From: Peptococcaceae bacterium
GTDB taxonomy: Bacteria; Bacillota; Desulfotomaculia; Desulfotomaculales; JACDOK01
DNA: 64,000 nt
Reading direction: 5' to 3'
Assembly (NCBI GenBank): GCA_017656185.1
Contig: JACDOK010000007.1
Span: forward strand, 1-64,000
The notes under the pieces were generated by a model, which saw nothing but the letters and a program-made list of their open reading frames with translations, was not told the DNA's origin and did not search any database. The translations under genes were made by a program, and so were the position numbers. Positions within the stretch are counted from its first letter, which is position 1. Each line of letters starts with the position of its first letter. Below are positions 1 through 64,000 of the stretch, in pieces.

Positions 1-94
1 TTGCCGTGAGTCTTTATTTTCCTGCGCTGCGGCAATTAATTTTACAACTTACCGTAGATATTAAAAACGGTAGATTGAAAATAACCACAGCTGC

Positions 95-877
95 CTAGTT
101 GTGATGAGGTTCCGCATGGGGAACGAGAGAATGGGGTCTTTCAAGGCCATGCGCCTCCATTAACGTCACATTACCCAATATCTCCCGGGGGTTCCCATCG
201 GCAACAATCTTTCCCCCGTCCATCAAAATGACACGACGGCACACTTCCAAGATAAATTCCAGGTCATGGGAGGCAATAAGCATAGCCTCTTGCGAAGAAG
301 TTTGGAGAAAACGGATAAGACGGCGCCGGTACCTGATATCAAGGTTTGACGTCGGTTCATCGTAAATTACAAGCCTCGGGTGCATCGCCAGTACTCCCGC
401 AATGGCAACCAACCTTTTCTCACCGCCAGAAAGATGGTGAGGCGGGCGATTCCTTAAGTCTAAAACACCTGTAACCTCTAGAGCCTCCCGAACCCTGGCA
501 TCTACTTCATCTTTCGGCAGTCCCAAGTTGCGGGGGCCAAAGGCAACGTCGTCTTCCACCGAAGGGCAAAATAGCTGGTCATCCGGGTTCTGAAAGACCA
601 GTCCCACTTCTGGACAGAACTCCCCGGGTATCACCCGTTTCCTAAACAAACGGATCTCCCCGCTGCTGGGCTTAAATAACCCGCAGATGAGCATAAAAAG
701 GGTGGTTTTCCCCGCCCCGTTAGGACCGATGACGCCGACCCGTTCCCCCGAACATACCTCAAAACTTATATCCTGCAAAACTGAAGGCCGGTCAGGATAA
801 TGAAAAGACAGCCCGGAAACTTCCAATACTATTTTGCTGGAATCAGATAAGTCCACTGGTTCAACCGAATGTTCCAT
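95..877 (-). CDS. cbiO: ECF transporter ATPase CbiO/NikO
   Basis: This is the energy-coupling ATPase of a cobalt/nickel ECF importer. It would hydrolyse ATP at the cytoplasmic face and drive the CbiQ/CbiM membrane unit. Counting from the ATG at 877, Walker A GPNGAGKTT is at residues 51-59, the ABC signature LSGGE at about 149 and Walker B LVIYDE at about 169, followed by EPTSNLD. The length (260 aa) suits the family. A TTG one codon upstream is an alternative start. I prefer the ATG, which lies 9 nt after GGAGG. It is the last gene of a tight operon, five bases after cbiQ. Nickel or cobalt cannot be told from this subunit. Confidence 0.93.
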   Translation of the reverse strand: MEHSVEPVDLSDSSKIVLEVSGLSFHYPDRPSVLQDISFEVCSGERVGVIGPNGAGKTTLFMLICGLFKPSSGEIRLFRKRVIPGEFCPEVGLVFQNPDDQLFCPSVEDDVAFGPRNLGLPKDEVDARVREALEVTGVLDLRNRPPHHLSGGEKRLVAIAGVLAMHPRLVIYDEPTSNLDIRYRRRLIRFLQTSSQEAMLIASHDLEFILEVCRRVILMDGGKIVADGNPREILGNVTLMEAHGLERPHSLVPHAEPHHN

Positions 878-882
878 CAAAT

Positions 883-1653
883 TTAACCTCCAGGACTATA
901 AAGAACAATTTCAAAACCTACAAAAGCTGCAGCTACCAAAATAACAATCAAGAGGCCGATCCAATCGCGGGAATTAACTTTAACCTCGTCGCGGAAACAG
1001 GCAGGCTGCCCATAACCCCGCAAACTCATCGCTTTATAGACCCGGTCTGATTGCTCGTAACTTCGTACCAAAATTGTCCCCGCCAAAGACGCAAGAGTTT
1101 TCATGGCTCCCAGATTGCGACCTTTAAATCCCCGCAGCTTCATCGCCCTTTCCATCGTCTTCAGGTCGTCACCGATCTCGTAGAGATACCGGTAGGAAAA
1201 GAAGGTCATATCGGCAAGGACAAAAGGAAGTCCAAGAGAACGCAAAGCCTTAATAGTATTCAAAAACGGGGTAGTACCGAAAAGGATTATCCCGACCGTT
1301 AAAATACAGAAAAATCTCACCGTAATCACCAGCAGCTGCAGGCATCCTTCTTCCTTTACGGCCACGGGCCCGGCTTGAACAAGAACAGTCTCTCCGGAGA
1401 ACAGAGGCAGGAAGACGGCCATTATCAGAAGGAAATATACGGGCAGTCGTAACCGGTGCAATAAAAAGGAAAACGGCAGCCGCGAAGCAGCAAAGAGAAT
1501 GGTGGTAACCACAATCATGGCGGGCAAAAGACGCAAGTCGCTTACAAAGGAAAAGGCAAAAATCAAAGCCATAAGGGCGATAATTTTACATCTTGGCTCC
1601 CACCGGTGCAGTAAGGTGTTTAGACTGGCATAAGCGTCAAGCTGAAATTTCAC
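883..1653 (-). CDS. cbiQ: ECF transporter transmembrane protein CbiQ
   Basis: This is the T-component that couples the ATPase to the substrate-binding membrane subunit. It has several hydrophobic helices and the Arg/Ala-rich cytoplasmic segments typical of CbiQ (SYEQSDRVYKAMSLRGY near the C-terminus is the coupling-helix type motif). I chose the GTG at 1653 because GGAGGGAA lies about 6 nt upstream. This gives 256 aa and a 17-bp overlap with the end of cbiM, consistent with translational coupling. A longer in-frame reading to 1683 would overlap cbiM by 47 bp and lacks a ribosome site. The operon order cbiM-cbiQ-cbiO supports the assignment. Confidence 0.92.
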   Translation of the reverse strand: MKFQLDAYASLNTLLHRWEPRCKIIALMALIFAFSFVSDLRLLPAMIVVTTILFAASRLPFSFLLHRLRLPVYFLLIMAVFLPLFSGETVLVQAGPVAVKEEGCLQLLVITVRFFCILTVGIILFGTTPFLNTIKALRSLGLPFVLADMTFFSYRYLYEIGDDLKTMERAMKLRGFKGRNLGAMKTLASLAGTILVRSYEQSDRVYKAMSLRGYGQPACFRDEVKVNSRDWIGLLIVILVAAAFVGFEIVLYSPGG

Positions 1654-2293
1654 GATTTCCCTCCAACAAAGCAGGTTTAACACGCTGCAGGAAAAGTACT
1701 ACCAGCGCGGTAAAAATACCTTCAATAACCATCAGCGGGACATGAGCCAGGGTTAGAGCATAGATACCCGCCCGCTCCGTTTCCACATCGACGTGTGCCG
1801 GTATGGTAGTAATAAGAACAACGCAGGCGAGAACGGCTGCCAGCCCAAGCCCCCCGGCACCAGCCAGGAATCCGAAAAGACCTGTTCCTACGCGACTATC
1901 TTTACCGAAAATGTTACGTAATTGGAATAGATAATAAGCCAAAAGCGCCGGTACTCCCATAATGGTAGCATTTACGCCCAGTGTTGTCAGGCCGCCGTGC
2001 TGAAACATTACCGCCTGGAAAAAAAGCCCGATGAGAATAGCCGGAAAGGCATAACAGCCCAGCACCACACCCAAAAGCCCGTTAAGCACCAGGTGGACGC
2101 TGGTGGGAGGCACCGGAATATGAATCCACGAAGCCACGAAAAAAGCCGCCGTAAGTAGTGATGCCTTGGGAATGCCCTCGCGGGGATCTTCCTTCCGGCC
2201 AATTTTACGGAGCGAATACCAAGTAGCCGCCCCGGCGGTCACGTACCCACCCAGACAGACGGCGGCAGGCAGGATGCCATCCGGAATATGCAT
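1637..2293 (-). CDS. cbiM: Nickel/cobalt ECF substrate-binding membrane protein CbiM/NikM
   Basis: This is the S-component that binds the metal and carries it across the membrane. The N-terminus MHIPDGIL is diagnostic of the CbiM/NikM family, in which the free amino terminus and His2 coordinate the metal. A second conserved motif, HIPVPPTSVHLVLNGLLG, gives further His ligands. The protein has about six hydrophobic segments in 218 aa, the usual size. Its start codon overlaps the stop of the upstream NikL-like gene, and its 3' end overlaps cbiQ, so the genes are translationally coupled. Ni(II) versus Co(II) is not resolved by sequence alone. Confidence 0.93.
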   Translation of the reverse strand: MHIPDGILPAAVCLGGYVTAGAATWYSLRKIGRKEDPREGIPKASLLTAAFFVASWIHIPVPPTSVHLVLNGLLGVVLGCYAFPAILIGLFFQAVMFQHGGLTTLGVNATIMGVPALLAYYLFQLRNIFGKDSRVGTGLFGFLAGAGGLGLAAVLACVVLITTIPAHVDVETERAGIYALTLAHVPLMVIEGIFTALVVLFLQRVKPALLEGNREISA

Positions 2294-2739
2294 CAGCTAC
2301 CCCTCCTTCTCGCAAAGAAAAGGGTAGTACCGACAAACCCCCACACGACACAAGCCGCCATCAGCACGATCTGCAGCGGGGTGTAACCGGTACTGCCACT
2401 CGCAGCCTCTGCCGTACCCTCACCGATAGGAATATGAATCATGTCACCGTGGCCCGCCTGGCGTACCTGCACATCCCAGGTTCCCGGCTTGGAAGGATCG
2501 GGAATAAAGATGTATTTCCCATTTTCATCGCATTTGGCTTTACGCCAGGGAGTAGAGGGGTTGTCGGGAGCGTAAATCGTTACCTGCCCACCGCTCAAGG
2601 GCTCGCCTGTATCGTAGGTAGCGGTAATCTCAATGGCCTTCGTGATCTGGTAAGAAATCTTGGCCCCGTGAGCAGAAGCCGCTGCCGGTATACTAAGAAA
2701 AAGGATTAGCAAAGTGGCAAGAAGTTTTCCCTTCATCAT
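2293..2739 (-). CDS. NikL-like accessory subunit of the Ni/Co importer
   Basis: A 148-aa exported, membrane-anchored protein. It has an N-terminal signal peptide ending near AAASA, a small beta-sandwich of carboxypeptidase-regulatory/DUF4198 type (residues 25-105), and one C-terminal helix followed by RRR. It sits where CbiN or NikL is found in other Ni/Co ECF operons and its build matches NikL rather than CbiN. After signal cleavage the mature protein would begin with His-Gly, an ATCUN-like possible metal site; that is inference. Two adjacent ATG codons at 2739 and 2736 both follow GGAGG. The presence of NikL rather than CbiN favours nickel. Confidence 0.78.
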   Translation of the reverse strand: MMKGKLLATLLILFLSIPAAASAHGAKISYQITKAIEITATYDTGEPLSGGQVTIYAPDNPSTPWRKAKCDENGKYIFIPDPSKPGTWDVQVRQAGHGDMIHIPIGEGTAEAASGSTGYTPLQIVLMAACVVWGFVGTTLFFARRRGS

Positions 2740-2832
2740 GCCGACCTCCGTATGAAAATATACGTAAGAATTCTCTCCTCTCCCGCTAGACCCGGGAGAG
2801 GAGAGAAAAAAGAAAAGTGTAAGGATAAAAAT

Positions 2833-3696
2833 TTACAATACTTCGCAATGGCAGTGACCCTCGCCCACATGGCCCAGAGTGGGAAGTATATCCACTAGTT
2901 TCTGATAATCCTTTGAGGAGAGTTTTTCCTTAAGTGCAGCCATATCAGCATCTACCGTACCGTTCTCGGCAATAGCGGCAAAGGGTTCAAAGCCCGGAGC
3001 ACCAACATTAAGCTCATCATCGGCAGGTGTCTCGGCGTCACCAAAGATATGGTCAAAATGGAAGGTCATCTCGAGGTCGGCGGTACCGCCTTCCTGGACA
3101 ATACCCTTGCGTTCATCACCAACATACTCCCCGCCGGTATATGAATATTCCTTCTCATTCTTGATGGCAAAGTTGATGGTTTTGCCATCCTTTTCCGCCT
3201 TGCCCATAATCACTAACGAATAGCCCTTGGCAGGACCACTTGCGGCCTTAACCATCTTCCAGGAGATGGCGTTATAGTGGCCTACCGGCACATCTTCCAC
3301 CTTGCCTACCAGGATAGGCGGGGCATCTTCACCGCCCTCGGCCAGGTCCACGGTATGTGTCCCAGGACGGACAACCTCAACCGCAGCTTGGGGCTTGCCA
3401 CCCTTATGCGCATCGTACGGGGTTTCGCACTGGTAAGCGGTAACATCAGCAAGAGTCACATACACGTGATCAAAAGTAATAGCCCACCCATCCTTGGAAA
3501 CAAAACCCTGCCGGACAAAGTCCTCACCGTTAGCCCTAAATTCCAGCGTGCCAACTTGCGTCTCACCTGATGTCTGACTCGCTGCCTCATTTGATGTTCC
3601 GGTCTCCGTGTCTTGCTCAGTACCGGAGCCACAACCGGAAAGAACTACAGCAACAAGAAAGACTACCATTACAGCAATAGGAAACAGCTTCTTCAT
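2833..3696 (-). CDS. Metal-binding lipoprotein at head of Ni/Co operon
   Basis: A 287-aa lipoprotein with lipobox LSGC at about residues 19-22 and a low-complexity Thr/Glu/Ser linker. The main beta-rich domain recalls DUF4382-type extracellular domains. Two features suggest metal capture: the internal FHFDHIFGD segment, and the C-terminal tail with His and Cys closely spaced (HVGEGHCHCEVL). It is the first gene after the promoter near 3930-3955 and lies 94 bp ahead of the NikL-like gene, so it is probably co-transcribed with the importer. A surface metal chaperone or binding protein for nickel or cobalt is my inference. I do not recognise a characterised homologue. Confidence 0.7.
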   Translation of the reverse strand: MKKLFPIAVMVVFLVAVVLSGCGSGTEQDTETGTSNEAASQTSGETQVGTLEFRANGEDFVRQGFVSKDGWAITFDHVYVTLADVTAYQCETPYDAHKGGKPQAAVEVVRPGTHTVDLAEGGEDAPPILVGKVEDVPVGHYNAISWKMVKAASGPAKGYSLVIMGKAEKDGKTINFAIKNEKEYSYTGGEYVGDERKGIVQEGGTADLEMTFHFDHIFGDAETPADDELNVGAPGFEPFAAIAENGTVDADMAALKEKLSSKDYQKLVDILPTLGHVGEGHCHCEVL

Positions 3697-3733
3697 CTTA
3701 ACTCTCCTCTCCCTAAATTAAAGTAATTTAAAC

Positions 3734-3783
3734 AAAAAATCACGAAGCGCCCCTTTTCCAATCTGGAGCAAGACCTTCGTGAT
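3734..3783 (-). terminator. Leader attenuator of the Ni/Co operon
   Basis: On the minus strand, arms ATCACGAAG and CTTCGTGAT (3775-3783 and 3739-3747) enclose a 27-nt loop and are followed by a run of six T. The hairpin lies between the promoter and the lipoprotein start, 37 nt from the ATG. It therefore looks like a conditional terminator rather than the end of another transcript. A second short hairpin (3854-3872) lies upstream and repeats the segment CACGAAGGTCTT, which could compete for pairing. Confidence 0.55.
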
Positions 3784-3910
3784 CTTTTTCCAGCATATTT
3801 TATTGTCTTCTATTTATTTATTGGTTACAGCTACCTTAATGGTACGTAAGGATAAAGACCTTCGTGGTCTTTTTTATTTTATCTTCGCCTTCTCCCGATC
3901 TTATCACTTT

Positions 3911-3984
3911 TATGGATTTTTAGTAATTTATAGCATAGGGAAATATTAGAGTCAAGATAAAATTATGGATTTTAAAAATCCATA
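3911..3984 (-). promoter_or_regulatory. Promoter and palindromic operator of the Ni/Co operon
   Basis: Reading leftward, -35 TTGACT (3950-3955) and -10 TATAAA (3927-3932) are separated by 17 bp. A perfect 21-bp palindrome with half-site TATGGATTTT lies at 3964-3984, just upstream of the -35 box. The same half-site recurs once at 3911-3920, next to the expected start of transcription. Sites on both sides of a promoter suggest a metal-responsive repressor. The regulator is not encoded nearby and the motif does not match the classical NikR box that I know. Confidence 0.6.
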
Positions 3985-4134
3985 TCATGATGTAAAAGCG
4001 GGAGAAATCAAGCAGCATCCAGTCAAGGCGGGTAATGAGTCTAAAGTCCTATAAATCTAAGACCGTAGTCCGTTTCTTGTAGTGTAGATGTCCTTTAACA
4101 TTATATTACAAACACTCAAGGGAGTCTTGATATT

Positions 4135-4368
4135 ATGAAAAAAATCGAGAAACTTAGTTCTTATTTACAGTCGAACGGGTTTGACACCATCCTTTTAAAG
4201 GCCACTTACCTGGTTAAATTCCCGTCAGGGCAAACAATGGTGATGGATGATAAACAGGCTGAAGAACTGGTCCATTTCATAAAGCAATATCCCCATCTGG
4301 GACCGGGCATGATTGAAGTACTGTATCTTAACAAGAACCAAGCTACATCCGGCACCACGCCCAGCTAA
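4135..4368 (+). CDS. Small hypothetical protein
   Basis: A 77-aa protein starting at an ATG preceded by AAGGGAG. Its own terminator follows at 4390-4423, which supports a real gene. It is soluble-looking, with a basic N-terminal helix, a short beta-like KFPSGQTMVMDD segment and a mixed C-terminus. No signal peptide, cysteine or known motif is visible. It diverges from the Ni/Co operon, with 438 bp between them. I do not recognise the family. Confidence 0.6.
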   Translation: MKKIEKLSSYLQSNGFDTILLKATYLVKFPSGQTMVMDDKQAEELVHFIKQYPHLGPGMIEVLYLNKNQATSGTTPS

Positions 4369-4389
4369 TGTACATCCCCTCACACTGAG

Positions 4390-4430
4390 AAAGCCGTGGA
4401 TACCTTACAGTATCCACGGCTTTCGCGTTT
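4390..4430. terminator. Bidirectional terminator
   Basis: A 14-bp perfect stem (AAAGCCGTGGATAC and its complement) with a 6-nt loop is followed by a T-rich tract. It lies between two convergent small genes ending at 4368 and 4432 and can serve both. Confidence 0.85.
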
Positions 4431-4431
4431 T

Positions 4432-4665
4432 TTACTGGAGTTTCATTGACCGGATTTCGTTAAGCAAAGCTTCCCCATCCGCAACATGCTGCTGAAGATA
4501 AGCAATACGGTTCTGATCGGCGTTAGTGTTTTGCAATTCCTGCAATTCGGCCCGGTGCGCAGCAACCGAACCTTCTAGGTCCTGGTAGATTTCCATGGCC
4601 TGCTCAAAACTGATGCCCTTCTTTCTCTGCTCCTCAAAACGATGCTTCAAACTGGAACAACTCAT
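4432..4665 (-). CDS. Small coiled-coil protein
   Basis: A 77-aa highly charged protein that appears almost wholly helical (SFEQAMEIYQDLEGSVAAHRAELQE and on), with heptad-like spacing suggesting a coiled coil. I chose the ATG at 4665 because AGGAGGA lies 5-6 nt upstream. An in-frame ATG 15 nt further up has no ribosome site. It has one Cys near the start. It converges on the 77-aa gene across a shared terminator. No function is recognised. Confidence 0.65.
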   Translation of the reverse strand: MSCSSLKHRFEEQRKKGISFEQAMEIYQDLEGSVAAHRAELQELQNTNADQNRIAYLQQHVADGEALLNEIRSMKLQ

Positions 4666-4764
4666 GTATATCCTCCTCAATTGAGTTTTGTGGTACTTGC
4701 AGTTTTAGCATAGGCAATTAAATGGAATATATACTAATACGCTCGCTTTGCTCGCTGATTACAA

Positions 4765-5030
4765 TGGAATATACGGTTGAATATACCATAGAATTACAGT
4801 TGAGTATACAGTTGAATACACAATAGAATACACAATAATAAATATACGGTTGTTTGAGGCATTCCTTTCGGGTCTTCGGGCAGGCACAGAAACCCGTTCT
4901 ATTGTTCGCTTAAGTGCCGGGCTGTGATATACTCCCTCCAGGCTCATAAACATTTTTAAGTCTAAAGGAAATGCCTTTTCTCATCTCTTACAACCGTATT
5001 TCTACTGTGTATTCCACCGTGTATTCCAAG
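4765..5030. repeat. Inverted-repeat element built from 12-bp repeats
   Basis: From 4765 to 4852 about seven imperfect copies of a 12-bp unit (consensus TTGAATACACRR, first base variable) run in tandem. The same unit recurs two to three times in the opposite orientation at 4991-5030. Just inside, the arms GGCATTCCTTT (from about 4858) and AAAGGAAATGCC (4964-4975) are also inverted. The central 80 bp are unique. The block sits between the coiled-coil gene and copA and has no convincing coding content. A nonautonomous mobile element or a structured transcript are both possible. Confidence 0.7.
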
Positions 5031-5056
5031 TATTACCAGACCCGCAGGGCCTTCAT

Positions 5057-7522
5057 TTAGGGTTGAAAGCGCTTCAACAGCAGGGAATTGCTGACCACTG
5101 ACACCGAACTCATAGCCATGGCGGCAGCGGCAATGATCGGGCTCAAAAAACCTAAAGCGGCCAGAGGAATACCCGCGGAATTATAAACGAGAGCCCAAAA
5201 GAAATTCTGTTTTATCTTGCGCATCGTCTGGCGGCTGAGGCGAATAGCCGCCGGAATGCCGCGCAGGTCTCCCCGCATTAACACGACATCTGCCGTCTCC
5301 ATTGCCACGTCGGTACCCGACCCAATGGCCATCCCCAGATCGGCGGTGGCCAGCGCGGGGGCATCGTTGATACCGTCACCGACCATCGCTACCGTGCGTC
5401 CTTCTCGCTTGAGCTTGGCCACCTCGTTGGCTTTCTCCTCAGGCAGCACCTCGGCCAGCACCCGTTCAATACCCACTTGGCGCGCAATGGCCTGCGCCGT
5501 GCGCTCGTTGTCTCCGGTAATCATTACTACCTGCAGCCCCATTTTCTGCAGATCCCGTACGGCTTGTGCCGAATGCTCTTTTACGGTATCGGCGATGGCA
5601 ATAAGCCCTGCCGCAGTATCATCGACCGCCAGTATAACCACGGTCTTGCCTTCTTGCTCTAAATCAGTGATACGCGTTGAAACCTCGTCCAAGTTTACCC
5701 CGTTGTCGCGCATCAATTTTCTGTTACCAGCGAGAATTTTCTTACCCTCAACGGTAACTTTAACGCCGTGACCCGGTACCGCTTCAAAGTCTTGCGCTGC
5801 AGGCAGCTCCATATCTTCAGGAACGGCCTCCACAATGGCACGTGCCAAAGGATGTTCCGACGCGCGCTCCGCCGCTGCCGCCAGGCGCAGCACTTCTTCC
5901 TCCTTGAATTCGCCCAACGCTACAATATCCGTAACTTCAGGTTCCCCTTTGGTAATGGTTCCGGTCTTATCCAGTACCACAGTGTCAATCTTGTGAGCCT
6001 TTTCTAGGTGTTCACCGCCTTTGAAGAGAAGGCCGTTTTCGGCACCGCGCCCGGAACCCACCATAATGGCCGTAGGCGTAGCCAGGCCAAGGGCACAGGG
6101 GCAGGCAATAACCAGAACGGCCACCATGTTGATAATGGCGGTAGCAATATTACCGGTACTTATCAACCAGGCTATAAAAGTAATCCCCGCGATCCCAACC
6201 ACGACCGGCACAAAATAAGCCGATACCACATCGGCGATGCGCTGAATGGGTGCCTTGGAACCCTGCGCTTCCTCTACAACCTTAATAATTTGTGACAGGG
6301 CGGTATCTTTACCGACTTTTGTAGCTTCAAAACGGAAGGTACCATGGCGGTTAATCGTAGCCCCGATGACTTCGTCCCCCGCCTGTTTTTCTACGGGGAT
6401 ACTCTCACCCGTAAGCATGGACTCATCTACCGTGGAATAACCTTCCCTTATGATGCCGTCCACCGGTATTTTCTCACCCGGGCGAACCACCAGGATATCA
6501 CCCACCTGTACCTCGTCCAGGGGAATTTCAACCTCGCGGTTTTCCCGGATAACCCGGGCTTTATCCGGGCGCAGCGCCAATAGCTTCTTGATCGCTTCGG
6601 AAGTACGCCCCTTGGCAAAAGCCTCCAGCATACGCCCCAGCAGTACCAGGGTAATGATCATAGCCGATGTTTCATAATAGACAAAACCACCCAGAAAGAA
6701 GGTATTGGCGGCGCTGTAGAAATAAGCAGCCGATGTACCCAGAGCCACCAGCACGTCCATATTGGCGGCGCCACCGCGCAGGCTCAAAAAACCGCGCCGG
6801 TAAAACTGCCACCCGGGAATAAACTGTACTACCGTGGCTAGAGCAAATTGAAAAATCTTGTTTAACAGCAGGGACGGCAAGGGCAGTAAGAAAACCTCGG
6901 CCAGCATAACATAAAACAACGGAAACGAACATACAGCCGCTAAAATAAAAAGATTGCGCTGTTTCAGGGACTCTTCGTCCCGTTCTTCTTCCCTGTCGGT
7001 CAGGCCGTCATCCGTGTCGCGCGCCCCGTAACCCAGTTCCCGAACAGCGTCCAGTATATCCTTAAGCTCAATCACTTCCGGCAGGTACGTAACCGTGGCC
7101 CTGCCGTTGGCCAGGTTAACAGCAGCCTGCAGGATACCGTCGGTGCGATTTAATTTTCTCTCGATCCTGGCGGCACAGGAAGCACAGCTCATACCGGTAA
7201 TGTCTAGGTCTATTTTCTCGGTTTTAACCTTATAGTCCAGGCTGTGCACGGCATCAACGACATCCTGTACGGAAACCTCAGCAGGATCATATACTACCGT
7301 AGCCTTTTCCAGCGCCAGGTTGACGTTGGTATCCTTAACCCCTTCCATCCGCGATAATTTTCTATTGATGCGTGCCGCGCAGGCGGCACAGCTCATACCC
7401 CCGATGCCGATACTGATTTTTCTCTCTCCGGTCCGGGGTCTGCTCGTATCCATACCGCTCCTCGTATGCTGCCCGCCTTCTTTCACTACGTTAAAGCCGG
7501 CAATTTTCCTTTGCGGTGCCAA
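5057..7522 (-). CDS. copA: Copper-exporting P1B-type ATPase CopA
   Basis: A membrane pump expected to export Cu(I). It has two N-terminal heavy-metal-associated domains with GMSCAAC (residues 42-48) and GMSCASC (110-116), eight predicted membrane helices, the CPC motif (IACPCALG) in the transport site, the phosphorylation motif DKTGT, the SEHPLARAI motif of P1B pumps, and the hinge [10 protein letters not shown]. At 821 aa it is family-sized. The longest reading starts at a TTG at 7522 after AGGGG. The ATG at 7453 after GAGGAG is an equally plausible start giving 798 aa. It stands alone, with no CopZ chaperone or CsoR/CopY regulator beside it. Confidence 0.94.
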
Positions 7523-7706
7523 ACTACCATCCCCTATATGCTAAATAAAAAAGATTTTAGACAGGATAAACAGGAGTAATATTATGTAATTTATTATGTT
7601 TTTAAATAGATGTTCTTTGGAGCCAGTAAACAGGAAACAGTGAATAAGACTACTTGTTATTCAAACGAAAAAATACTGCCCATACTTACTGATCACTGAT
7701 TACTGC

Positions 7707-8303
7707 TCACTTCCCAATTGCTTGCGCCAGCCTACGCCCATCCTCAAACGCCGCCTTCAGGATCTCCTTGTCCTCTCGTACCGCTCCCCTATCAAAGATC
7801 CCCGCCACGGAAAACTCCTTAATGACTTCATACCCCAAGAACCTTAACGGTTCCCGCATGGCGCTCAGGGTAAATCCCATACCCTCTTCATGACTGTTCT
7901 GTTCGCAAACACCGTAAACGATGGCCTTACGCCCCTGCCCTGCCAAGCGGCTTGAGTATTTGCGCGGGCGGTCATCAGTAAAATTGTAATAGGGGTATAG
8001 GCGGTCGATAAAAGCTTTTACCCAAGCTGTAACATTAAGGTTATGAGCCGGTGAGCCCAGTATCAGCCCCTGCGCCTCTTCCACCTTGGGATATAAAAGC
8101 TGCATCCCGTCAAAAAGTCTCGTACACGTCTTGTCCTTGCGGCACCGCTCGCAGCCAATGCACGGCTGGATGACGTAGTCCCGCAAGTAGATTTTTTCCG
8201 TCTGGGCCCCTTCGGCCTCTGCCCCTTTCAAAAACTGGTTAAGCAATACATCGGTATTGCCGCCCGCCCGGGGACTACCGCTCAAACCTAGAATTTTAAC
8301 CAT
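7707..8303 (-). CDS. Flavodoxin-fold NAD(P)H:FMN oxidoreductase with Cys cluster
   Basis: A 198-aa protein of the NADPH-dependent FMN reductase / iron-sulfur flavoprotein group. The flavin-binding loop GLSGSPRAGGNTD is at residues 6-18. The cluster CIGCERCRKDKTC, at about 49-61, resembles the compact Cys motif of Isf-type flavoproteins that can carry an iron-sulfur cluster. The motif LGSPAHNLNVTAWVKAFIDR is the second FMN-contact region. The substrate is unknown. A second protein of the same family is encoded at 56827-57399. Upstream, 8304-8470 is AT-rich and without a gene. Confidence 0.82.
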   Translation of the reverse strand: MVKILGLSGSPRAGGNTDVLLNQFLKGAEAEGAQTEKIYLRDYVIQPCIGCERCRKDKTCTRLFDGMQLLYPKVEEAQGLILGSPAHNLNVTAWVKAFIDRLYPYYNFTDDRPRKYSSRLAGQGRKAIVYGVCEQNSHEEGMGFTLSAMREPLRFLGYEVIKEFSVAGIFDRGAVREDKEILKAAFEDGRRLAQAIGK

Positions 8304-8477
8304 ACTCAGTTTAACCCCCAGAAAACATTTTTTGTCGAACCATATTCCTTACCATCTTTCGCAATCCTAAAGTTCATTTCCTTGTGTTAAATTAATTAAA
8401 AAGCCATTATACAATCCATTTCACAATTTATCAACCGGTAAGGACGTAATAACCACGAAAGCAGCACATAAATGGAC

Positions 8478-8505
8478 TTGCTATCTCTAAAGAACTTTAT
8501 ATAAA
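8478..8505 (+). promoter_or_regulatory. Promoter of the betaine transporter leader
   Basis: -35 TTGCTA (8478-8483) and -10 TATAAA (8500-8505) are 16 bp apart. They lie about 40 nt before the first stem of the c-di-AMP riboswitch. Confidence 0.55.
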
Positions 8506-8547
8506 ATATTAATTCAATAAAATAAAATAATAAAATAAAAAAACGTG

Positions 8548-8685
8548 AGCACCTTTAATGCTGAATCCCTTGGTCAACCAAGGGAACGGGGGATCCATCT
8601 TTTGGGGCGAATCGTATCTAATACGTAGGGCTATCCCTGGCCCGAGCCCGTCAGCTAACCTCGTAAGCGTGAAGGGAAGGTGCAG
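8548..8685 (+). ncRNA. c-di-AMP riboswitch (ydaO-yuaA class)
   Basis: The conserved core is recognisable: GCTGAATCCC near 8561, the GGCGAATC segment near 8606, and CCCGTCAGCTAACCTCGTAA at about 8647-8666. The closing stem is a perfect match of GCACCTT (8550-8556) with AAGGTGC (8677-8683). The class binds cyclic di-AMP and usually turns expression off. An intrinsic terminator follows directly. The sequence GGAAGG in the 3' part of the aptamer is complementary to CCTTCC in the terminator, giving a plausible antiterminator. Control of an osmolyte uptake system fits the known biology of c-di-AMP. Confidence 0.92.
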
Positions 8686-8701
8686 TGGTGTTTTTGGTCG
8701 C

Positions 8702-8732
8702 AAAACTCCCGCCTTCCTCGGGAGTTTTTCTT
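8702..8732 (+). terminator. Riboswitch-controlled intrinsic terminator
   Basis: The stem AAACTCCC / GGGAGTTT is followed by a T-rich tract, between the aptamer and the substrate-binding protein gene. This is the expression platform of the riboswitch. Confidence 0.88.
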
Positions 8733-8858
8733 GTTCTTACCGTAATTTAATTTTATAATTGGCCCCTAAATTGCTAAATTTCTTTTCGGGGGTGAGTCAA
8801 GTCTTCTGGTCTCGTAGTTTTCTAATCGATAAGCTTACTAAGGAGGATGATATTCAAC

Positions 8859-9896
8859 ATGCTCAAAAATAAGGTGCTGCGTCTTGCTGTCCTAATAACC
8901 AGCCTGGTATTGTTGATTGCAGCCGTAGCAGGTTGTAGTTCGCCAGCTACCTCGGACAATAATGAAGGACAAAAAGCGAAAGAACCCATCGTTTTTGCCG
9001 GTCTCAACTGGGCCAGTGCCCAATTTAACAACGAAGTAGCACGATACATTATCGAACACGGTTATGGTTATGAAACCGATGCGGTGCCGGGCGAAACCAT
9101 CCCCTTGTTTGCCGGCTTGGCCAAGGGCGATGTGGACGTAAACATGGAATGTTGGGTGGAAAACCAGCAGGAAGCGTACGATAAATACGCAGGAACCGGA
9201 GACGTTATCGACCTCGGAACCAATTTCGACGATAACGTGCAGGGGATCTTTGTACCCACTTATGTCATTGAAGGCGATCCCGAAAGAGGCATTGAACCTA
9301 TGGCCCCCGACCTGCGCACCATAGACGATCTTCCCAAGTATTGGAAACTTTTTAAAGATCCTGAGGATCCTACCAAAGGTCGTTTCTACGGAGGCGTCCC
9401 CGGTTGGGAAGCCGACAAGATTTTAACGAAAAAAATGTCTACTTACGGCCTGGACGAAACCTATAATCTTTTCCGACCCGGCTCGGGAGCAGCTCTGGAC
9501 AGCTCACTGGTTTCAGCTTACGAAAAAGGTGAACCGTGGGTGGGGTATTACTGGGCCCCCACCTGGATCTTCGGCAAACTTGACCTGACCCAAATCGAAG
9601 AACCGGATTACAGTGAAGAACTCTGGAATAACGGCTATGGTTGTGACTTTCCCTCCGTACATGTAAATATCTGCGTCCATAAGGAATTCCCCGAAAAGTA
9701 TCCTGAAATCACCGAGTTTCTCAAAAAATACGGTATCAGTTCAGATATTATCAGTGAAGCACTCGCTTACATGCGTGACAATAACGTAAAAGAAAAGGAC
9801 GCAGCCTTATGGTTCCTGCGTGAGAAAGAAGATATTTGGACTCAGTGGGTTCCGGAAGACGTAGCCCAAAAAGTAAAAGACAGCCTTAATTCCTAA
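8859..9896 (+). CDS. Glycine betaine/proline ABC transporter substrate-binding lipoprotein
   Basis: A 345-aa exported binding protein. It has an N-terminal signal peptide with lipobox VAGC near residue 27 and then an OpuAC-type two-lobed domain. Segments such as GETIPLFAGLAKGDVDVNMECW and GEPWVGYYWAPTW carry the aromatic residues that form the quaternary-ammonium cage in this family. The ATG at 8859 lies 12 nt after AGGAGG. A nearer in-frame ATG at 8847 abuts the ribosome site and is unlikely. The gene is preceded by a c-di-AMP riboswitch and followed by the permease gene. Glycine betaine is the likely ligand but choline or proline betaine is possible. Confidence 0.88.
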   Translation: MLKNKVLRLAVLITSLVLLIAAVAGCSSPATSDNNEGQKAKEPIVFAGLNWASAQFNNEVARYIIEHGYGYETDAVPGETIPLFAGLAKGDVDVNMECWVENQQEAYDKYAGTGDVIDLGTNFDDNVQGIFVPTYVIEGDPERGIEPMAPDLRTIDDLPKYWKLFKDPEDPTKGRFYGGVPGWEADKILTKKMSTYGLDETYNLFRPGSGAALDSSLVSAYEKGEPWVGYYWAPTWIFGKLDLTQIEEPDYSEELWNNGYGCDFPSVHVNICVHKEFPEKYPEITEFLKKYGISSDIISEALAYMRDNNVKEKDAALWFLREKEDIWTQWVPEDVAQKVKDSLNS

Positions 9897-9923
9897 GTTG
9901 AGTAAGTGTTTGGGTTGTTGGAA

Positions 9924-9957
9924 AGTGCAAACCTGGCGAGCCCGTCAGGTTTGCACT
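9924..9957 (+). other. Strong intercistronic stem-loop
   Basis: A 12-bp perfect stem (AGTGCAAACCTG and its complement) with a 10-nt loop lies between the binding-protein gene and the permease gene, followed by a weak T stretch. It probably stabilises the upstream message or partly terminates, raising the binding protein over the permease. Confidence 0.7.
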
Positions 9958-10000
9958 CATCTTTTGTATGGCAATTGAAAGAGAGGTGCTATCTCGACAC

Positions 10001-10855
10001 ATGCACACATTCCCTGAGGTTAATTTTTCCATAGCTCCGTATATCGACGGTGCCGTTAAATGGTGTATGCTTCATTTTCAACCATTTTTCGATTTTGTAT
10101 CCTCAATACTTTTGTGGTTAATGGTAAAAACAGAGCACTTTCTGTTGTGGCTTCCCTGGTGGCTGGTAATCATCGCCACTTGTTACTTTGGATGGAAAGC
10201 TACTAGACGCATTGCGGTAGGTTTGGGTATGGGCGCAGCCCTGGCTCTTATCGGCGTTTTAGGGATGTGGGAACCTATGATGCAAACGCTCGCCATTGTG
10301 GGGGCCGCGGTAGTGGTATCTTTGATTTTGGGCATCCCCACAGGAATTATGATGGCCAGGAGCAACGCCTTTGAAGCGGCGATTAAGCCAATTCTTGACG
10401 CTATGCAGACTTTACCGAGCTTCGTTTACCTTATCCCGGCCATGATGTTTTTTGGTCTCGGCAAGGTGCCGGCGATCATGGCTACCGTCATCTATGCCAT
10501 CCCACCTATCATCCGCCTAACCAACCTGGGCATACGCCAAGTCCCTGAAGAAGTAGTGGAAGCGGGCAAAGCCTTTGGTTGCACACCTATGCAGCTCTTG
10601 ACAAAAATCCAAATACCTTTAGCTATGCCCACCATAATGTCCGGCATTAACCAAACCACCATGATGGCGCTGGCCATGGTGGTTGTTGCCTCAATGATCG
10701 GAGCCCAAGGGATGGGTGAGCTGGTGTTGTTAGCCTTATCACGTATTGAAGTCGGAAACGGGTTCGAAGCCGGCCTTGGTATCGTAATCCTGGCTATCGT
10801 TATCGACCGCGTGCTGCAGGGGTTTGGACAACAAAAACAACGTATACCCCAGTAA
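10001..10855 (+). CDS. Glycine betaine ABC transporter permease (OpuAB/ProW type)
   Basis: A permease with about six helices. The cytoplasmic coupling loop EAGKAFGCTPMQLLTKIQIPLAMPTIMSG matches the EAA motif of the ProW/OpuAB family. Length is about 284 aa from the ATG at 10001, which follows GAGAGGTG by 12 nt. A longer reading from 9968 lacks a ribosome site because it begins just after the stem-loop. It works with the upstream binding protein. The required ATPase (OpuAA/ProV) is not encoded here. The next gene is on the other strand behind a terminator, so the ATPase must be elsewhere. Confidence 0.9.
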   Translation: MHTFPEVNFSIAPYIDGAVKWCMLHFQPFFDFVSSILLWLMVKTEHFLLWLPWWLVIIATCYFGWKATRRIAVGLGMGAALALIGVLGMWEPMMQTLAIVGAAVVVSLILGIPTGIMMARSNAFEAAIKPILDAMQTLPSFVYLIPAMMFFGLGKVPAIMATVIYAIPPIIRLTNLGIRQVPEEVVEAGKAFGCTPMQLLTKIQIPLAMPTIMSGINQTTMMALAMVVVASMIGAQGMGELVLLALSRIEVGNGFEAGLGIVILAIVIDRVLQGFGQQKQRIPQ

Positions 10856-10871
10856 CAATCAACTAAATTAT

Positions 10872-10902
10872 AAGTCCTGGCTTGAAAACCAGGGCTTTTT
10901 TG
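10872..10902 (+). terminator. Terminator of the betaine transporter transcript
   Basis: Stem CCTGG / CCAGG with an extended base and a run of six T, just after the permease stop codon. Confidence 0.85.
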
Positions 10903-10925
10903 TTAATCGAAAAATAATGCATAAA

Positions 10926-11579
10926 TTATGTCGGCTGTACAAGTATACAAGCCGCTTCCGACTTACGAAGACTTAGATGATAACCTTTCACATTGACCTC
11001 TACCGGGTCTCCGAGCGGCGCGACACCTTCGATAACAATTTCCGTTCCCGGTGTTATACCAATCTCAAGCAGCCTGCGCCGGAAAGCACCAGTGGCATTT
11101 ACACTAACCACCTTGGCCCGCTTCCCTACCGCCAGCTCATCAAGCCTTTTGGGACTCTTCTCTGTCTCTTGGACATTTGCTTCACCTATCGGAATGTACC
11201 TTTTCGACTCAAGAAAGGCAACAAGACGGTCCATGGTTTGAGAGCTCACTACGTGCTCCATCTCGCAAGCGTCTTTTTCAGCAATGGCAGGATCAACACC
11301 AAGGACATTAACTAGAAAATACACAAGCGTCTCATGCCGGCGCCGAACCCCAGCAGCATATGCCCGGCCCTTAGCTGTAAGCCATACCGGTCCGTACCTA
11401 TCCTGTGTTATAAGTTTTAACTTCTTCAAGTTACTTAGCGCCTGGGCAACGCTGGCCTTGGCAATATTGAGCCGAGCCGCAATATCTGTAACCCTGACCA
11501 CTTTTTCCTGTTCGGAAAGCTCAAGAATGGTTTCGAGATAATCTTCCAGGGCCGGAGAAAGCTGTTGCAGGTTACTCAT
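10926..11579 (-). CDS. DtxR/MntR-family regulator with C-terminal FeoA domain
   Basis: A 217-aa metal-dependent repressor. Residues 1-65 form a winged helix (VTDIAARLNIAKASVAQALSNLKKLKLI). Residues 70-135 are the dimerisation and metal-binding part with the Cys-x-x-Glu-His signature (DACEMEHVV). Residues 145-215 are a FeoA/SH3-like domain closely resembling the free FeoA encoded at 14141-14383 (shared GDP-EV-VKGYHLxLRK). It lies downstream of feoB on the same strand but with 241 bp between, so it may have its own promoter. I infer that it senses iron and controls the feo operon through the GTTAG-N6-CTAAC sites there. Manganese sensing is the alternative. Confidence 0.88.
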   Translation of the reverse strand: MSNLQQLSPALEDYLETILELSEQEKVVRVTDIAARLNIAKASVAQALSNLKKLKLITQDRYGPVWLTAKGRAYAAGVRRRHETLVYFLVNVLGVDPAIAEKDACEMEHVVSSQTMDRLVAFLESKRYIPIGEANVQETEKSPKRLDELAVGKRAKVVSVNATGAFRRRLLEIGITPGTEIVIEGVAPLGDPVEVNVKGYHLSLRKSEAACILVQPT

Positions 11580-11753
11580 TGATGTTCACGCCCTTTCCTG
11601 GGCTCATTTAACATTATTTACCCTTCATCCTATATTATGGCCGGAATACCCGTCAAGCAAGATTTTTGAGCATATGTTCATCATAAAAATAAGTTATTAG
11701 AATATATATATCTTTTCCATTTTCTTCCTTCACTTAATAAGGTAATTCCGGGA

Positions 11754-11772
11754 GCCCCCGCCCGGCGGGGGC
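11754..11772. other. GC-rich hairpin after feoB
   Basis: GCCCCCG and its complement form a compact GC-only hairpin about 50 nt after the feoB stop. There is no T run, so it is not a canonical terminator. It may protect or process the 3' end of the feo message. Confidence 0.5.
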
Positions 11773-11820
11773 GATCAGCAGGCGGAAGCACCGGAGCCGG
11801 ATTTTTAGACTATTAGACTA

Positions 11821-13839
11821 TTATCCTAAGCCCAGCAATTTGCCGCCCTGATAGATCAGGAAAGCTACAATCCAGCCTATTGCCAACGTGTAGCCGACGG
11901 CAAAGCCCGCCCATTTCCAATTGGTTTCCCTTTTGATGGCACCGATTACGGCCACGCACGGGATATAAAGGAGCGTCATGGCCATAAAGGCGTAGGCCGA
12001 AAGCGGGGTAAAGTACTGGGTAATAGCCGTCGCCAGACCCTCTTCACCGACACCGTAAACTACCCCCAACGTTCCTACCACGGCTTCCTTGGCCAGAATG
12101 CCGAAGGATAGCGCTACAGCCGCCTCCCATGTACCAAAACCGCAAGGTGCAAAAATGGGGGTCATAAGCTGACCCAAGCGGCCGATCAGGCTCTGCTCGA
12201 CAGGTACGCCAAACGGAATATTGGACAAAAGCCAGATTAGTACCACGACACCGAAAATGATTGTCCCGGCCTTACGGATAAAGGAGTAGCCCCGCTCCCA
12301 CATATGAATAAGGGTCCCTTTCAGGGTAGGCATCCGGTAAGGCGGCAGCTCCATCACAAAGGGGGCCTGCTCTCCTTTAAAGAACAAGGTCTTAAAGAGC
12401 ATTCCCATCAAGATCGCTATAACGATGCCAAGAAGGTACAAGGAGAAAATTACTAGTCCCTCTCGCTGCGCAAAAAAGGCACCAACAAACAAGACATAAA
12501 CCGGTAAGCGCGCCGCGCACGACATAAACGGCGTAATCAAAAGGGTAATGATGCGGTCACGCTTGTTTTCAAGAGTGCGCGTAGCCATAACGGCAGGGAC
12601 GTTGCACCCGAAACCGATTAAAAGAGGGATAAATGACTTGCCGTGTAACCCAAGGGTATGCATAAACCGGTCCGTAACATAGGCGGCACGTGCCATGTAG
12701 CCGCTGTCCTCGAGGAATGAAATGGCAAGAAAAAGCAAGAAGATGGGCGGGATAAAGACCAGTACAGAACCCACGCCCCCGATAATACCGTCGACCACTA
12801 GAGAAGCTAATACCTCGTTGGTAATCCAGGCACCCGCCAGGCCGCCCAGCCACTCAAAAAACGTTTCCACGTAGCCGATCAGCGGATCACCCAAGGTGAA
12901 GGTAAACTGAAACACGGCCCACATGGCGGCAAGGAAAATGGGAATGCCAAGAACCCGGTGGGTTACAATCTTATCGATTTTGTCGGATAGGGTAAGCCGC
13001 TCTTCCGGTGTTTTCCGCCTGGTGACAGTCTCCTCGACAATGCCGGCGATGAAGCCATAACGTCCTTCCACGATTAACGACTCTGCATCCTGACCGCTGT
13101 TTTCTTCTATGCGCCTGATGCTCTCCTCGCGCTGCTGCAAAATATCTTTTCCTACCTGCCGGAGGGCATAATCATCACCTTCTAAGAGCTTTACAGCCAA
13201 CCACCGCGAAGATAATTTGGCCGTCAGCATGGGGTGCTTATCAATAAGGGCTTCCAGCTTTGCCAATTCTTCTTCGACTTCTTTGCCGTAGAGGATTTTG
13301 AGCGGTTCCCTACTTTTCATGGTTTCTTGCATCGCCGCGGCCACAAGTTCCGCCATGCCTCGCTTCTTCGGGGCTACCGTCGGCACTACCGGGATCCCTA
13401 AAATCCGGGCCAGCTTGTCTGTGTTAACCTTAATACCACGTACTTCCGCTTCGTCAACCATATTTAGGGCTGCCACCACGTTAGTGCCCATTTCTAGCAT
13501 CTGCACCGTAAGGTAAAGGTTGCGTTCTAGGTTGGAGGCATCAATAATGTTGATTACCACACCCGCATCTCCGGAAAGCAGGTAGTTACGGGCAACTACC
13601 TCATCCTCGGAGTAAGCCCCGAGGCTGTATATACCAGGCAGGTCGACAACCCGCACCTTCTCGCCGTTATAAACGAAATAACCTTCCTTTTTTTCTACCG
13701 TAACACCGGGCCAATTACCGACGTGCTGACGCGCCCCGGTAAGATTGTTAAAAATGCACGTCTTGCCTACATTAGGGTTACCCGCCAGGGCTACCACTTT
13801 GCGTGCCGCCATTTCTATTACACTGGCTGGTTTAGCCAC
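11821..13839 (-). CDS. feoB: Ferrous iron transporter FeoB
   Basis: A 672-aa Fe(II) importer in the cytoplasmic membrane. The N-terminal G-domain has G1 GNPNVGKT (about residues 17-24), G3 DLPG and G4 NMVD. A helical guanine-dissociation-inhibitor region follows, then two gate-type membrane blocks (for example [19 protein letters not shown]) with about ten helices. The start is a GTG after GAGGAGG. It is preceded by two feoA genes, with a DtxR-type operator in the gap at 13864-13879. The C-terminus is short and lacks a FeoC-like cysteine domain. Confidence 0.96.
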
Positions 13840-13863
13840 AATTTTACCTCCTCTCCCTCGGTT

Positions 13864-13879
13864 GTTAGTTTAACCTAAC
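13864..13879 (-). promoter_or_regulatory. DtxR-type operator before feoB
   Basis: GTTAGTTTAACCTAAC is an inverted repeat of GTTAG and CTAAC with a 6-bp centre, close to the DtxR/IdeR consensus. It lies between feoA and feoB, so feoB may have an additional regulated promoter. The same half-sites occur upstream of the first feoA. Confidence 0.65.
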
Positions 13880-13898
13880 TTTGATGGTAAAAAAATAC

Positions 13899-14138
13899 TT
13901 ATGAAGCACTTAGCTCTTCTACCATGATTTTTTGGGCTGTACCACGGCCAATGGCCACACGCCCGTCTCCCAAAGAAACAATCACCGGCCCGCACGGCTG
14001 GTTCTGGAAAACCCGTACTTTAGCTCCCGCTACAAAACCTAACTCAGTTAGCCGGCAACGCAGATTACGGCCTCCAATGATGTCCTTAACAGTGGCCACC
14101 CGGCCGGGTGCCAAAAATCCCAGCGGTAACACAGCCAA
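13899..14138 (-). CDS. feoA: FeoA domain protein (second of two)
   Basis: A 79-aa SH3-like FeoA protein thought to act with FeoB during iron uptake. Typical elements are GRVATVKDIIGGRNLRCRLTELGFVAGAKV and the C-terminal GRVAIGRGTAQKIMV strand. The start is a TTG 10 nt after a GGAGG that lies inside the last codons of the preceding feoA, so translation is coupled (2 bp between genes). It is clearly divergent from the neighbouring FeoA, so this is not a recent duplication. Confidence 0.9.
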   Translation of the reverse strand: MAVLPLGFLAPGRVATVKDIIGGRNLRCRLTELGFVAGAKVRVFQNQPCGPVIVSLGDGRVAIGRGTAQKIMVEELSAS

Positions 14139-14140
14139 CG

Positions 14141-14383
14141 CTATCCGACCTCCACTAATATGGCTTTGGCCTCGTCTTTACGTAATGTCAAATGATACCC
14201 CTTGACCGTAACCTCAATGGGGTCACCTAACGGCGCTACACTGTTAACGATAATTTCGGTTCCCGGCCCGACCCCCATCTCAAGAATCCTGCGACGTAGG
14301 TTTCCAGCGGCATTAACCCGCGCTACCTTACCCCGTGTTCCTAACGGGAGCCAGTGTAATGAATACAGCGTTTGTGTTGTCAA
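14141..14383 (-). CDS. feoA: FeoA domain protein (first of two)
   Basis: An 80-aa FeoA protein, first gene of the feo operon. The motifs RRRILEMGVGPGTEI and GDPIEVTVKGYHLTLRK are diagnostic. It is far closer to the FeoA domain fused to the regulator at 10926-11579 than to its own neighbour, so the regulator probably gained its domain from this gene or its ancestor. The start is a TTG after AAAGGGG. The promoter and operators lie just upstream. Confidence 0.92.
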   Translation of the reverse strand: MTTQTLYSLHWLPLGTRGKVARVNAAGNLRRRILEMGVGPGTEIIVNSVAPLGDPIEVTVKGYHLTLRKDEAKAILVEVG

Positions 14384-14406
14384 ACTAATACCCCTTTCTG
14401 CAAAAG

Positions 14407-14478
14407 TAAGGATAACTTAATAATGTTAGTTTTTCCTAACTTTTATTCGATTATAATTTCCCTTTACCTTGTTGTCAA
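14407..14478 (-). promoter_or_regulatory. Consensus promoter and operators of the feo operon
   Basis: Reading leftward, -35 TTGACA (14473-14478) and -10 TATAAT (14450-14455) are perfect and 17 bp apart. The inverted repeat GTTAGTTTTTCCTAAC (14425-14440) overlaps the expected start of transcription. A weaker repeat TAAGGATAACTTA (14407-14419) follows. A perfect promoter blocked by a repressor site is typical of iron-repressed feo genes. Confidence 0.82.
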
Positions 14479-14507
14479 GCAGTTAAATGAAAAATATATT
14501 ACCCGGC

Positions 14508-15632
14508 CTAATGATTATAAGGAGCTTTCAATAAGAACCCTGCCACAACCGCAGTAATGGGAATGGCTACAATCAACCCTATGCTACCGGCCATGGCCCG
14601 TACCACTTCCGTGGCAATCATGTCCAAATTAATTACTTTAACGAGCGGCGTTTCATAAGCCATAAACAAAAGCATCAGGGGAATGGCGGCACCCGTATAA
14701 GCTAAAATAAGGGTATTGGCCATCGTGCCCATAATGTCCCGGCCCACGTTCATTCCTGCTCCAATTAGCCGTAACAAACCTAACGAAGGGTTGACCTTTT
14801 TAATTTCATCCATAGCCGAGGCAATCGACATCCCAACATCCATCACCGCGCCCAGGGCTCCGATAATAATCCCGGCAAATAGGAGCCCTTTAAAATCAAA
14901 GCTAATATTCTGGGGTATATACATCAGCATCATAGCTTCTTCTTCGCTAAAACCGGTCAGGTGCGCGGCATTACCGACCAACAAGGCAAGGACACCTGCC
15001 ACAACAACACCACCAGTGGTACCAATAATGGCAGCTAAAGTCTTCTTAGTAGGACCCCCGATAATCACAAACGTTACAGTTGATACGGCAGCAGACACCA
15101 GAACGGTTGTCGGTATCGGACTGAACCCTTTCAGCAGCATCGGCAATAAAACAAATGCAATGGCTGCACCGGTTATGCCAAGTGAGATAACGGATTTTAT
15201 CCCCCTTAAGCCGCCTAAAAGTACTAACATTAAGACAAATGCAATCACTAAATAAATCAGATAATCATCCCGCACATAATCGGTAATATAAGCGTTGACA
15301 AGAGTGTTACCTTCTATTTCTCCCCATAACAATACCTTATCGCCTTTTTCTAGTACAATATCATAAGCTAAATGCCCCGTATTGGCGTGGGTAACCGTCA
15401 AAACATCTCCTTTAAATGGCTCGTCAAGTATCTCTACCGTAACTTGCTGCGTATCCTGGATAAACTCTGTTATATCACCCTGGGACGAGGATGTACTTTT
15501 AACAACCTCTAAAACCCGGGCTTTTAAAAACTCCCCTTGGTCATAAGATGCTGACGGTTCCGTTTGGACCCAGGCTACGGAGCACAAAATTAGCCCCAGA
15601 ACAAACAGCAGAACAACCAATACATACCTCAT
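14508..15632 (-). CDS. YibE/F family membrane protein
   Basis: A 374-aa protein with an N-terminal signal or anchor helix, an extracytoplasmic beta-rich region of about 110 residues, and then seven or so hydrophobic helices of the YibE/F family. Glycine-rich helix motifs such as GALGAVMDVGMSIASAMDEI are conserved in that family. The molecular role is unknown. It lies between the feo operon and an orphan zinc-binding lipoprotein, 34 bp after the latter, so the two may be co-transcribed and the protein may take part in metal or cation handling. That link is inference. Confidence 0.82.
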   Translation of the reverse strand: MRYVLVVLLFVLGLILCSVAWVQTEPSASYDQGEFLKARVLEVVKSTSSSQGDITEFIQDTQQVTVEILDEPFKGDVLTVTHANTGHLAYDIVLEKGDKVLLWGEIEGNTLVNAYITDYVRDDYLIYLVIAFVLMLVLLGGLRGIKSVISLGITGAAIAFVLLPMLLKGFSPIPTTVLVSAAVSTVTFVIIGGPTKKTLAAIIGTTGGVVVAGVLALLVGNAAHLTGFSEEEAMMLMYIPQNISFDFKGLLFAGIIIGALGAVMDVGMSIASAMDEIKKVNPSLGLLRLIGAGMNVGRDIMGTMANTLILAYTGAAIPLMLLFMAYETPLVKVINLDMIATEVVRAMAGSIGLIVAIPITAVVAGFLLKAPYNH

Positions 15633-15666
15633 AAACTTTCCACTTCCCCCCTGGTCAACCTAGTAA

Positions 15667-16710
15667 TTAGACCTTTGGTCCGGAAAATGCCTCTTTCATC
15701 TTAGCCAGATTGTAACGTATAAGCGAGACATAACTATCCCTTCCTTCCAAGCCCGCACCGCCAAGCGGGTCCAACTGCACGACCTGCCCGCCGAACTCGG
15801 CGGCGATCACCCGGGCCGCCTGGTCGTTGAACTGCGGTTCGGCAAAAATGACCTTAACTCCTGTTTGGTGGGCTAAATCTACGACCTTGGCAATCCAGGT
15901 CGGGGTCGGTTCCTTGCCGGGTGCTTCCTGGATGACAGCCGCCTCTTCCAGGCCATAGCGCCGGGCGAAATAGTTCCAGGCCGAGTGGTACGCAATAAAC
16001 CGCGAATTTGCAAATTGGCTTACTTTATCATTAATTTCATCATGCAACTCGGTAAGTTTCTCCTGATAAGCCCGCATATGCTCCTGGTAAACATCAGAAC
16101 CTTCTGGATCCACCCGGCAAAGGGCCTCAGTTATAGCAGGCACAATGTTATCACGCACGAGGATGGGATCCGTCCACACGTGTGGGTCACCCGCGTGGTG
16201 ATGCTCTTCTTCCACCTCGTGGTGAGGTCTGTCTTCAGCGTCCCCTTCGTGTTGGCCCTCTTGGTGTGCTTCGTCACCGTCGTGGTGGTGTTCCTCATGG
16301 GGTGCAGCATCCCCATCGTGGTGGTGATGCTCGTATTTCAAGAGTTCGATTCCTTCCGTTACCTTAACTACTTTAATTTCGGAATTCGCAGCTTCCACCG
16401 CTTTCGTCGCCCAGTCATCAAGCCCTGCTCCCACCTGAATTAACACCCTGGCATTGGATAGTTCTTTCATTTGCCCCGGCGTAACCTCGAAGGTGTGCGG
16501 GCTGGCACCGGAAGGCAACAGCGTTACGACCTCTACCCGTTCTCCACCAATCTCACGGGTTATATCGGCCAGCGGGAAAATGGAAGCCACAACCTTGATT
16601 TTATCAGGTTCATTCTTCGCAGCTTCATCGCGCTCACTTGTAACGGTACAGCCCGTCAATATCAATAGAAACATTAATACTAAGACTTTTACCCAACGCC
16701 ATGCATACAC
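15667..16710 (-). CDS. Zinc ABC transporter substrate-binding lipoprotein with His-rich loop
   Basis: A ZnuA/TroA-family lipoprotein of about 347 aa with lipobox LTGC. The conserved His of GASPHTFEVTP, the DPHVWTDP motif and the His of FIAYHSAWNYF are the metal ligands. Between the first two lies a long His/Asp/Glu loop (about 55 residues, with repeats like HHHHDGD and EEHHH). This marks zinc binders. I prefer the GTG at 16710, which is 8 nt after AGGAAGG; a GTG at 16719 is possible. There is no permease or ATPase beside it. A separate cluster at 27960-30567 could supply them. Confidence 0.88.
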   Translation of the reverse strand: MYAWRWVKVLVLMFLLILTGCTVTSERDEAAKNEPDKIKVVASIFPLADITREIGGERVEVVTLLPSGASPHTFEVTPGQMKELSNARVLIQVGAGLDDWATKAVEAANSEIKVVKVTEGIELLKYEHHHHDGDAAPHEEHHHDGDEAHQEGQHEGDAEDRPHHEVEEEHHHAGDPHVWTDPILVRDNIVPAITEALCRVDPEGSDVYQEHMRAYQEKLTELHDEINDKVSQFANSRFIAYHSAWNYFARRYGLEEAAVIQEAPGKEPTPTWIAKVVDLAHQTGVKVIFAEPQFNDQAARVIAAEFGGQVVQLDPLGGAGLEGRDSYVSLIRYNLAKMKEAFSGPKV

Positions 16711-16720
16711 CTGAAACACC

Positions 16721-16734
16721 TTCCTAATTAGGAA
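16721..16734. promoter_or_regulatory. Palindrome before zinc-binding protein gene
   Basis: TTCCTAATTAGGAA is a perfect 14-bp palindrome 10 bp upstream of the start. It could be an operator for a metal-sensing repressor. It also contains part of the ribosome site, so a translational effect is possible. Confidence 0.45.
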
Positions 16735-16824
16735 TATTCTTATTTAGTAGTTTTACTGTAAAAGGTTGCTAAAGTCAAGAAGGATAAAGTCTCCTATGAT
16801 CTCTACTGAATTTCTACCGGATTT

Positions 16825-18102
16825 CTACTGGATTTCCAGTAACGACCATAGTTTGTGGTCTTCCAGCCCCAGGCGCCATAAAGCAATACCGGCCAGCCCG
16901 TATTCCTCGCACAGCTTCAATTTCTCCCGGGTACTTTGCGCATCCTCAAACCATACTTCTCTTGGAGTTCCATTTTCATAATAACGAAAATACCACGATC
17001 TACTTACCTGATCCCACTGAATACGTACACCGTGTCGAGCAGCTATATCCTGTGCATCCCGGTACGAAACCATGCGTGCCCATTTCCCCTGGGGCCAGTC
17101 ATAACCATAACCGGCAATCCCGAGCAAGGTTTTGGACGGGGAAATTTGTGTTACGGCATAATCTAACACCTGTCTCACCCAACCAATCGACGCAATGGGA
17201 CCGGGTGCACCCCTGGCGAAGTGTTCATCGTAGGTCATCAAAACAACTTTATCAAACAGTTGACCAATTGCTTGATAATCAAAAGCACCGGACCAAAAAT
17301 GCTGAGGGTTGTCCCATGTTTTTGCAGGCACAGAAATTGCGACTTCGTAGGCCGCGGGAAGCGCCGTCACAACTGCCCTGAGGAATTCAGTGTATGCCCG
17401 GCGATCTACTACCGGGATGGCTTCAAAATCCATATTTATGCCGTCATAACCATATCTTTGGACAATATTAACAATACCTTGTACGGCCCTTTTCTGATAT
17501 TCTGGGGTATTAAGCAACCGGTGTACTTCTTGGCGCTGAAAAATACCGTCTCTGAAATTGTGGAAAAGCGCAATTACTTTTATACCTTTACTCCTGGCTT
17601 TACGCATAGCCTCTTCATAGGGTCGACCGTAAACGTTGCCTTCCCCGTCAATATGATACGCAAAAGAAACCATTGCCGTTAGTGCTTGACCGGAGGCGTC
17701 CAATGAAATTAACCCGCGCCTTTCTCCCGGGTAGTCTTCGACATAAAAAGCCCAGGTTTCCAAACGCCGTCCGGTTTTTTTCCGGGACACCGTATTTTGT
17801 GGTCTAGGTTCCGCAGGTTCCCAAGTGTTTTCAGGTTTACCGGCAAGATCTTCCGGGCTATTTTGTTTCCTAGGTTCGTCATTCATTTTTTCAGACCCCG
17901 GCGCCATTTCATCAGCAGTGTTGTTGCTGGCATGAACTTCCAGGATTACGGAATTTACCTCATCAAGCGAAGATACATCCTTACCTGTCATAACCTCAGC
18001 TTCAGAGGTAATGGTATCATAGTGTAAGCATAGAAAAACAGCAGGGTATAGAACGGCGGCCAGTCCCAGGGCCAGGCATAAAAAATACAGGCGCCTTACC
18101 AT
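16825..18102 (-). CDS. GH18-family glycoside hydrolase, exported
   Basis: A protein of about 425 aa with an N-terminal membrane anchor or signal, a Pro/Glu/Lys-rich linker and a C-terminal glycosyl hydrolase 18 domain. The catalytic motif DGINMDFE fits DxxDxDxE. Further GH18 elements are VVLMTYDEHF and the final GIALWRLG. The fold resembles the spore cortex and cell-wall hydrolases YaaH/SleL/YdhD, though no LysM domain is present here. The ATG at 18102 follows GGAGG by 8 nt. SleB lies divergently upstream, which suggests work on peptidoglycan during sporulation or germination. Confidence 0.86.
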   Translation of the reverse strand: MVRRLYFLCLALGLAAVLYPAVFLCLHYDTITSEAEVMTGKDVSSLDEVNSVILEVHASNNTADEMAPGSEKMNDEPRKQNSPEDLAGKPENTWEPAEPRPQNTVSRKKTGRRLETWAFYVEDYPGERRGLISLDASGQALTAMVSFAYHIDGEGNVYGRPYEEAMRKARSKGIKVIALFHNFRDGIFQRQEVHRLLNTPEYQKRAVQGIVNIVQRYGYDGINMDFEAIPVVDRRAYTEFLRAVVTALPAAYEVAISVPAKTWDNPQHFWSGAFDYQAIGQLFDKVVLMTYDEHFARGAPGPIASIGWVRQVLDYAVTQISPSKTLLGIAGYGYDWPQGKWARMVSYRDAQDIAARHGVRIQWDQVSRSWYFRYYENGTPREVWFEDAQSTREKLKLCEEYGLAGIALWRLGLEDHKLWSLLEIQ

Positions 18103-18283
18103 TGTTACACCTCCGGATGTTTCAAATTCTACCAATAGTCCCCATCAGCTTCTACCAGTAAAAAATGCATAAAGAAGAAAATTAAGGTAGACAAGCTTAA
18201 AAAGCATATATGTCTCTAAAGGCCAATCCGTGAGGATTGTCCGTCTAATCTTACATAAACCAGAATTTTGTCATTTTAGAAAA

Positions 18284-18369
18284 TTGGCAAGTTGTTTATA
18301 TAATTGGCAATTTATTTAGCCTGTTGGCAGAAATTTCGTTATTGCATTCTACCTTAACTAAGGTATAAT
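18284..18369 (+). promoter_or_regulatory. Complex promoter of the sleB-like gene
   Basis: -35 TTGCAT (18342-18347) and -10 TATAAT (18364-18369) are 16 bp apart. The palindrome TACCTTAACTAAGGTA (18350-18365) fills the spacer and is well placed for a repressor. Upstream, TTGGCAA, TTGGCAA and TTGGCAG begin at 18284, 18304 and 18324, exactly 20 bp apart, suggesting an activator bound on one face of the DNA. The rest of the 353-bp gap between the divergent genes holds nothing I recognise. Confidence 0.6.
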
Positions 18370-18455
18370 ACCGAACTAAAGTAAGTTTCTGCATAAAAAG
18401 GATAAGGAGGGGATTCAAGGCAAGAATACCTAGAATTTGAAAGGAGGAAGTTTTT

Positions 18456-19208
18456 TTGCGCTCTCTGCTTATAGCGTTCATTACGGCACTACTTGTTATC
18501 GTCCCTGTGACAATAGTTTTCGCCGCTTCATACACAGTAGTTCCAGGAGATACCCTTTATACCATTGGCCAACGTTTCGGAGTGTCTGTGCAGGAAATTA
18601 AGGCGGCCAGCGGTTACTGGTCGAATACAATCTACCCCGGGCAAAAACTCGTTATCCCCGACAATTACCGTAATACCTACCGGGTGAAGCCCGGAGACAC
18701 TCTGTTTAAAATTGCAACCCGGTACGGCATTGACTACCGGGATATAATGCGCGCCAACAATTTAAGAAGCTCCCTTATCTATCCGGGACAGAAATTACTG
18801 ATCCCCTCCCGAAACAGCAGCGTCAGCCGCGGGCTGATTTCTTCCCGTGACTTTGATCTTTTAGCACGCCTGATTACCGCCGAAGCGGATGACCAACCTT
18901 TTGAAGTTAAAGTTGCCGTAGGCGCCGTCATATTGAACCGTGTAAAGAGCGCCTTGTTCCCCAACACCATTGCCGGTGTTATTTACGACCGCTCCTACGG
19001 TCATTACCAGTTTGAACCCGTATTGAACGGATGGATCAATCGCCCGGCATCATACGAAGCGCTGCAGGCTGCCCGGGTCGCTCTCTCCGGCTGGGATCCA
19101 TCTTGGGGTGCCCTCTATTTCTTCGAACCCTGGGTAACCAACCGTTTCCTTCACTCTTTACCAGTTGCACGTGACCTAGGGGCCTTCCGTTTTGCATACG
19201 CCGCTTAG
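18456..19208 (+). CDS. LysM-SleB cell wall hydrolase
   Basis: A 250-aa exported hydrolase. A signal peptide covers residues 1-23. Two LysM domains lie at about 24-68 and 74-117 ([20 protein letters not shown] and [18 protein letters not shown]). The SleB/CwlJ hydrolase_2 domain spans about 134-245 with the catalytic Glu in [25 protein letters not shown]. The start is a TTG after GGAGG. It is likely a lytic transglycosylase active on spore cortex or cell-wall glycan. No YpeB partner is adjacent. Confidence 0.93.
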
Positions 19209-19232
19209 TACCTTACTAACCTATGGCACACT

Positions 19233-19267
19233 ACCCGCATCTGTAAAGATAGGTGCGGGTTTTCTTT
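19233..19267 (+). terminator. Terminator after sleB-like gene
   Basis: ACCCGCA and TGCGGGT pair across a 14-nt loop and are followed by a T-rich run. Confidence 0.8.
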
Positions 19268-19339
19268 AGTTTTTTATTGACATATGCTCAAAATATGCAT
19301 ATACTTTAAGTAAGCAAGAAAACGAAGGAGGTGTAATTT

Positions 19340-19681
19340 ATGCCAGGTGGTGATCGTAGAGGACCGCTTGGTTACGGGCCGATGACAGGACGCGGCGCCG
19401 GTTTCTGCGCCGGATACGGCATGCCTGGTTTTACAACCGCCCCGGGTCCCGGATGGGGTGGCCATGGCTGGCGCCGTATCTGCCGCGGTCCGGGCTGGGG
19501 CCGTGGCTGGTTCGCCGGATGGAGTGCCCCGCGGCAGGTTCAACCGGCACCATACGGCCCAAACCCTCAGGAAGAACGGGAATGGCTGAAAAACCAGGCT
19601 GCCTATCTCCAGGAGCAGCTCGACTTTATTCAGAAAAGGTTGAATGACATCGACAAAAACAGTAAAGGTAAGGACGAATAA
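19340..19681 (+). CDS. DUF5320 protein
   Basis: A 113-aa protein whose Gly/Arg/Trp-rich N-terminal half (GDRRGPLGYGPMTGRGAGFCAG near the start) is typical of DUF5320. A C-terminal coiled coil of about 35 residues follows. The function of the family is unknown; members are often found near nitrogenase-accessory or metal-related genes in anaerobes. It has its own ribosome site (AAGGAGGTG) and terminator, so it is probably a single-gene unit. Confidence 0.85.
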   Translation: MPGGDRRGPLGYGPMTGRGAGFCAGYGMPGFTTAPGPGWGGHGWRRICRGPGWGRGWFAGWSAPRQVQPAPYGPNPQEEREWLKNQAAYLQEQLDFIQKRLNDIDKNSKGKDE

Positions 19682-19709
19682 GAAAACATTGCACCAGCGC
19701 TCCCTGTGC

Positions 19710-19750
19710 AGGCTGCTGACAAAAACAAATGTCAGCAGCCTGTCCTTTTA
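19710..19750 (+). terminator. Terminator after DUF5320 gene
   Basis: An 11-bp perfect stem AGGCTGCTGAC and its complement is followed by a T-rich tract. Confidence 0.85.
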
Positions 19751-19873
19751 TTATCACCACCCACTTAACGAACTCCTCGAAGGAAATTGTTATTACCACG
19801 TCGTAGGAAAATTATGAGCTTTATTACCATATATCATATCATCAAATTGTCAAATATTTAGGGAGGCTTTTCT

Positions 19874-22648
19874 TTGTCTCAATCCAACCCAAAAGATTTT
19901 CATTACCGTTTTGAAAATCTGGTAGACCTCCGAGAACTCCACCAGTTACAGGATGACTTCTGGCGGGCCACCGGATACACCTGTGCTATTGTCAACACGG
20001 AAGGGAAAATATTGGCAAAATCCGGAGGTGCCGCTATTTGCAACCTTCACCAGCAGCATGAGGTTGCCGCCTCCGTCTGCCAAGAAAACTACCTTTTCCT
20101 GCATCGCCGCGCAACCCAAAGCAAAGAATATGTCGTTCACCGCTGCCCTTTTGGCTTAGTCAATGCCGCCTCTTCCATCAGCATCGAAGGACATCACCTG
20201 GCTACGTTACTGGTCGGGCAAGTGTTCTTTGAACCGCCGCAAATTAATGATTTTGTTGAACAGGCTCGTGAACTCAGTTGCGACAAAAGCACTTACTTGC
20301 AGGCATTGAGCAAAGTACCCGTTGTAACAGAGGAAGAATTCTTAAAAGTGGCTGATTACTTAGTAAATCAAGCCAGATTTATCTCTTTGCTGGGCCTGCA
20401 GAATTTACAAAAAAAAGAACTTGAACAGAAATTAGAAGTAGAAAAAAACACCATGCAGGCCATTTTCAACGGCTCAGGAGACGCCATACGTATTATCAAT
20501 GTCGGCTTCGAGGTGGTTAACCAAAATCCCCAGATGGACAGTTTATCCGGCGCATCCAAAAGCCAGGCCGTTGGTAAACTATGCTGGGAAACTTTTAATC
20601 ATCATTTTTGCGGTACCGACCAGTGCATCCTGCAGCGTATCCTGCGGGGGGAAACACGGGTCAAAGTCGAAGTTGAAACAGAACGTCCCGACGGGAGGAA
20701 GGTACCCGTCAGCCTGATTGCCACCCCGCTCAAGGATCAAAACGGCACCATCACAGGTGTTATTGAAAGTTACAGGGACATCACCGACCGCAAAAAAGCC
20801 GAGGAGCAATTGGTACGTCAAAAAAAATATTTTGAAGCCCTGTTCCGTGCGTCAGCGGATGCCATAGCCATCCTCGACAAAGAAAACCGTATCACGGACA
20901 TCAACCCGCGTTTCCAGGAACTTTTCCGGTACTCGTTAGATGAAATCAAGGGGCTGAACCTGGACCAGCTTCTCGCACCACCGGATAAACTGGGCGAGGC
21001 CCAACATCTTACACGGCAAGTACTGGAAGAAGGAAAAATAATGCACGAATCTCTGCGTATGGCCAAGGATGGTCGTCTTATCCCCGTTCTGATCAGGAAT
21101 ACCGCCATATATATTGATAATAAGATTGCAGGCATCCAGGCTATATACACCGATATTACGAAACACAAAGAAACGGAAAAAAACTTGGAAGAGGCTCACC
21201 AGAGGCTGCTGGATATCATTGATTTTCTTCCCGATGCCACCTTTGTCATCGACCAGGACGGCAAAGTCATTGCCTGGAATAAAGCCATTGAAGATATGAC
21301 AGGCGTAGAAAAAGAGGAAATCCTGGGCAAAGGTGACTATGTCTACGCGGTCCCGTTTTACGGCAGGCGCCGTCCCGTACTTATCGACCTGATACAGGCA
21401 TACAACCCGGACCTTGCCAAAACTTACGTGTATATTGAGTATACAGATAAAACCATTATCGGGGAGACATTTGCTCCCAACCTTTATAACGGCAAAGGAG
21501 CCCACCTTTGGGTTAAAGCTTCCCCTCTTTACGACAGCCAGGGTCATCTTGTCGGAGCCATCGAGTCGATTAGAGATATTTCGAAGCGCAAACAAGTAGA
21601 GGAAAAATTGAAATATCTCAGCATCCGGGATAAATTAACCGGCCTTTATAACCGCAATTATTTTGAGGAAGAAATGCGGCGGATCAAAATCGACCGCCAC
21701 GGGCCGGTATCCATCATTGTCTGTGACCTGGACGGGTTGAAACTGGCCAACGATACCATGGGGCATGATCAAGGAGACAAATACCTTAAGGTAGCTGCTC
21801 AAATTATCAAGGAAGTTTTCCGGGAAACGGACTGCGTGGCCCGCATCGGGGGCGACGAATTTGCCGTCCTACTGCCTTTTACCGGTAAAGCCGCCGCCGA
21901 AGAAGCATGCCACCGCATCCGGGTCGCCGTCAGCCGCTTCAATGAATCCAGACCGGTAATCCCGCTGCACTTATCCATTGGTACGGCAACGGGACACGAA
22001 CCGTCCCAGTCGATAAACGACATCTTTAAAGAAGCCGATAACAATATGTATCGCGAAAAGCTCTTAAGCCGCAAGAGCAATCGTAATGCTTTAGTACGAG
22101 CCCTTACAGCTGCCTTGGAACAAAGAGATTTCAACACCCAGGGGCACTCCCAACGCTTGGAAAAGTACTGCGTCGCAATGGGATATCGCCTCGGCTTGTC
22201 TAAAAACAACTTGGATGACCTGCGACTCCTGGCCCAATTTCACGATATCGGCAAAGTCGGCATTTCCGATGCCATATTATTTAAACCCGGGCCTCTAAGC
22301 CTCGGGGAATATGAAAAAATGAAGATGCATTGCGAAATCGGTCACCGTATTGCTCTTTCGTCTCCCGACTTGGCTCCCATTGCCGACCTGATCTTAAAGC
22401 ATCACGAGTGGTGGAACGGTAAGGGTTATCCTCTGGGGCTCAGCGGAGAGGATATCCCCCTGGCGTGCCGCATCCTGGCAATCGCCGATGCTTACGATGC
22501 CATGACCAGCGATCGTCCTTATCGTAAAGCTCTTACCCGCCAGGAAGCCGTCGCGGAACTGAAACGCTGTGCCGGAACCCAGTTTGACCCGGATCTGGTA
22601 AACGTTTTCATTAATCTGATTAACAAAGAAACTCAACTTGAGACCTGA
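19874..22648 (+). CDS. PocR-PAS-GGDEF-HD-GYP signalling protein
   Basis: A 924-aa cytoplasmic c-di-GMP enzyme with no membrane helix. Domain order: PocR ligand-binding domain (about 10-175), three PAS domains (about 190-305, 315-430, 440-575), GGDEF (about 590-735) and HD-GYP (about 740-915). The synthase active site is an intact GGDEF at about residue 659, with an RETD inhibitory site five residues before it. The phosphodiesterase site has HDIGK at about 790 and HHEWWNGKGYP at about 843. Both halves look active, so net output depends on ligands. PocR domains in other proteins sense small organic molecules. The start is a TTG after GGAGG. Confidence 0.93.
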   Translation: MSQSNPKDFHYRFENLVDLRELHQLQDDFWRATGYTCAIVNTEGKILAKSGGAAICNLHQQHEVAASVCQENYLFLHRRATQSKEYVVHRCPFGLVNAASSISIEGHHLATLLVGQVFFEPPQINDFVEQARELSCDKSTYLQALSKVPVVTEEEFLKVADYLVNQARFISLLGLQNLQKKELEQKLEVEKNTMQAIFNGSGDAIRIINVGFEVVNQNPQMDSLSGASKSQAVGKLCWETFNHHFCGTDQCILQRILRGETRVKVEVETERPDGRKVPVSLIATPLKDQNGTITGVIESYRDITDRKKAEEQLVRQKKYFEALFRASADAIAILDKENRITDINPRFQELFRYSLDEIKGLNLDQLLAPPDKLGEAQHLTRQVLEEGKIMHESLRMAKDGRLIPVLIRNTAIYIDNKIAGIQAIYTDITKHKETEKNLEEAHQRLLDIIDFLPDATFVIDQDGKVIAWNKAIEDMTGVEKEEILGKGDYVYAVPFYGRRRPVLIDLIQAYNPDLAKTYVYIEYTDKTIIGETFAPNLYNGKGAHLWVKASPLYDSQGHLVGAIESIRDISKRKQVEEKLKYLSIRDKLTGLYNRNYFEEEMRRIKIDRHGPVSIIVCDLDGLKLANDTMGHDQGDKYLKVAAQIIKEVFRETDCVARIGGDEFAVLLPFTGKAAAEEACHRIRVAVSRFNESRPVIPLHLSIGTATGHEPSQSINDIFKEADNNMYREKLLSRKSNRNALVRALTAALEQRDFNTQGHSQRLEKYCVAMGYRLGLSKNNLDDLRLLAQFHDIGKVGISDAILFKPGPLSLGEYEKMKMHCEIGHRIALSSPDLAPIADLILKHHEWWNGKGYPLGLSGEDIPLACRILAIADAYDAMTSDRPYRKALTRQEAVAELKRCAGTQFDPDLVNVFINLINKETQLET

Positions 22649-22734
22649 TCAAAAACTATTGAAGATAGTCATACCATTCCCCACGCCAAGGGTTAAAGTT
22701 GCCATTTCATCTCCTTACTGCTTCCTGCTTACCC

Positions 22735-23556
22735 TCAGCAGTCACCCGGTTGTGTTAAAATCTCCTTCATTCGCTCCATCACTGTTTTATTAGTATCCCG
22801 GTTTTTCCCGGTTCCCGGCCCGTAACCATACTGAGCCGCAATATCAGTAAGGATGACTTTCAATGCCTTCATCCGCCGGCGGTAAAAATCTTCATTACCG
22901 ACTTGCCTTTCTTCAATACCTAGCTTGGCACGCAAAAGGTCCGGACCGTACAAAAGCGGCATCATCATCCTGGCCGTCACCGGCGACATCCAGTAATGAC
23001 ATCTCAATTCATTAACCGCATAGTTAATAACTTTCAAATATATATCACAAAGTTCATAATACTTAAAGGCTCCTGCCTCCTGCAGCCAATGGCGCACGGT
23101 AGAAGGCTGATCCGGACGGCAGTTGATGCAGTGGCGCAGCCCGTCAATAATGAAGTACTTTTCAACAATCTTCCCGTCATCTCCAATACGTACCCCCCGC
23201 CCGACGGGATAAGTACGGCAGTTACGTGAACGAACTGGGTAAATACGGCACCGGCCGTCGTCCAGCAAAAAGATGCACGGGCCGTCTTCAACATGGCGTA
23301 ATTTAACAACCGGCCACCGGGTCATAGGATCAAATTCCAACCGTCCATACTGGTTTACAAAATCCTGCCCTGAGATATTGAGATACCGGGCCATAGATTC
23401 AATATCCCAGGGATCCAAGGCAATCGTAATGTGGTGACAGCACTTACCCATACACTCATCACTGCACACATGGTTAAAGGAGTCATCCAGGTTCACTTCG
23501 GTCAAAATGCCCTCGTTTATTTTTTCTTCCAGGTTATGTTGATAACGAAAGCTCAC
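22735..23556 (-). CDS. YkgJ-type cysteine cluster protein
   Basis: A 273-aa soluble protein of the YkgJ/UPF0153 group. The Cys-rich core has CSDECMGKCCHH at about residues 31-42, GPCIFL, GRCRIYPVRSRNCRTYPV and a later HCINC. These probably bind zinc or an iron-sulfur cluster. The reaction is unknown. The GTG start follows GGGGAG. It stands alone between a c-di-GMP enzyme and a small hypothetical gene on the other strand. Confidence 0.83.
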   Translation of the reverse strand: MSFRYQHNLEEKINEGILTEVNLDDSFNHVCSDECMGKCCHHITIALDPWDIESMARYLNISGQDFVNQYGRLEFDPMTRWPVVKLRHVEDGPCIFLLDDGRCRIYPVRSRNCRTYPVGRGVRIGDDGKIVEKYFIIDGLRHCINCRPDQPSTVRHWLQEAGAFKYYELCDIYLKVINYAVNELRCHYWMSPVTARMMMPLLYGPDLLRAKLGIEERQVGNEDFYRRRMKALKVILTDIAAQYGYGPGTGKNRDTNKTVMERMKEILTQPGDC

Positions 23557-23718
23557 AACCCACTCCCCCGTTTATGAACATTTAAGCCTGGTTGTTTTTA
23601 GACTAATGCACCCGGTCAACTTATGTCAAATCCTATCGAAATTACAAAAGTCGCCGTAAATACGGCTGGCGCTATATGGTGAAGAGCGATATAATTAGGG
23701 ACAAGGAGGCGGTAGCAT

Positions 23719-24078
23719 ATGAACGGTTTTATCCCTAAGGGGGTAAGCCGCAACATCGTGCACTTACTTAAAGACCATATTCTGCCGAGCGGGGAATCTC
23801 TTGCCCTGAAAGAACAAAAAGCCAGCGTCTTAACGGTAGGCGTCAGAGTAGTTACTTCACATACCATTGAAGCCATTATTGAAGAAAAAAACGGCGATCA
23901 ATGGCAGGTTACCGACACGACGGAAATGTTGGAAGGGGAAACTGTTGTACATCATCCTTTGAAGCATTCCGTTTTCAGGGTACGTTTAAAAAACCCTTCT
24001 CCTACCAATGACGCCGTGGTTACAGTGGATGTTGACCTCCCCCGAAAACGGAGCATACCGGAGGATGAGCTGTTGTAA
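23719..24078 (+). CDS. Hypothetical protein, 119 aa
   Basis: Starts with an ATG after AAGGAGG. It is a soluble, likely beta-rich protein with no signal peptide and no cysteine. The C-terminal half reads like a small beta-sandwich (EGETVVHHPLKHSVFRVRLKN). The family is not recognised. It converges with the chemoreceptor gene 14 bp away and has no clear operon partner. Confidence 0.65.
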   Translation: MNGFIPKGVSRNIVHLLKDHILPSGESLALKEQKASVLTVGVRVVTSHTIEAIIEEKNGDQWQVTDTTEMLEGETVVHHPLKHSVFRVRLKNPSPTNDAVVTVDVDLPRKRSIPEDELL

Positions 24079-24092
24079 AAAAATATTGATTT

Positions 24093-25424
24093 TTAGATTT
24101 TAAACCTCTTAACGGTCTGTTTTGATCTCTCTGCCAATTCGGCCAGGGTCGTCACGGCGGCGGTAACCTGTTCGCTGGCAGAACTTTGTTCTTCCGCAGC
24201 AGCGGCCACATTGTTCATCCCCGCCGCCATCTGCTGAGCGGAGGCAGCTACACTCTGGAGGTGATTGGTAAGTTCTTTGATACGCTCCTGAATATCCAGG
24301 AAGGACTTATTTACTTTCCCGCTTACCTCGACACCCGACTTAACCTGCTGCAGGTTCTGCTCCATTACACCTACAGCCTGCTCCGTTCTGCTTTGGATAC
24401 TTTCAATGAGTTTACGGATGTCGTCGGCGGCACGACCTGATTCCTCGGCCAGTTTCCGTACTTCCTCGGCCACCACCGCAAAACCTCTTCCCTGCTCACC
24501 GGCGCGCGCAGCTTCAATAGCAGCGTTTAAAGCCAACAGGTTAGTCTGGTCGGCAAGCTGGGTGATCAGTTCGGTGATCTTGCCGATCTCACCGGATTTC
24601 TGATGGAGCTCCTGTACGGCGTCACTGGCTTTTTTGGTACCCGCATCAATGCTCTGCATGCTTTTTTGAAGCTCGTGTACGTTTGAGATGCCTTCATTAG
24701 CGTGCTCAAGCACGCTTTCCGCATTTTTGGTTACCCTATTTACGTTCTCGCTAACGTTTTCAACTGTGGCAGATAATTCGTTAATAGTGGAAGCCGTCTC
24801 TTGGGCACCGGCGGAGGTTTCCTGGGCATTGGACAGAAGCTGCCCAGCCGACGTGTCCAGGACCTCAGCATTGTCCTTGATACTCTGAACGTTATCACGC
24901 AGTACCTCTTTGAGATCATTCAAGGCAATCGCCAGCAGCATGAACTCATCACGGCGGGGCATAACGGCTTCTCCCGTCGCCAGGTCGCCCGTACCGATTT
25001 CCTTTAACTTTTCCTGCAAAATCTTGATGGGCTTCAACATTTGGTAAGCGGGAGCCAGTGTAAAAATAAGCAGCAACACCGCTCCCCCCAATGCCAGTAC
25101 CGTATACATTTCGGTAGAAACCTGTACACCACCCCAAAGGTTACCGAAAACCATAACGGCATATACTATTAATGACGGTAAGGTAACCAGCATTGCAAAG
25201 CGAAAATACGTCGTACGGTACCATTCAACGCGGTTGATCTTATTGTAGACTTCACATTCCAAACATCGCGGCAGTTTCTCCGCCACTGTTTTTTCAGAGT
25301 CATCCTCACAAACCGTGCCTGAAACTCTCCAGCACCGGCGCCCTAAATCCTGGGTAAAAGCGGGGCATCGCTGTTTTTTTTCTTCCGGACACTGATTAAC
25401 TTCCCAGCAGGTAATCTTTGCCAT
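24093..25424 (-). CDS. Methyl-accepting chemotaxis protein with Cys-rich N-terminus
   Basis: A 443-aa receptor. Its first 60 residues form a cytoplasmic cysteine-rich module ([18 protein letters not shown] then CW, C and CLEC) of the two-CW type, likely to bind metal or a redox cofactor. Two membrane helices with almost no periplasmic loop follow, then a HAMP-like region and the signalling domain with the hairpin-tip motif [21 protein letters not shown] chose the ATG at 25424 after GGAGGG, which removes 40 residues of the longer open reading. With no sensing loop outside, it probably senses cytoplasmic redox or metal state. Confidence 0.9.
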
Positions 25425-25682
25425 ATTTCCCTCCAGAAAAAACAGCTCAATTATTCGCCCGTATTCCAATTCCAGCAAAGTATTTTGTGGAAATATTGGA
25501 TAAATAAGCTTCAGATTCCTGCAACAAAGGAAGAAATACGGCAAAAATTACCGAATAATTTAGGCAAACCAGGAAGGTTATTCTTTAATGACAAAGAACA
25601 CCTAGAAGGTTGATGCCTGAACTTCAACAAGTGCTTTATCACTTTCGAGCATAAAAGTTCAGACTTATGGAGGCTGAATCTT

Positions 25683-26477
25683 ATGTTTATCGATACCCAT
25701 GTTCACATCTTCTCCCACAAAATTGCCGCCAAAGCCGTAGAACACTTGGCCGAACACTACCAAATACCGGTACGGTACAAAGGTACCCGTGAAGAATACC
25801 ATACCCTTGCCCGCCAAGCCGGGGTAAAAACAGCACTGTTTTTCACAGTCGCCACCAAGCCCGACCAGGTCCGGGCCGCTAATGACTGGGCGATCACCCA
25901 ATCCGGTAATGAATTGATTGGCTTGGGAACCTTACATCCGGATTATGAGCCTATTGATGACGAAATTGCCCGGTTAAAAGAAGCAGGCGTTAGGGGTGTA
26001 AAATTTCATCCTGATTTCCAGCAGTTCTTTCTTGATGAAGAACGCGCATTGGCAATATACGAGAGGCTGGCCAAGGACTTTTTCATTATCTTTCACATGG
26101 GAGACGACAACCGTCCCGGCAAAACTCATCACGCCACCCCGGAAAGGCTCGCCAATGTTCTGGACATTTTTCCCCATCTTACCGTTATCGCGGCCCATAT
26201 GGGAGGGTACTGCATGTGGGATCGCGCGGCTGCAAACCTGGTAGGCGAAAACGTCTATTTCGATACCTCGAGCTGCTTTGGTTTTCTTCCGGATGAGGAT
26301 TTTCGTACCTTGATTAGGGAACACGGGGCACACCGGGTACTTATGGCCAGCGACTACCCTTACAGCTCCCCGGGGGAAGAGATTGAGGGGTTAAAGAAGC
26401 TCGGTCTTAACGATGAAGAACTTGAAGCCATTACCGGCCTTAATGCCGCTCAACTGTTATCTAAAATGGGTTTATAA
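25683..26477 (+). CDS. Amidohydrolase-family metal-dependent hydrolase
   Basis: A 264-aa TIM-barrel protein of the amidohydrolase 2 group. The first ligand motif is IDTHVHIF at residues 3-10. Later His and Asp ligands are in FHPDFQ, FHMGDD, AAHMGG and ASDYPY. The substrate is not predictable; relatives include decarboxylases and lactone hydrolases. The start is an ATG after GGAGG. The racemase gene follows 111 bp downstream on the same strand. Confidence 0.86.
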   Translation: MFIDTHVHIFSHKIAAKAVEHLAEHYQIPVRYKGTREEYHTLARQAGVKTALFFTVATKPDQVRAANDWAITQSGNELIGLGTLHPDYEPIDDEIARLKEAGVRGVKFHPDFQQFFLDEERALAIYERLAKDFFIIFHMGDDNRPGKTHHATPERLANVLDIFPHLTVIAAHMGGYCMWDRAAANLVGENVYFDTSSCFGFLPDEDFRTLIREHGAHRVLMASDYPYSSPGEEIEGLKKLGLNDEELEAITGLNAAQLLSKMGL

Positions 26478-26588
26478 CGTGCAACGGGGCGCATTATGCG
26501 GCCTTTATTGGCTTTGGCCATAAGCAGGAATCCTTTTGAAAGCATAGAACGGGTTTATAAAAAATCCTATCTTAGAAGGTGAATATTT

Positions 26589-27281
26589 TTGAAGAAAATC
26601 GGTCTTATCGGCGGGATGAGTCCCGAGTCTACCGGCGCCTACTACCAGTACATCACGCGCAGATACGTGGAGCGCTTCGGCGATTACGGTTACCCGGAGA
26701 TTATTATCTACAGTGTGACTTTCCAGCAGTTCAGGGAATGGCAGGAAAACGGCAATTGGGAAATGGCAGCCTGGAAAATGGCTGAAGCTGCCGACGCTTT
26801 AAAAAGAGCAGGTGCCGATTTCGGTGCCATTGCTACTAACACGATGCATTATGTCTTCGAGCAAACCCAGGCCCTTACTTCCCTGCCGCTCATCAGCATC
26901 GTTGATGCTACCGCGGAGGCCATCAAGGAAGCATCATTGACTAAAGCCGGCCTCCTGGGCACCCGCTTTACCATGCGTCAGAACTTTTTCCGGGATAAAC
27001 TGCAGCAGCAAGGCATCACGACGCTCATCCCGGAGGATGAAGCAGTACAGGAATATATTCACAACACTATCTTCGGCAAGTTGTGCCGGGGCATTTTCGA
27101 CCGGGAAGACCGGGACAACTTCCTGAGGATCATTGATAGTTTAAAACAGCGTGGGGCGCAAGGTATCATCTGCGGCTGTACCGAAATCCCCCTGCTCCTG
27201 GGGAAAGGGGACGGCAATACGAAGCTGTTTGATACCACGTACATCCATGCGGAAAAACTTCTCAACGAAGCATTAAAGTAA
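26589..27281 (+). CDS. Aspartate/glutamate racemase family protein
   Basis: A 230-aa PLP-independent amino acid racemase of the Asp/Glu/hydantoin family. GLIGGMSPESTGAYY is at residues 5-19. The first catalytic position lies in ATNTMHYV and carries Thr instead of the usual Cys, as in the YgeA/RacX group. The second has Cys in CGCTEIPLLL. The Thr/Cys pair suggests specificity for one enantiomer. The start is a TTG after AGAAGGTG. A role in D-amino acid supply for peptidoglycan or spores is possible. Confidence 0.88.
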   Translation: MKKIGLIGGMSPESTGAYYQYITRRYVERFGDYGYPEIIIYSVTFQQFREWQENGNWEMAAWKMAEAADALKRAGADFGAIATNTMHYVFEQTQALTSLPLISIVDATAEAIKEASLTKAGLLGTRFTMRQNFFRDKLQQQGITTLIPEDEAVQEYIHNTIFGKLCRGIFDREDRDNFLRIIDSLKQRGAQGIICGCTEIPLLLGKGDGNTKLFDTTYIHAEKLLNEALK

Positions 27282-27358
27282 CCTATCTAGGGTGTAGAGA
27301 CGGATCAAATTAAAACCCTATACCCACATCCCTGTAATTAATAATCCTGCTACTCTTG

Positions 27359-27967
27359 TTAATCCTGTCGAAAATTAAGAGCCTTCCTCGCCTTAACCAC
27401 AAACCGGTCCGGTGTATCCTCATAAACAATATCCATGTAACCGGCCTCTTCCAGCATCGCCTTCAGTTCCCCAGCCGTGGGCAGCAAGTCATTAGCAACC
27501 GGTTCCCCGATGCGGCGGTGGGTTTCATTAATCTTCTCACGGCTGCTCGCATGGCATATTACCAGGCCCCCGTTACCCCGCAGCACCCGTTTCATTTCGA
27601 GTAACGCTGCCGGTATGTCAGGAAAGTGCGGCAGGGCCCCGTTGCAAAATACCTGATCAAAGCTACCCTCATCAAAAGGCAGGTCCATCACGTCGGCCAC
27701 CAGGAAACGGGTGTTTGACCCGAAATTTTTTGCCTGGGCCTGTCTCACCATTTCCGGGGCAAAATCTATTCCTACCACCTCGCCGCCTTCCCCTACAGCC
27801 TCAAGTAAGATCGGAACTAAAATGCCGGTACCGCAGGCCACATCCAGGATTTTCGCTCCCTTTCTTACGCTGCAGCCAGCCACGATTTCTTTTAATTTTT
27901 CAGTGACCTCCGGACCCATAATGGTATCCCATTTAGGCGCCATGGCGTTAAAATACTCTTTAAGCAT
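27359..27967 (-). CDS. Class I SAM-dependent methyltransferase
   Basis: A 202-aa methyltransferase with the Rossmann motif I VACGTGILVP at about residues 43-52, the acidic loop VGIDFAPEM and motif post-I region FNGALPHFPD-like (here FCNGALPHF). It resembles UbiE-type small-molecule methyltransferases. The start overlaps the stop of the zinc-permease gene by 8 bp, so it is the last gene of that operon and is translationally coupled. The substrate is unknown. A link to metal uptake (for example a metallophore or metal-thiol step) is only an idea from position. Confidence 0.85.
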   Translation of the reverse strand: MLKEYFNAMAPKWDTIMGPEVTEKLKEIVAGCSVRKGAKILDVACGTGILVPILLEAVGEGGEVVGIDFAPEMVRQAQAKNFGSNTRFLVADVMDLPFDEGSFDQVFCNGALPHFPDIPAALLEMKRVLRGNGGLVICHASSREKINETHRRIGEPVANDLLPTAGELKAMLEEAGYMDIVYEDTPDRFVVKARKALNFRQD

Positions 27968-28802
27968 CTCTTTCTACCTCCGCTGCCGTTTCTACACGTT
28001 TAACCTTGCGCTTGGGTGAAAACGCATTAGCTACCAGAAAGATCAGGGTTGAAAGTACTACAATAGCGGCCCCGCTGGGGAGATTAAACAGGTAGGACAG
28101 GGCCAGGCCGGTCCAGCAGGAAAACACGCCAAAAACAGCCGCCAGTATAAACAAGCGTTTTAGGTTATAGGTTAGTTGATAAGCGGCAGCGGCTGGGTTA
28201 AGAATGAGGCTGAAAATCAAAAGACCTCCGATCGGCCGCAGGGATGCCGCTACAGTAAGCCCTGTTAAAAACATTAAACCGTAGAAAATCCAGGAGGCGT
28301 GCAGCCCTACTGACAGCGCAATCTCACGGTTAAAGACAATGGCCTGAACCTCTTTGAAGAACAGTACCATCGTACCTACCACCAGGACGGCTATTACCCC
28401 GAGGATGATCAAATCAAGGTCATTGACGGTAAGGATACTGCCCCACATTAAATTCAAAACCTCGGTTTTCGGTCCCGGTATTAATCCCATAAATAGGAAA
28501 GAAAGGCCGATCATCAGGGAAAAAACGATCCCCAGTGACGTGTCCGGCTTAAATTCTCCTCTATCGGCCAAAGGCCCGATCGCGGCTGCTGCAGCCAGGC
28601 TGAATACGAAAGCTCCGAACAAAGGATCAAAACCGGCAAAGACAGCTATAATGGCTCCGGCAAAAGCAGCATGGGAAATGGACACCCCTATGAAGGATAA
28701 CTGCATACTTACCACTAACACGCCCACTACCGAGCAGGCTATGCCCCCCAAAAACCCCGCCAGCAGCGCGTGCTGCATAAACTCGTAGCCTAGAATTTCC
28801 AC
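27960..28802 (-). CDS. znuB: Zinc/manganese-type ABC transporter permease (ZnuB/TroC)
   Basis: A 280-aa ABC-3 family permease with eight or nine helices. Characteristic stretches are GGIACSVVGVLVV, SISHAAFAGA and SLRPIGGLLIFSLILNPAAAA. The gene order binding protein, ATPase, permease is typical. Its start overlaps the ATPase stop region (28802). Zinc is the commonest substrate, but manganese and iron members cannot be separated by this sequence. Confidence 0.9.
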   Translation of the reverse strand: MEILGYEFMQHALLAGFLGGIACSVVGVLVVSMQLSFIGVSISHAAFAGAIIAVFAGFDPLFGAFVFSLAAAAAIGPLADRGEFKPDTSLGIVFSLMIGLSFLFMGLIPGPKTEVLNLMWGSILTVNDLDLIILGVIAVLVVGTMVLFFKEVQAIVFNREIALSVGLHASWIFYGLMFLTGLTVAASLRPIGGLLIFSLILNPAAAAYQLTYNLKRLFILAAVFGVFSCWTGLALSYLFNLPSGAAIVVLSTLIFLVANAFSPKRKVKRVETAAEVERDA

Positions 28803-29596
28803 TAGTGATGATGACCTCCCCGGCAGCAGAGCGGGCTTTCCCCGTAAACGGCCCGCAGATTGGCATCCGACAGGACCTCACCGGGCGGGCCTACTGCCGT
28901 TACCCGCCCGCGCTTCAGTAAAACCACCCGGTCACAAATATCAAAACTCTCCCGGGGGTCATGGGTTACCATCAGTGTTGTTAAACCGTGTTCCCGGTGA
29001 ATATGTCCAATAAGGTGCAGTATTTCACGCTGCGATCGCCAGTCCAGGAAGGTGGTAGGCTCGTCGAGCAATAATATACGTGGTTCCTGTGCCAGTGCCC
29101 GGGCAATGGCCACCCTCTGCTGCTCACCCCCTGACAGGTGTCCGAGCGGCCGGCCTGCCAGGTGCGATATTCCCACCATCTCCAACAACCGGTCCACCTT
29201 TTCCCAATCCTTTTTACCCGGTCGTCCCCATAAGCCAAAGCGCCCGTACCGGCCCATCATCACGGCTTCCCGTACATGAATCGGTACACGGGGATCTATG
29301 GAACATCCCTGCGGTACATACCCGATCATTTTACGCAAACGCGCCACACGGAGACTGAGGCGAAAGTCGCGCCCACGCGGTCCGGCCTTCATATGGTATC
29401 CTAATACCCTTACCTCACCGTGCATGAGACGTCCCAGACCGTTTATCACCGTAAGGATAGTGGTCTTGCCGGCCCCGTTGGGACCGGCAATCCCGATCAT
29501 TTCGCCTGATTTAATCTCCAGAGAGACGCCCTTTAAAGCCACGTCCTCACGATAAGAAACGGCTACATCCCGCAGGCAAATGGCTACAGCAGACAT
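28802..29596 (-). CDS. znuC: Zinc/manganese-type ABC transporter ATPase (ZnuC)
   Basis: A 264-aa ATPase with Walker A GPNGAGKTT near residue 38, the Q-loop YVPQG, signature LSGGE and Walker B ILLLDEPT. The C-terminus ends in CCRGGHHH, a short Cys/His tail that could bind metal and is not typical of the family. I use the ATG at 29596, 6 nt after GGAGG, rather than the upstream in-frame start. It sits in one operon with the binding protein, permease and methyltransferase. Confidence 0.92.
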   Translation of the reverse strand: MSAVAICLRDVAVSYREDVALKGVSLEIKSGEMIGIAGPNGAGKTTILTVINGLGRLMHGEVRVLGYHMKAGPRGRDFRLSLRVARLRKMIGYVPQGCSIDPRVPIHVREAVMMGRYGRFGLWGRPGKKDWEKVDRLLEMVGISHLAGRPLGHLSGGEQQRVAIARALAQEPRILLLDEPTTFLDWRSQREILHLIGHIHREHGLTTLMVTHDPRESFDICDRVVLLKRGRVTAVGPPGEVLSDANLRAVYGESPLCCRGGHHH

Positions 29597-29688
29597 TGAG
29601 TACCTCCGCACCATTTTTATAGGATTCCTTTGCGCTTATGACCTGGCACCTGTTGACAGAAACAGGTCAACTAATTGGCGTAACAGCA

Positions 29689-30567
29689 CTATCTTCCCAG
29701 AGTCTTCAGGATTAGATCCACATTCTTCGTAAACGCGTCGGCCCAGGTATCGGTACCGGGAAACCCGCCGGGGAAGTTGCTCAGGGTTACCTGCTTGGCT
29801 CCAATCTCCTTGGCAATGCCAATCCCGGCCTCTTTACCGCTCTGCAGGTTGTCGATTACCAAAGTTACGCCTTTCTCGCGTCCCAGGTTAATTAATTCTT
29901 CCATCTCCTTGGGTGACATATCCTCAGCACGACCGAAGGTTCCCACAATATCCAGCCCCGTCCACTTAATAAACCCGGCCTGCATATCGGCCACCAACAC
30001 CTTAACGTTACTCACTCCCGCTTCTTCAAGCCTCCTTTTCTGTTCCTGTCCGATACGCTCCACTTCTTCCTTAAGCTCAGCCGCAGCCGCATTATAAGCC
30101 TCAGCATTTTCCGGGTCAGCCTCAATGAGACTGGCTGTAATTTTGTCGATAGCCGCCATATGCACCGGGGGAGCCATCCAGTTACCTTTGACGTCAAGGA
30201 CCACCTTTTGCAACTCCTTGTTACCTACCGAGTTGATTAGTTCGTCACTAAACTTTTCGCTCTGCCAGTTGTGCAGCATAAACAGCTTGGCGTTGGCCAA
30301 TACCTGCATGTCGCTAGGTTTAGCATCAAAGTGCCCGGGGCAGGATGCGGGGGGTATAATATTGCTCACTTCTACCCTGTCCTCTCCAACGGCCTTGACA
30401 ATATCCGCAATCAATGAGGTTGTGGTAACTACTTTCAGTTTTTGAACCTGAACATCTTCAGGCTCCGTCGCCGTTTGATTGTCGCCGCCGCAACCTGTAA
30501 CCAGCAGGGCCAGCCCCAAAACCAGTATCACTGCTAAAGCTGCCAAAACATTTTTCTTCATCCACAC
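29689..30567 (-). CDS. znuA: Metal ABC transporter substrate-binding lipoprotein (TroA family)
   Basis: A 292-aa lipoprotein with lipobox VTGC. It belongs to the ZnuA/TroA cluster but has no His-rich loop, and its ligand motifs differ from the classical set: SCPGHFDAKPSD and LHNWQS replace the usual PHxYE and HVWLDP segments. This makes the metal uncertain. It is the first gene of the operon, with a GTG start 8 nt after GGAGG. A second, His-rich family member is encoded at 15667-16710. Division of labour by metal or affinity is plausible. Confidence 0.85.
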   Translation of the reverse strand: MWMKKNVLAALAVILVLGLALLVTGCGGDNQTATEPEDVQVQKLKVVTTTSLIADIVKAVGEDRVEVSNIIPPASCPGHFDAKPSDMQVLANAKLFMLHNWQSEKFSDELINSVGNKELQKVVLDVKGNWMAPPVHMAAIDKITASLIEADPENAEAYNAAAAELKEEVERIGQEQKRRLEEAGVSNVKVLVADMQAGFIKWTGLDIVGTFGRAEDMSPKEMEELINLGREKGVTLVIDNLQSGKEAGIGIAKEIGAKQVTLSNFPGGFPGTDTWADAFTKNVDLILKTLGR

Positions 30568-30610
30568 CCGTATCGCCTCCTAAAATAGAAGATTTTGTGA
30601 CCTTTTAAAA

Positions 30611-30657
30611 CAAAAAACCACGAAGGCCCGCTTCGGCAGGCAAAACCTCCGTGGTTT
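30611..30657 (-). terminator. Leader attenuator of the zinc-type operon
   Basis: On the minus strand, AACCACGGAGG and CCTTCGTGGTT (30646-30656 and 30616-30626, one mismatch) close a hairpin followed by six T, upstream of the first gene. Its 3' arm and T run (CTTCGTGGTTTTTTG) nearly repeat the attenuator of the Ni/Co operon. Confidence 0.6.
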
Positions 30658-30745
30658 AAATTACTAATATCAGTCTGTCCGTTCTTCTAACTAACTTATC
30701 TACGGCAAACTCAAACCGGAACGGCTTCAGCCGTTCATTTAGCAT

Positions 30746-30774
30746 AGTATACCGCTTAGTCCAAGTTGTGTAAA
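30746..30774 (-). promoter_or_regulatory. Promoter of the zinc-type operon
   Basis: -35 TTTACA (30769-30774) and -10 TATACT (30746-30751) are 17 bp apart. The transcript would then run through a short perfect hairpin, GAACGGCT-GA-AGCCGTTC (about 30719-30736), and the attenuator. Confidence 0.65.
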
Positions 30775-30874
30775 GAGGGGAAATATGTTTTAGGGTGTGA
30801 TGCTCCAGTGCATTTTGGGACATCTTATTAATGATTGACTTACTGTATCAAAAAAAATTGATTTGGTGATAGCA

Positions 30875-32020
30875 ATGCAGATAGGGAAAAAAGCTTTTAT
30901 TCTTGTATTTGTGCTACTAATGCTAATACCCGTTTGGCAGGCCAAAGCAAAATTGCCTTTCAACTTTTGGCACACCCCCGACGAACACGCGGTAGGCAAG
31001 GGGGTAAAAATAATAGATGCCGCCGGAAACTGCATCAGCCGCACTTCCCGGGTTGTCCACAAAGGGGACGAGATCATTACATGTGAAGGCAATCATTACC
31101 GGGTTATTAAGGTCCGCGGCCAAAAAGCCGTAGCGGAATTCCTGGGTAAGGATGATGCTTACCTGGCCTATTTGGACTATTTTAACGGGCGTGACGTTCC
31201 GGCAGCAGCACAGTCACAGTCGTGGGGGAAACGGCCGGTAGGTATTTACCACACCCATACGGACGAATCTTACCTGCCCAGTGACGGTGAATCATCCATT
31301 CCTGCGCACGGGGGTATTTACGATGTCGGCGATGCGTTTGCGGAAGAACTACGCCGCCAAGGAGTTAATGTTAGGCACTATAAAACCCCCCATGACCCAC
31401 ATGACGCTCTCGCCTACACGCGTTCCCGCCGCACGGCCATAGGTCTGACCAAACATAACCCGGTGGCCCTCTTTGATATCCACCGGGACGGAATCCAGGA
31501 CCCAAATTTCTACCGGGACAATATTGCGGGGGAAGAAGTAGCCCGTTTACGCCTGGTAGTAGGGCGCCAAAACCCCAAGATGAAGACCAACCTTGATTTT
31601 GCCAAGCGCATTATGGCGTATGTAAACCAGCAGCATCCCCGCCTCATCCGGGAGATCTTTATGGCCCACGGCAGCTATAACCAAGACCTGCTATCCACCG
31701 CCCTGCTCATAGAAGCAGGTACCTACACCAATTCAAAGACAGCGGCCGAAAACGGCATCGCCCTTTTCGCGGATGACCTGCCGGTTGTGCTGGGATTGAT
31801 GGCACCAAAGGGAGCCGCGAGTAAGGAAGCCGGACGGTCCGGTTGGATTCTGGTGATATGGATCTTGATATTGACAGCCGTAGGTGCAGGCGCCTTCCTG
31901 ATAATCAACGCGGGTAGCCCGCAGGAAGCATTGGAACAAGTAAAAAAATGGTTTAAAAAGGCTACGGAAATAACCCGGGCATATTTCCAAAGACTTATAA
32001 AGAACAGAACTTCACATTAA
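30875..32020 (+). CDS. spoIIP: Stage II sporulation protein P (SpoIIP)
   Basis: A peptidoglycan amidase/endopeptidase needed for engulfment. It has an N-terminal anchor, a linker region and a SpoIIP domain with the signature VGIYHTHTDESYLPSDG, FDIHRDG and MAHGSYNQDLLSTALLIEAGTYTNS. A C-terminal membrane helix and basic tail follow. Total is about 381 aa. The start is uncertain: TTG 30863, GTG 30866 or ATG 30875 all lie close together with a weak ribosome site. It converges on the DedA gene with a 4-bp overlap. Its presence marks a spore former. Confidence 0.92.
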   Translation: MQIGKKAFILVFVLLMLIPVWQAKAKLPFNFWHTPDEHAVGKGVKIIDAAGNCISRTSRVVHKGDEIITCEGNHYRVIKVRGQKAVAEFLGKDDAYLAYLDYFNGRDVPAAAQSQSWGKRPVGIYHTHTDESYLPSDGESSIPAHGGIYDVGDAFAEELRRQGVNVRHYKTPHDPHDALAYTRSRRTAIGLTKHNPVALFDIHRDGIQDPNFYRDNIAGEEVARLRLVVGRQNPKMKTNLDFAKRIMAYVNQQHPRLIREIFMAHGSYNQDLLSTALLIEAGTYTNSKTAAENGIALFADDLPVVLGLMAPKGAASKEAGRSGWILVIWILILTAVGAGAFLIINAGSPQEALEQVKKWFKKATEITRAYFQRLIKNRTSH

Positions 32021-32745
32021 TATTTAAAAATACAAAACAACAGGGCTAATCCAATACCGCCCAGCAGCAAAATTAATCCATAACTTCTAATCAGGTGCAA
32101 ATTGTTGCGGCCAAAATTTCCCACCCGATCGGCAATAACAGATACTTTCCGCGCCATTACAGTAAACAAAGCGGTTTTTTTCCGCAGTATTACCACGATG
32201 GTAATCAAAAACACCAGTATGGCAGCTGCAACAAGAGAGTAGTCTTCTATTACCTCTACAGTACGCTCGCCTGCAAACATTATCAGCAGGGCTATCAGGA
32301 AAAACCTTGCCCCCCTGCCGATTAAAGATGCAATTAGAAGTACACTCCTTTTAACCTTAAATACCCCGGCAGAAATAGTGAAAAGCTTGTACGGCAAAGG
32401 AGTAAAGCCGGCTATTACTATGGCCCATCCCCCGTACTTGCCATACAGATGCTCGACACGTTCGATCTTCTTCCGAGAAAAAAACTTATCCAAAAGCGGC
32501 CGGCCACAACGCAAGCCGAGAAAATGACCAAAAAGCGCGCCCAGCACCGACCCGGCCGTACAGATAAGGGCGTACCAGAGGGCCAGTTTTGTCGTCAACA
32601 AAGCGAGGGGAATAAGGATCAAATCGGGGAATACCGGCAGAAATGACGCTTCGGCAAAGGCTACAAAAAACAAGCCGAGCGTCCCGTACTCGATAAAAAA
32701 TTCCGGATCTATTAATGTACTCCAAGATGAAAGTGTATTTAACAT
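32017..32745 (-). CDS. DedA-family membrane protein (VTT domain)
   Basis: A 242-aa integral membrane protein of the DedA/VTT (SNARE-associated) family. Family members flip lipids such as undecaprenyl phosphate. The motif GARFFLIALLIMFAGE (residues about 143-158) is the usual G-x-x-x-R-F region, and FGHFLGLRCGRP matches the first re-entrant loop. An extra C-terminal hydrophobic segment is present. Its ribosome site is weak. The 3' ends of this gene and spoIIP overlap by 4 bp in convergent orientation. Confidence 0.87.
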   Translation of the reverse strand: MLNTLSSWSTLIDPEFFIEYGTLGLFFVAFAEASFLPVFPDLILIPLALLTTKLALWYALICTAGSVLGALFGHFLGLRCGRPLLDKFFSRKKIERVEHLYGKYGGWAIVIAGFTPLPYKLFTISAGVFKVKRSVLLIASLIGRGARFFLIALLIMFAGERTVEVIEDYSLVAAAILVFLITIVVILRKKTALFTVMARKVSVIADRVGNFGRNNLHLIRSYGLILLLGGIGLALLFCIFKY

Positions 32746-32877
32746 TTAATCAGCCCTTACCTGGTGTTACCCTGTATGCTACTCTATCATACCATTTTCC
32801 GGCCCTAGATAGAACAGACAAAAAACCAAGAAGCACTCCCTCTGTGAGAAAGTGCCCCGGTAACAATTCATGTGATA

Positions 32878-33072
32878 CTATTCCGGCTTCCCTTCGTTCT
32901 CCTTGTTTCTGTTTACCGGGGTCGATTTTCTTTCCAGAGATGTCCCACTATCCCCAGTATCAGTATCATTAACGACTTCAGTGATATCCCGCTTACAATA
33001 AGGGCAGATCCACGGAATGGCTGAAGCGCTGTATGACTTTTGGCTACAATATGGGCAAGTTTTACTGATCAT
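32878..33072 (-). CDS. Small zinc-ribbon protein
   Basis: A 64-aa protein with CPYC (residues 6-9) and CPYC (23-26), a compact zinc ribbon, then an acidic, Asn-rich disordered tail. The ATG follows AAAGGTG. No partner is obvious. The 354-bp region to the next gene on the right is AT-rich and holds only a short remnant near 33335. Confidence 0.6.
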   Translation of the reverse strand: MISKTCPYCSQKSYSASAIPWICPYCKRDITEVVNDTDTGDSGTSLERKSTPVNRNKENEGKPE

Positions 33073-33334
33073 TGGCTTAACACCTTTTTAAATAAGATTT
33101 TTGGCACCCTAATAACTATTTTAATCTAAAAGTTATAGAATTAAATGGTATAGTTTTGTCTAATAATGTCTTTCTCTCTTTTTATTCCGCTCGTCTTACC
33201 GGTATGCTGAGAACCTATTTCCCTTCTGCGGAATTTTTAATTTTTTCTCTTCTGTTTTGCAGCCGCATTTTCGATACCATTGTTTTCTACTGTCTGATAT
33301 AATACTGGTATATCTTATCTTGGAGGAAGTACCG

Positions 33335-33413
33335 TTGAAACTGGCCCATTTTTGACTTTGACGGCAGCACGAAAGGTAAAGGGTTGTTCTGATTCTTCTA
33401 AGGCTTACATCTT
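33335..33413 (+). pseudogene. Possible remnant of a HAD-type gene start
   Basis: GGAGG precedes a TTG by 8 nt. The frame reads MKLAHF then stops. Shifted by one base, the text continues DFDGS, resembling the IFDFDGT start of HAD hydrolases, and ends within 20 codons. A -10-like TATAAT lies about 40 bp upstream. The evidence is thin. Confidence 0.25.
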
Positions 33414-33426
33414 ACTCTAGTGACAG

Positions 33427-34110
33427 TTGATAAAAAACTTTAAGAAATGGGTGATGATCATCTTTAAATTTAAAGATCCTGTAAGCGGACTAACTCACCT
33501 GTTGGCCGCCCTCTTATCAATCGCCGGGTTGGTATGGCTGGTCTACCTGGCCGCGGCAGATGAAAAACCTTGGCACCTGATCTCTTTTGCCGTCTTCGGC
33601 ACCAGTTTGGTCCTGTTATATACCGCCAGTACCCTTTATCATCTCTTGCCGTTGTCCGACCGCGGCACCACCATCCTGCGCAAAATTGACCACATTATGA
33701 TTTTCGTGTTGATCGCAGGAACATATACTCCCATTTGCCTCATCCCCCTCCGGGGGGGTTGGGGGTGGAGCTTGTTCGCCACCGTGTGGGGGTTGGCTTT
33801 GGGCGGGCTTGTGCTCAAACTCGTCTGGCTGCACGCACCCCGCTGGCTTTCCACTTCATGTTACCTCCTGATGGGATGGTTGGTAGTAATCGCCTTCTTC
33901 CCGCTTATCTCCGCCGTGCCTCCCGGCGGGATTTTATGGCTCGTGGCGGGCGGCTTTTTCTACACCACGGGTGCCGTAATTTATGCTGCAAAAAAGCCGA
34001 ACATCGTACCCGGTATCGTGGGTTTTCATGAAATCTTTCACGTTTTTGTCATAGCGGGCAGCGTCAGCCATTTTTGGCTGATGTACCGCTACATTTTACC
34101 CATCAATTAA
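33427..34110 (+). CDS. Hemolysin III family membrane protein (TrhA/YqfA)
   Basis: A seven-helix membrane protein of about 218-227 aa in the hemolysin III/PAQR superfamily. Landmarks are DPVSGLTHLLAALLS at the start of helix 1, YHLLPLSD, DHIMIFVLIAGTYTPI and the last helix GFHEIFHVFVIAGSVSHFW, which carries the conserved His residues. It is linked to membrane-energy or fluidity homeostasis in E. coli rather than to haemolysis. The start is either the TTG at 33427 or an internal ATG at 33454; neither has a strong ribosome site. Confidence 0.88.
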   Translation: MIKNFKKWVMIIFKFKDPVSGLTHLLAALLSIAGLVWLVYLAAADEKPWHLISFAVFGTSLVLLYTASTLYHLLPLSDRGTTILRKIDHIMIFVLIAGTYTPICLIPLRGGWGWSLFATVWGLALGGLVLKLVWLHAPRWLSTSCYLLMGWLVVIAFFPLISAVPPGGILWLVAGGFFYTTGAVIYAAKKPNIVPGIVGFHEIFHVFVIAGSVSHFWLMYRYILPIN

Positions 34111-34128
34111 ACTTAGGAGGGCGCTTTA

Positions 34129-34506
34129 ATGGCCAAATTCTCTACTAACATACGCATCATATACTTGTACATGGTGTGTTTTACGACCCTGATGATGGTC
34201 CTGTTTGGCGGCGCCAGGCTGGCCAGCGACGTGGTCGACGTTTTCCTGGAGCCCACCTACCGCGCACCGCAGCCTTTGGAAATTGAGAGACGGCTGAAAC
34301 AGATGGCCGACGAGGATATACAGCTAACTAAAGAAGAATTAAAGCAGCAAATTGAGATTGAACACAAGCAGGAACAGGAAAGACAAAAGTACTACAACGT
34401 CAAACAGGTTGTGGAAGACTTTTCCCTGATCCTGATCGGGTTCCCGGTATACTGGTACCACTGGAGGAAGATTAGGGACGAAAAGAAGACGCAGAAGGAA
34501 GAGTAA
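34129..34506 (+). CDS. Hypothetical membrane protein with coiled coil
   Basis: A 125-aa protein with two hydrophobic helices, one at residues 11-31 and one near 98-110. A charged coiled-coil stretch rich in Glu, Lys and Gln (about 55-90) separates them, and the tail is basic. The ATG follows AGGAGGG, 18 bp after the hemolysin III gene, so the two are probably co-transcribed. I do not recognise the family. It may form a complex with its neighbour. Confidence 0.7.
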   Translation: MAKFSTNIRIIYLYMVCFTTLMMVLFGGARLASDVVDVFLEPTYRAPQPLEIERRLKQMADEDIQLTKEELKQQIEIEHKQEQERQKYYNVKQVVEDFSLILIGFPVYWYHWRKIRDEKKTQKEE

Positions 34507-34567
34507 AGTGCAGGGATTGGTAATTAAGGAAATCTTAGCCGTCTTTCGCACACCTTACACCTTACTC

Positions 34568-35575
34568 TCACCTTGCCGCGAAGCCCAGCCTTTTCTTTAG
34601 AAACGGGTAAACCGCGGCTAAGAACAGCACATTAACCGCCAAGTTAATCCCAGCCAGTACACCGACCTTACCCCAGGGCGCCGCCTCGACAAGAACGGCC
34701 CGGTAGGCCTCGAAGGTCCAGAAAGTGGGCACCGGGTACAGCAAAAACTTAAACCCTTCCGGAATGATGTAAGTCAGGACGGGCACGAGCACAAACAGCA
34801 GCGCACCGATCTTGAAATTCGCAATACCGGCAGTCTGGTTGGCACTGACGCTGCCGACAATAAAGCCGAAGATCACGGCCAGCAGGGTTCCGGACAGGGT
34901 AACGACCAAAACTTGCAGCACGTTAAAGTTATCGACCCCCAGCAGCCAGAGGCACCCAAAAACAAGAACGACGGAGGTAAGCAGAGTTATTCCACTTCTC
35001 CCGGCAATAAATTCCGCCCGGCTCAGCGGGGTTACTTCTAACGCCTGCAGGCTGCCCGTTTCCTTTTCCTCAATAAGGTTGAATGCCATCAAGACACCAC
35101 CGATCAGCATACACCCGAGGGCCAGGAAGACCCCTGTCACCTGCGCTGCCGGCATATAGTCCGGGTTTATCTCTTCCACCGCATAATCCTGCCGTTCTCC
35201 CGCCGCGATCCGTTCCAGCACTATCCCCGGCAGTTCCCCGGCATCGCGCGACTCGTTGCCTTCCAAGATAAGAGCATACCGGTTCTCTCCGGTTACCAAC
35301 ACGCCCACAGCGTCATCGAAAGCCAGCACCCGCTCTTCCATAGCAGCACGGTCGGGAACGATCTCGACATCAACGTACTTTTCCAATTGGGCTACGAAAC
35401 CCGGCTGCGCGTCATCCTTCGTCAGCACCAAATTCAAAGACATACCTGTTGCGGTAGGCAGAAACAGGCGCAGCAAAAACGCCATTACCAGCGGGGCTAC
35501 CAGAGCATAAACCAGGATGTTATCCCTGATGCTGTTGGCAAAATCCTTGTGGATGAGATTAATCACTCTGTGCAT
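34568..35575 (-). CDS. ABC-2 type transporter permease (second)
   Basis: A 335-aa permease with an N-terminal helix, a large extracytoplasmic domain (about residues 35-160) and five C-terminal helices, the YhgE/ABC-2 arrangement. It forms the membrane part of an exporter with the preceding permease and ATPase genes, 20 bp apart. The pair of different permeases suggests a heterodimer. The substrate is unknown; antibiotic, lipid or toxic compound export is usual for TetR-linked systems. Confidence 0.87.
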   Translation of the reverse strand: MHRVINLIHKDFANSIRDNILVYALVAPLVMAFLLRLFLPTATGMSLNLVLTKDDAQPGFVAQLEKYVDVEIVPDRAAMEERVLAFDDAVGVLVTGENRYALILEGNESRDAGELPGIVLERIAAGERQDYAVEEINPDYMPAAQVTGVFLALGCMLIGGVLMAFNLIEEKETGSLQALEVTPLSRAEFIAGRSGITLLTSVVLVFGCLWLLGVDNFNVLQVLVVTLSGTLLAVIFGFIVGSVSANQTAGIANFKIGALLFVLVPVLTYIIPEGFKFLLYPVPTFWTFEAYRAVLVEAAPWGKVGVLAGINLAVNVLFLAAVYPFLKKRLGFAAR

Positions 35576-35595
35576 TACACAAACTCTCCTTTCAG

Positions 35596-36645
35596 TCAGA
35601 CAAAGGCCAGCCGGCGGCGGAAGGCCGCCACGGCGACCGGCAAAATCACTACGTTGTAGACCAGCAGCTGCCAGATGGCCTGACGTACAATTTCAGGACT
35701 TCCCGCTGAGAATAAAATTTCCCGCAGCGCAAAAATAAGCGGGTAGGTGGGAAGCCATGTCATCCAGCCCGGGGAAAAACTGGGCCAAAAGTAGCTTATC
35801 GCAGGCAGGCTGAGCAGTGCGATGCCTCCCAGCATTGGAAAAATAAACTCAGTCAAATTGTTAAAGTAATTGGCCAAAAGCGCTCCCAGTAACGAGGCAA
35901 AAGCACTACCCAGAAGAGTTACAACTACCAATTGAAGGAAGTTTATACCCGTACCGATAGTTGATAAAATAAGTGCCAAAGTAAACCCAACAGCCAAAGC
36001 GGCCAGGACTATTGTTTTGGCCAGCAGGTACTCCCAAATACCCCCCGGTGTAACAGCATAAGCCTGTAAAGTCCGGTCTTCCTTTTCCATAAAAATCATG
36101 GCCGCGATAAAGAAAAGGCCCGTCAAAGCCGCCTCGGAAAGCAGCAGCACCGGCAAAAGGGCCAGGTTAAAAGGGGGCTTTGGGGCGGAAACGCTCTCCC
36201 GGAGGGTTATCGTGGTGATCTCGGCTGCCCGTTCCCATCCGAAAAGATCAATAGCCATATCATCCACCGCGGCAGCCAACAGGTTGCGGGCGCGCTGACT
36301 TTCAAAACCCTGAAAAACAAAAATTATCTGGAGGTGTTCAGGACCCGGTTCAATTACCAAACCGATGCTGTTCCGGTCACCAAGCATACGCTTTCTTAAT
36401 TCATCGCGGGATGATACAGGGTGAACTCGCCCTTCTTGGTCCTCCTGCAAAGCCTTTCGTAGTAAAATTTTCTGCGGAGTGGTATCTAGGATGTACGTAC
36501 GGTGATTTAAAGATATATCATCAGGTACGATGAAGTTGGTAAAAACAATATAGAAGGCAGCCAGGATGACTACCACTGTGACGTAGTGGTTCCGGACTGC
36601 CACCCGCCCGTCCTTAACTATCAAATGACCCAACCGGCGCAGCAT
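35596..36645 (-). CDS. ABC-2 type transporter permease (first)
   Basis: A 349-aa permease of the same design as its downstream neighbour: helix 1, an extracytoplasmic domain of about 130 residues, and a five-helix C-terminal block including MEKEDRTLQAYAVTP, the typical cytoplasmic loop. Its start directly overlaps the end of the ATPase gene at 36645. Confidence 0.87.
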   Translation of the reverse strand: MLRRLGHLIVKDGRVAVRNHYVTVVVILAAFYIVFTNFIVPDDISLNHRTYILDTTPQKILLRKALQEDQEGRVHPVSSRDELRKRMLGDRNSIGLVIEPGPEHLQIIFVFQGFESQRARNLLAAAVDDMAIDLFGWERAAEITTITLRESVSAPKPPFNLALLPVLLLSEAALTGLFFIAAMIFMEKEDRTLQAYAVTPGGIWEYLLAKTIVLAALAVGFTLALILSTIGTGINFLQLVVVTLLGSAFASLLGALLANYFNNLTEFIFPMLGGIALLSLPAISYFWPSFSPGWMTWLPTYPLIFALREILFSAGSPEIVRQAIWQLLVYNVVILPVAVAAFRRRLAFV

Positions 36646-37499
36646 CAGCTCAGCCCCTTCCCCGTGAGCTTGATGAAAATCTCATCGAGGGTTGCTTCTT
36701 GGGAATGAAGTGTTTCCACACACCCGCTGTCCAAGAGCTCGTGAAGGCGTTTCTTTTCTTTGTCATCGGCGAGAGATAGCCTTGCGGTAACCAGTTGGCC
36801 GTCTTGCCGGTATTCTACCCGCACCATCCGTTCGCCGTACTGCAGCTTGAGATTACGGGGCGTATCCACTGCCACAATGCGCCCGCTGTTTAGGAAGGCT
36901 ACCCGGTCGCAGAGTTCTTCAGCGTCGAACATATTGTGTGTAGTAAGAAAAATAGTTGTCCCCCTGCTTTTTTCGGCCAAGATTATTTCCTTAACGTTGC
37001 GGGCGCTTTCAGGATCCAGCCCCGAGGTCGGTTCATCCAGAAACCAGATGCGGGGGTTGTTAACCAGCGACCGTGCCAGCATCAGCTTCTGCTGCATCCC
37101 CTTGGAATAATCGCCGGCCTTTTTGTTCATAGCCCCACCGAGGCCCACCAGCCGCAGCAACTCCCGCGGGTCACGGGTAGGCACGTCGTACATCCCGCGG
37201 AAAAAATTAAGGTTTTCCAGGCCGGTAAACTTGCGGTAGAAATTGGGCTGTTCAAAACACACACCGATCATATTAAAGAATTCCCTGCCCGGCCTGCGAA
37301 CATCTATCCCCTCTACCGTAACACGACCGCCTTGCAGCGGCAGAACTCCAGTTAACACTTTCTGCGTAGTGCTCTTACCGGCCCCGTTAGGACCGAGAAA
37401 CCCAAAAATCTCCGCCTTAGCAATTTCAAACGAAATGTGATCCACGGCCAGAGTATGGCCGCCGTCATAGGAATGAACCAGGTTTTGTACGGTAATCAT
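36645..37499 (-). CDS. ABC exporter ATP-binding protein
   Basis: A 284-aa ATPase with Walker A GPNGAGKST at residues 37-45, a DYSKGMQQKL signature (a divergent LSGGQ, usual in drug-type exporters), and Walker B IWFLDEPTSGLD. It is the first gene of the three-gene exporter operon. An operator for the TetR protein lies between its start and the divergently placed... same-strand tetR gene upstream, at 37517-37534. Confidence 0.9.
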   Translation of the reverse strand: MITVQNLVHSYDGGHTLAVDHISFEIAKAEIFGFLGPNGAGKSTTQKVLTGVLPLQGGRVTVEGIDVRRPGREFFNMIGVCFEQPNFYRKFTGLENLNFFRGMYDVPTRDPRELLRLVGLGGAMNKKAGDYSKGMQQKLMLARSLVNNPRIWFLDEPTSGLDPESARNVKEIILAEKSRGTTIFLTTHNMFDAEELCDRVAFLNSGRIVAVDTPRNLKLQYGERMVRVEYRQDGQLVTARLSLADDKEKKRLHELLDSGCVETLHSQEATLDEIFIKLTGKGLS

Positions 37500-37516
37500 T
37501 TTTTACCTCACTTTCA

Positions 37517-37534
37517 AGTGACTGAGCAGTCACT
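37517..37534. promoter_or_regulatory. TetR operator before the exporter operon
   Basis: AGTGACTGAGCAGTCACT is a near-perfect 18-bp palindrome 17 bp upstream of the ATPase start. The same TGAC-N6-GTCA pattern occurs twice before the tetR gene itself. Confidence 0.75.
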
Positions 37535-37549
37535 AAATAGTCAAAAAAA

Positions 37550-38194
37550 TTAACGCCGTGCTATCCCGTTTTTTATTAATGCAATAACCGTGTCCAGAAT
37601 TGGCTCTAACGCCTCCCAGTCAATTTTTGATGACTGCAGGTCTTCGGAATCAAGGTCCAGACGGTTCATTATGAAGGAACCAAGTTCTAGCGAAACGGCC
37701 GATAACAAAAAGGCAGCGGCATCCACGTCCAGGTCAGGGTCCAGTTCGCCCCGCTCAATACCCCGTATAAGCAGACCCTTATAAAAATCCACAACAGCGT
37801 TTTTCATTTGCTGTCGTTCCTCCTCCTTAAACGGGGAGTCACCGTATACCACCCGCATCCCCATCCGGTACTCCAAGGGATGGTGAATTTCAAAGCCCGC
37901 GGAGGCCATCATCAACTCCTTCAAATAAGAAAACAGGTCCAGGCTCTCCGGGTCAGGTACCTTACTGGTAATGTAACTTAATTTCGCTTGCCCGACCAGG
38001 TTAAATAGGTAAAGATAAAGATCTTTCTTTCCCCCAAAATACTGGTACATGCTGCCCTTCGCAATGCCGGCGCGCTCTACGATCTTGGAAAGGGAAGCAC
38101 TGTGGTAATCGTGGCTGGCAAACTCCTCCAGGGCCAGTCTGGTGATTAAGTCTCTTTTTTGCTTCGGTAAGTTAAAGAATGTCTGTTTAGGCAT
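37550..38194 (-). CDS. TetR-family repressor
   Basis: A 214-aa regulator. The N-terminal helix-turn-helix (IVERAGIAKGSMYQYFGGKKDLYLYLF) is typical of TetR. The C-terminal ligand domain is helical and acidic. It is the first gene on the minus strand of the exporter locus, 50 bp before the ATPase gene, with operators on both sides. It most likely represses itself and the exporter until a substrate binds. The inducer is unknown. Confidence 0.92.
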   Translation of the reverse strand: MPKQTFFNLPKQKRDLITRLALEEFASHDYHSASLSKIVERAGIAKGSMYQYFGGKKDLYLYLFNLVGQAKLSYITSKVPDPESLDLFSYLKELMMASAGFEIHHPLEYRMGMRVVYGDSPFKEEERQQMKNAVVDFYKGLLIRGIERGELDPDLDVDAAAFLLSAVSLELGSFIMNRLDLDSEDLQSSKIDWEALEPILDTVIALIKNGIARR

Positions 38195-38230
38195 CTACCG
38201 TTTCGTCCCCTTCAAATCACTAATCCAAGG

Positions 38231-38262
38231 AGTGACCGGTTAGTCATGTGACCTAGCAGTCA
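38231..38262. promoter_or_regulatory. Paired TetR operators before the repressor gene
   Basis: AGTGACCGGTTAGTCA (38231-38246) and TGTGACCTAGCAGTCA (38247-38262) are head-to-tail 16-bp sites with the same TGAC and GTCA ends as the site at 37517-37534. They lie 37 bp upstream of the repressor start, which indicates autoregulation. Confidence 0.75.
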
Positions 38263-38331
38263 TATTATATACGCCTTATCACCTCCTGTCAAACGCTTAT
38301 TAAGAATAATTAGTGGAAGAATATTCCATAA

Positions 38332-38370
38332 TTGTCACATGTTATCTACTGTCGTCATAACATGTAACAA
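38332..38370 (+). promoter_or_regulatory. Long inverted repeat before the NQNG gene cluster
   Basis: TTGTCACATGTTAT and its complement (13 of 14 matching) flank an 11-bp centre just upstream of the first NQNG gene. It may be an operator for a dimeric regulator or a 5' mRNA hairpin like those before the later genes in the cluster. Confidence 0.55.
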
Positions 38371-38397
38371 TACTGTGGGAATAAGGGGGTGCCCGTT

Positions 38398-38769
38398 TTG
38401 CCCGATGGCATAGATGAAAAGCAATTAATCTCTGTCCGGTCAAATCCAGGAGACAGCATCGAGGGCATCGGCAGTCGTTTTGATGAGAGACTTAAAGCAA
38501 CCATTTTATGGATCTATAATATCAACCAAAACGGTACGTCCAATAAGTTCCGTGAAGAAGTGAGCCAGTATTTTAGTACTAAACAAAACGGCAACGCTAT
38601 GTTCCGGGACATGAGCCCGGAGATGCTGGCTGAGTTTTTAAAGCACCTGAGTGCCGCCAAGGAAGCTGCAGTGCCCGGCCTGGACCTCCGGCTCATCCTT
38701 TTAATCTACAACTGCAACCAAAACGGGACCAGTAATACCGCCGAGGTTGCCGCCGAAACGGGTTCTTGA
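38398..38769 (+). CDS. NQNG-motif protein A
   Basis: A 123-aa protein of unknown family. After a short polar N-terminus it has two hydrophobic strands ending in the same motif: ATILWIYNINQNGTSN (about residues 36-51) and LILLIYNCNQNGTSNTA (about 98-114). Between them is a helical, acidic segment with MSPEMLAEFLKHLSAAKE. It has no signal peptide. I prefer the TTG at 38398, 8 nt after AAGGGGG, over a GTG at 38389 inside that site. Protein B repeats the module, so they are paralogues. Related short proteins follow. Confidence 0.75.
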   Translation: MPDGIDEKQLISVRSNPGDSIEGIGSRFDERLKATILWIYNINQNGTSNKFREEVSQYFSTKQNGNAMFRDMSPEMLAEFLKHLSAAKEAAVPGLDLRLILLIYNCNQNGTSNTAEVAAETGS

Positions 38770-38783
38770 AAGGGGGTACCGAA

Positions 38784-39329
38784 ATGAAAGACAAGGACAT
38801 AATAAAGAGCTGCAGAAACTCGATAGAGGTACTCCGGCACATATCAATGAAAGACAAAGCTATTGTTCAGGGTATTAAAGATTCCCTGGAGGCACTCCTG
38901 GAAGAGCTTGGTACCGGTGAGAATGACCTCCCCGAGGAAAAGACGCCGCAGGAAGCAACGGAAAACGAGGAAGCACAGGCGCAGGATACCTTCCCAGCAT
39001 CGAGTCCGGGGATTGCTATTGAAAGCATGGGCAGCAACTTTAATGACGGTCTTAAAACGGTCGTTTTATGGATCTACAATATTAACCAGAACGGTACGGC
39101 CAACGTGTTTTACAAAGAAATGAACCAGTATTTCACCACCGACAAAGACGGTAACGTGATGCTCCAGGACATGAGCCCGGAAATGCTGGCCGAGTTCATG
39201 ATGAACCTAAGCACGGCCAAGGAAATCATACTACCCGACCTGGGACTGCGCCTGATCCTATTAATTTACAACTGCAACCAAAACGGGGCCGGCAACATCG
39301 CCGAGGTTGCAGCTGAAATGGAACCTTAG
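38784..39329 (+). CDS. NQNG-motif protein B
   Basis: A 181-aa paralogue of protein A with an extra N-terminal part: a helical region (residues 1-45) and an acidic low-complexity linker (EEKTPQEATENEEAQAQD). The C-terminal module is plainly homologous to protein A, with VVLWIYNINQNGTAN, MSPEMLAEFMMNLSTAKE and LILLIYNCNQNGAGN in the same order. The ATG lies 7 nt after AAGGGGG. It begins 14 bp after gene A and is surely co-transcribed. The function is unknown. The hydrophobic strand plus Asn/Gln-Gly turn, repeated twice, suggests self-assembly. Confidence 0.8.
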   Translation: MKDKDIIKSCRNSIEVLRHISMKDKAIVQGIKDSLEALLEELGTGENDLPEEKTPQEATENEEAQAQDTFPASSPGIAIESMGSNFNDGLKTVVLWIYNINQNGTANVFYKEMNQYFTTDKDGNVMLQDMSPEMLAEFMMNLSTAKEIILPDLGLRLILLIYNCNQNGAGNIAEVAAEMEP

Positions 39330-39374
39330 GTTAGGGTCACTTACAAGTGAAGATGGAGGAAGGAGGGCTTCTTA

Positions 39375-39569
39375 ATGATAGACGACGTTAAAGCTATCCT
39401 GGATAAACTCAGGAACAACCTGGACCATTTCGGGACTGAAGACATCGCTTATGCGTTCGCGATTGCTCTTGCTGCGGCTGCTGCCGGCTCCAACTGCCAG
39501 TGTATCAACTGCAACCAGAACGGAACCAGTAACACCGCCAAGTTGGGCACCAAGATTCTAAATGGATAG
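39375..39569 (+). CDS. Short NQNG-motif peptide C
   Basis: A 64-aa protein with an N-terminal amphipathic helix (MIDDVKAILDKLRNN), an Ala-rich hydrophobic stretch (residues 27-39) and a Cys-bearing motif, NCQCINCNQNGTSNTA. The last ten residues of the motif are the same as in protein A. The ATG follows GGAGGG. It ends before a terminator at 39602-39640, so A, B and C probably form one transcript. It links the larger module proteins to the two short paralogues downstream. Confidence 0.78.
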   Translation: MIDDVKAILDKLRNNLDHFGTEDIAYAFAIALAAAAAGSNCQCINCNQNGTSNTAKLGTKILNG

Positions 39570-39601
39570 CACCTATCATTAATATCGTTACTTTTCCCCG
39601 T

Positions 39602-39640
39602 GAGAAGTGAGTGCTAATCACTTCTCTTCTTTATTTTCTA
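39602..39640 (+). terminator. Terminator after peptide C
   Basis: GAGAAGTGA and TCACTTCTC form a perfect 9-bp stem with a 7-nt loop, followed by a T-rich run. Confidence 0.85.
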
Positions 39641-39651
39641 ATTAATTACCA

Positions 39652-40078
39652 GGTATTGGTAACACCTTCGCCAGCTTTTGCATAAGATATGCTAGATCTT
39701 TCCAATAGTGGAAGATCTAGAAGAAGGATGACATAGAAAGGAGGGCTTCTTAATGATAGACGACGTTAAAGCTGTCCTGAATGAACTCAAGCGTTACAGC
39801 CGCGGCGGCGACGAGCTTTTTGCTTTGGCTCTCGCTGCTGCTCTCGCTGCCGCTGCATCCAGCTGCCAGTCCAGCAATTGCAACCAAATGGGTTGCAACA
39901 ACAGATGTTTCTCTATGAAAAGGACAAAACAGCAAGACGAAATTGAACAAGAAAAATTCGAACAAGAAGTCAAGGATTAGAATAGAAAAACAACGGTCTG
40001 TCTCAAAGGCAAGGATGCTGCCCAGACCGGTTTATGGTCGAAAACCCCAGGGTCCGGAACCCTGGGGTTATGATTTGT
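39652..40078 (+). repeat. Tandem unit 1 (promoter, 5' hairpin, gene D, 3' tail)
   Basis: First copy of a duplicated transcription unit. It contains a conserved upstream block starting TATTGGTAACACCTT, a -10-like TATGCT, a 5' hairpin (CTAGATCTT ... AAGATCTAG, about 39691-39720), gene D, and a 3' tail with a GGTCTG/CAGACC stem and a GC-rich AACCCCAGGG hairpin. The second copy starts 474 bp downstream. Confidence 0.85.
39753..39980 (+). CDS. Short NQxG-motif peptide D
   Basis: A 75-aa protein with the same plan as peptide C. The N-terminal helix MIDDVKAVLNELKRY is followed by a hydrophobic Ala/Leu-rich segment (residues 26-41) and the Cys-rich motif SCQSSNCNQMGCNNRC, where Cys residues are spaced for metal binding or disulfides. 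It ends in a highly charged helical tail (KRTKQQDEIEQEKFEQEV). The ATG follows AAGGAGGG. Hydrophobic core plus charged tail and Cys cluster suggests a small structural or membrane-associated protein. No modifying enzyme is encoded nearby. Confidence 0.8.
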   Translation: MIDDVKAVLNELKRYSRGGDELFALALAAALAAAASSCQSSNCNQMGCNNRCFSMKRTKQQDEIEQEKFEQEVKD

Positions 40079-40125
40079 CTTAGCAACTGAAAAGTCTCGG
40101 CTTCACGGTATATTAATTTTTCCCA

Positions 40126-40545
40126 TGTATTGGTAACACCTTTACCAGCATTTGCATAAGGTATACTAGATCATCCTAATACTGGAAGATCTAGATAAGA
40201 GATAGAAGGAGGCTTTTTCATGGTGGATGAGGTTAAATCTGTCCTGAATGAACTCAAGCGTTACAGCCACGGCGGCGACGACCTTTTTGCCGCCGCTCTC
40301 GCTGCCGCTCTCGCTGCCGCTGCATCCAGCTGCCAGTCCAGCAATTGCAACCAAATGGGTTGTGACAACAAATGCGCGTCTTTTGAAAAGACAAAGCAGC
40401 AGGACGAAATTGAACAAGAAGAATTCGAACAAGAAGTCGAGGATTAGAATAGAAAAACAACGGTTGTCTCAAAGGCAAGGATGCTGCCTAGACCGGTTTA
40501 TGGTCGAAAACCCCGGGGCCTAGGACCCTGGGGTTTCTTACATCT
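40126..40545 (+). repeat. Tandem unit 2 (promoter, 5' hairpin, gene E, 3' tail)
   Basis: Second copy of the duplicated unit. The upstream block, the -10-like TATACT, the 5' hairpin (CTAGATC ... GATCTAG with altered internal bases) and the 3' tail are all retained. The final GC-rich hairpin keeps pairing while its sequence differs from unit 1, which argues for selection on structure. Confidence 0.85.
40220..40447 (+). CDS. Short NQxG-motif peptide E
   Basis: A 75-aa paralogue of peptide D with about four fifths of residues the same. The motif reads SCQSSNCNQMGCDNKC, and the charged tail differs mainly by conservative swaps. The ATG lies 8 nt after AGGAGG. All Cys, Asn, Gln and Gly of the motif are kept while the tail and first helix vary, indicating that the motif is the functional part. 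Confidence 0.8.
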   Translation: MVDEVKSVLNELKRYSHGGDDLFAAALAAALAAAASSCQSSNCNQMGCDNKCASFEKTKQQDEIEQEEFEQEVED

Positions 40546-40609
40546 CCATGATATTTCTACCGGATTACTATTAAATATCTATTGTAATTAAGATCACACT
40601 ACGGAAAGC

Positions 40610-40735
40610 CCCGTGCAGACTTAGGCAAACGGGTATTTCCGGGGTAGCTAACCTGCTGAAACGTAGATGGGGTTGCTATATATCCAGGGCCGTAAGTCTA
40701 CTGGAAATAAAGACAAACCGTAGATCCTTCCAGTA
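40610..40735 (+). ncRNA. Candidate structured RNA with pseudoknot
   Basis: Three hairpins can be drawn by eye. P1 pairs CGGAAA and CCCGT with ACGGG and TTTCCG (about 40617-40656). P2 pairs TAGC and AACC with GGTT and GCTA (about 40660-40680). P3 pairs ACTGGAA (about 40699) with TTCCAGT. The P1 loop holds AGACTTA, which is perfectly complementary to TAAGTCT between P2 and P3, giving a pseudoknot. AAACGTAGAT and AAACCGTAGAT occur in the P2 and P3 loops. I cannot match it to a riboswitch class from memory. The 419-bp gap holds no gene. Confidence 0.5.
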
Positions 40736-40866
40736 ATTCTCCCATAAAGGAACACTTGGGTGCGGTTATGGCATACATTACCATAGTCCTACCTTTTATT
40801 AAAACTCTTGGACAGGATAAGCGGGACTCGGCTTACCTGCTGACTAACTGAAAAGGAGGAAAGAGG

Positions 40867-41400
40867 ATGAGAGACGACAAATCCCATAATCCTGAGAAAA
40901 CAAGTAATACCCCGGAAAAATCAAATATCGAAATCCCGCAAAAGCGGAGCCTGAAAGACCTCGTGGATAAACTGGAAGAATGGTACCTAAAGGAATGTAA
41001 TTCATCTGAGAGCGAAAAACCTGATAAGGAGCCAAAGGAAGAACCTCAAGAAGCAGCAAAAGACAATCCGGTTAAAAAGTCAAAAGGAAAATCAAAAAAG
41101 AAATCCGCAAAAAAACCGCATTGGGCAAAGAACAGTGACGAGGAAGACTTCGAACAAGGCCTCTGCCTTCCCGACAACGATATACGCTCCGAAAACCAGC
41201 CTTTTGCTGAAATGCTCGGCAAGGAAATCCTGCTTACCATGAAAGCACGTCAATTAAATATCTTAGGCCAAAATTTCCGGCCCATTTTCTGCGGTACAGT
41301 CGTAGACGTAACTAACGGTTTCCTTACGCTCGACCCGGTGATTATCAAGATCAGCAACGCACCGTTTCCCACGCGGCTCAGCTTTCCGCTGCAGTGGTAG
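40867..41400 (+). CDS. Lys/Glu-rich protein with small C-terminal beta domain (F)
   Basis: A 177-aa protein. Residues 1-95 are low-complexity and highly charged, with a Lys-rich run (KKSKGKSKKKSAKK). Residues 115-175 form a compact beta-rich domain (GKEILLTMKARQLNI, FCGTVVDVTNGFLTLDP, VIIKISNAP) of the Sm/DUF2642 kind seen in some spore coat proteins. That comparison is from pattern only. The ATG follows AGGAGGAAAG. It starts downstream of the structured RNA and overlaps the next gene. Confidence 0.7.
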   Translation: MRDDKSHNPEKTSNTPEKSNIEIPQKRSLKDLVDKLEEWYLKECNSSESEKPDKEPKEEPQEAAKDNPVKKSKGKSKKKSAKKPHWAKNSDEEDFEQGLCLPDNDIRSENQPFAEMLGKEILLTMKARQLNILGQNFRPIFCGTVVDVTNGFLTLDPVIIKISNAPFPTRLSFPLQW

Positions 41401-41618
41401 CGGGCAACCCCACGCTGCTCAATATCTTTTTTGGCCTCCACCTCCATTTAAGACTGGCAACCTTCCTGGGGTGCCCGGTGTCAGTGAGGATAGAAGGTGA
41501 AGAGGAGCTAATTCGCGGAAAGCTGGTAGAGTCGGAAGTAACGCACATCCAGGTGCAAATAGACGATAAAACAATCCGGCAAATCAGGCGCAATAAGATA
41601 TGCTTCGTGGAAATATAG
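41394..41618 (+). CDS. Small beta-barrel-like protein (G)
   Basis: A 74-aa protein starting with a GTG that overlaps the stop of gene F, so translation is coupled. The core LRLATFLGCPVSVRIEGEEELIRGKLVESEVTHIQVQIDD has the strand-turn-strand pattern of the small beta domain in F and H. It ends in a basic strand, IRQIRRNKICFVEI. It is followed by a terminator at 41633-41662. The function is unknown. Confidence 0.65.
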   Translation: MVAGNPTLLNIFFGLHLHLRLATFLGCPVSVRIEGEEELIRGKLVESEVTHIQVQIDDKTIRQIRRNKICFVEI

Positions 41619-41632
41619 GCCAAAATCAATTT

Positions 41633-41662
41633 AAACTACCCACCATGCGGCGGGCAGTTTTC
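41633..41662 (+). terminator. Terminator after genes F and G
   Basis: AAACTACCCACC pairs with GGCGGGCAGTTT (one mismatch each side) around ATGC and is followed by a T-rich stretch. Confidence 0.65.
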
Positions 41663-41695
41663 TCGTGGGAACAGTATAAAGTCTTTGTTAATCTG

Positions 41696-42160
41696 CTAGC
41701 ACGGGTGGTCACAGGGGTGGGAAGGACAAGGAATGGGCACACAAGGAGTACATTCGGGCTGGAGCCATTCGATCTTGCAAATCCGCGCCGTCAAAACAGT
41801 GACGACGGTGCCGTCATCCCTTTTTACATCGACGAAATCGGTACCCACATTGCAAACAACACCGGTCACGGATAACTCACTCCCGGAGCATTCGAATACA
41901 ATGATGACCTGACAGCCTTTGAGGCGAAACAACTGGAAGTTGAGGTTTCCGGTCAGTCCTCCCAACTGCAGCCGGACGCGGTTGTCGCACACAAAGAAGG
42001 GGAAGCAGTGCACCGGCGGGCAGAACAAATCTTTATGGACGTGGCCGACGGGGCAATGCGGATGGCCGAAATGCCCGTGATGTACATAATGATGCTCATG
42101 ACGTATGTGATGCCCGTGCCCTTTCGAAGCATCCTCGTGACAGCGTTCCGTTTCAGTCAA
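41696..42160 (-). CDS. His/Cys-rich protein with small beta domain (H)
   Basis: A 154-aa protein of three parts. Residues 10-55 are His-rich (GHGHHIRHEHHYVHHGHFGHPH and CPPVHC). Residues 60-135 form a beta domain with GCQVIIVFE, LSVTGVVCNVGTDFVDVKRDDGTVVTVL that resembles those of F and G. The tail is Cys/Pro-rich (CTPCVPIPCPSHPCDHPC). The start is a TTG 10 nt after GGAGG. It has no signal peptide. The composition is typical of spore coat proteins that bind metal and cross-link. That assignment is inference. It converges on gene G. Confidence 0.75.
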   Translation of the reverse strand: MTETERCHEDASKGHGHHIRHEHHYVHHGHFGHPHCPVGHVHKDLFCPPVHCFPFFVCDNRVRLQLGGLTGNLNFQLFRLKGCQVIIVFECSGSELSVTGVVCNVGTDFVDVKRDDGTVVTVLTARICKIEWLQPECTPCVPIPCPSHPCDHPC

Positions 42161-42300
42161 CTTTAGGCTTCCTCCCTACAATATTCTTTGTTTATCATAT
42201 GTCGTGTTCATTGCTTTTGATAGTATAATTTGGAAAAATAATCAGGACCTGCCTTATCTAATAGCTGCAAAAGAACATACACTACTATGTTACAAAACCT

Positions 42301-43467
42301 TTAAAAACCAAAATTTTGATGAATACGCTTAACCGCTTCTTCCAGGCGTTCCTCATCCGCTACCAACCCGATACGAACGTAACCTTCGCCGCGCTCGCCG
42401 AAGGCGTCTCCCGGCACTACCAGTACGCCCGTACGTTCAGCCAGCTCCCATACAAACTGGCGCGACGATCCGAAACCGGTAGGTACAGGGGCCCAGACAA
42501 ACATGGAAGCCCGGGGTTTCTCCATCATCCACCCGGCTTCTCGCAACCCGTCCACGAGTATATCTCGCCGCCGCTGGTAAAGGTTTGCCGTGGCCCGCAC
42601 ATAATCCTGGGGACCGCGCAGGGCAGCAATCCCCGCTTTTTGTACCGCCTTAAAAACACCATAATCAATGTTTGATTTTACAACACGCAGCCCATCCAGG
42701 ACTTTCGCACACCCGCAGACAAAGCCCAGGCGGCACCCGGCCATATTATAGGTTTTGGAAAGAGAATGAAATTCTACGCAAATGTCCTTGGCGCCCTTAA
42801 CCTGCAGAATACTGGGCGGGCGGTAACCGTCATAGGCCAGCTCGGAGTACGCCACATCGTGGCAAAGAATAATCTCGTTCGCCCGGGCAAACTCTACTGC
42901 CTGTTCGAAGAAATCAAGGTCAGCCGTAGCCGCGACCGGATTATTGGGATAATTTAAAATCATCATCTTGGCCTTCTTGGCCACCTCATCTGGAATAGCC
43001 TCAAAATCAGGAAGAAAATCATTTTCCTCGAGCAGAGGAAGCGGGTAAACCTCACCCTCAGCAAGCTTGACACCGGTCCGGTAGATGGGATACCCGGGGT
43101 CGGGAACAAGCACGACATCACCCGGATTAACAAAGGCCAGGTTGATATGCGCTAAACCGTCCTGCGATCCCATCAAGGACAGTACTTCCCTCTCAGGGTC
43201 AAGCGAAACTCCAAAACGCATGCGGTACCAGTCGGCCACCGTCTGCTTAAACTCCGGCAAACCTTCCGTCAAAGCATACGAAAAAGCCCCTGGTTCAGAC
43301 ATAGCTTCAACCAAGGCTTTTACGATATGAGGAGCAGGGGGAAGATCGGGGCTGCCGATACTCAGGTCAATGACATCCATACCCTTCTCCTGCAGCTTAT
43401 GCTTCAGGTTATCTATTTCAGAAAATACCGCCGAAGTTAACCCCTTAACTCGCCTTGCCGTCTCCAT
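42301..43467 (-). CDS. Class I/II PLP-dependent aminotransferase (DapL-like)
   Basis: A 388-aa fold-type I aminotransferase. Key parts are SIGSPDLPP near the N-terminus, the NYPNNPV motif that holds the substrate carboxylate region, HDVAYSEL, and the PLP-binding Lys in SLSKTYNMAGCRLGF. It resembles enzymes annotated as LL-diaminopimelate aminotransferase of the second (MTH52-like) type and also alanine/aspartate aminotransferases. If DapL, it makes LL-diaminopimelate for lysine and cell wall. I use the ATG at 43467, 9 nt after GGAGG. It stands alone beside an IS element. Confidence 0.87.
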   Translation of the reverse strand: METARRVKGLTSAVFSEIDNLKHKLQEKGMDVIDLSIGSPDLPPAPHIVKALVEAMSEPGAFSYALTEGLPEFKQTVADWYRMRFGVSLDPEREVLSLMGSQDGLAHINLAFVNPGDVVLVPDPGYPIYRTGVKLAEGEVYPLPLLEENDFLPDFEAIPDEVAKKAKMMILNYPNNPVAATADLDFFEQAVEFARANEIILCHDVAYSELAYDGYRPPSILQVKGAKDICVEFHSLSKTYNMAGCRLGFVCGCAKVLDGLRVVKSNIDYGVFKAVQKAGIAALRGPQDYVRATANLYQRRRDILVDGLREAGWMMEKPRASMFVWAPVPTGFGSSRQFVWELAERTGVLVVPGDAFGERGEGYVRIGLVADEERLEEAVKRIHQNFGF

Positions 43468-43532
43468 TGCCAAAACCCTCCACTATACTTAAACTTATAA
43501 CTGAATTCTCATGGAATTTACAGATTTCCTAC

Positions 43533-43700
43533 GTGAACTACCCCTTCCTTCGCTAACGCTCAGGAAGGAGCTTCCTGCTTCATCGGGCACCTACTGGTGC
43601 GCTCCAACAGGCGTAACCTCCCGTGGTCCCCACGGTAGGGAAGTTATCAGGCCACTTCCAGGGCTTTCCTTAGTATATTTCGGGCTGCGTTTACATCCCG
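43533..43700 (-). ncRNA. Putative omega RNA at the tnpB 3' end
   Basis: In this family the guide RNA starts in the 3' part of tnpB and runs to the right end. The region contains the expected conserved text GATGAAGCAGGAAGCTC and stable hairpins such as CCGTGGGGACCACGG. The guide itself would be the sequence just outside the right end, at and below 43532. Boundaries are approximate. Confidence 0.55.
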
Positions 43701-44777
43701 GTCTAACACAAGCCCGCAATGAGGGCATTTATGTACCCGAACCGACAAACCTTTGGGTACTTTGTTCCCGCAACTTGAACATTCCTGCGTAGTACCGGAG
43801 GGGTTTACCTTTATTACCCTGCTACCAGCCTCCGCCGCTTTGTAGCAGAGCATGGCAAGAAACTCACTCCAGCTCGCGTCGGAAATGCTTTTAGCCAGGT
43901 GGTGATTTTGTACCATGCCTTTTACATTCAGCTCTTCTACGGCAATAAAACTGTAATTACTAACCAGTTTACGGGCTTCTTTATGCAGAAAATCCCGGCG
44001 CTGGTTCCTGACCTTCGCGTGCAGTTTGGCCAGCTTGAGCCTGGCTTTTGCCCGGTTTTTTGAGCCTTTCTGCTTGCGGGAAAGACTGCGCTGGACACGT
44101 TTGATTCTCTTTTCTGTTTTGTGTAAATACCCGGGATTCTCAATATTACCGCCATCCGAAAGTGCAGCGAATTTTTCCAGCCCAACATCCAGCCCCACAG
44201 CAGAACCGGGGTGAGTCTTTATTTGCTCAAGTTCTATTTCAACGGCAAAGACAGCGTACCACCTGCCGCTGGCATCCTTCTTGATGGTGACGGTCTTTAT
44301 TTTACCGGGTATTTCCCGGTGCCGTTTTATCTTGACCAGGCCAATCTTAGAAAGTTTGAGCTTATCGTTGTGCCAGGAAGCACCCTTACCCTCACCGAAC
44401 TGGGTGTAGGTGATAGATTTATACCGGCCTTTGCCTTTGAACCGGGGATAACCGGGCGTTTCACCGTTCTTTACCCGGCGAAAAAACCCGGCGAAGGCTT
44501 TTTCTACCCGGAATAATACTTCCTGGGCCACCTGGGAATGAACTTCTCTGTAGCAATCGTTTTCTTTTTTGGCTTCTTTAAGCCAGGCCTGCTGTTCTAC
44601 CCGCGTGATGGAGCGTTTTTCCCGTTCCCAGGCGTCTCTGCGCTGCGCCAGGGCGGTATTGTATATCCGGCGGCAGGTCTCAAGCCAGCGTAAGAGTTTG
44701 CGTTCCTGTGCTTTATTGGGGTAAATGCGAAATTTGTAGTTGCGGATGGCTCTGGGATGGGACGTATTGCTTACCAT
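43647..44777 (-). CDS. tnpB: TnpB RNA-guided nuclease (IS605 OrfB)
   Basis: A 376-aa complete TnpB. It has an N-terminal helix-turn-helix (YKFRIYPNKAQERKLLRWLETCRRIYN), the RuvC-like residues in GLDVGLEKFAALSDG (Asp), AVEELNVKGM (Glu) and DRDVNAARNIL (Asp), and a zinc finger CSSCGNKVPKGLSVRVHKCPHCG. All catalytic and zinc residues are present, so the nuclease is probably active. It guides itself with an RNA made from its own 3' end. The start codon is uncertain because several lie near 44777. Confidence 0.95.
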   Translation of the reverse strand: MVSNTSHPRAIRNYKFRIYPNKAQERKLLRWLETCRRIYNTALAQRRDAWEREKRSITRVEQQAWLKEAKKENDCYREVHSQVAQEVLFRVEKAFAGFFRRVKNGETPGYPRFKGKGRYKSITYTQFGEGKGASWHNDKLKLSKIGLVKIKRHREIPGKIKTVTIKKDASGRWYAVFAVEIELEQIKTHPGSAVGLDVGLEKFAALSDGGNIENPGYLHKTEKRIKRVQRSLSRKQKGSKNRAKARLKLAKLHAKVRNQRRDFLHKEARKLVSNYSFIAVEELNVKGMVQNHHLAKSISDASWSEFLAMLCYKAAEAGSRVIKVNPSGTTQECSSCGNKVPKGLSVRVHKCPHCGLVLDRDVNAARNILRKALEVA

Positions 44778-44916
44778 TTTCCGGCTTCACCTTTACTTAG
44801 TTGCCGTTTTATGCCTATATCGTACCGAAGAAAATTAGACGGAACAAGTGCTTTGATGATCGTCAGTCCCGCCTCTCATCCCCGTCCTCACGGACGGGGA
44901 CTTCCCGGCGGGTTAG

Positions 44917-45561
44917 TTAATCAACTAAATAATATTTATTTTTCGGCCGTCCCCTTTTGCTAACAGATCCGTAGCATATCTCCACTCCGGCTCTACCATT
45001 TTCGACCAGATACTGAAGGTACCTATGCACTGTCGGGTATGCCAGGTTTACTCTCTGGCATATTTCTTCAATGGACACGGCCCCGTCTTTATTTTGCAGG
45101 GAATTAACGATTATCTTCAGCGTAGCGTTATTAATGCCCTTGTCGACGGAAGATTCTCGCCGCTTCCTGGCCATTTCCTTTTGTAAATCCCCGATTCTTA
45201 AATTTACCTTAATTCTACTGATCAAATCCGGCGCCTTAATGGGTTTGAGAGCAAAATCGGTAGCACCAGCATCCAGGTAGGCATCCGCGAGTTTTTGCCT
45301 TTCGTCCACGGTAAGCACCAGGATCGGGGTCACCTTATCAAGCTCCCGCATCTTTTTCACGGTGGTCAGCCCATCCATCCGGGGCATATGGTGATCCACC
45401 AGCACAAGATCAGGTTTTTTCCTGACATATAGTAAAAGTCCATCACTGCCGTTGGCGGCCGTTATTGGTTCCCAGCCAGCCAGCGAACAAATTTCACTTA
45501 TGGTAAAACGAATATCCTCCTCGTCATCAATAATCAGGATAAGCCTATGGGTAGCCGTCAA
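44917..45561 (-). CDS. Response regulator with C-terminal winged-helix domain
   Basis: A 214-aa two-component regulator. The receiver (residues 5-120) has the acidic pair DDEED, the phosphoacceptor Asp in VLVDHHMP, and the Lys in LKPI. The C-terminal part (about 145-214) is a winged helix (VSIEEICQRVNLAYPTVHRYLQYLVENG) resembling CitB-type regulators. Its start overlaps the kinase stop by 4 bp. The IS element lies directly after the last codons: TTGAT forms the final residues and the TAA stop may belong to the element. Confidence 0.9.
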   Translation of the reverse strand: MTATHRLILIIDDEEDIRFTISEICSLAGWEPITAANGSDGLLLYVRKKPDLVLVDHHMPRMDGLTTVKKMRELDKVTPILVLTVDERQKLADAYLDAGATDFALKPIKAPDLISRIKVNLRIGDLQKEMARKRRESSVDKGINNATLKIIVNSLQNKDGAVSIEEICQRVNLAYPTVHRYLQYLVENGRAGVEICYGSVSKRGRPKNKYYLVD

Positions 45562-46928
45562 TCGTCTTCCCCCCGCAGGTATATTTTAAAAGTCGTTCCC
45601 ACACCGACCTCACTGGAAACTTCAATAGTCCCCCCGTGATCCTCGATAACCTTCCTTACAAAAGGTAATCCTAACCCTGATGTGTTCCCGGTGCTAAAAC
45701 CGGTTTTCCAGATTTTATACAGGTTTTCCCGAGGGATACCGATACCATTATCGGATATCGTAATCCAGACGCCACCTTCCTCCCTATATACATTAATGTC
45801 TATACGTCCATTAGCCATATCCTTGGTTGCTTCCAGGGCATTTTCCAGGAGGTTAATGATGGCCCGGGCCAACCGTACCCGGTTTACTTTGATTAAGGGC
45901 AGGTCCTCCTCAATTGAAAAATTGATTTCCTGTTCGACTTTTTCAGGAATTAATTGTGCCCGGACATAGTTGACAAGATCAGAAACGGCGATCTTTCTTT
46001 TGGTTGTTTCATACAATATTTCTGAAATCATTTCATTCATATTTTCAACTGATCGGTCAATGCGCCAGAAATATTCTCTGTCCTTTGCGTCCGGCTGATA
46101 CTTCATTTCCAGCAGCGAACACAACCCGTTAATAGTCATCAAGGGGGTCTTAAGATCGTGCACCAAAGAGTGCATTTCTTTCAGAGACCTGGCCTGGACA
46201 GATTGTAATCTATAACGCTGGAGTTCCTTTTCCTTTTGCTTGGCTGCTTCGATGTGTTTCACCTGCTTGTAGTAATTATTGATGAGCACCGAAGTTATGA
46301 TCGCGATCAGCACCAAGGGGATAAAAAACGAAAAGCTGATAAAGTTCATAACCGATGCGGATTGGAGGTAAGACGCGGTCAGCTTGATACTAACGGCAAT
46401 TTCATCTTTCCCTAGACCAAAGATGTCCAAAAAGGGACTAACATCAAGCCAATAGCAGCCGAGCAGCAGTTGTGTCGTTATGGTGGCCTGGTGGACCAGG
46501 CGCAGCCTTTTATGCTGCGGTTTAGCCATCAAAAGTACGAAACCTACAACAATAAGAGGAATGAAGGGATCCGGGTGATACCGGGTCAACCCGAAAACTA
46601 AAAAATAGATGGCTGCGGCTGCAGCCAAATTAACCCCGAAGGAGATTGCCCGGCGATACCGGTGATTCACACAGAATTTCTTGACTAGTCCGCTGCTTAT
46701 AAAGTAGCTCCCCAACAGCAAGGGCAGGGCGGCGATTGTTTTAGTTAATGAGTAAAGTCCCGCCGCTAAAATCAACAAGCCGCTGTTCGTACTTGTTATG
46801 CTGGATTCGACGATCTCGGTTATCATGAAAAATACGGGTTCCAGCAAATACAGGGTTATCACAGCAGCAACAATTAATAACAGACCTGTCCAGAGGGTGA
46901 TCCGGTCCTTTTCCGGCATAATCTTCAC
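45558..46928 (-). CDS. Membrane sensor histidine kinase
   Basis: A 456-aa kinase. Residues 1-220 hold about eight hydrophobic helices with very short loops, an intramembrane-sensing type. The HisKA box SLVHDLKTPLMTI contains the phosphorylated His. The ATPase has NLLENALEA (N box), DNGIGIP (G1) and GLGLPFVRKVIEDHGG (G2). It pairs with the regulator downstream. The DUF6305-like gene ends one base before it, so all three form an operon. The stimulus is unknown. Confidence 0.92.
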   Translation of the reverse strand: MKIMPEKDRITLWTGLLLIVAAVITLYLLEPVFFMITEIVESSITSTNSGLLILAAGLYSLTKTIAALPLLLGSYFISSGLVKKFCVNHRYRRAISFGVNLAAAAAIYFLVFGLTRYHPDPFIPLIVVGFVLLMAKPQHKRLRLVHQATITTQLLLGCYWLDVSPFLDIFGLGKDEIAVSIKLTASYLQSASVMNFISFSFFIPLVLIAIITSVLINNYYKQVKHIEAAKQKEKELQRYRLQSVQARSLKEMHSLVHDLKTPLMTINGLCSLLEMKYQPDAKDREYFWRIDRSVENMNEMISEILYETTKRKIAVSDLVNYVRAQLIPEKVEQEINFSIEEDLPLIKVNRVRLARAIINLLENALEATKDMANGRIDINVYREEGGVWITISDNGIGIPRENLYKIWKTGFSTGNTSGLGLPFVRKVIEDHGGTIEVSSEVGVGTTFKIYLRGEDD

Positions 46929-47516
46929 CTATCGATACGCAGAGTTAAGGGGCGGTTTGATACTCCTTATATCTTTACAAATCGTTAAGGGAATTCCTTT
47001 TTGCGACGCGATCCGTCCAAATATGTTGTCGTAGTTTCCTTCTTTAACTACGATTAGATAATCCGCCTGGGGTGCGAAGCGGCTAATCAAAACGTCGTCC
47101 CTGTACCCGCGGCGGTTTTTCCCACCCAGGTGCACCACAATAACCGCACGGCCGTTCCGGTGGGCGGCATCTACTAGGCTCTGTACCCGCTCTATTTCCT
47201 CAGTAAAACTCAGGTTGACCTTCTGTAAATTCGAATGGCTGTATCCTAAAACCAGGATGAGGCTTGCGAACCACTGGGAAAAATCATTACCATACGCCTT
47301 TCTACGGTAAGAATAGGACAAATGCAGGTCCCTTATCATTTGGGCAATAATTAAGCCGTCCGTGCTTTGGCCGGCAGAGGTAATCAGGATCCTCTTCTCT
47401 GCCACAGGGCGCGGAAGATGGGGTATCGTCCATGGCTCCTCCCTAGAATTACGGGGCAGGGCATACCAAAAGGCCAGCACAATAATTATTAATAATAGGA
47501 CAAGAAACCTCCGCAT
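46929..47516 (-). CDS. DUF6305-like membrane-anchored protein
   Basis: A protein of about 195 aa with one N-terminal membrane helix (FLVLLLIIIVLAFWYAL) and an extracytoplasmic alpha/beta domain. Segments KRILITSAGQSTDGLIIAQMIRDL and LILVLGYSHSNLQKV resemble DUF6305 proteins. It is the first gene of the operon with the kinase and regulator and ends flush with the kinase start. It may present a ligand to the kinase; that is inference. The ATG at 47516 is chosen because the longer reading adds a non-hydrophobic lead. Confidence 0.72.
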   Translation of the reverse strand: MRRFLVLLLIIIVLAFWYALPRNSREEPWTIPHLPRPVAEKRILITSAGQSTDGLIIAQMIRDLHLSYSYRRKAYGNDFSQWFASLILVLGYSHSNLQKVNLSFTEEIERVQSLVDAAHRNGRAVIVVHLGGKNRRGYRDDVLISRFAPQADYLIVVKEGNYDNIFGRIASQKGIPLTICKDIRSIKPPLNSAYR

Positions 47517-47609
47517 TACCAGAGCACCCCACACAACTATGTCAGGTAACGGTGGTAGTATATTAAATACCTGTCTACCCCGGGAGATACCTTCTGCTTT
47601 TTTCTGTCA

Positions 47610-47641
47610 GGGAAAAATAAAAACACAGCCTTAGCTGTGTT
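47610..47641 (-). terminator. Terminator of the peptide ABC operon
   Basis: AACACAGC and GCTGTGTT form an 8-bp stem followed on the minus strand by a T-rich run, 29 bp after the permease stop. Confidence 0.88.
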
Positions 47642-47669
47642 CTTACGAATGAACAATTTTGAGTTTTAT

Positions 47670-48575
47670 TTATGAATCCTTTAATCTAGGATCTAAGGCA
47701 TCCCGTAACCCATCGCCCAACAGGTTAAACCCTAAGACCGCCAGTAAAATTGCCGCCCCGGGGAACATAATGACCCACGGGGCAATCTGCATGACATCTT
47801 TACCTTTATTCAGCATAATGCCCCATTCCGGTTTAGGAGGCTGCGCCCCAAGTCCCAAAAAGCCCAAACCCGCCGCGTCAAGAATAGCAGTTCCGATGCC
47901 CAGCGTTGCCTGCACAATTAGGGGCGCAAGGCAGTTGGGCAGAACATGCTTGAATAATATCCTAAAATTGCTGCAACCGCATACTCTGGCAGCCTCAATA
48001 TATTCCATTTCCTTAACCGATAAAACGGCGCCGCGAACCACCCTGGCGTAAATGGGTATTCCTACTATCCCTATGGCAATCATTGCGTTGGTCAATCCCG
48101 GCCCCAGCATGGCCGTAATGGCAATGGCCAGTAGGATGTAAGGAAACGCCATAAGGATATCGATCAAACGCATTATCACCAGGTCGAGCTTTCCACCGTA
48201 ATAGCCCGAAATTGCTCCCAACAAAGTACCGCACAACAGTGAAATACCAACTGCTATAATGCCCACCTGGATAGATATCCGTGAACCGTAAATAACCCGG
48301 CTCAAAATATCCCTGCCCAGAGCGTCTGTACCAAAGGGATGTTCAGCCGATGGTGGCTGCAACCGGTTCACCAAATCCGGCACCAGGGGATCGTATGGTG
48401 CAAGTACGGGTGCCAGTAAAGCGGTAATTATCAGAGTGCATACAATAATTAATCCCAGTACGGCTGTTTTCTGACGTAGAAGCCTGCGAAATCCTTCCAC
48501 CCAGGGCCCCTTGCTGACAGGTTCCATAACAATATCGGCAGCTTTATCTGCGGCAGTTACTTCAGGTGTAGTCAT
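47670..48575 (-). CDS. Peptide/nickel ABC transporter permease, DppC type
   Basis: A 301-aa permease with the N-terminal segment of the OppC family (RQKTAVLGLIIVCTLIITALLAPVLAPYDP), GTDALGRDILSRVIYGSR, and the EAA loop YIEAARVCGCSNFRILFKHVLPN. The ATG follows AAGGAGG. It is the last of five genes in the operon. The substrate class (dipeptides, oligopeptides or nickel) cannot be set from the permease. Confidence 0.92.
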   Translation of the reverse strand: MTTPEVTAADKAADIVMEPVSKGPWVEGFRRLLRQKTAVLGLIIVCTLIITALLAPVLAPYDPLVPDLVNRLQPPSAEHPFGTDALGRDILSRVIYGSRISIQVGIIAVGISLLCGTLLGAISGYYGGKLDLVIMRLIDILMAFPYILLAIAITAMLGPGLTNAMIAIGIVGIPIYARVVRGAVLSVKEMEYIEAARVCGCSNFRILFKHVLPNCLAPLIVQATLGIGTAILDAAGLGFLGLGAQPPKPEWGIMLNKGKDVMQIAPWVIMFPGAAILLAVLGFNLLGDGLRDALDPRLKDS

Positions 48576-48587
48576 GCTAAATCCTCC

Positions 48588-49592
48588 TTAGTCGAAGCGA
48601 ATCCTCGGGTCAACATAGGTGTACAGGATATCGACTAACAAATTAATCGTTACAAAGACGAGGGCCACCATTAAGATACCGCCCTGAACAACAGGAAAAT
48701 CTCTGGCGGTAATGGCTACAAACAACCAGCGTCCCACCCCGGGCCAGGAAAATATCTCCTCGGTCATCACGGCACCACCCAGAAGGTAGCCAAATTGCAA
48801 ACCGATGACCGTTAATACCGGCAGAAAAGCGTTTTTAAAAGCATGGCGAAAAATAACCAACCGTCCCGGCAGCCCTTTGGCCCAGGCCGTGCGTATATAA
48901 TCCTGACCCAGTACCTCTAACATACTGGACCGCGTAACACGGGCGATCATAGCCATGGGAATTGTGGCCAAGGCAACGGCTGGCATTATGATGTGGGCCA
49001 GACAATCTTTGAGAGCTTTCCAGTTACCTGTCAGGATACTGTCGAGAATATAAAGGTTGGTAATTGATTGCAGTTCCACTCCTACACTGATGCGACCCGA
49101 AGGGGGCAATATATGGAACTTCACTCCCAAAAGCCATATCAGCATCAAACCTAACCAGAAAATAGGAATAGATACGCCGAAAAGAGCCATTCCCATCGAC
49201 ATATTATCAAAAAGAGAATAAGGTTTTACCGCCGAGATGATCCCTGCCAGTCCCCCAACAATAACAGCAATAGTCAGGGCAAACAGGGTCAGTTCGAGCG
49301 TAGCCGGGAATTTGCGGGCTATCTCCTCGGTCACAGGCAATTTACTCCGAACGGACCGACCCAGGTCTCCGTGCAGGGCCTTGTTTGCAAATCGCATGTA
49401 TTGTACTGGAAGCGGATCATTCAATCCCAGGGATTCCCTGAGTTCCTCCAATTGCTTCGGGGTAGCCCTTTCACCCAGCATCATGCGGGCCGGGTCACCG
49501 GGTACCAAATGGATAAGAAGGAAGGACAAGATCGATACTCCGATGATTACGGGAATAATCATTAGCAATCGCTTTAGAATGTAGTTAAACAC
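48588..49592 (-). CDS. Peptide/nickel ABC transporter permease, DppB type
   Basis: A 334-aa permease of the OppB family, with helix 1 MIIPVIIGVSILSFLLIHLVPGDP, the GLNDPLPVQY segment and the EAA loop TAWAKGLPGRLVIFRHAFKNAFLPV. It is paired with DppC, which starts 12 bp downstream. Six helices are visible. Confidence 0.92.
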   Translation of the reverse strand: MFNYILKRLLMIIPVIIGVSILSFLLIHLVPGDPARMMLGERATPKQLEELRESLGLNDPLPVQYMRFANKALHGDLGRSVRSKLPVTEEIARKFPATLELTLFALTIAVIVGGLAGIISAVKPYSLFDNMSMGMALFGVSIPIFWLGLMLIWLLGVKFHILPPSGRISVGVELQSITNLYILDSILTGNWKALKDCLAHIIMPAVALATIPMAMIARVTRSSMLEVLGQDYIRTAWAKGLPGRLVIFRHAFKNAFLPVLTVIGLQFGYLLGGAVMTEEIFSWPGVGRWLFVAITARDFPVVQGGILMVALVFVTINLLVDILYTYVDPRIRFD

Positions 49593-49675
49593 TATTTGTC
49601 CCCCTCAAGACTTGAGGTTTAGCCGGCGGCAGCACCGTGAAAGTGGCCGCCGGCTAAATTTTGTGTACTACGCAG

Positions 49676-51295
49676 TTACTGGACGCTTACGGTGTTCAGT
49701 TTTTCCACCCCGGTAGGATGCGGTACATAACCCTTTACGTACTTATACATGAACAGCGGAGGAGTGGAGTGATCCAGGGGCACCCAGGGGGCATCCCTGT
49801 GAATGATCTCCTGGGCTTCTTTGTACAGCTGCGCCCTCTTGTCCTGATCCATTTCTTTTTGTGCAGCGATTAACAGGTCGTGCACCTCGTCACTCTTGTA
49901 GAAGGCATAGTTTGCGGAGCTGCCTACTACAGCATTATCCTTGTCCAGCAGCACGTACAAGAAATTATCGGGGTCACCGTTATCGCCGGTCCAACCCAGC
50001 AGGATCATGTCATGTTCACCGTTTTCAGCTTTTTCCAGGTAAGTACCCCACTCGTAGCTGACAATTTCCGCCTCGATGCCGACTGCAGCCAGGTCAGCCT
50101 GGATAGCCTCGGCAATCTTTTGCGGCTGCGGCATATAGGGTCTCGGTACAGGCATAGCCCATAGAGTGGTCTTAAAACCATTAGGATATCCCGCTTCGGC
50201 TAACAGGGCCTTGGCCTTGGCAGGATCATACTCATACGGTTCAATATCGTCATTATAGCCCCACAGGGAAGGAGGCATTGGATTTTTGGCGGGCTTAGCC
50301 AAACCGGTAAAGAAGGCCTCAATGATCGCTTCCTTATTGATGGCGTGGTTGATGGCCCGGCGGACCAACACGTTGTCAAAAGGCTCCTTCTCCATATGCA
50401 TAGCAAGGTAACCCACGTTCATACTGGGTCTGAGTACTACTTCAAGGTTTTCGTTAGCCTTAGCTGCCGCCACGTCGTCGGGGTTTACCCCGTCCATAAT
50501 GTCAATAGTTCCGGCTTGCAGTTCCAGGAAGCGGGCGGAATTATCGGGGATGGAACGAAATACCAGTTTATCAACTTTGGCTTTTTCACCCCAGTATTCC
50601 TCGTTTTTCTCAAGAACAACTTTGTCGTCCGGAATCCACTCGACAAACTTGAATGGACCAGTACCTACAGGGTTTTTGAAGAAATCTTCGCCGTATTTTT
50701 CCAGTGCAGCCGGGCTGGCGATGCCGAACGAGAACATGGCCAGGTTCTGGATGAAAGGAGCAAACGGCTCTTTCAAGGTGATTTTTACTTCGTAATCACC
50801 GGTGGCTTCTACAGACGTGACCATGCTGTCCTCGTCGTAACCGTTAAACATGTACGCCCAGTATTTGCACTCACCGTTGTTCAGCGGGTGATCTTTGTGC
50901 ATCCAGCGTTCAAAGTTGTAGACTACAGCATCGGCGTTGAAATCAGTACCGTCGTGGAATTTTACCCCTTCCCTCAGCTTGAAAGTCCACACGGTTCCGT
51001 CTTCGGAAACGCTCCAGTCAGTAGCGAGGGCGGGACGGACCGCAGTGCTGTCGGGCTCGTATTCCACCAGGGTATCAAAAATGTTGATGGTGACCTTGGC
51101 CGACTCACCGTCAGTAACGATGGCCGGGTCTAAACCGACCGAATCACCGCCGCGACCCCAAACAAGGACGTTATCGGACTTCTGTGCCGGTGCTCCGGCA
51201 TCCTGGTCGCTTGTCCCTTCTCCGCCGCAACCAGCAATCAGCAGAGACAATCCCAATAACATCATCATACAGACTAGCAGGATTTTCTTTTGCAC
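49676..51295 (-). CDS. Peptide-type ABC transporter substrate-binding lipoprotein
   Basis: A 539-aa family 5 binding protein (DppA/OppA/NikA group). The lipobox IAGC is near residue 22. Signature parts are the LATDWSVSEDGTVWTFKLREGVKFHDGTDFNADAVVYNFERW region and GWTGDNGDPDNFL. The start is a GTG 7 nt after GGGGAGG. It lies in mid-operon, which could keep it less abundant than usual unless it has its own promoter. Dipeptides are the default guess. Confidence 0.92.
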   Translation of the reverse strand: MQKKILLVCMMMLLGLSLLIAGCGGEGTSDQDAGAPAQKSDNVLVWGRGGDSVGLDPAIVTDGESAKVTINIFDTLVEYEPDSTAVRPALATDWSVSEDGTVWTFKLREGVKFHDGTDFNADAVVYNFERWMHKDHPLNNGECKYWAYMFNGYDEDSMVTSVEATGDYEVKITLKEPFAPFIQNLAMFSFGIASPAALEKYGEDFFKNPVGTGPFKFVEWIPDDKVVLEKNEEYWGEKAKVDKLVFRSIPDNSARFLELQAGTIDIMDGVNPDDVAAAKANENLEVVLRPSMNVGYLAMHMEKEPFDNVLVRRAINHAINKEAIIEAFFTGLAKPAKNPMPPSLWGYNDDIEPYEYDPAKAKALLAEAGYPNGFKTTLWAMPVPRPYMPQPQKIAEAIQADLAAVGIEAEIVSYEWGTYLEKAENGEHDMILLGWTGDNGDPDNFLYVLLDKDNAVVGSSANYAFYKSDEVHDLLIAAQKEMDQDKRAQLYKEAQEIIHRDAPWVPLDHSTPPLFMYKYVKGYVPHPTGVEKLNTVSVQ

Positions 51296-51381
51296 AGTTC
51301 AACCTCCCCTTTTCTCATTAGTTAATAAGCAGCAAATTGTTTTTCTGTCCAACCCGACCGTTCACCACCCCCTTCGCCAAC

Positions 51382-52353
51382 TTATCTAAGGTGGCAGGAA
51401 ACATAATGTCCCGCACCAATATCCTTCAGTTCAGGCGCTTGTTCCCGGCATATTTGTTTTCTTTCAGGACAACGCGTGTGAAAACGACAGCCTGTGGGAG
51501 GATTGATGGGACTGGGCACATCTCCCGAAAGAATCACCCTGTTTTTCCGGCTGTTTGGTTTGGGGACCGGTATGGCCGAAAGAAGCGCCCGGGTATACGG
51601 GTGTTGGGGGTCGGAGTACAAGGAACGATAGTCTGCCAATTCTACAATTTTGCCCAGGTACATAACGGCTACGCGGTTGCTGATATGCTTGACCACGCTC
51701 AGGTCGTGCGATATAAATATCAAGGTTAACCCGAAGTCCTTTTGCAGGTCTTCCAACAGGTTAATTACCTGCGCCTGAATGGACACGTCCAAAGCCGATA
51801 CCGGCTCGTCGCATATTACCAGCCTGGGATTTACCGATAGGGCCCGGGCAATACCGATTCTCTGCCGCTGGCCACCGCTAAACTCGTGCGGGTACTTGCC
51901 GGCGTGATAACTGCTTAACCCCACAGTTTCCAAGAGCGAACGCACCCGGTCCCTCAACTCTTTCCCGCATGCCAGGTTATTAATCACCATCGGTTCGGCG
52001 ACAATATCGCCCACCGTCATGCGTGGATTAAGGGAGGCGTAAGGGTCCTGAAACACCATCTGCATCTGCCGCCGCAAAGGACGAAGCTCGGTCTGGCTCA
52101 GGTGGGTAATGTCCTTTCCCCTAAAAATTATCTTACCCCCGGTAGGTTCCAGCAAACGAACAATGAGCCGGCCAAAGGTGGATTTACCGCACCCGCTTTC
52201 ACCTACTAACCCCAGAATTTCACCTTCATATACCTGTAGGGAAACCCCGTCCACAGCCCTGACTTGAGCGGCAGTGTGAGGAATAATGCCCTTTTGAATG
52301 GGAAAGTATTTTCGTAATTCTTCTACCTTCAATAATGGTTCAGCTGCAGGCAT
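51382..52353 (-). CDS. Peptide ABC transporter ATPase, DppF/OppF type
   Basis: A 323-aa ATPase with Walker A GESGCGKST (residues about 51-59), signature FSGGQRQR, Walker B LVICDEPVSALD and the C-terminal oligopeptide-ATPase extension. Four Cys are in that extension (CRFHTRCPERKQIC and CH), which in family members binds an iron-sulfur cluster. It is the second gene of the operon. Confidence 0.92.
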   Translation of the reverse strand: MPAAEPLLKVEELRKYFPIQKGIIPHTAAQVRAVDGVSLQVYEGEILGLVGESGCGKSTFGRLIVRLLEPTGGKIIFRGKDITHLSQTELRPLRRQMQMVFQDPYASLNPRMTVGDIVAEPMVINNLACGKELRDRVRSLLETVGLSSYHAGKYPHEFSGGQRQRIGIARALSVNPRLVICDEPVSALDVSIQAQVINLLEDLQKDFGLTLIFISHDLSVVKHISNRVAVMYLGKIVELADYRSLYSDPQHPYTRALLSAIPVPKPNSRKNRVILSGDVPSPINPPTGCRFHTRCPERKQICREQAPELKDIGAGHYVSCHLR

Positions 52354-52376
52354 TTGGGCTTGTCCACCTCTTTTGA

Positions 52377-53348
52377 TTAGCTATATAAATGACAGGTAAC
52401 CACATGGCCGGGAGCGATTTCCACCGGTACCGGTTTGACGGACCGGCAGTATTCACTGGCTTTTGTGCAGCGGTCGGCAAAGTTGCACCCCGGCGGCAGG
52501 TATCTCAGGTCGGGTGGAACTCCTTTGATGGGGGTCAGTCTCTTTTTCTCATCGGTATCCACTTCGGGCAGTGAACTCAAAAGTCCCCAGGTGTAGGGGT
52601 GTTTAGGATGATAGAAGATGGTTTCGACGTCCCCCTGTTCCACCGGTTCCCCGGCATACATGACCAGTACTTTTTGACATAACTCCGCCACCACGCCCAG
52701 GTCATGGGTAATCATAATAATGGCCGTGCCGGTCTGATCCTGAAGTTTTTGCATTAAGTCGAGTATCTGCGCCTGGATGGTGACGTCCAGGGCCGTGGTA
52801 GGTTCATCCGCAATTAGTAAATTAGGCTTGCACGCCAGCGCCATTGCAATCATCGCCCGCTGGCGCATACCGCCGCTCAACTGGTGCGGGTAATTAACGG
52901 CCCTTTTCTCAGGTTCCGGAATGCCTACCTGTTTAAGCATTTCCACGGCTCGTTCCATGGCTTCTTTCTTATGTATTTTCCGATGCCAAATCAGTACCTC
53001 TGCTATCTGGTACCCAACGGTATATACCGGATTCAAGGAGGTCATAGGGTCCTGAAATATCATCGATATTTGGTTACCCCTAATCTCCCGCATTTTGGCT
53101 TCTGACACGGTTACCAAATCAGAGCCTTTATACAGAATTGTCCCCCCAACAATTTTCCCCGGAGGATTTGGGATCAGGCGTATAATGGACATGGCCGTAA
53201 TTGTTTTTCCCGAACCTGATTCCCCGACAATACCTAAAGTTTCTCTTTCGTTAAGGGAAAAACTCACTCCGTTTACAGCCTTCACCACTCCTGATCTGGT
53301 AAAGAAATAAGTTTTCAGGTCCTTAACTTCTAACAATGGCTGGTTCAT
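52377..53348 (-). CDS. Peptide ABC transporter ATPase, DppD/OppD type
   Basis: A 323-aa ATPase with Walker A GESGSGKT, signature LSGGMRQR, Walker [13 protein letters not shown] and the same Cys-rich C-terminal extension ([14 protein letters not shown] then CH). I use the ATG at 53348 after AGGAGG; the longer open reading adds 42 residues with no ribosome site. It is the first gene of the operon dppD-F-A-B-C. The next gene upstream is divergent. Confidence 0.92.
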
Positions 53349-53539
53349 CAAGATGTCCTCCTGGAAAGATGTAAAAGAAAAAGCTAAAAAATTTATATTT
53401 ATCGGCGTGCCTTCTGGTTTCCTGTTATTTATCTTTTTTCTCTGAAAATGACTGGGGAGCTTAGTCGTCAACACTTAAATCCGCTCCTGATACACCCACC
53501 GGTCATTGTATGTTAAAATGATAAGAGAGGTTTCAAGAC

Positions 53540-53977
53540 ATGGACTTTAATGAGGCCAAAACAATACTGGTACCGGTCATCAAGCGCGTGCCGGCCTATA
53601 CCAGATTAATCATCGGTCTTTATAGAGACCGCAATTTGGACAAAAAACGGAAAGCCCTGCTAACAGTAGGACTGGCCTATGCGATTTCACCAATCGACTT
53701 GATACCCGGGTTTATCCCGGTAGCCGGGCAATTGGATGATATTATGGTGGCCCTGAGCAGCTTGAAAAAGGTTTTAAAGAGCCTGCCCGGTGAATCCAGG
53801 CGAAAATATAAAAAGCGGTACCACATCACGACAGAGATAATTGATGAAGATTTGGCTGCCACCAAAAAAATAACCGTTTTCCTCCTGCGTGACAGTGGCC
53901 GGTATACCTGGATGAGCATCAGGATGATAGCTAAAAAGAGTGTTCGTTTTATCAAGAAATTGAGACCGGTAATTTAG
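53540..53977 (+). CDS. DUF1232 (YkvA-like) protein
   Basis: A 145-aa protein with the DUF1232 motif: AYAISPIDLIPGFIPVAGQLDDIMVALSSL at about residues 47-76, a membrane-inserting helical hairpin in this family. A basic C-terminal helix follows. The role is unknown. The ATG follows AGAGAGG. It is divergent from the peptide transporter. Confidence 0.85.
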   Translation: MDFNEAKTILVPVIKRVPAYTRLIIGLYRDRNLDKKRKALLTVGLAYAISPIDLIPGFIPVAGQLDDIMVALSSLKKVLKSLPGESRRKYKKRYHITTEIIDEDLAATKKITVFLLRDSGRYTWMSIRMIAKKSVRFIKKLRPVI

Positions 53978-53999
53978 TTTATTTCTCTTTCATTGTTAC

Positions 54000-54028
54000 T
54001 TGAATTAATTGATCAGATATGGTATAGA
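54000..54028 (+). promoter_or_regulatory. Promoter of the flavoenzyme gene
   Basis: -35 TTGAAT (54000-54005) and -10 TATAGA (54023-54028) are 17 bp apart, about 90 bp before the start codon, which follows AGAAGGAGG. Confidence 0.5.
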
Positions 54029-54119
54029 AAAATGAAGTTAATAGACATATGTTTTTTTAAATTTTCTGCAAATTTGTGAATGTGAACACTAGCACCATTA
54101 TTTAGAAGGAGGAAACCCT

Positions 54120-55463
54120 ATGGGAAAATCATATGACGTTCTCGTCATTGGCGGCGGTACCGCCGGGGTAACAGCAGCTACTACCGCACGCCGGCACTAC
54201 CGGGATAAACGCGTGCTGCTTATCCGGCAAGAAGAAAGAACTTTGATTCCGTGCGGCATTCCTTATATGTTCGGAACGCTTAAAGATCCTATGCAGAACT
54301 TAAATCCGGACTACGTACTAGAAAACCGGGGCATAGAAATTCTCATTGGGCAAGTGACCCGGATAGACCGGAAAGCCAAAGAAGTTATCTTGAGTACTGG
54401 AGAAAAAATTAAGTATTCCAAGCTGGTTTTGGCAACAGGTTCTATTCCTGCTCTGCCGCCCATTCCCGGCATCGATAAGGAAAACGTTTTTTGCATTAAA
54501 AAAGACCTTAACCATCTTACCAAAATCTTAAAGGTATTGGAAACCGCAAAACGGGTGGTTATCGTCGGGGGCGGTTTCATCGGAGTCGAACTGGCCGAAG
54601 TAATCAGAAAACACAAGGGCTTAGATGTTACCATCGTAGAAATCTTACCCTACTGTCTCTACGCCTGCTTCGATGAAGAAGTTTGTCTAGAGGTTGAAAA
54701 TGAACTTACCAGTCTCGGGGTAAGAATCATTACCGAACAGAGGGTTCAGCAACTGACCGGAGAAAATAAGGTCCAAAGTGTCCGGCTGGACGACGGCTCG
54801 GAACTACCCGCCGATATGGTGCTGGTTACCACAGGGGTGTATCCTTCAACCTCTTTAGCCCAGGAAGCAGGCTTGGCACTGGGACCGACAGGCGGGATTC
54901 TAGTTGACCGGACCATGGCAACTTCGGACCCTGATATCTTTGCCTGCGGTGACTGCACGTACAAGGTTTCGTTCTTCGCAGGAAACCCGGTTCGCATCAT
55001 GCTTGCTTCGGTAGCAGCGACAGAAGCACGGGTGGCAGGTGCCAACCTGTTTGTTCGCCGGCGCACAAATTCCGGCGCGGTGGGTGTTTTCTCCACCGTC
55101 ATCGGTACAAAGGCGTTCGGTTGTGCCGGCCTTACCGAAAGAGCGGCAGAAGAAAAGGGTTATGAAGTGTTAATTGGCGAAGCTTCAGCACCCAACCGGC
55201 ATCCAAGTGCATTGCCCAACACCCAGAACACTATGGTGAAACTTGTTTTTGACCGCTATACGGGAGTTCTGCTGGGAGGCCAGGTTGTAGGCAGCGAAAG
55301 CATAGGTGAGCTGGTAAACCTGCTCAGCGCTTGTCTTTTACACCGTATGACGGTTACCCAGATGGCTACTTTCCAGATGGGAACCCACCCGATGCTTACA
55401 CCTGCCCCGGCAGCATATCCGCTGGTACTGGCGGCTGAAGCGGCTGCTACCGAAAACTTATAA
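54120..55463 (+). CDS. CoA-disulfide reductase / NADH oxidase-like flavoprotein
   Basis: A 447-aa FAD and NAD(P)H-dependent oxidoreductase. The FAD motif GGGTAGVTAA is at 11-20 and the NAD motif GGGFIGVELAEV at about 155-166. Cys45 in LIPCGIPYMFG is the single redox Cys of the CoA-disulfide reductase/NADH oxidase group. The second FAD motif is DIFACGDC. A dimerisation domain follows. Possible reactions are reduction of CoA disulfide, persulfide, oxygen or elemental sulfur; sequence does not decide. Confidence 0.9.
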   Translation: MGKSYDVLVIGGGTAGVTAATTARRHYRDKRVLLIRQEERTLIPCGIPYMFGTLKDPMQNLNPDYVLENRGIEILIGQVTRIDRKAKEVILSTGEKIKYSKLVLATGSIPALPPIPGIDKENVFCIKKDLNHLTKILKVLETAKRVVIVGGGFIGVELAEVIRKHKGLDVTIVEILPYCLYACFDEEVCLEVENELTSLGVRIITEQRVQQLTGENKVQSVRLDDGSELPADMVLVTTGVYPSTSLAQEAGLALGPTGGILVDRTMATSDPDIFACGDCTYKVSFFAGNPVRIMLASVAATEARVAGANLFVRRRTNSGAVGVFSTVIGTKAFGCAGLTERAAEEKGYEVLIGEASAPNRHPSALPNTQNTMVKLVFDRYTGVLLGGQVVGSESIGELVNLLSACLLHRMTVTQMATFQMGTHPMLTPAPAAYPLVLAAEAAATENL

Positions 55464-55561
55464 CAATTATCATCGCTACTCTAGTTTTGCTCTTTGTTGT
55501 CCCGACCGGATGCAGTTCAACTGATAACGAACCAAAATGGAGCAAACTACTGACTATTTAA
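55448..55561 (+). pseudogene. Lipoprotein signal-peptide remnant
   Basis: In the frame that starts at 55448 the text reads YRKLITIIIATLVLLFVVPT then GCSSTDNEPKWSK before a stop at 55559-55561. This is a complete lipoprotein signal with lipobox PTGC but no ATG, GTG or TTG start and no mature domain. It overlaps the end of the flavoenzyme gene. It looks like the 5' stub of a deleted lipoprotein gene. Confidence 0.5.
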
Positions 55562-56557
55562 TACTGCTTCCTGCTCACCGTTTACTGATTTGTATGCCAG
55601 CAGGGTTGCCAGGTAATCTCTTACAATACTTATGCCGTAATCAGGAGAAGGAGCCCATTTCCCACCCAAATCTTCAAAGGTCGCGGCCCGTCCCTTGATT
55701 ACCGCAAAGTGGCGCGGGTCCGGGGTATCCTCTTTGGGATACCCTGTTGCGCCGGCGTACAGGGCCAGGTGGTCGAGGTGAGCCGTAACGCCCTCTTCCC
55801 AGCTGCTGAAACGCTGGTGGGCATCAGGGTCGTAGTTATCTCCCCCCTGGGTAGTTTTCATACCGCAGGGGTTCCTGAAACTTTCGTCCAGTACCCCGCC
55901 AAACCTGCCGAACCCGGTTTCCTTGGCCGCCTGGGCATAGGCACCCGCCGGGTTCACACCCCGCTCCGGAGCCAAACGCCAGTATAACGGCGCCAGGTTA
56001 ATGAAAGTCTGCGTGGCGCCCCTGCTCCTGGCCCACGCCTGGGCCTGCTCTACCGTTACCGTTGTTGAACTCAGTATATTAGTCCCTGCTTTTTGCGGAT
56101 CCGGCAAGGTCGAATCACCGGGATTGCTTTCCGGCGGCGTACAGATAGAAACCCTTTTTGCGTTCCCGTCCCAGTTAACCTCAGCCCCGAGGGTTTCACT
56201 CACAAACCTGACAGGAACCATCGTCCGGTTGTTTATAATCCTGGGCGGCTGGTCAAAGGTCACATTTTCTGAGTTTACCCGGGCACTTGCGGAACCGATC
56301 CTCAGGTATATTTGCACATCTCCCTTGCTCGCCTTTACTGCCCGCTCTTCCCCAAGCCACTGCACCGTGGCCCCCAAGGCTTCGAAAATGCCGCGCATGG
56401 GTACCAGCACCCTACCGCCGATTATCTGCGGTGGTTGGTCATAGTGCTGTACTTCCCCGCCAATTTCGATGGTAATGTCACTGGCGGCATTGGCGGCAGT
56501 TAAGCTGCAGAATGCCATTGCAATGCTGAGAAGCAGTACGGAAATCTTTTTCCTCAC
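55547..56557 (-). CDS. Exported stalk-domain glucosaminidase
   Basis: A 336-aa secreted protein. A signal peptide covers residues 1-24. Two halves of a copper-amine-oxidase N-terminal-like stalk domain follow (PPQIIGGRVLVPMRGIFEALGA and PPRIINNRTMVPVRFVSETLGA, a repeat common in Clostridia surface proteins). The C-terminal glucosaminidase domain (about 175-325) has AQAAKETGFGRFGG with the catalytic Glu and the NPCGMKT strand. It likely cleaves peptidoglycan glycan at the cell surface. Confidence 0.88.
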   Translation of the reverse strand: MRKKISVLLLSIAMAFCSLTAANAASDITIEIGGEVQHYDQPPQIIGGRVLVPMRGIFEALGATVQWLGEERAVKASKGDVQIYLRIGSASARVNSENVTFDQPPRIINNRTMVPVRFVSETLGAEVNWDGNAKRVSICTPPESNPGDSTLPDPQKAGTNILSSTTVTVEQAQAWARSRGATQTFINLAPLYWRLAPERGVNPAGAYAQAAKETGFGRFGGVLDESFRNPCGMKTTQGGDNYDPDAHQRFSSWEEGVTAHLDHLALYAGATGYPKEDTPDPRHFAVIKGRAATFEDLGGKWAPSPDYGISIVRDYLATLLAYKSVNGEQEAVLNSQ

Positions 56558-56826
56558 AGCAGCAATCAGCCCCTTTTATATAGAACTGCTTAAAGCAAAT
56601 ATTCGGTATTTACAAGGCGAAAACCTTCCATCGGCCCCAAAACATTCCTTGATTCCCAAAAAGAACTTTTCTACTCTGAAACTGCGTCTTTTATCCCATT
56701 TACGTTTATTAGCACCTGAATTAAGAAGCAGGACAAAAAGCAACTGGCATTGAAAAGCAGTTAAAAAAATAAAGTCTAGTTAGGTAGGACCATAGTCTTT
56801 AATTCGTATCTTAGGAGGGAAACAGG

Positions 56827-57399
56827 ATGAAAGTAGTGGCCTTCAACGGCAGTCCACGTAAAAACGGCAACACGGCTCAAGCCATACGTGTTGTATTAGA
56901 AGAATTGGAAAGCCAAGGGATAGCAACGGAATTTATACAGCTGGGCGGCACCAACGTGCACGGGTGCCGGGCCTGCATGCGCTGTGCCAAAAATAAGGAC
57001 GGCAGGTGCAGCTGGGACGATGACGATATGAATATTTTCATAGATAAAATGCGGGAGGCCGATGGCATCATCATTGGTTCTCCAGTTTACTTCAGCAACG
57101 TTACCGCGGAAGTAAAAGCCCTGATTGAACGGGCCGGATTCGTGGCCTTGCGGAACGGCAATTTCCTGCGGCGCAAAGTGGGCGCGGCAGTGGTCGTTAT
57201 GCGCCGCGCTGGAGGCACCTTTACTTACGCAGCCATCAATTACTTTTTCGGTATTACGGAGATGATAGTCCCCGCCTCTAATTACTGGAACCTCGGGGTG
57301 GGACTCAGCCCGGGAGAAGTGCAGAAAGACGAAGAAGGCATTGAAACCTTCCGCACCTTGGGGCGCAATATGGCCTGGCTGCTGAAAACCATCAAATAG
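56827..57399 (+). CDS. Flavodoxin-fold FMN reductase with Cys motif
   Basis: A 190-aa protein with the FMN loop NGSPRKNGNT (residues 6-15), the Cys motif CRACMRCAKNKDGRC (about 47-61) and GSPVYFSNVTAEVKALIERAG. Same family as the protein at 7707-8303, but clearly different in sequence. The start is an ATG after AGGAGGG. It is followed by a terminator. The 269-bp gap on the left holds nothing I recognise. Confidence 0.87.
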   Translation: MKVVAFNGSPRKNGNTAQAIRVVLEELESQGIATEFIQLGGTNVHGCRACMRCAKNKDGRCSWDDDDMNIFIDKMREADGIIIGSPVYFSNVTAEVKALIERAGFVALRNGNFLRRKVGAAVVVMRRAGGTFTYAAINYFFGITEMIVPASNYWNLGVGLSPGEVQKDEEGIETFRTLGRNMAWLLKTIK

Positions 57400-57413
57400 C
57401 TTTTTCCAGCCAC

Positions 57414-57450
57414 AAACCCCGCTTTCAAAAAGCGGGGTTTTATATTTTGT
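57414..57450 (+). terminator. Terminator after flavoprotein gene
   Basis: AACCCCGCTT and AAGCGGGGTT form a 10-bp stem with a short loop, followed by a T-rich run. Confidence 0.88.
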
Positions 57451-57535
57451 GAGAAATATTAACAATTATTATACCGATACTTTACTTGGGTAGCTTATGA
57501 TTGTGGCAGCTATTACGATCCGCGCTTCTCGGATA

Positions 57536-58516
57536 TTAGACTTTATCGGTTGTACTATGCCAAATATCTCTGATCAGTATTGTAAACTTTTGTTTAGGTA
57601 TACGGTACATGACCCCGCGCGGGCCTTCAAACTGACAGCTCAGGGCCGCAAGCGTTTGCCCGAAACGTAATGCTATATCAATATCCTCCGGCTCAGCTTC
57701 CAGGAAGCCTTTCCTGCCCGCACGACCCAGGATATGAATAATGCCCGCGCTGCACCAGTCACCGCAGCCCACGGTGTCTCGAACGTCCTCTACTGCATAG
57801 GCAGGCATAGATATCCATTCGGCCCCGCGCAAACAATACTTGAGCCCTTCCGCACCAAGCGTTTCTATTTCCAGCGGAACATTCCTCCCCCGCATTAGTT
57901 CCCGGACGGGCCCCGACCTTACGTGGGAGTATTTCACAATATCGGCAACCTGGAGACATTCGGTGAGAAGTTTTGCTTCCTTAACTTCGGAAGGTTCGAA
58001 GACCACCAGTGCCCCGCGATCCCTAGTGATTTTGGCAAGTTCAATGGAACTGCGCGAGACCTGGTCGAAGTAAAATACCTGGGACCCGGGCATTTCCCGG
58101 CTGATGGTCGTCACATCTTGTGCCAAGACGGGCTTGTACCTGGCCAGTCCCGTCTTGTAGTTGGGGCAGGCCGGCCCGGAACGGCGCCATGATCTTCCGT
58201 TCCGATTCCTACCCGGATTTAAAACAATCATGGGAGTAGCAGCGGAACGATCTCGCAAGACCAACGAGGTTCTAACCTTCCATTTTTCCATATCACGCAA
58301 TAGTTTTACCGCCGCTTCATCATCCCCCAGCCTGGCAATAGGATAAGATTCCCAGCCCAAATAGGAAAGAATGGTCAATACGTTCCCGCACGACCCTCCG
58401 GCCCAAAACTTCGGCGGTGCAGATCTTCCATCCATTACAATATCAAGGGCGATAAACCCCGTACCTACGCATACCGGCTTAGGACTGTTAATGCCAAACT
58501 TTTCTCCAACGGTCAT
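57536..58516 (-). CDS. PfkB-family carbohydrate/nucleoside kinase
   Basis: A 326-aa kinase of the ribokinase fold. The N-terminal GG region is WAGGSCGNVLTIL (residues 40-53), and the C-terminal motif 2 DTVGCGDWCSAGII holds the catalytic Asp; it has GCGD in place of the usual GAGD. A basic insert RNRNGRSWRRSGPAC near residue 105 is not common. The ATG at 58516 follows AGGAGAAGG. The phosphate acceptor is unknown. Confidence 0.83.
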   Translation of the reverse strand: MTVGEKFGINSPKPVCVGTGFIALDIVMDGRSAPPKFWAGGSCGNVLTILSYLGWESYPIARLGDDEAAVKLLRDMEKWKVRTSLVLRDRSAATPMIVLNPGRNRNGRSWRRSGPACPNYKTGLARYKPVLAQDVTTISREMPGSQVFYFDQVSRSSIELAKITRDRGALVVFEPSEVKEAKLLTECLQVADIVKYSHVRSGPVRELMRGRNVPLEIETLGAEGLKYCLRGAEWISMPAYAVEDVRDTVGCGDWCSAGIIHILGRAGRKGFLEAEPEDIDIALRFGQTLAALSCQFEGPRGVMYRIPKQKFTILIRDIWHSTTDKV

Positions 58517-58570
58517 AGTCCCTTCTCCTGCTAACCACGTGTTATCGCCTTGCACCGCAAACTAAGGGCA

Positions 58571-58948
58571 TTAATACCCCAGTTTTTTATAAATCTTGCT
58601 TTTGTAAAAGTTCAAAGCGGAAGAATTTTGTGTTTTTCTTTTCTCCATCAGCATGTTAAACCTCAAAATCTTCGCATTTAGCTTTTTGGTTAACGAGCTT
58701 TTCACCTCATCTTCATTGTGACAACAATCTATCAACTTCTGGAGCGAAATAATCTCTTTTTGAAGTTGAAGCTCTTCGGGCAGGACGCCGGCATTTTTCA
58801 GTACTATATAGCCGGCTCTCAAATCCTCGGGTATACCGGATAAATCTTCTAACTGCAAAGGTTTGCCTTTGCAGGAAAGATTGTCAAATTCACCTCTTTC
58901 CATCGCCTCGCGGATTTTACCTTCGGCGATAATAGCCACAATATCCAT
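58571..58948 (-). CDS. DUF1992 (DnaJ-C28-like) protein
   Basis: A 125-aa protein whose first 75 residues match DUF1992: AEGKIREAMERGEFDNLSCKGKPLQLEDL and PEDLRAGYIVLKNAGVLPEELQLQKEI. The C-terminal part is helical and basic. The biochemical role is unknown. The ATG follows AAGGAAGGG. Confidence 0.88.
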   Translation of the reverse strand: MDIVAIIAEGKIREAMERGEFDNLSCKGKPLQLEDLSGIPEDLRAGYIVLKNAGVLPEELQLQKEIISLQKLIDCCHNEDEVKSSLTKKLNAKILRFNMLMEKRKTQNSSALNFYKSKIYKKLGY

Positions 58949-58986
58949 GTTTAAACCCTTCCTTTATCTTTCCTCGACTTCGCGCG

Positions 58987-59106
58987 CTAATAAATAATAT
59001 AATTGCAGCCGGTTTTAGAATGTTCAGTGGAAAAGAATGCATATTCCATTACTCCGGGATAATATAAAGCAACACAAAATACAAGAATTATAATTATATT
59101 CTTCAT
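58987..59106 (-). CDS. Possible small membrane peptide
   Basis: A 39-aa frame, MKNIIIILVFCVALYYPGV and on, with one strongly hydrophobic helix, 38 bp downstream of the amidase gene. An AGGAGGG lies 15 nt before its ATG. A five-codon frame that starts nearer the ribosome site ends across this ATG (ATGA), so coupling is possible. No homologue is recognised. Confidence 0.35.
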   Translation of the reverse strand: MKNIIIILVFCVALYYPGVMEYAFFSTEHSKTGCNYIIY

Positions 59107-59143
59107 GCTATTTTCATGCTGCCCTCCTGGTGTTTGGTTATGA

Positions 59144-61033
59144 TTAATGCAATAACTCGCACAGGTAGACAAACTCAATTCCTTTAGCTTCCATTACGGG
59201 TATCATTTCCTTGATGGCTCTGGCCATTTTTTCTCCACCCATACCTACATGCCCGATCCCAATAGCACTGCCGTTGGCCAGGGCTTTATCCGCCAAAAGG
59301 TCTAACTGTCTCTTCATATGATCTACACTTTTTACATCGTCCAAGAATATATCCCTTTGGGTGTAGGCTATACCCATGCTTTGAGCCAGGGGAATAATTT
59401 TCGACTTATCGGAAGTTCTGCTGTCCAGTACGAAAAATCCCTTTTCCCTGGCCACTTCCAGCACCGGGCGGATTAAATCATCCCGGGAAGTAACCAGCGA
59501 GCCCATATGATTATTAAACCCAGTAGCATATGGTACCTGAGCAAAATTCCGGCGTACTTCCCTGCGTATTTCTTCAGCGGTCATTTCAGAGGTTATAGCC
59601 CCGGGCCCCAGCCAGCTGGCTTTACCTCTCACTGGCTGCATGGGTAAATGTACTATCACCTCGTATCCCCGCTCCGCTGCCTGTACAGCCTGCCGGCGTG
59701 AATTTTCCAGGTTGGGCATTACCGCAAAAGTAAGCGGCCTATCGATGGAGAGCATTTCCTTTACCCCCCCGGGGTTACTTTGCCCGCAATCATCGATGAC
59801 GATAGCCACCTTCGGTTTTTTTCCTTCCATTATCCCTCCTGCGACCTTAGTTAAAGGCAATTCGTCACGGGATATCGGTTTACTTATATCCATATGTCCG
59901 GCCAGGGTTTTTCTTTGCTTTCCGTTGACCATTACTTGCACTTCTCGTATTTCCGGTAACTCGAAAAGGGTATAGGCAATTGAACTGAGTGCAACCCATT
60001 CCCCCTCACTACCTAACAAACAGGATTCTTTATTCGTCATGCCGAGGTCAACCGTGGCCAGGGGGCCCGATACTTTTAAATTTTTAAAAGTAATACCATC
60101 CGGTATACACGGGCTCAGCTCATCGGTTTTCCGGGGTCCATCCACTAACTGCTCCAGTGCTAACCGGGCCAACTCTTTGACCGTGTCGTTAGCCATATCA
60201 ATTGAATCCATTTCTTCAGAAGCCATAAAGAGCCGGGTTCTGGTTTTGGGTATAAAATATAAATCAGGCAATGTATCATTATTGACTTGTACCGTACTGT
60301 CATAGGTGGGCGTCTCTGTGTTTACGGACAAATCAACCTTATGGGAATCATTACAATAATTGGTTATGCCCGTGCAGATCGACCGGGCCATTTTCTTTTG
60401 ATACGCGGGTTCGATTAAGTGCTGCCGGTCTTTCGCGCTTGAAATATAGCCCAACTCCACTACGACGGCAGGCATTTTTAAGCGGTTTAATATGTAATAA
60501 TCCCTGGCACGGCTTGTCCTCTTAACCATTTCAGGAATGTGGTTTAATTCCCGCTGGATATGCCGTGCTAAACATTGTCCTGATTTATTATCCTGATTGT
60601 AAAATACCACCGCTCCGGCTCTGTTTCTTTTAGGAGAGCAGTTAATGTGCAGGCTTACAAATATGTCCGCATTATTTTTCAAGGCAACGGCAACTCTTTC
60701 ATCCAGGTCATCCGGGTTTTTTTTAAGAGAAAACCACTTCCGGCCGAGTTGATAATCCCCGCTTCTGGTAAGTTTAACTACAGCACCTTCCGCCTCTAGC
60801 AGTTGGGCCAGCTCGCGAGCCACCGCAAGGGTAATATTCTTCTCCCATATTTTATTATTGTCTGTACAGCCTGTATCATTACCGCCGTGACCAGGGTCAA
60901 TAACCACTATTTTCCCCTGCATGTCATTTAGCGTCGAAGCCGGCTCTTTTGCAGCAAACAGGTTATAGATTCCGGCCAATACAAAGCATACAAGAAGTAT
61001 CATAAAAAGTCTTAATTTAGGACGTTTATACAT
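59144..61033 (-). CDS. Amidase_3-GerMN-polysaccharide deacetylase fusion
   Basis: A 629-aa exported three-domain protein. After a signal or anchor helix, residues 35-215 are a zinc N-acetylmuramoyl-L-alanine amidase with ligands in DPGHGG, WEKN, SLHIN and VVELGY. Residues 250-375 are a GerMN (germane) domain (TRLFMASEEM to SKPISRD). Residues 390-625 are a divergent polysaccharide deacetylase of the YibQ/DUF610 type (VAIVIDDCGQS, HLPMQPV, NNHMGSLVTS). The ATG at 61033 follows a GGGGGG run. It likely remodels peptidoglycan during division or sporulation. The combination is unusual. Confidence 0.88.
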   Translation of the reverse strand: MYKRPKLRLFMILLVCFVLAGIYNLFAAKEPASTLNDMQGKIVVIDPGHGGNDTGCTDNNKIWEKNITLAVARELAQLLEAEGAVVKLTRSGDYQLGRKWFSLKKNPDDLDERVAVALKNNADIFVSLHINCSPKRNRAGAVVFYNQDNKSGQCLARHIQRELNHIPEMVKRTSRARDYYILNRLKMPAVVVELGYISSAKDRQHLIEPAYQKKMARSICTGITNYCNDSHKVDLSVNTETPTYDSTVQVNNDTLPDLYFIPKTRTRLFMASEEMDSIDMANDTVKELARLALEQLVDGPRKTDELSPCIPDGITFKNLKVSGPLATVDLGMTNKESCLLGSEGEWVALSSIAYTLFELPEIREVQVMVNGKQRKTLAGHMDISKPISRDELPLTKVAGGIMEGKKPKVAIVIDDCGQSNPGGVKEMLSIDRPLTFAVMPNLENSRRQAVQAAERGYEVIVHLPMQPVRGKASWLGPGAITSEMTAEEIRREVRRNFAQVPYATGFNNHMGSLVTSRDDLIRPVLEVAREKGFFVLDSRTSDKSKIIPLAQSMGIAYTQRDIFLDDVKSVDHMKRQLDLLADKALANGSAIGIGHVGMGGEKMARAIKEMIPVMEAKGIEFVYLCELLH

Positions 61034-61051
61034 AAGAACCCCCCCTATCAA

Positions 61052-61327
61052 CTCACCGGCAAGACGGTAACCGGATATAACAATTGTCCATGTCCGGCTA
61101 TAGATTATTCTTTAAAAAACTTCACAACAAATCTCCTGGTAATTTGCGTATTTCGGACCAAGCCGGACCACCTATTTGACTGCTTTATGAAAAAATCACC
61201 TCTACGGCAGTTCGAATTTTCTAATGAGACTCTGGCTGGTTCCCGAAAACCGCTTTCAACAGCTTATACCAGCACCCGCGGCAGATTACGAGCAATAATA
61301 CACCGAAGGATACATTTCTTTGCCTAT
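61052..61327. other. Intergenic region without recognised content
   Basis: This 276-bp gap precedes the amidase-fusion gene. It contains no convincing open frame, hairpin or repeat. A promoter for the amidase gene should lie here but I cannot place it with confidence. Confidence 0.5.
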
Positions 61328-61582
61328 CTATGGTAGTATTAATTTACCCGAACCAGGGCCACGGCTGAAAAAGCCCGCATAACCGGGGTTCGGCCCTAAA
61401 GGGGAAACCAGTGTATCCATTTTTGAAATGGCTTCTTCTCCATATTTCCTCCTTACAAAATCCCGCCGTGCCAAACGATAAATTAACTCATCCCAAACAA
61501 GCCCCTGGCCTCGCCTACTGGCGTGGCCAGGGGAACAGTAATATGCTGGTGTGAGAGGATAAGGTTGGCTGCTCCATCCCAC
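61328..61582 (-). CDS. Hypothetical protein, 84 aa
   Basis: A short frame 25 bp after the cupredoxin-fold gene on the same strand. It is rich in Gly, Pro, Arg and Tyr, with a central helix LIYRLARRDFVRRKYGEEAISKM. No clear ribosome site is seen before its ATG. It may be a small coat-type protein translated with its neighbours, or spurious. Confidence 0.4.
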   Translation of the reverse strand: MGWSSQPYPLTPAYYCSPGHASRRGQGLVWDELIYRLARRDFVRRKYGEEAISKMDTLVSPLGPNPGYAGFFSRGPGSGKLILP

Positions 61583-61607
61583 TCTATGTTGGCCTGAAAT
61601 TTGCTCT

Positions 61608-62618
61608 TTAAGTTGTGACTTCTATTTTGGTCATCATTCCTCCCGGGAACTGGTTGTTGTTAACTAGGTGATGATATTCTCTGTCGTACAGGTAGAAGTC
61701 GCCCGGGGTAGTGGGAGTGAATACAATGTCAAAACTTTGTCCGGAGCCTAGGGTGACTCCTGTTTTTTCATAGGTAGCGTCCAACGTTGGGGTCATCAGG
61801 GGGAAGCTGTCCGCGGCCACTACCCTTCCAACAAATCCCCCGAGGTAAAATGTGTGGTTTTGAAACCCGGCGTTTATTACCCGTAGTAGTACCCGTTGCC
61901 CCACCTTACAGCTTATTTTGGACCCGTAGGGCTGGCTTGTATTGTTATCACCAGCGAGAGTATCAGGGAAGGAGCGGCCGTTAATCACCCAATAATCAGG
62001 TTTGAACTTAAGCATATCGTAATAAACTCCAGGCTCAACATCATTGTGCATAATACTATCAATCTCACCTATGACCAGTATTCTTTCCACATCATAATCG
62101 GAACCTGTACCGGCGCCATAGGCTGTTTTGTAGTTGGGATGATCCGGTGTGTTATAACCGCTTGGTCGTATTACAATAACGCCATATACACCCATCTGAA
62201 TTTGTTTTTCGGGGTTGGTTCCGCTCTCATATAGATAAATGCCAGGTTTGGTGGCTGTAAAACTATATTCAATTAGCCAGTCTACATTCTCATCTAAATA
62301 GTTAGTGAGTGATATCATTTTCCCTCCGGCGTATTGGGGTTGGACAGGTTGAGGAATAAGGGGGCCGCTGGGAATTTTTCTTACCATGACATTTTCTTGT
62401 CCCGGAAAAATGATTGATATCGGTTCTCCTATGCGTGCAAATGAATTATTATGAATTAATCTTATGGTTAACCTATCTCCAACGGTGGCCTCTATTAGGG
62501 GACCGGGAGTCTGGGGACTACCGAAGAAGGCGTTAGCGAAGCCCCAAAAGGGAATGGTTTTATCCGGTAAGGATAAAGACCCGGCCGCAACCTGTAAATT
62601 TTTAATAACTGTTGCCAT
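61608..62618 (-). CDS. Cupredoxin-fold protein, multicopper-oxidase-like, ligands lost (1)
   Basis: A 336-aa two-domain cupredoxin protein. It follows multicopper oxidase layout (PGPLIEATVGDRLTIRL, YSFTATKPGIYLYESGTNP, QIQMGVYGVIVIRP, NHTFYLGG, PGDFYLYD) but lacks the copper ligands. Where oxidases have HxHG it has IIFPGQ, where they have WYHSH it has LYESG, and HPxHLHG is reduced to NHTFYLGG. So laccase activity is unlikely. There is no signal peptide. It lies 25 bp after a paralogue. A structural role, for example in the spore coat like the CotA laccase, is a hypothesis. Confidence 0.8.
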   Translation of the reverse strand: MATVIKNLQVAAGSLSLPDKTIPFWGFANAFFGSPQTPGPLIEATVGDRLTIRLIHNNSFARIGEPISIIFPGQENVMVRKIPSGPLIPQPVQPQYAGGKMISLTNYLDENVDWLIEYSFTATKPGIYLYESGTNPEKQIQMGVYGVIVIRPSGYNTPDHPNYKTAYGAGTGSDYDVERILVIGEIDSIMHNDVEPGVYYDMLKFKPDYWVINGRSFPDTLAGDNNTSQPYGSKISCKVGQRVLLRVINAGFQNHTFYLGGFVGRVVAADSFPLMTPTLDATYEKTGVTLGSGQSFDIVFTPTTPGDFYLYDREYHHLVNNNQFPGGMMTKIEVTT

Positions 62619-62642
62619 GGTCTTATACTCCTTTCAGAGAAA

Positions 62643-63797
62643 TTACGTCAGTATTCCAACGTCGGGGGAAAGTGACGGATATATGGCAATCATGGTCATC
62701 ATTCCGCCGGGAAACTCACCCCAATTGGTAATTTGAGGTTCTTTGTGGGAGTGTAGCATAAAATAATACTCGCCGAACTCATTAAAGGATGTCACCCCTT
62801 TGGGAATGTCTCCTTTCACCCCGAGATAGGGGCTCCCACTCCACATGGTCCATCCTACATTACCAATACCCATATTCCGCAGATTTGGCAAAGTTATGGG
62901 AATGGGATTTTCGGGGGTATAACCCAGTCCGTCCCACTGATAAATTTGGTCATAGGTCTGACCTGGCCCGACCAGAACGGTAAAACGTTTATAAGAGAGG
63001 TCGACATTACCATTTCTCAGCAGCCTGCCGTCCATTCCCACTATCCTGGTATGGTTACCGTGGGGGTGAAGGGAGTGATTGCCAATCCCGGCGCCGATAT
63101 ACCGGATTAGTACCTTTTCTCCAGGCTGAGCCATTATCATGGAACTGTAAGGCTGGTGGGGAAGGTGATCCATATTATCCATTAACATGGTGTCAGGTGC
63201 ACAGCGCCCGTTTAATGTCCAGTAACGGGGCATATATTTACTGATAAGGTATGATCTGCCTTCCTCCACTGCCTGATGCAGGTCAGGGTCAATTTCTCCC
63301 ATTATTAAAAGGTATTCCCGGTCAAATTCCGTGTCTGTTCCGGTACCGTATGCTGTTTTATATTCTTTTACATTTGGATCGTAGTCAGCCGGCCGCACTA
63401 CCATCCCCCCGTACAATCCCATAGGAATCTGCACGTGCGGGTTGGTTCCGCTCTCATAAATAAAGGTTCCGGGGTGGGTTGCCGTAAAAGTATATGACAC
63501 CATATCTCCAGGTTCAGCGTGGTTTACAAAAGATACCAATCGGCCGGCACTGTATTGAGGCTGTACCGGCTGTCCTTCGACAGTAACTCCCGTTTGGCCG
63601 GGAAAAGATATGGAAACTGGTTCAGACAGTGTATTATATAGATTGACGGTGACCGTTTCACCCTGTGTCACAACCATATGAGGCCCCGGTAATTGGGCGG
63701 GTCCGTTTTCACTTTTGGAAAACCCCCAGAAATATATACTATTGCCATCGGGGGTACTTAAATAACCATCCTTTACCCAAAGGTTTATAAGAGACAT
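62643..63797 (-). CDS. Cupredoxin-fold protein, multicopper-oxidase-like (2)
   Basis: A 384-aa paralogue of the next gene. The first domain has the same losses (ISFPGQ for HxHG, IYESG for YHSH). The second domain keeps part of the ligand set: NHSLHPHGNHTRIVG still has the HxxHxHG pattern, and FMLHSHKEP near the end recalls the HxH of the last motif. It may therefore bind one copper. There is no signal peptide. The start is an ATG after GGAGAG. Confidence 0.82.
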   Translation of the reverse strand: MSLINLWVKDGYLSTPDGNSIYFWGFSKSENGPAQLPGPHMVVTQGETVTVNLYNTLSEPVSISFPGQTGVTVEGQPVQPQYSAGRLVSFVNHAEPGDMVSYTFTATHPGTFIYESGTNPHVQIPMGLYGGMVVRPADYDPNVKEYKTAYGTGTDTEFDREYLLIMGEIDPDLHQAVEEGRSYLISKYMPRYWTLNGRCAPDTMLMDNMDHLPHQPYSSMIMAQPGEKVLIRYIGAGIGNHSLHPHGNHTRIVGMDGRLLRNGNVDLSYKRFTVLVGPGQTYDQIYQWDGLGYTPENPIPITLPNLRNMGIGNVGWTMWSGSPYLGVKGDIPKGVTSFNEFGEYYFMLHSHKEPQITNWGEFPGGMMTMIAIYPSLSPDVGILT

Positions 63798-63869
63798 TTA
63801 CATTCTCTCCTTTGTGGTTTTTTCCTAAGGTGCCCCGTTGAAATGCAGTGAACTCTTGGCTGAAAAACT

Positions 63870-64000
63870 TTAAGGTGCAGGAAGCACCCTTACTTCAGTA
63901 ATCATCCCGCCAAATGATATTCCTGCAATGGTATTTTTGTGGTGATTACGGCTGTAAAGGGGATATATTCCCAAACGTGGGGCTGTAAAAATTGCATCCA
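63870..64000 (-). CDS. Cupredoxin-fold protein (3), partial
   Basis: The C-terminal 42 codons of a third paralogue, cut by the window edge. It reads IFTAPRLGIYPLYSRNHH, then FGGMITEVRVLPAP before the stop. This matches the ends of the two neighbouring proteins (GGMMTxI). It lies 73 bp before gene 2 on the same strand, so the cluster has at least three members. Confidence 0.75.
   Translation of the reverse strand, partial: DAIFTAPRLGIYPLYSRNHHKNTIAGISFGGMITEVRVLPAP

Follow-up and report, generated by a model that had tools for sequence, protein, structure and literature searches.

A conserved gene cluster with a shared N-x-N-Q-x-G-x-x-N motif: a candidate spore-envelope family of Gram-positive spore formers

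Within the 64,000-nucleotide stretch of Peptococcaceae DNA analysed here (the window), five consecutive genes, A to E, encode two larger and three small proteins that all carry one short motif, N-x-N-Q-x-G-x-x-N. The cluster is real and it is conserved, and the sources searched give no description of it. The reading we favour, to which we give about an even chance, is that it represents an undescribed family of the spore envelope (coat or exosporium), made under the control of sigma-K and co-assembling via a short cross-beta motif common to its subunits. A more specific version, in which a spore shell is built in the mother cell from a heterotypic functional amyloid, with a two-arch nucleator and one-arch partners of differing bodies held together by a curli-like tag, is put forward only tentatively. 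It is the combination of a shared tag with frequent sporulation-type promoters that leads us to think that these proteins probably build part of the outer shell of the spore via the tag.

The original prediction, made from the letters of the window, described five consecutive open reading frames with seven copies of the motif, and all of these were recovered in place (Table 1), together with the finer features ascribed to them, namely the doubled motif of A and B with its strands ending in IYN and the MSPEMLAEF segment, and the M(I/V)D(D/E)VK and Ala-rich segments of C to E. A and B, which agree at 69 of 106 aligned residues (64% identity over the core), are paralogues whose DNA differs most often at third codon positions, while the D and E units form a tandem duplication of ~450 bp that, on DNA alignment, spans the promoter-like element, the gene and the terminator. 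For gene A, a GTG at 38389 offers an alternative start, and judged by sequence the tabulated TTG suits the ribosome site better; for gene B, the tabulated ATG, with its AGGGGG ribosome site, is more likely to be the start than a TTG at 38766. The genes seem to be laid out as three transcription units and not as one operon: A-B-C, D and E, with a promoter-like element and a terminator to each. An Rfam search returned no match.

Table 1. Coordinates of the genes, motif copies, promoter-like elements and hairpins (window positions, except in the last row)
Feature	Position	Strand	Remarks
Sigma-K-type promoter-like element before A	38336..38363	+	CAC-N17-CATAACAT
Gene A, large protein, two motifs	38398..38769	+	123 aa from TTG 38398; ORF, homologues, alignment
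Motif 1 of A, NINQNGTSN	38518..38544	+	
Motif 2 of A, NCNQNGTSN	38710..38736	+	192 bp past motif 1
Gene B, large protein, two motifs, extra N-terminal helical region	38784..39329	+	181 aa from ATG 38784; ORF, alignment
Motif 1 of B, NINQNGTAN	39078..39104	+	
Motif 2 of B, NCNQNGAGN	39270..39296	+	192 bp past motif 1
Gene C, small protein, Ala-rich helix then motif	39375..39569	+	ORF; alignment with small proteins of other genomes
Motif of C, NCNQNGTSN	39507..39533	+	
Terminator-like hairpin 3' of C, end of A-B-C unit	39602..39626	+	
Sigma-K-type promoter-like element before D	39661..39689	+	AAC-N17-CATAAGATA
Gene D, small protein: Ala-rich helix, motif, charged tail	39753..39980	+	ORF; alignment
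Motif of D, NCNQMGCNN	39876..39902	+	
Terminator-like hairpin 3' of D	40043..40069	+	
Sigma-K-type promoter-like element before E	40135..40163	+	AAC-N17-CATAAGGTA
Gene E, tandem duplicate of D	40220..40447	+	ORF; DNA alignment of D/E units
Motif of E, NCNQMGCDN	40343..40369	+	
Hairpin 3' of E	40509..40535	+	Position equivalent to the terminator-like hairpin of D
Solo small motif genes of genome G124	L043:8015-8209 and L044:82-276		

Given the amino-acid frequencies of the window, the motif is expected ~0.002 times in all of its coding sequence, so that seven copies in two kilobases, a number inflated by gene duplication, are not a product of chance. In the large protein the distance from motif to motif is exactly 64 residues in every one of nine copies from eight genomes, and about half of the columns that are invariant among these nine proteins fall in the two motifs, which bears out the claim that the motif is the best conserved part; other invariant residues of the alignment lie outside the motifs, in the core of the protein. 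In most small or rod-like partners (described below) only 4-11 residues follow the motif, rising to 25 in D and E and to 53 in one protein of a related locus (L011). A scan of the eight genomes that carry the large protein for the DNA pattern of N-x-N-Q-N-G placed 27 of 33 matches at the cluster locus, and the full in-frame motif was found only at that locus, the one in-frame match elsewhere being without the final Asn and lying in what reads, from its sequence, as a solute-binding protein. The strand that precedes the motif is composed of Lys and Cys in most small proteins and is not hydrophobic, the Ala-rich segments, with Kyte-Doolittle averages of 1.3-2.0 over 19 residues, are fairly hydrophobic, and each protein of the cluster has one to four Cys.

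The large protein is present in eight genomes, those of the window organism, of G029, G032, G034 and G035 from the same order, and of G114, G282 and G410, which are more distant within the phylum. Carriers are rare, 5 among the 113 genomes of the order and 4 among 399 sampled from the phylum (the window genome is counted in both), and a scan of 84,980 genomes with exact peptide patterns, which miss variants, confirmed two relatives. Homologues with the same gene pairing exist: one to three motif-bearing genes stand beside every large gene wherever the contig continues (in G032 the large gene lies at a contig end, in G034 at about 4,023,467). What the neighbourhoods of other genomes keep is this pairing; the flanking genes are not conserved and are mostly not spore genes, with a LysM-GH18 gene adjoining the cluster and a DUF7852 gene a few genes off at one locus (L012). 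SpoIVA was found in seven of the eight carriers tested, the eighth genome being 84% complete. The bodies of the partners are either short Ala-rich proteins or, in G034 and G035, Ala-rich repeat rods of 207-227 aa, in which the motif again lies near the C terminus, and since the profile built on the small proteins fails to detect these rods, it is the motif that is common and not the bodies that bear it. The same profile located two isolated small genes in a ninth genome, G124, where no large gene was detected; these solo proteins may assemble alone or use another partner. At L012:9739-11795, two neighbouring proteins with no family match above cut-off start with IYNKKGIVNVN and IYNEKGTVNLN, a strand-turn pattern that slightly recalls the strand ending in IYN of the large protein.

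That the cluster belongs to no described family, as first proposed, has stood up to the searches made. Whole proteins and motif fragments gave only sub-threshold noise with Pfam, NCBIfam, PHROGs and PADLOC, a sequence search of the PDB matched no chain, viral contigs yielded no match, and a literature search returned neither a paper with the strings NINQNG, NCNQNG or NVNQNG nor a spore proteome of any carrier. Similarities to Fascin (E 0.02-0.12) and, on one Ala-rich helix, to L7/L12-N (4e-5, below the family cut-off) were taken as effects of composition. Two AlphaFold models of the large protein, both of low confidence (mean pLDDT 57 and 51), are too poor to support any fold, and their Foldseek matches (Ras-like and POTRA; best E 0.15) were not credited; what the models weakly outline is an alpha/beta core in which the motifs occupy strand ends. 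Confidence in these monomer models is lowest at the motif, which they leave undefined; this might, weakly, fit a segment that becomes ordered only upon assembly.

The link with sporulation comes from the sequences upstream of the genes. In Clostridioides difficile, sigma-K promoters have AC at -35, while their CATA-type -10 is common to those of sigma-E, whose -35 is ATA (PMC3789822). When the 150 bp preceding each of 19 cluster genes of the eight genomes were scanned, AC-N17-CATAnnnT occurred before 9 of the 19, compared with 1 of 120 controls taken at the same loci; the cases are not all independent, since the genes are partly related and E duplicates D. In its stricter (A/C)AC form the element precedes 8 of 19 genes against 0.11 expected in shuffled sequences, and spacings other than N17 stay near background, with N15 as a partial exception that matches three of the same genes. 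As the spacing of 17 was first noticed in the sequences in which it was later counted, the fairest check is offered by two genes found after the pattern had been fixed: the -10 is present before both of them and the full element before one. In G410 no element of this type was detected upstream, and the upstream regions of spoIVA were uninformative as a positive control. This signature, which the original prediction did not hold, appears to match the promoters of mother-cell sigma-K, and expression of the cluster during sporulation is fairly well supported. A vegetative sigma-70 operon comprising A to E was rejected, the perfect TTGACA-17-TATAAT at 38292-38264 facing away from them, toward TetR/ABC genes. 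The sigma-K-type promoters, together with the distribution among spore formers, are also the reason why, of the settings first suggested for the structure, that of the spore gains support and that of a vegetative membrane structure does not; the self-assembly of subunits with a shared motif, the remaining part of that suggestion, is plausible by analogy.

The analogy begins with curli, whose minimal repeat core is Q-x-G-x-x-N (PMC3521004), a pattern that fits all seven motif copies of the window, including that of E (QMGCDN). The C-terminal arm of the large protein extends the likeness beyond this core, which is preceded there by alternating residues and followed by N-x-A-x-V, and its succession of Y-x-C-x-Q, a turn N-G-x-x and N-x-A-x-V reproduces most of the curlin beta-arch layout (compare PMC10192328), the first Asn (position 1) and the last Gln of that layout being absent. 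Moreover, the motif is shared by a set of partners here, as it is by CsgB and CsgA (PMC3521004, PMC10192328). However, curli proteins contain tandem repeats of ~23 residues, whereas the proteins described here have one arch per site and two at most, 64 residues apart, and are encoded in spore-forming Gram-positive hosts by genes with sporulation-type promoters. The Pfam curlin model (PF07012) matched neither whole proteins nor motif fragments, CsgG (PF03783) was found in none of the eight carriers (it is present in 4 of 14 control genomes), and hydropathy revealed no hydrophobic N-terminal segment, such as a secretion signal would have, in the large proteins, the sole hydrophobic stretch of the small ones being the Ala-rich segment further inside. 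On these four points, namely the CsgG secretion channel, the tandem repeats, the secretion signal and the match to Pfam, membership of curli was rejected.

A second point of comparison is provided by RHIM-type motifs, which are common to adjacent genes and serve as homotypic tags (PMC7889193). Like RHIM, fungal PP and BASS3 motifs, the one described here is a single short Q-x-G-x-x-N-like element in adjacent genes, often terminal; unlike them, it is doubled in one of the partners, stands under sporulation-type promoters and is accompanied by no NLR, kinase, Bell or HeLo-type domain. The Pfam RHIM model matched none of the cluster proteins. It is because of the curli core, the curlin-like C-terminal arm and the homotypic tags of the RHIM type that we propose co-assembly through arches. 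RNA polymerase with the late mother-cell sigma-K would transcribe the cluster, and the proteins would then co-assemble around the developing spore via their common cross-beta motif, each copy folding into one beta-arch (strand, turn, strand) of the curli/RHIM type; in the large protein, this would comprise a strand (I/L)-Y-N-(I/C)-N-Q, a turn N-G-x-x and a return strand N-x-(A/F). With two arches held at a fixed distance, proteins A and B would be able to bridge or nucleate stacks, while the one near-C-terminal arch of C, D, E and the Ala-rich rods of other species would act as a docking tag, leaving the small or rod-like bodies to form a layer or to project from it. Once the layer is complete, it could be cross-linked by Cys residues that lie within the motif or adjoin it. 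In our reading, the cluster would work like a minimal shared-arch assembly tag.

Cross-beta assembly is argued for by resemblance only, which gives room to a reading that we consider unlikely but worth weighing, in which these are sporulation proteins that dock in a non-polymeric manner, the motif being a small globular docking or ligand-binding element and the large protein an adaptor that recruits the small ones to the spore surface or the forespore membrane with no cross-beta stacking. The invariant residues outside the motifs and the fixed 64-residue spacing do resemble one compact domain, as does, in the weak models, the possible alpha/beta core with motifs at strand ends. However, the occurrence of the same short motif on unrelated bodies, near their C termini, suits a self-complementary tag, and such Asn/Gln/Gly patterns are typical of stacked arches (PMC10192328).

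The RHIM-like arrangement can also be read as amyloid signalling of the BASS3/RHIM type, in which the large protein would sense or amplify a signal and its small Ala-rich partners would be membrane effectors triggered by motif templating. We regard this as improbable. RHIM-related motifs are indeed common to adjacent sensor and effector genes (PMC7889193), just as the motif here recurs in adjacent large and small genes of every carrier with a continuing contig, and the hydrophobicity of the Ala-rich segments would suit a membrane effector; but no domain of a sensor or effector, whether NLR, Bell or another, occurs in the cluster proteins or the neighbours tested, PADLOC gave no match above noise, rods of ~200 aa are unsuited as effectors and the sigma-K-type promoters suggest a programmed structural role.

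A sigma-K-type promoter is compatible with any late mother-cell product, and Desulfotomaculum acetoxidans forms gas vacuoles beside its spores in sporulating mother cells (PMC3035247), so that a mother-cell structure other than a spore layer has to be considered as well; we give it only a slim chance, no cluster protein having matched a gas-vesicle family. That the small genes encode RiPP-type precursors of secreted peptides is hardly credible and was rejected, for although they are tandem small Cys-containing ORFs with one sub-threshold similarity to an NCBIfam RiPP family (E 0.16), this scores 11.6 bits against a curated cut-off of 70, no modifying enzyme is conserved beside the cluster and the large protein bears the motif too.

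If the proteins do belong to the spore envelope, their closest parallels may be CsxA of C. sporogenes and CdeC of C. difficile, which are described as self-assembling, Cys-containing proteins of the outer spore layers that are poorly conserved between lineages (PMC7333573, PMC7677010). The present proteins differ from both in their defined shared Asn/Gln motif, in having one to four Cys each and in matching no family in the libraries searched. Moorella has a visible exosporium, although none of CdeC, CdeM, BclA and the Bacillus morphogens was found there (PMC8745062). Little has been charted of the spore surface in Desulfotomaculum-like and related thermophilic Clostridia, and the cluster supplies concrete candidates in related spore formers. 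Single arches of the curli/RHIM kind may be interchangeable assembly tags inside Gram-positive mother cells, where they would tie functional amyloids to spore morphogenesis; a heterotypic amyloid shell, if confirmed, would stand as an intracellular counterpart of curli, independent of it, and would mean that spores are assembled with a tag system of the amyloid type.

The surroundings of the cluster hold several further features. Just downstream lie three small genes with no Pfam match (40867-41400 and 41394-41618 on the plus strand, 41696-42160 on the minus strand), of which the first has, at 40772, the sigma-K-like element CATACATTA, while the last encodes a protein with a His-rich start and a Cys-rich end; all three may be further spore proteins. 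Upstream, a TetR regulator, an ABC ATPase and two permeases (34568-38194) adjoin the motif genes, as a similar set does in G124 (L043:8328-11266), where the ATPase is 45% and TetR 28% identical, a co-occurrence that could be due to chance. The sigma-70 promoter mentioned above, on the minus strand ahead of these divergent genes, sits within repeated GTGACT/AGTCA-like sequences that may be a TetR operator. Further downstream, an ORF at 43647-44777 on the minus strand resembles, by eye, a TnpB of the IS200/IS605 type, with a CSSCG...CPHCG zinc ribbon.
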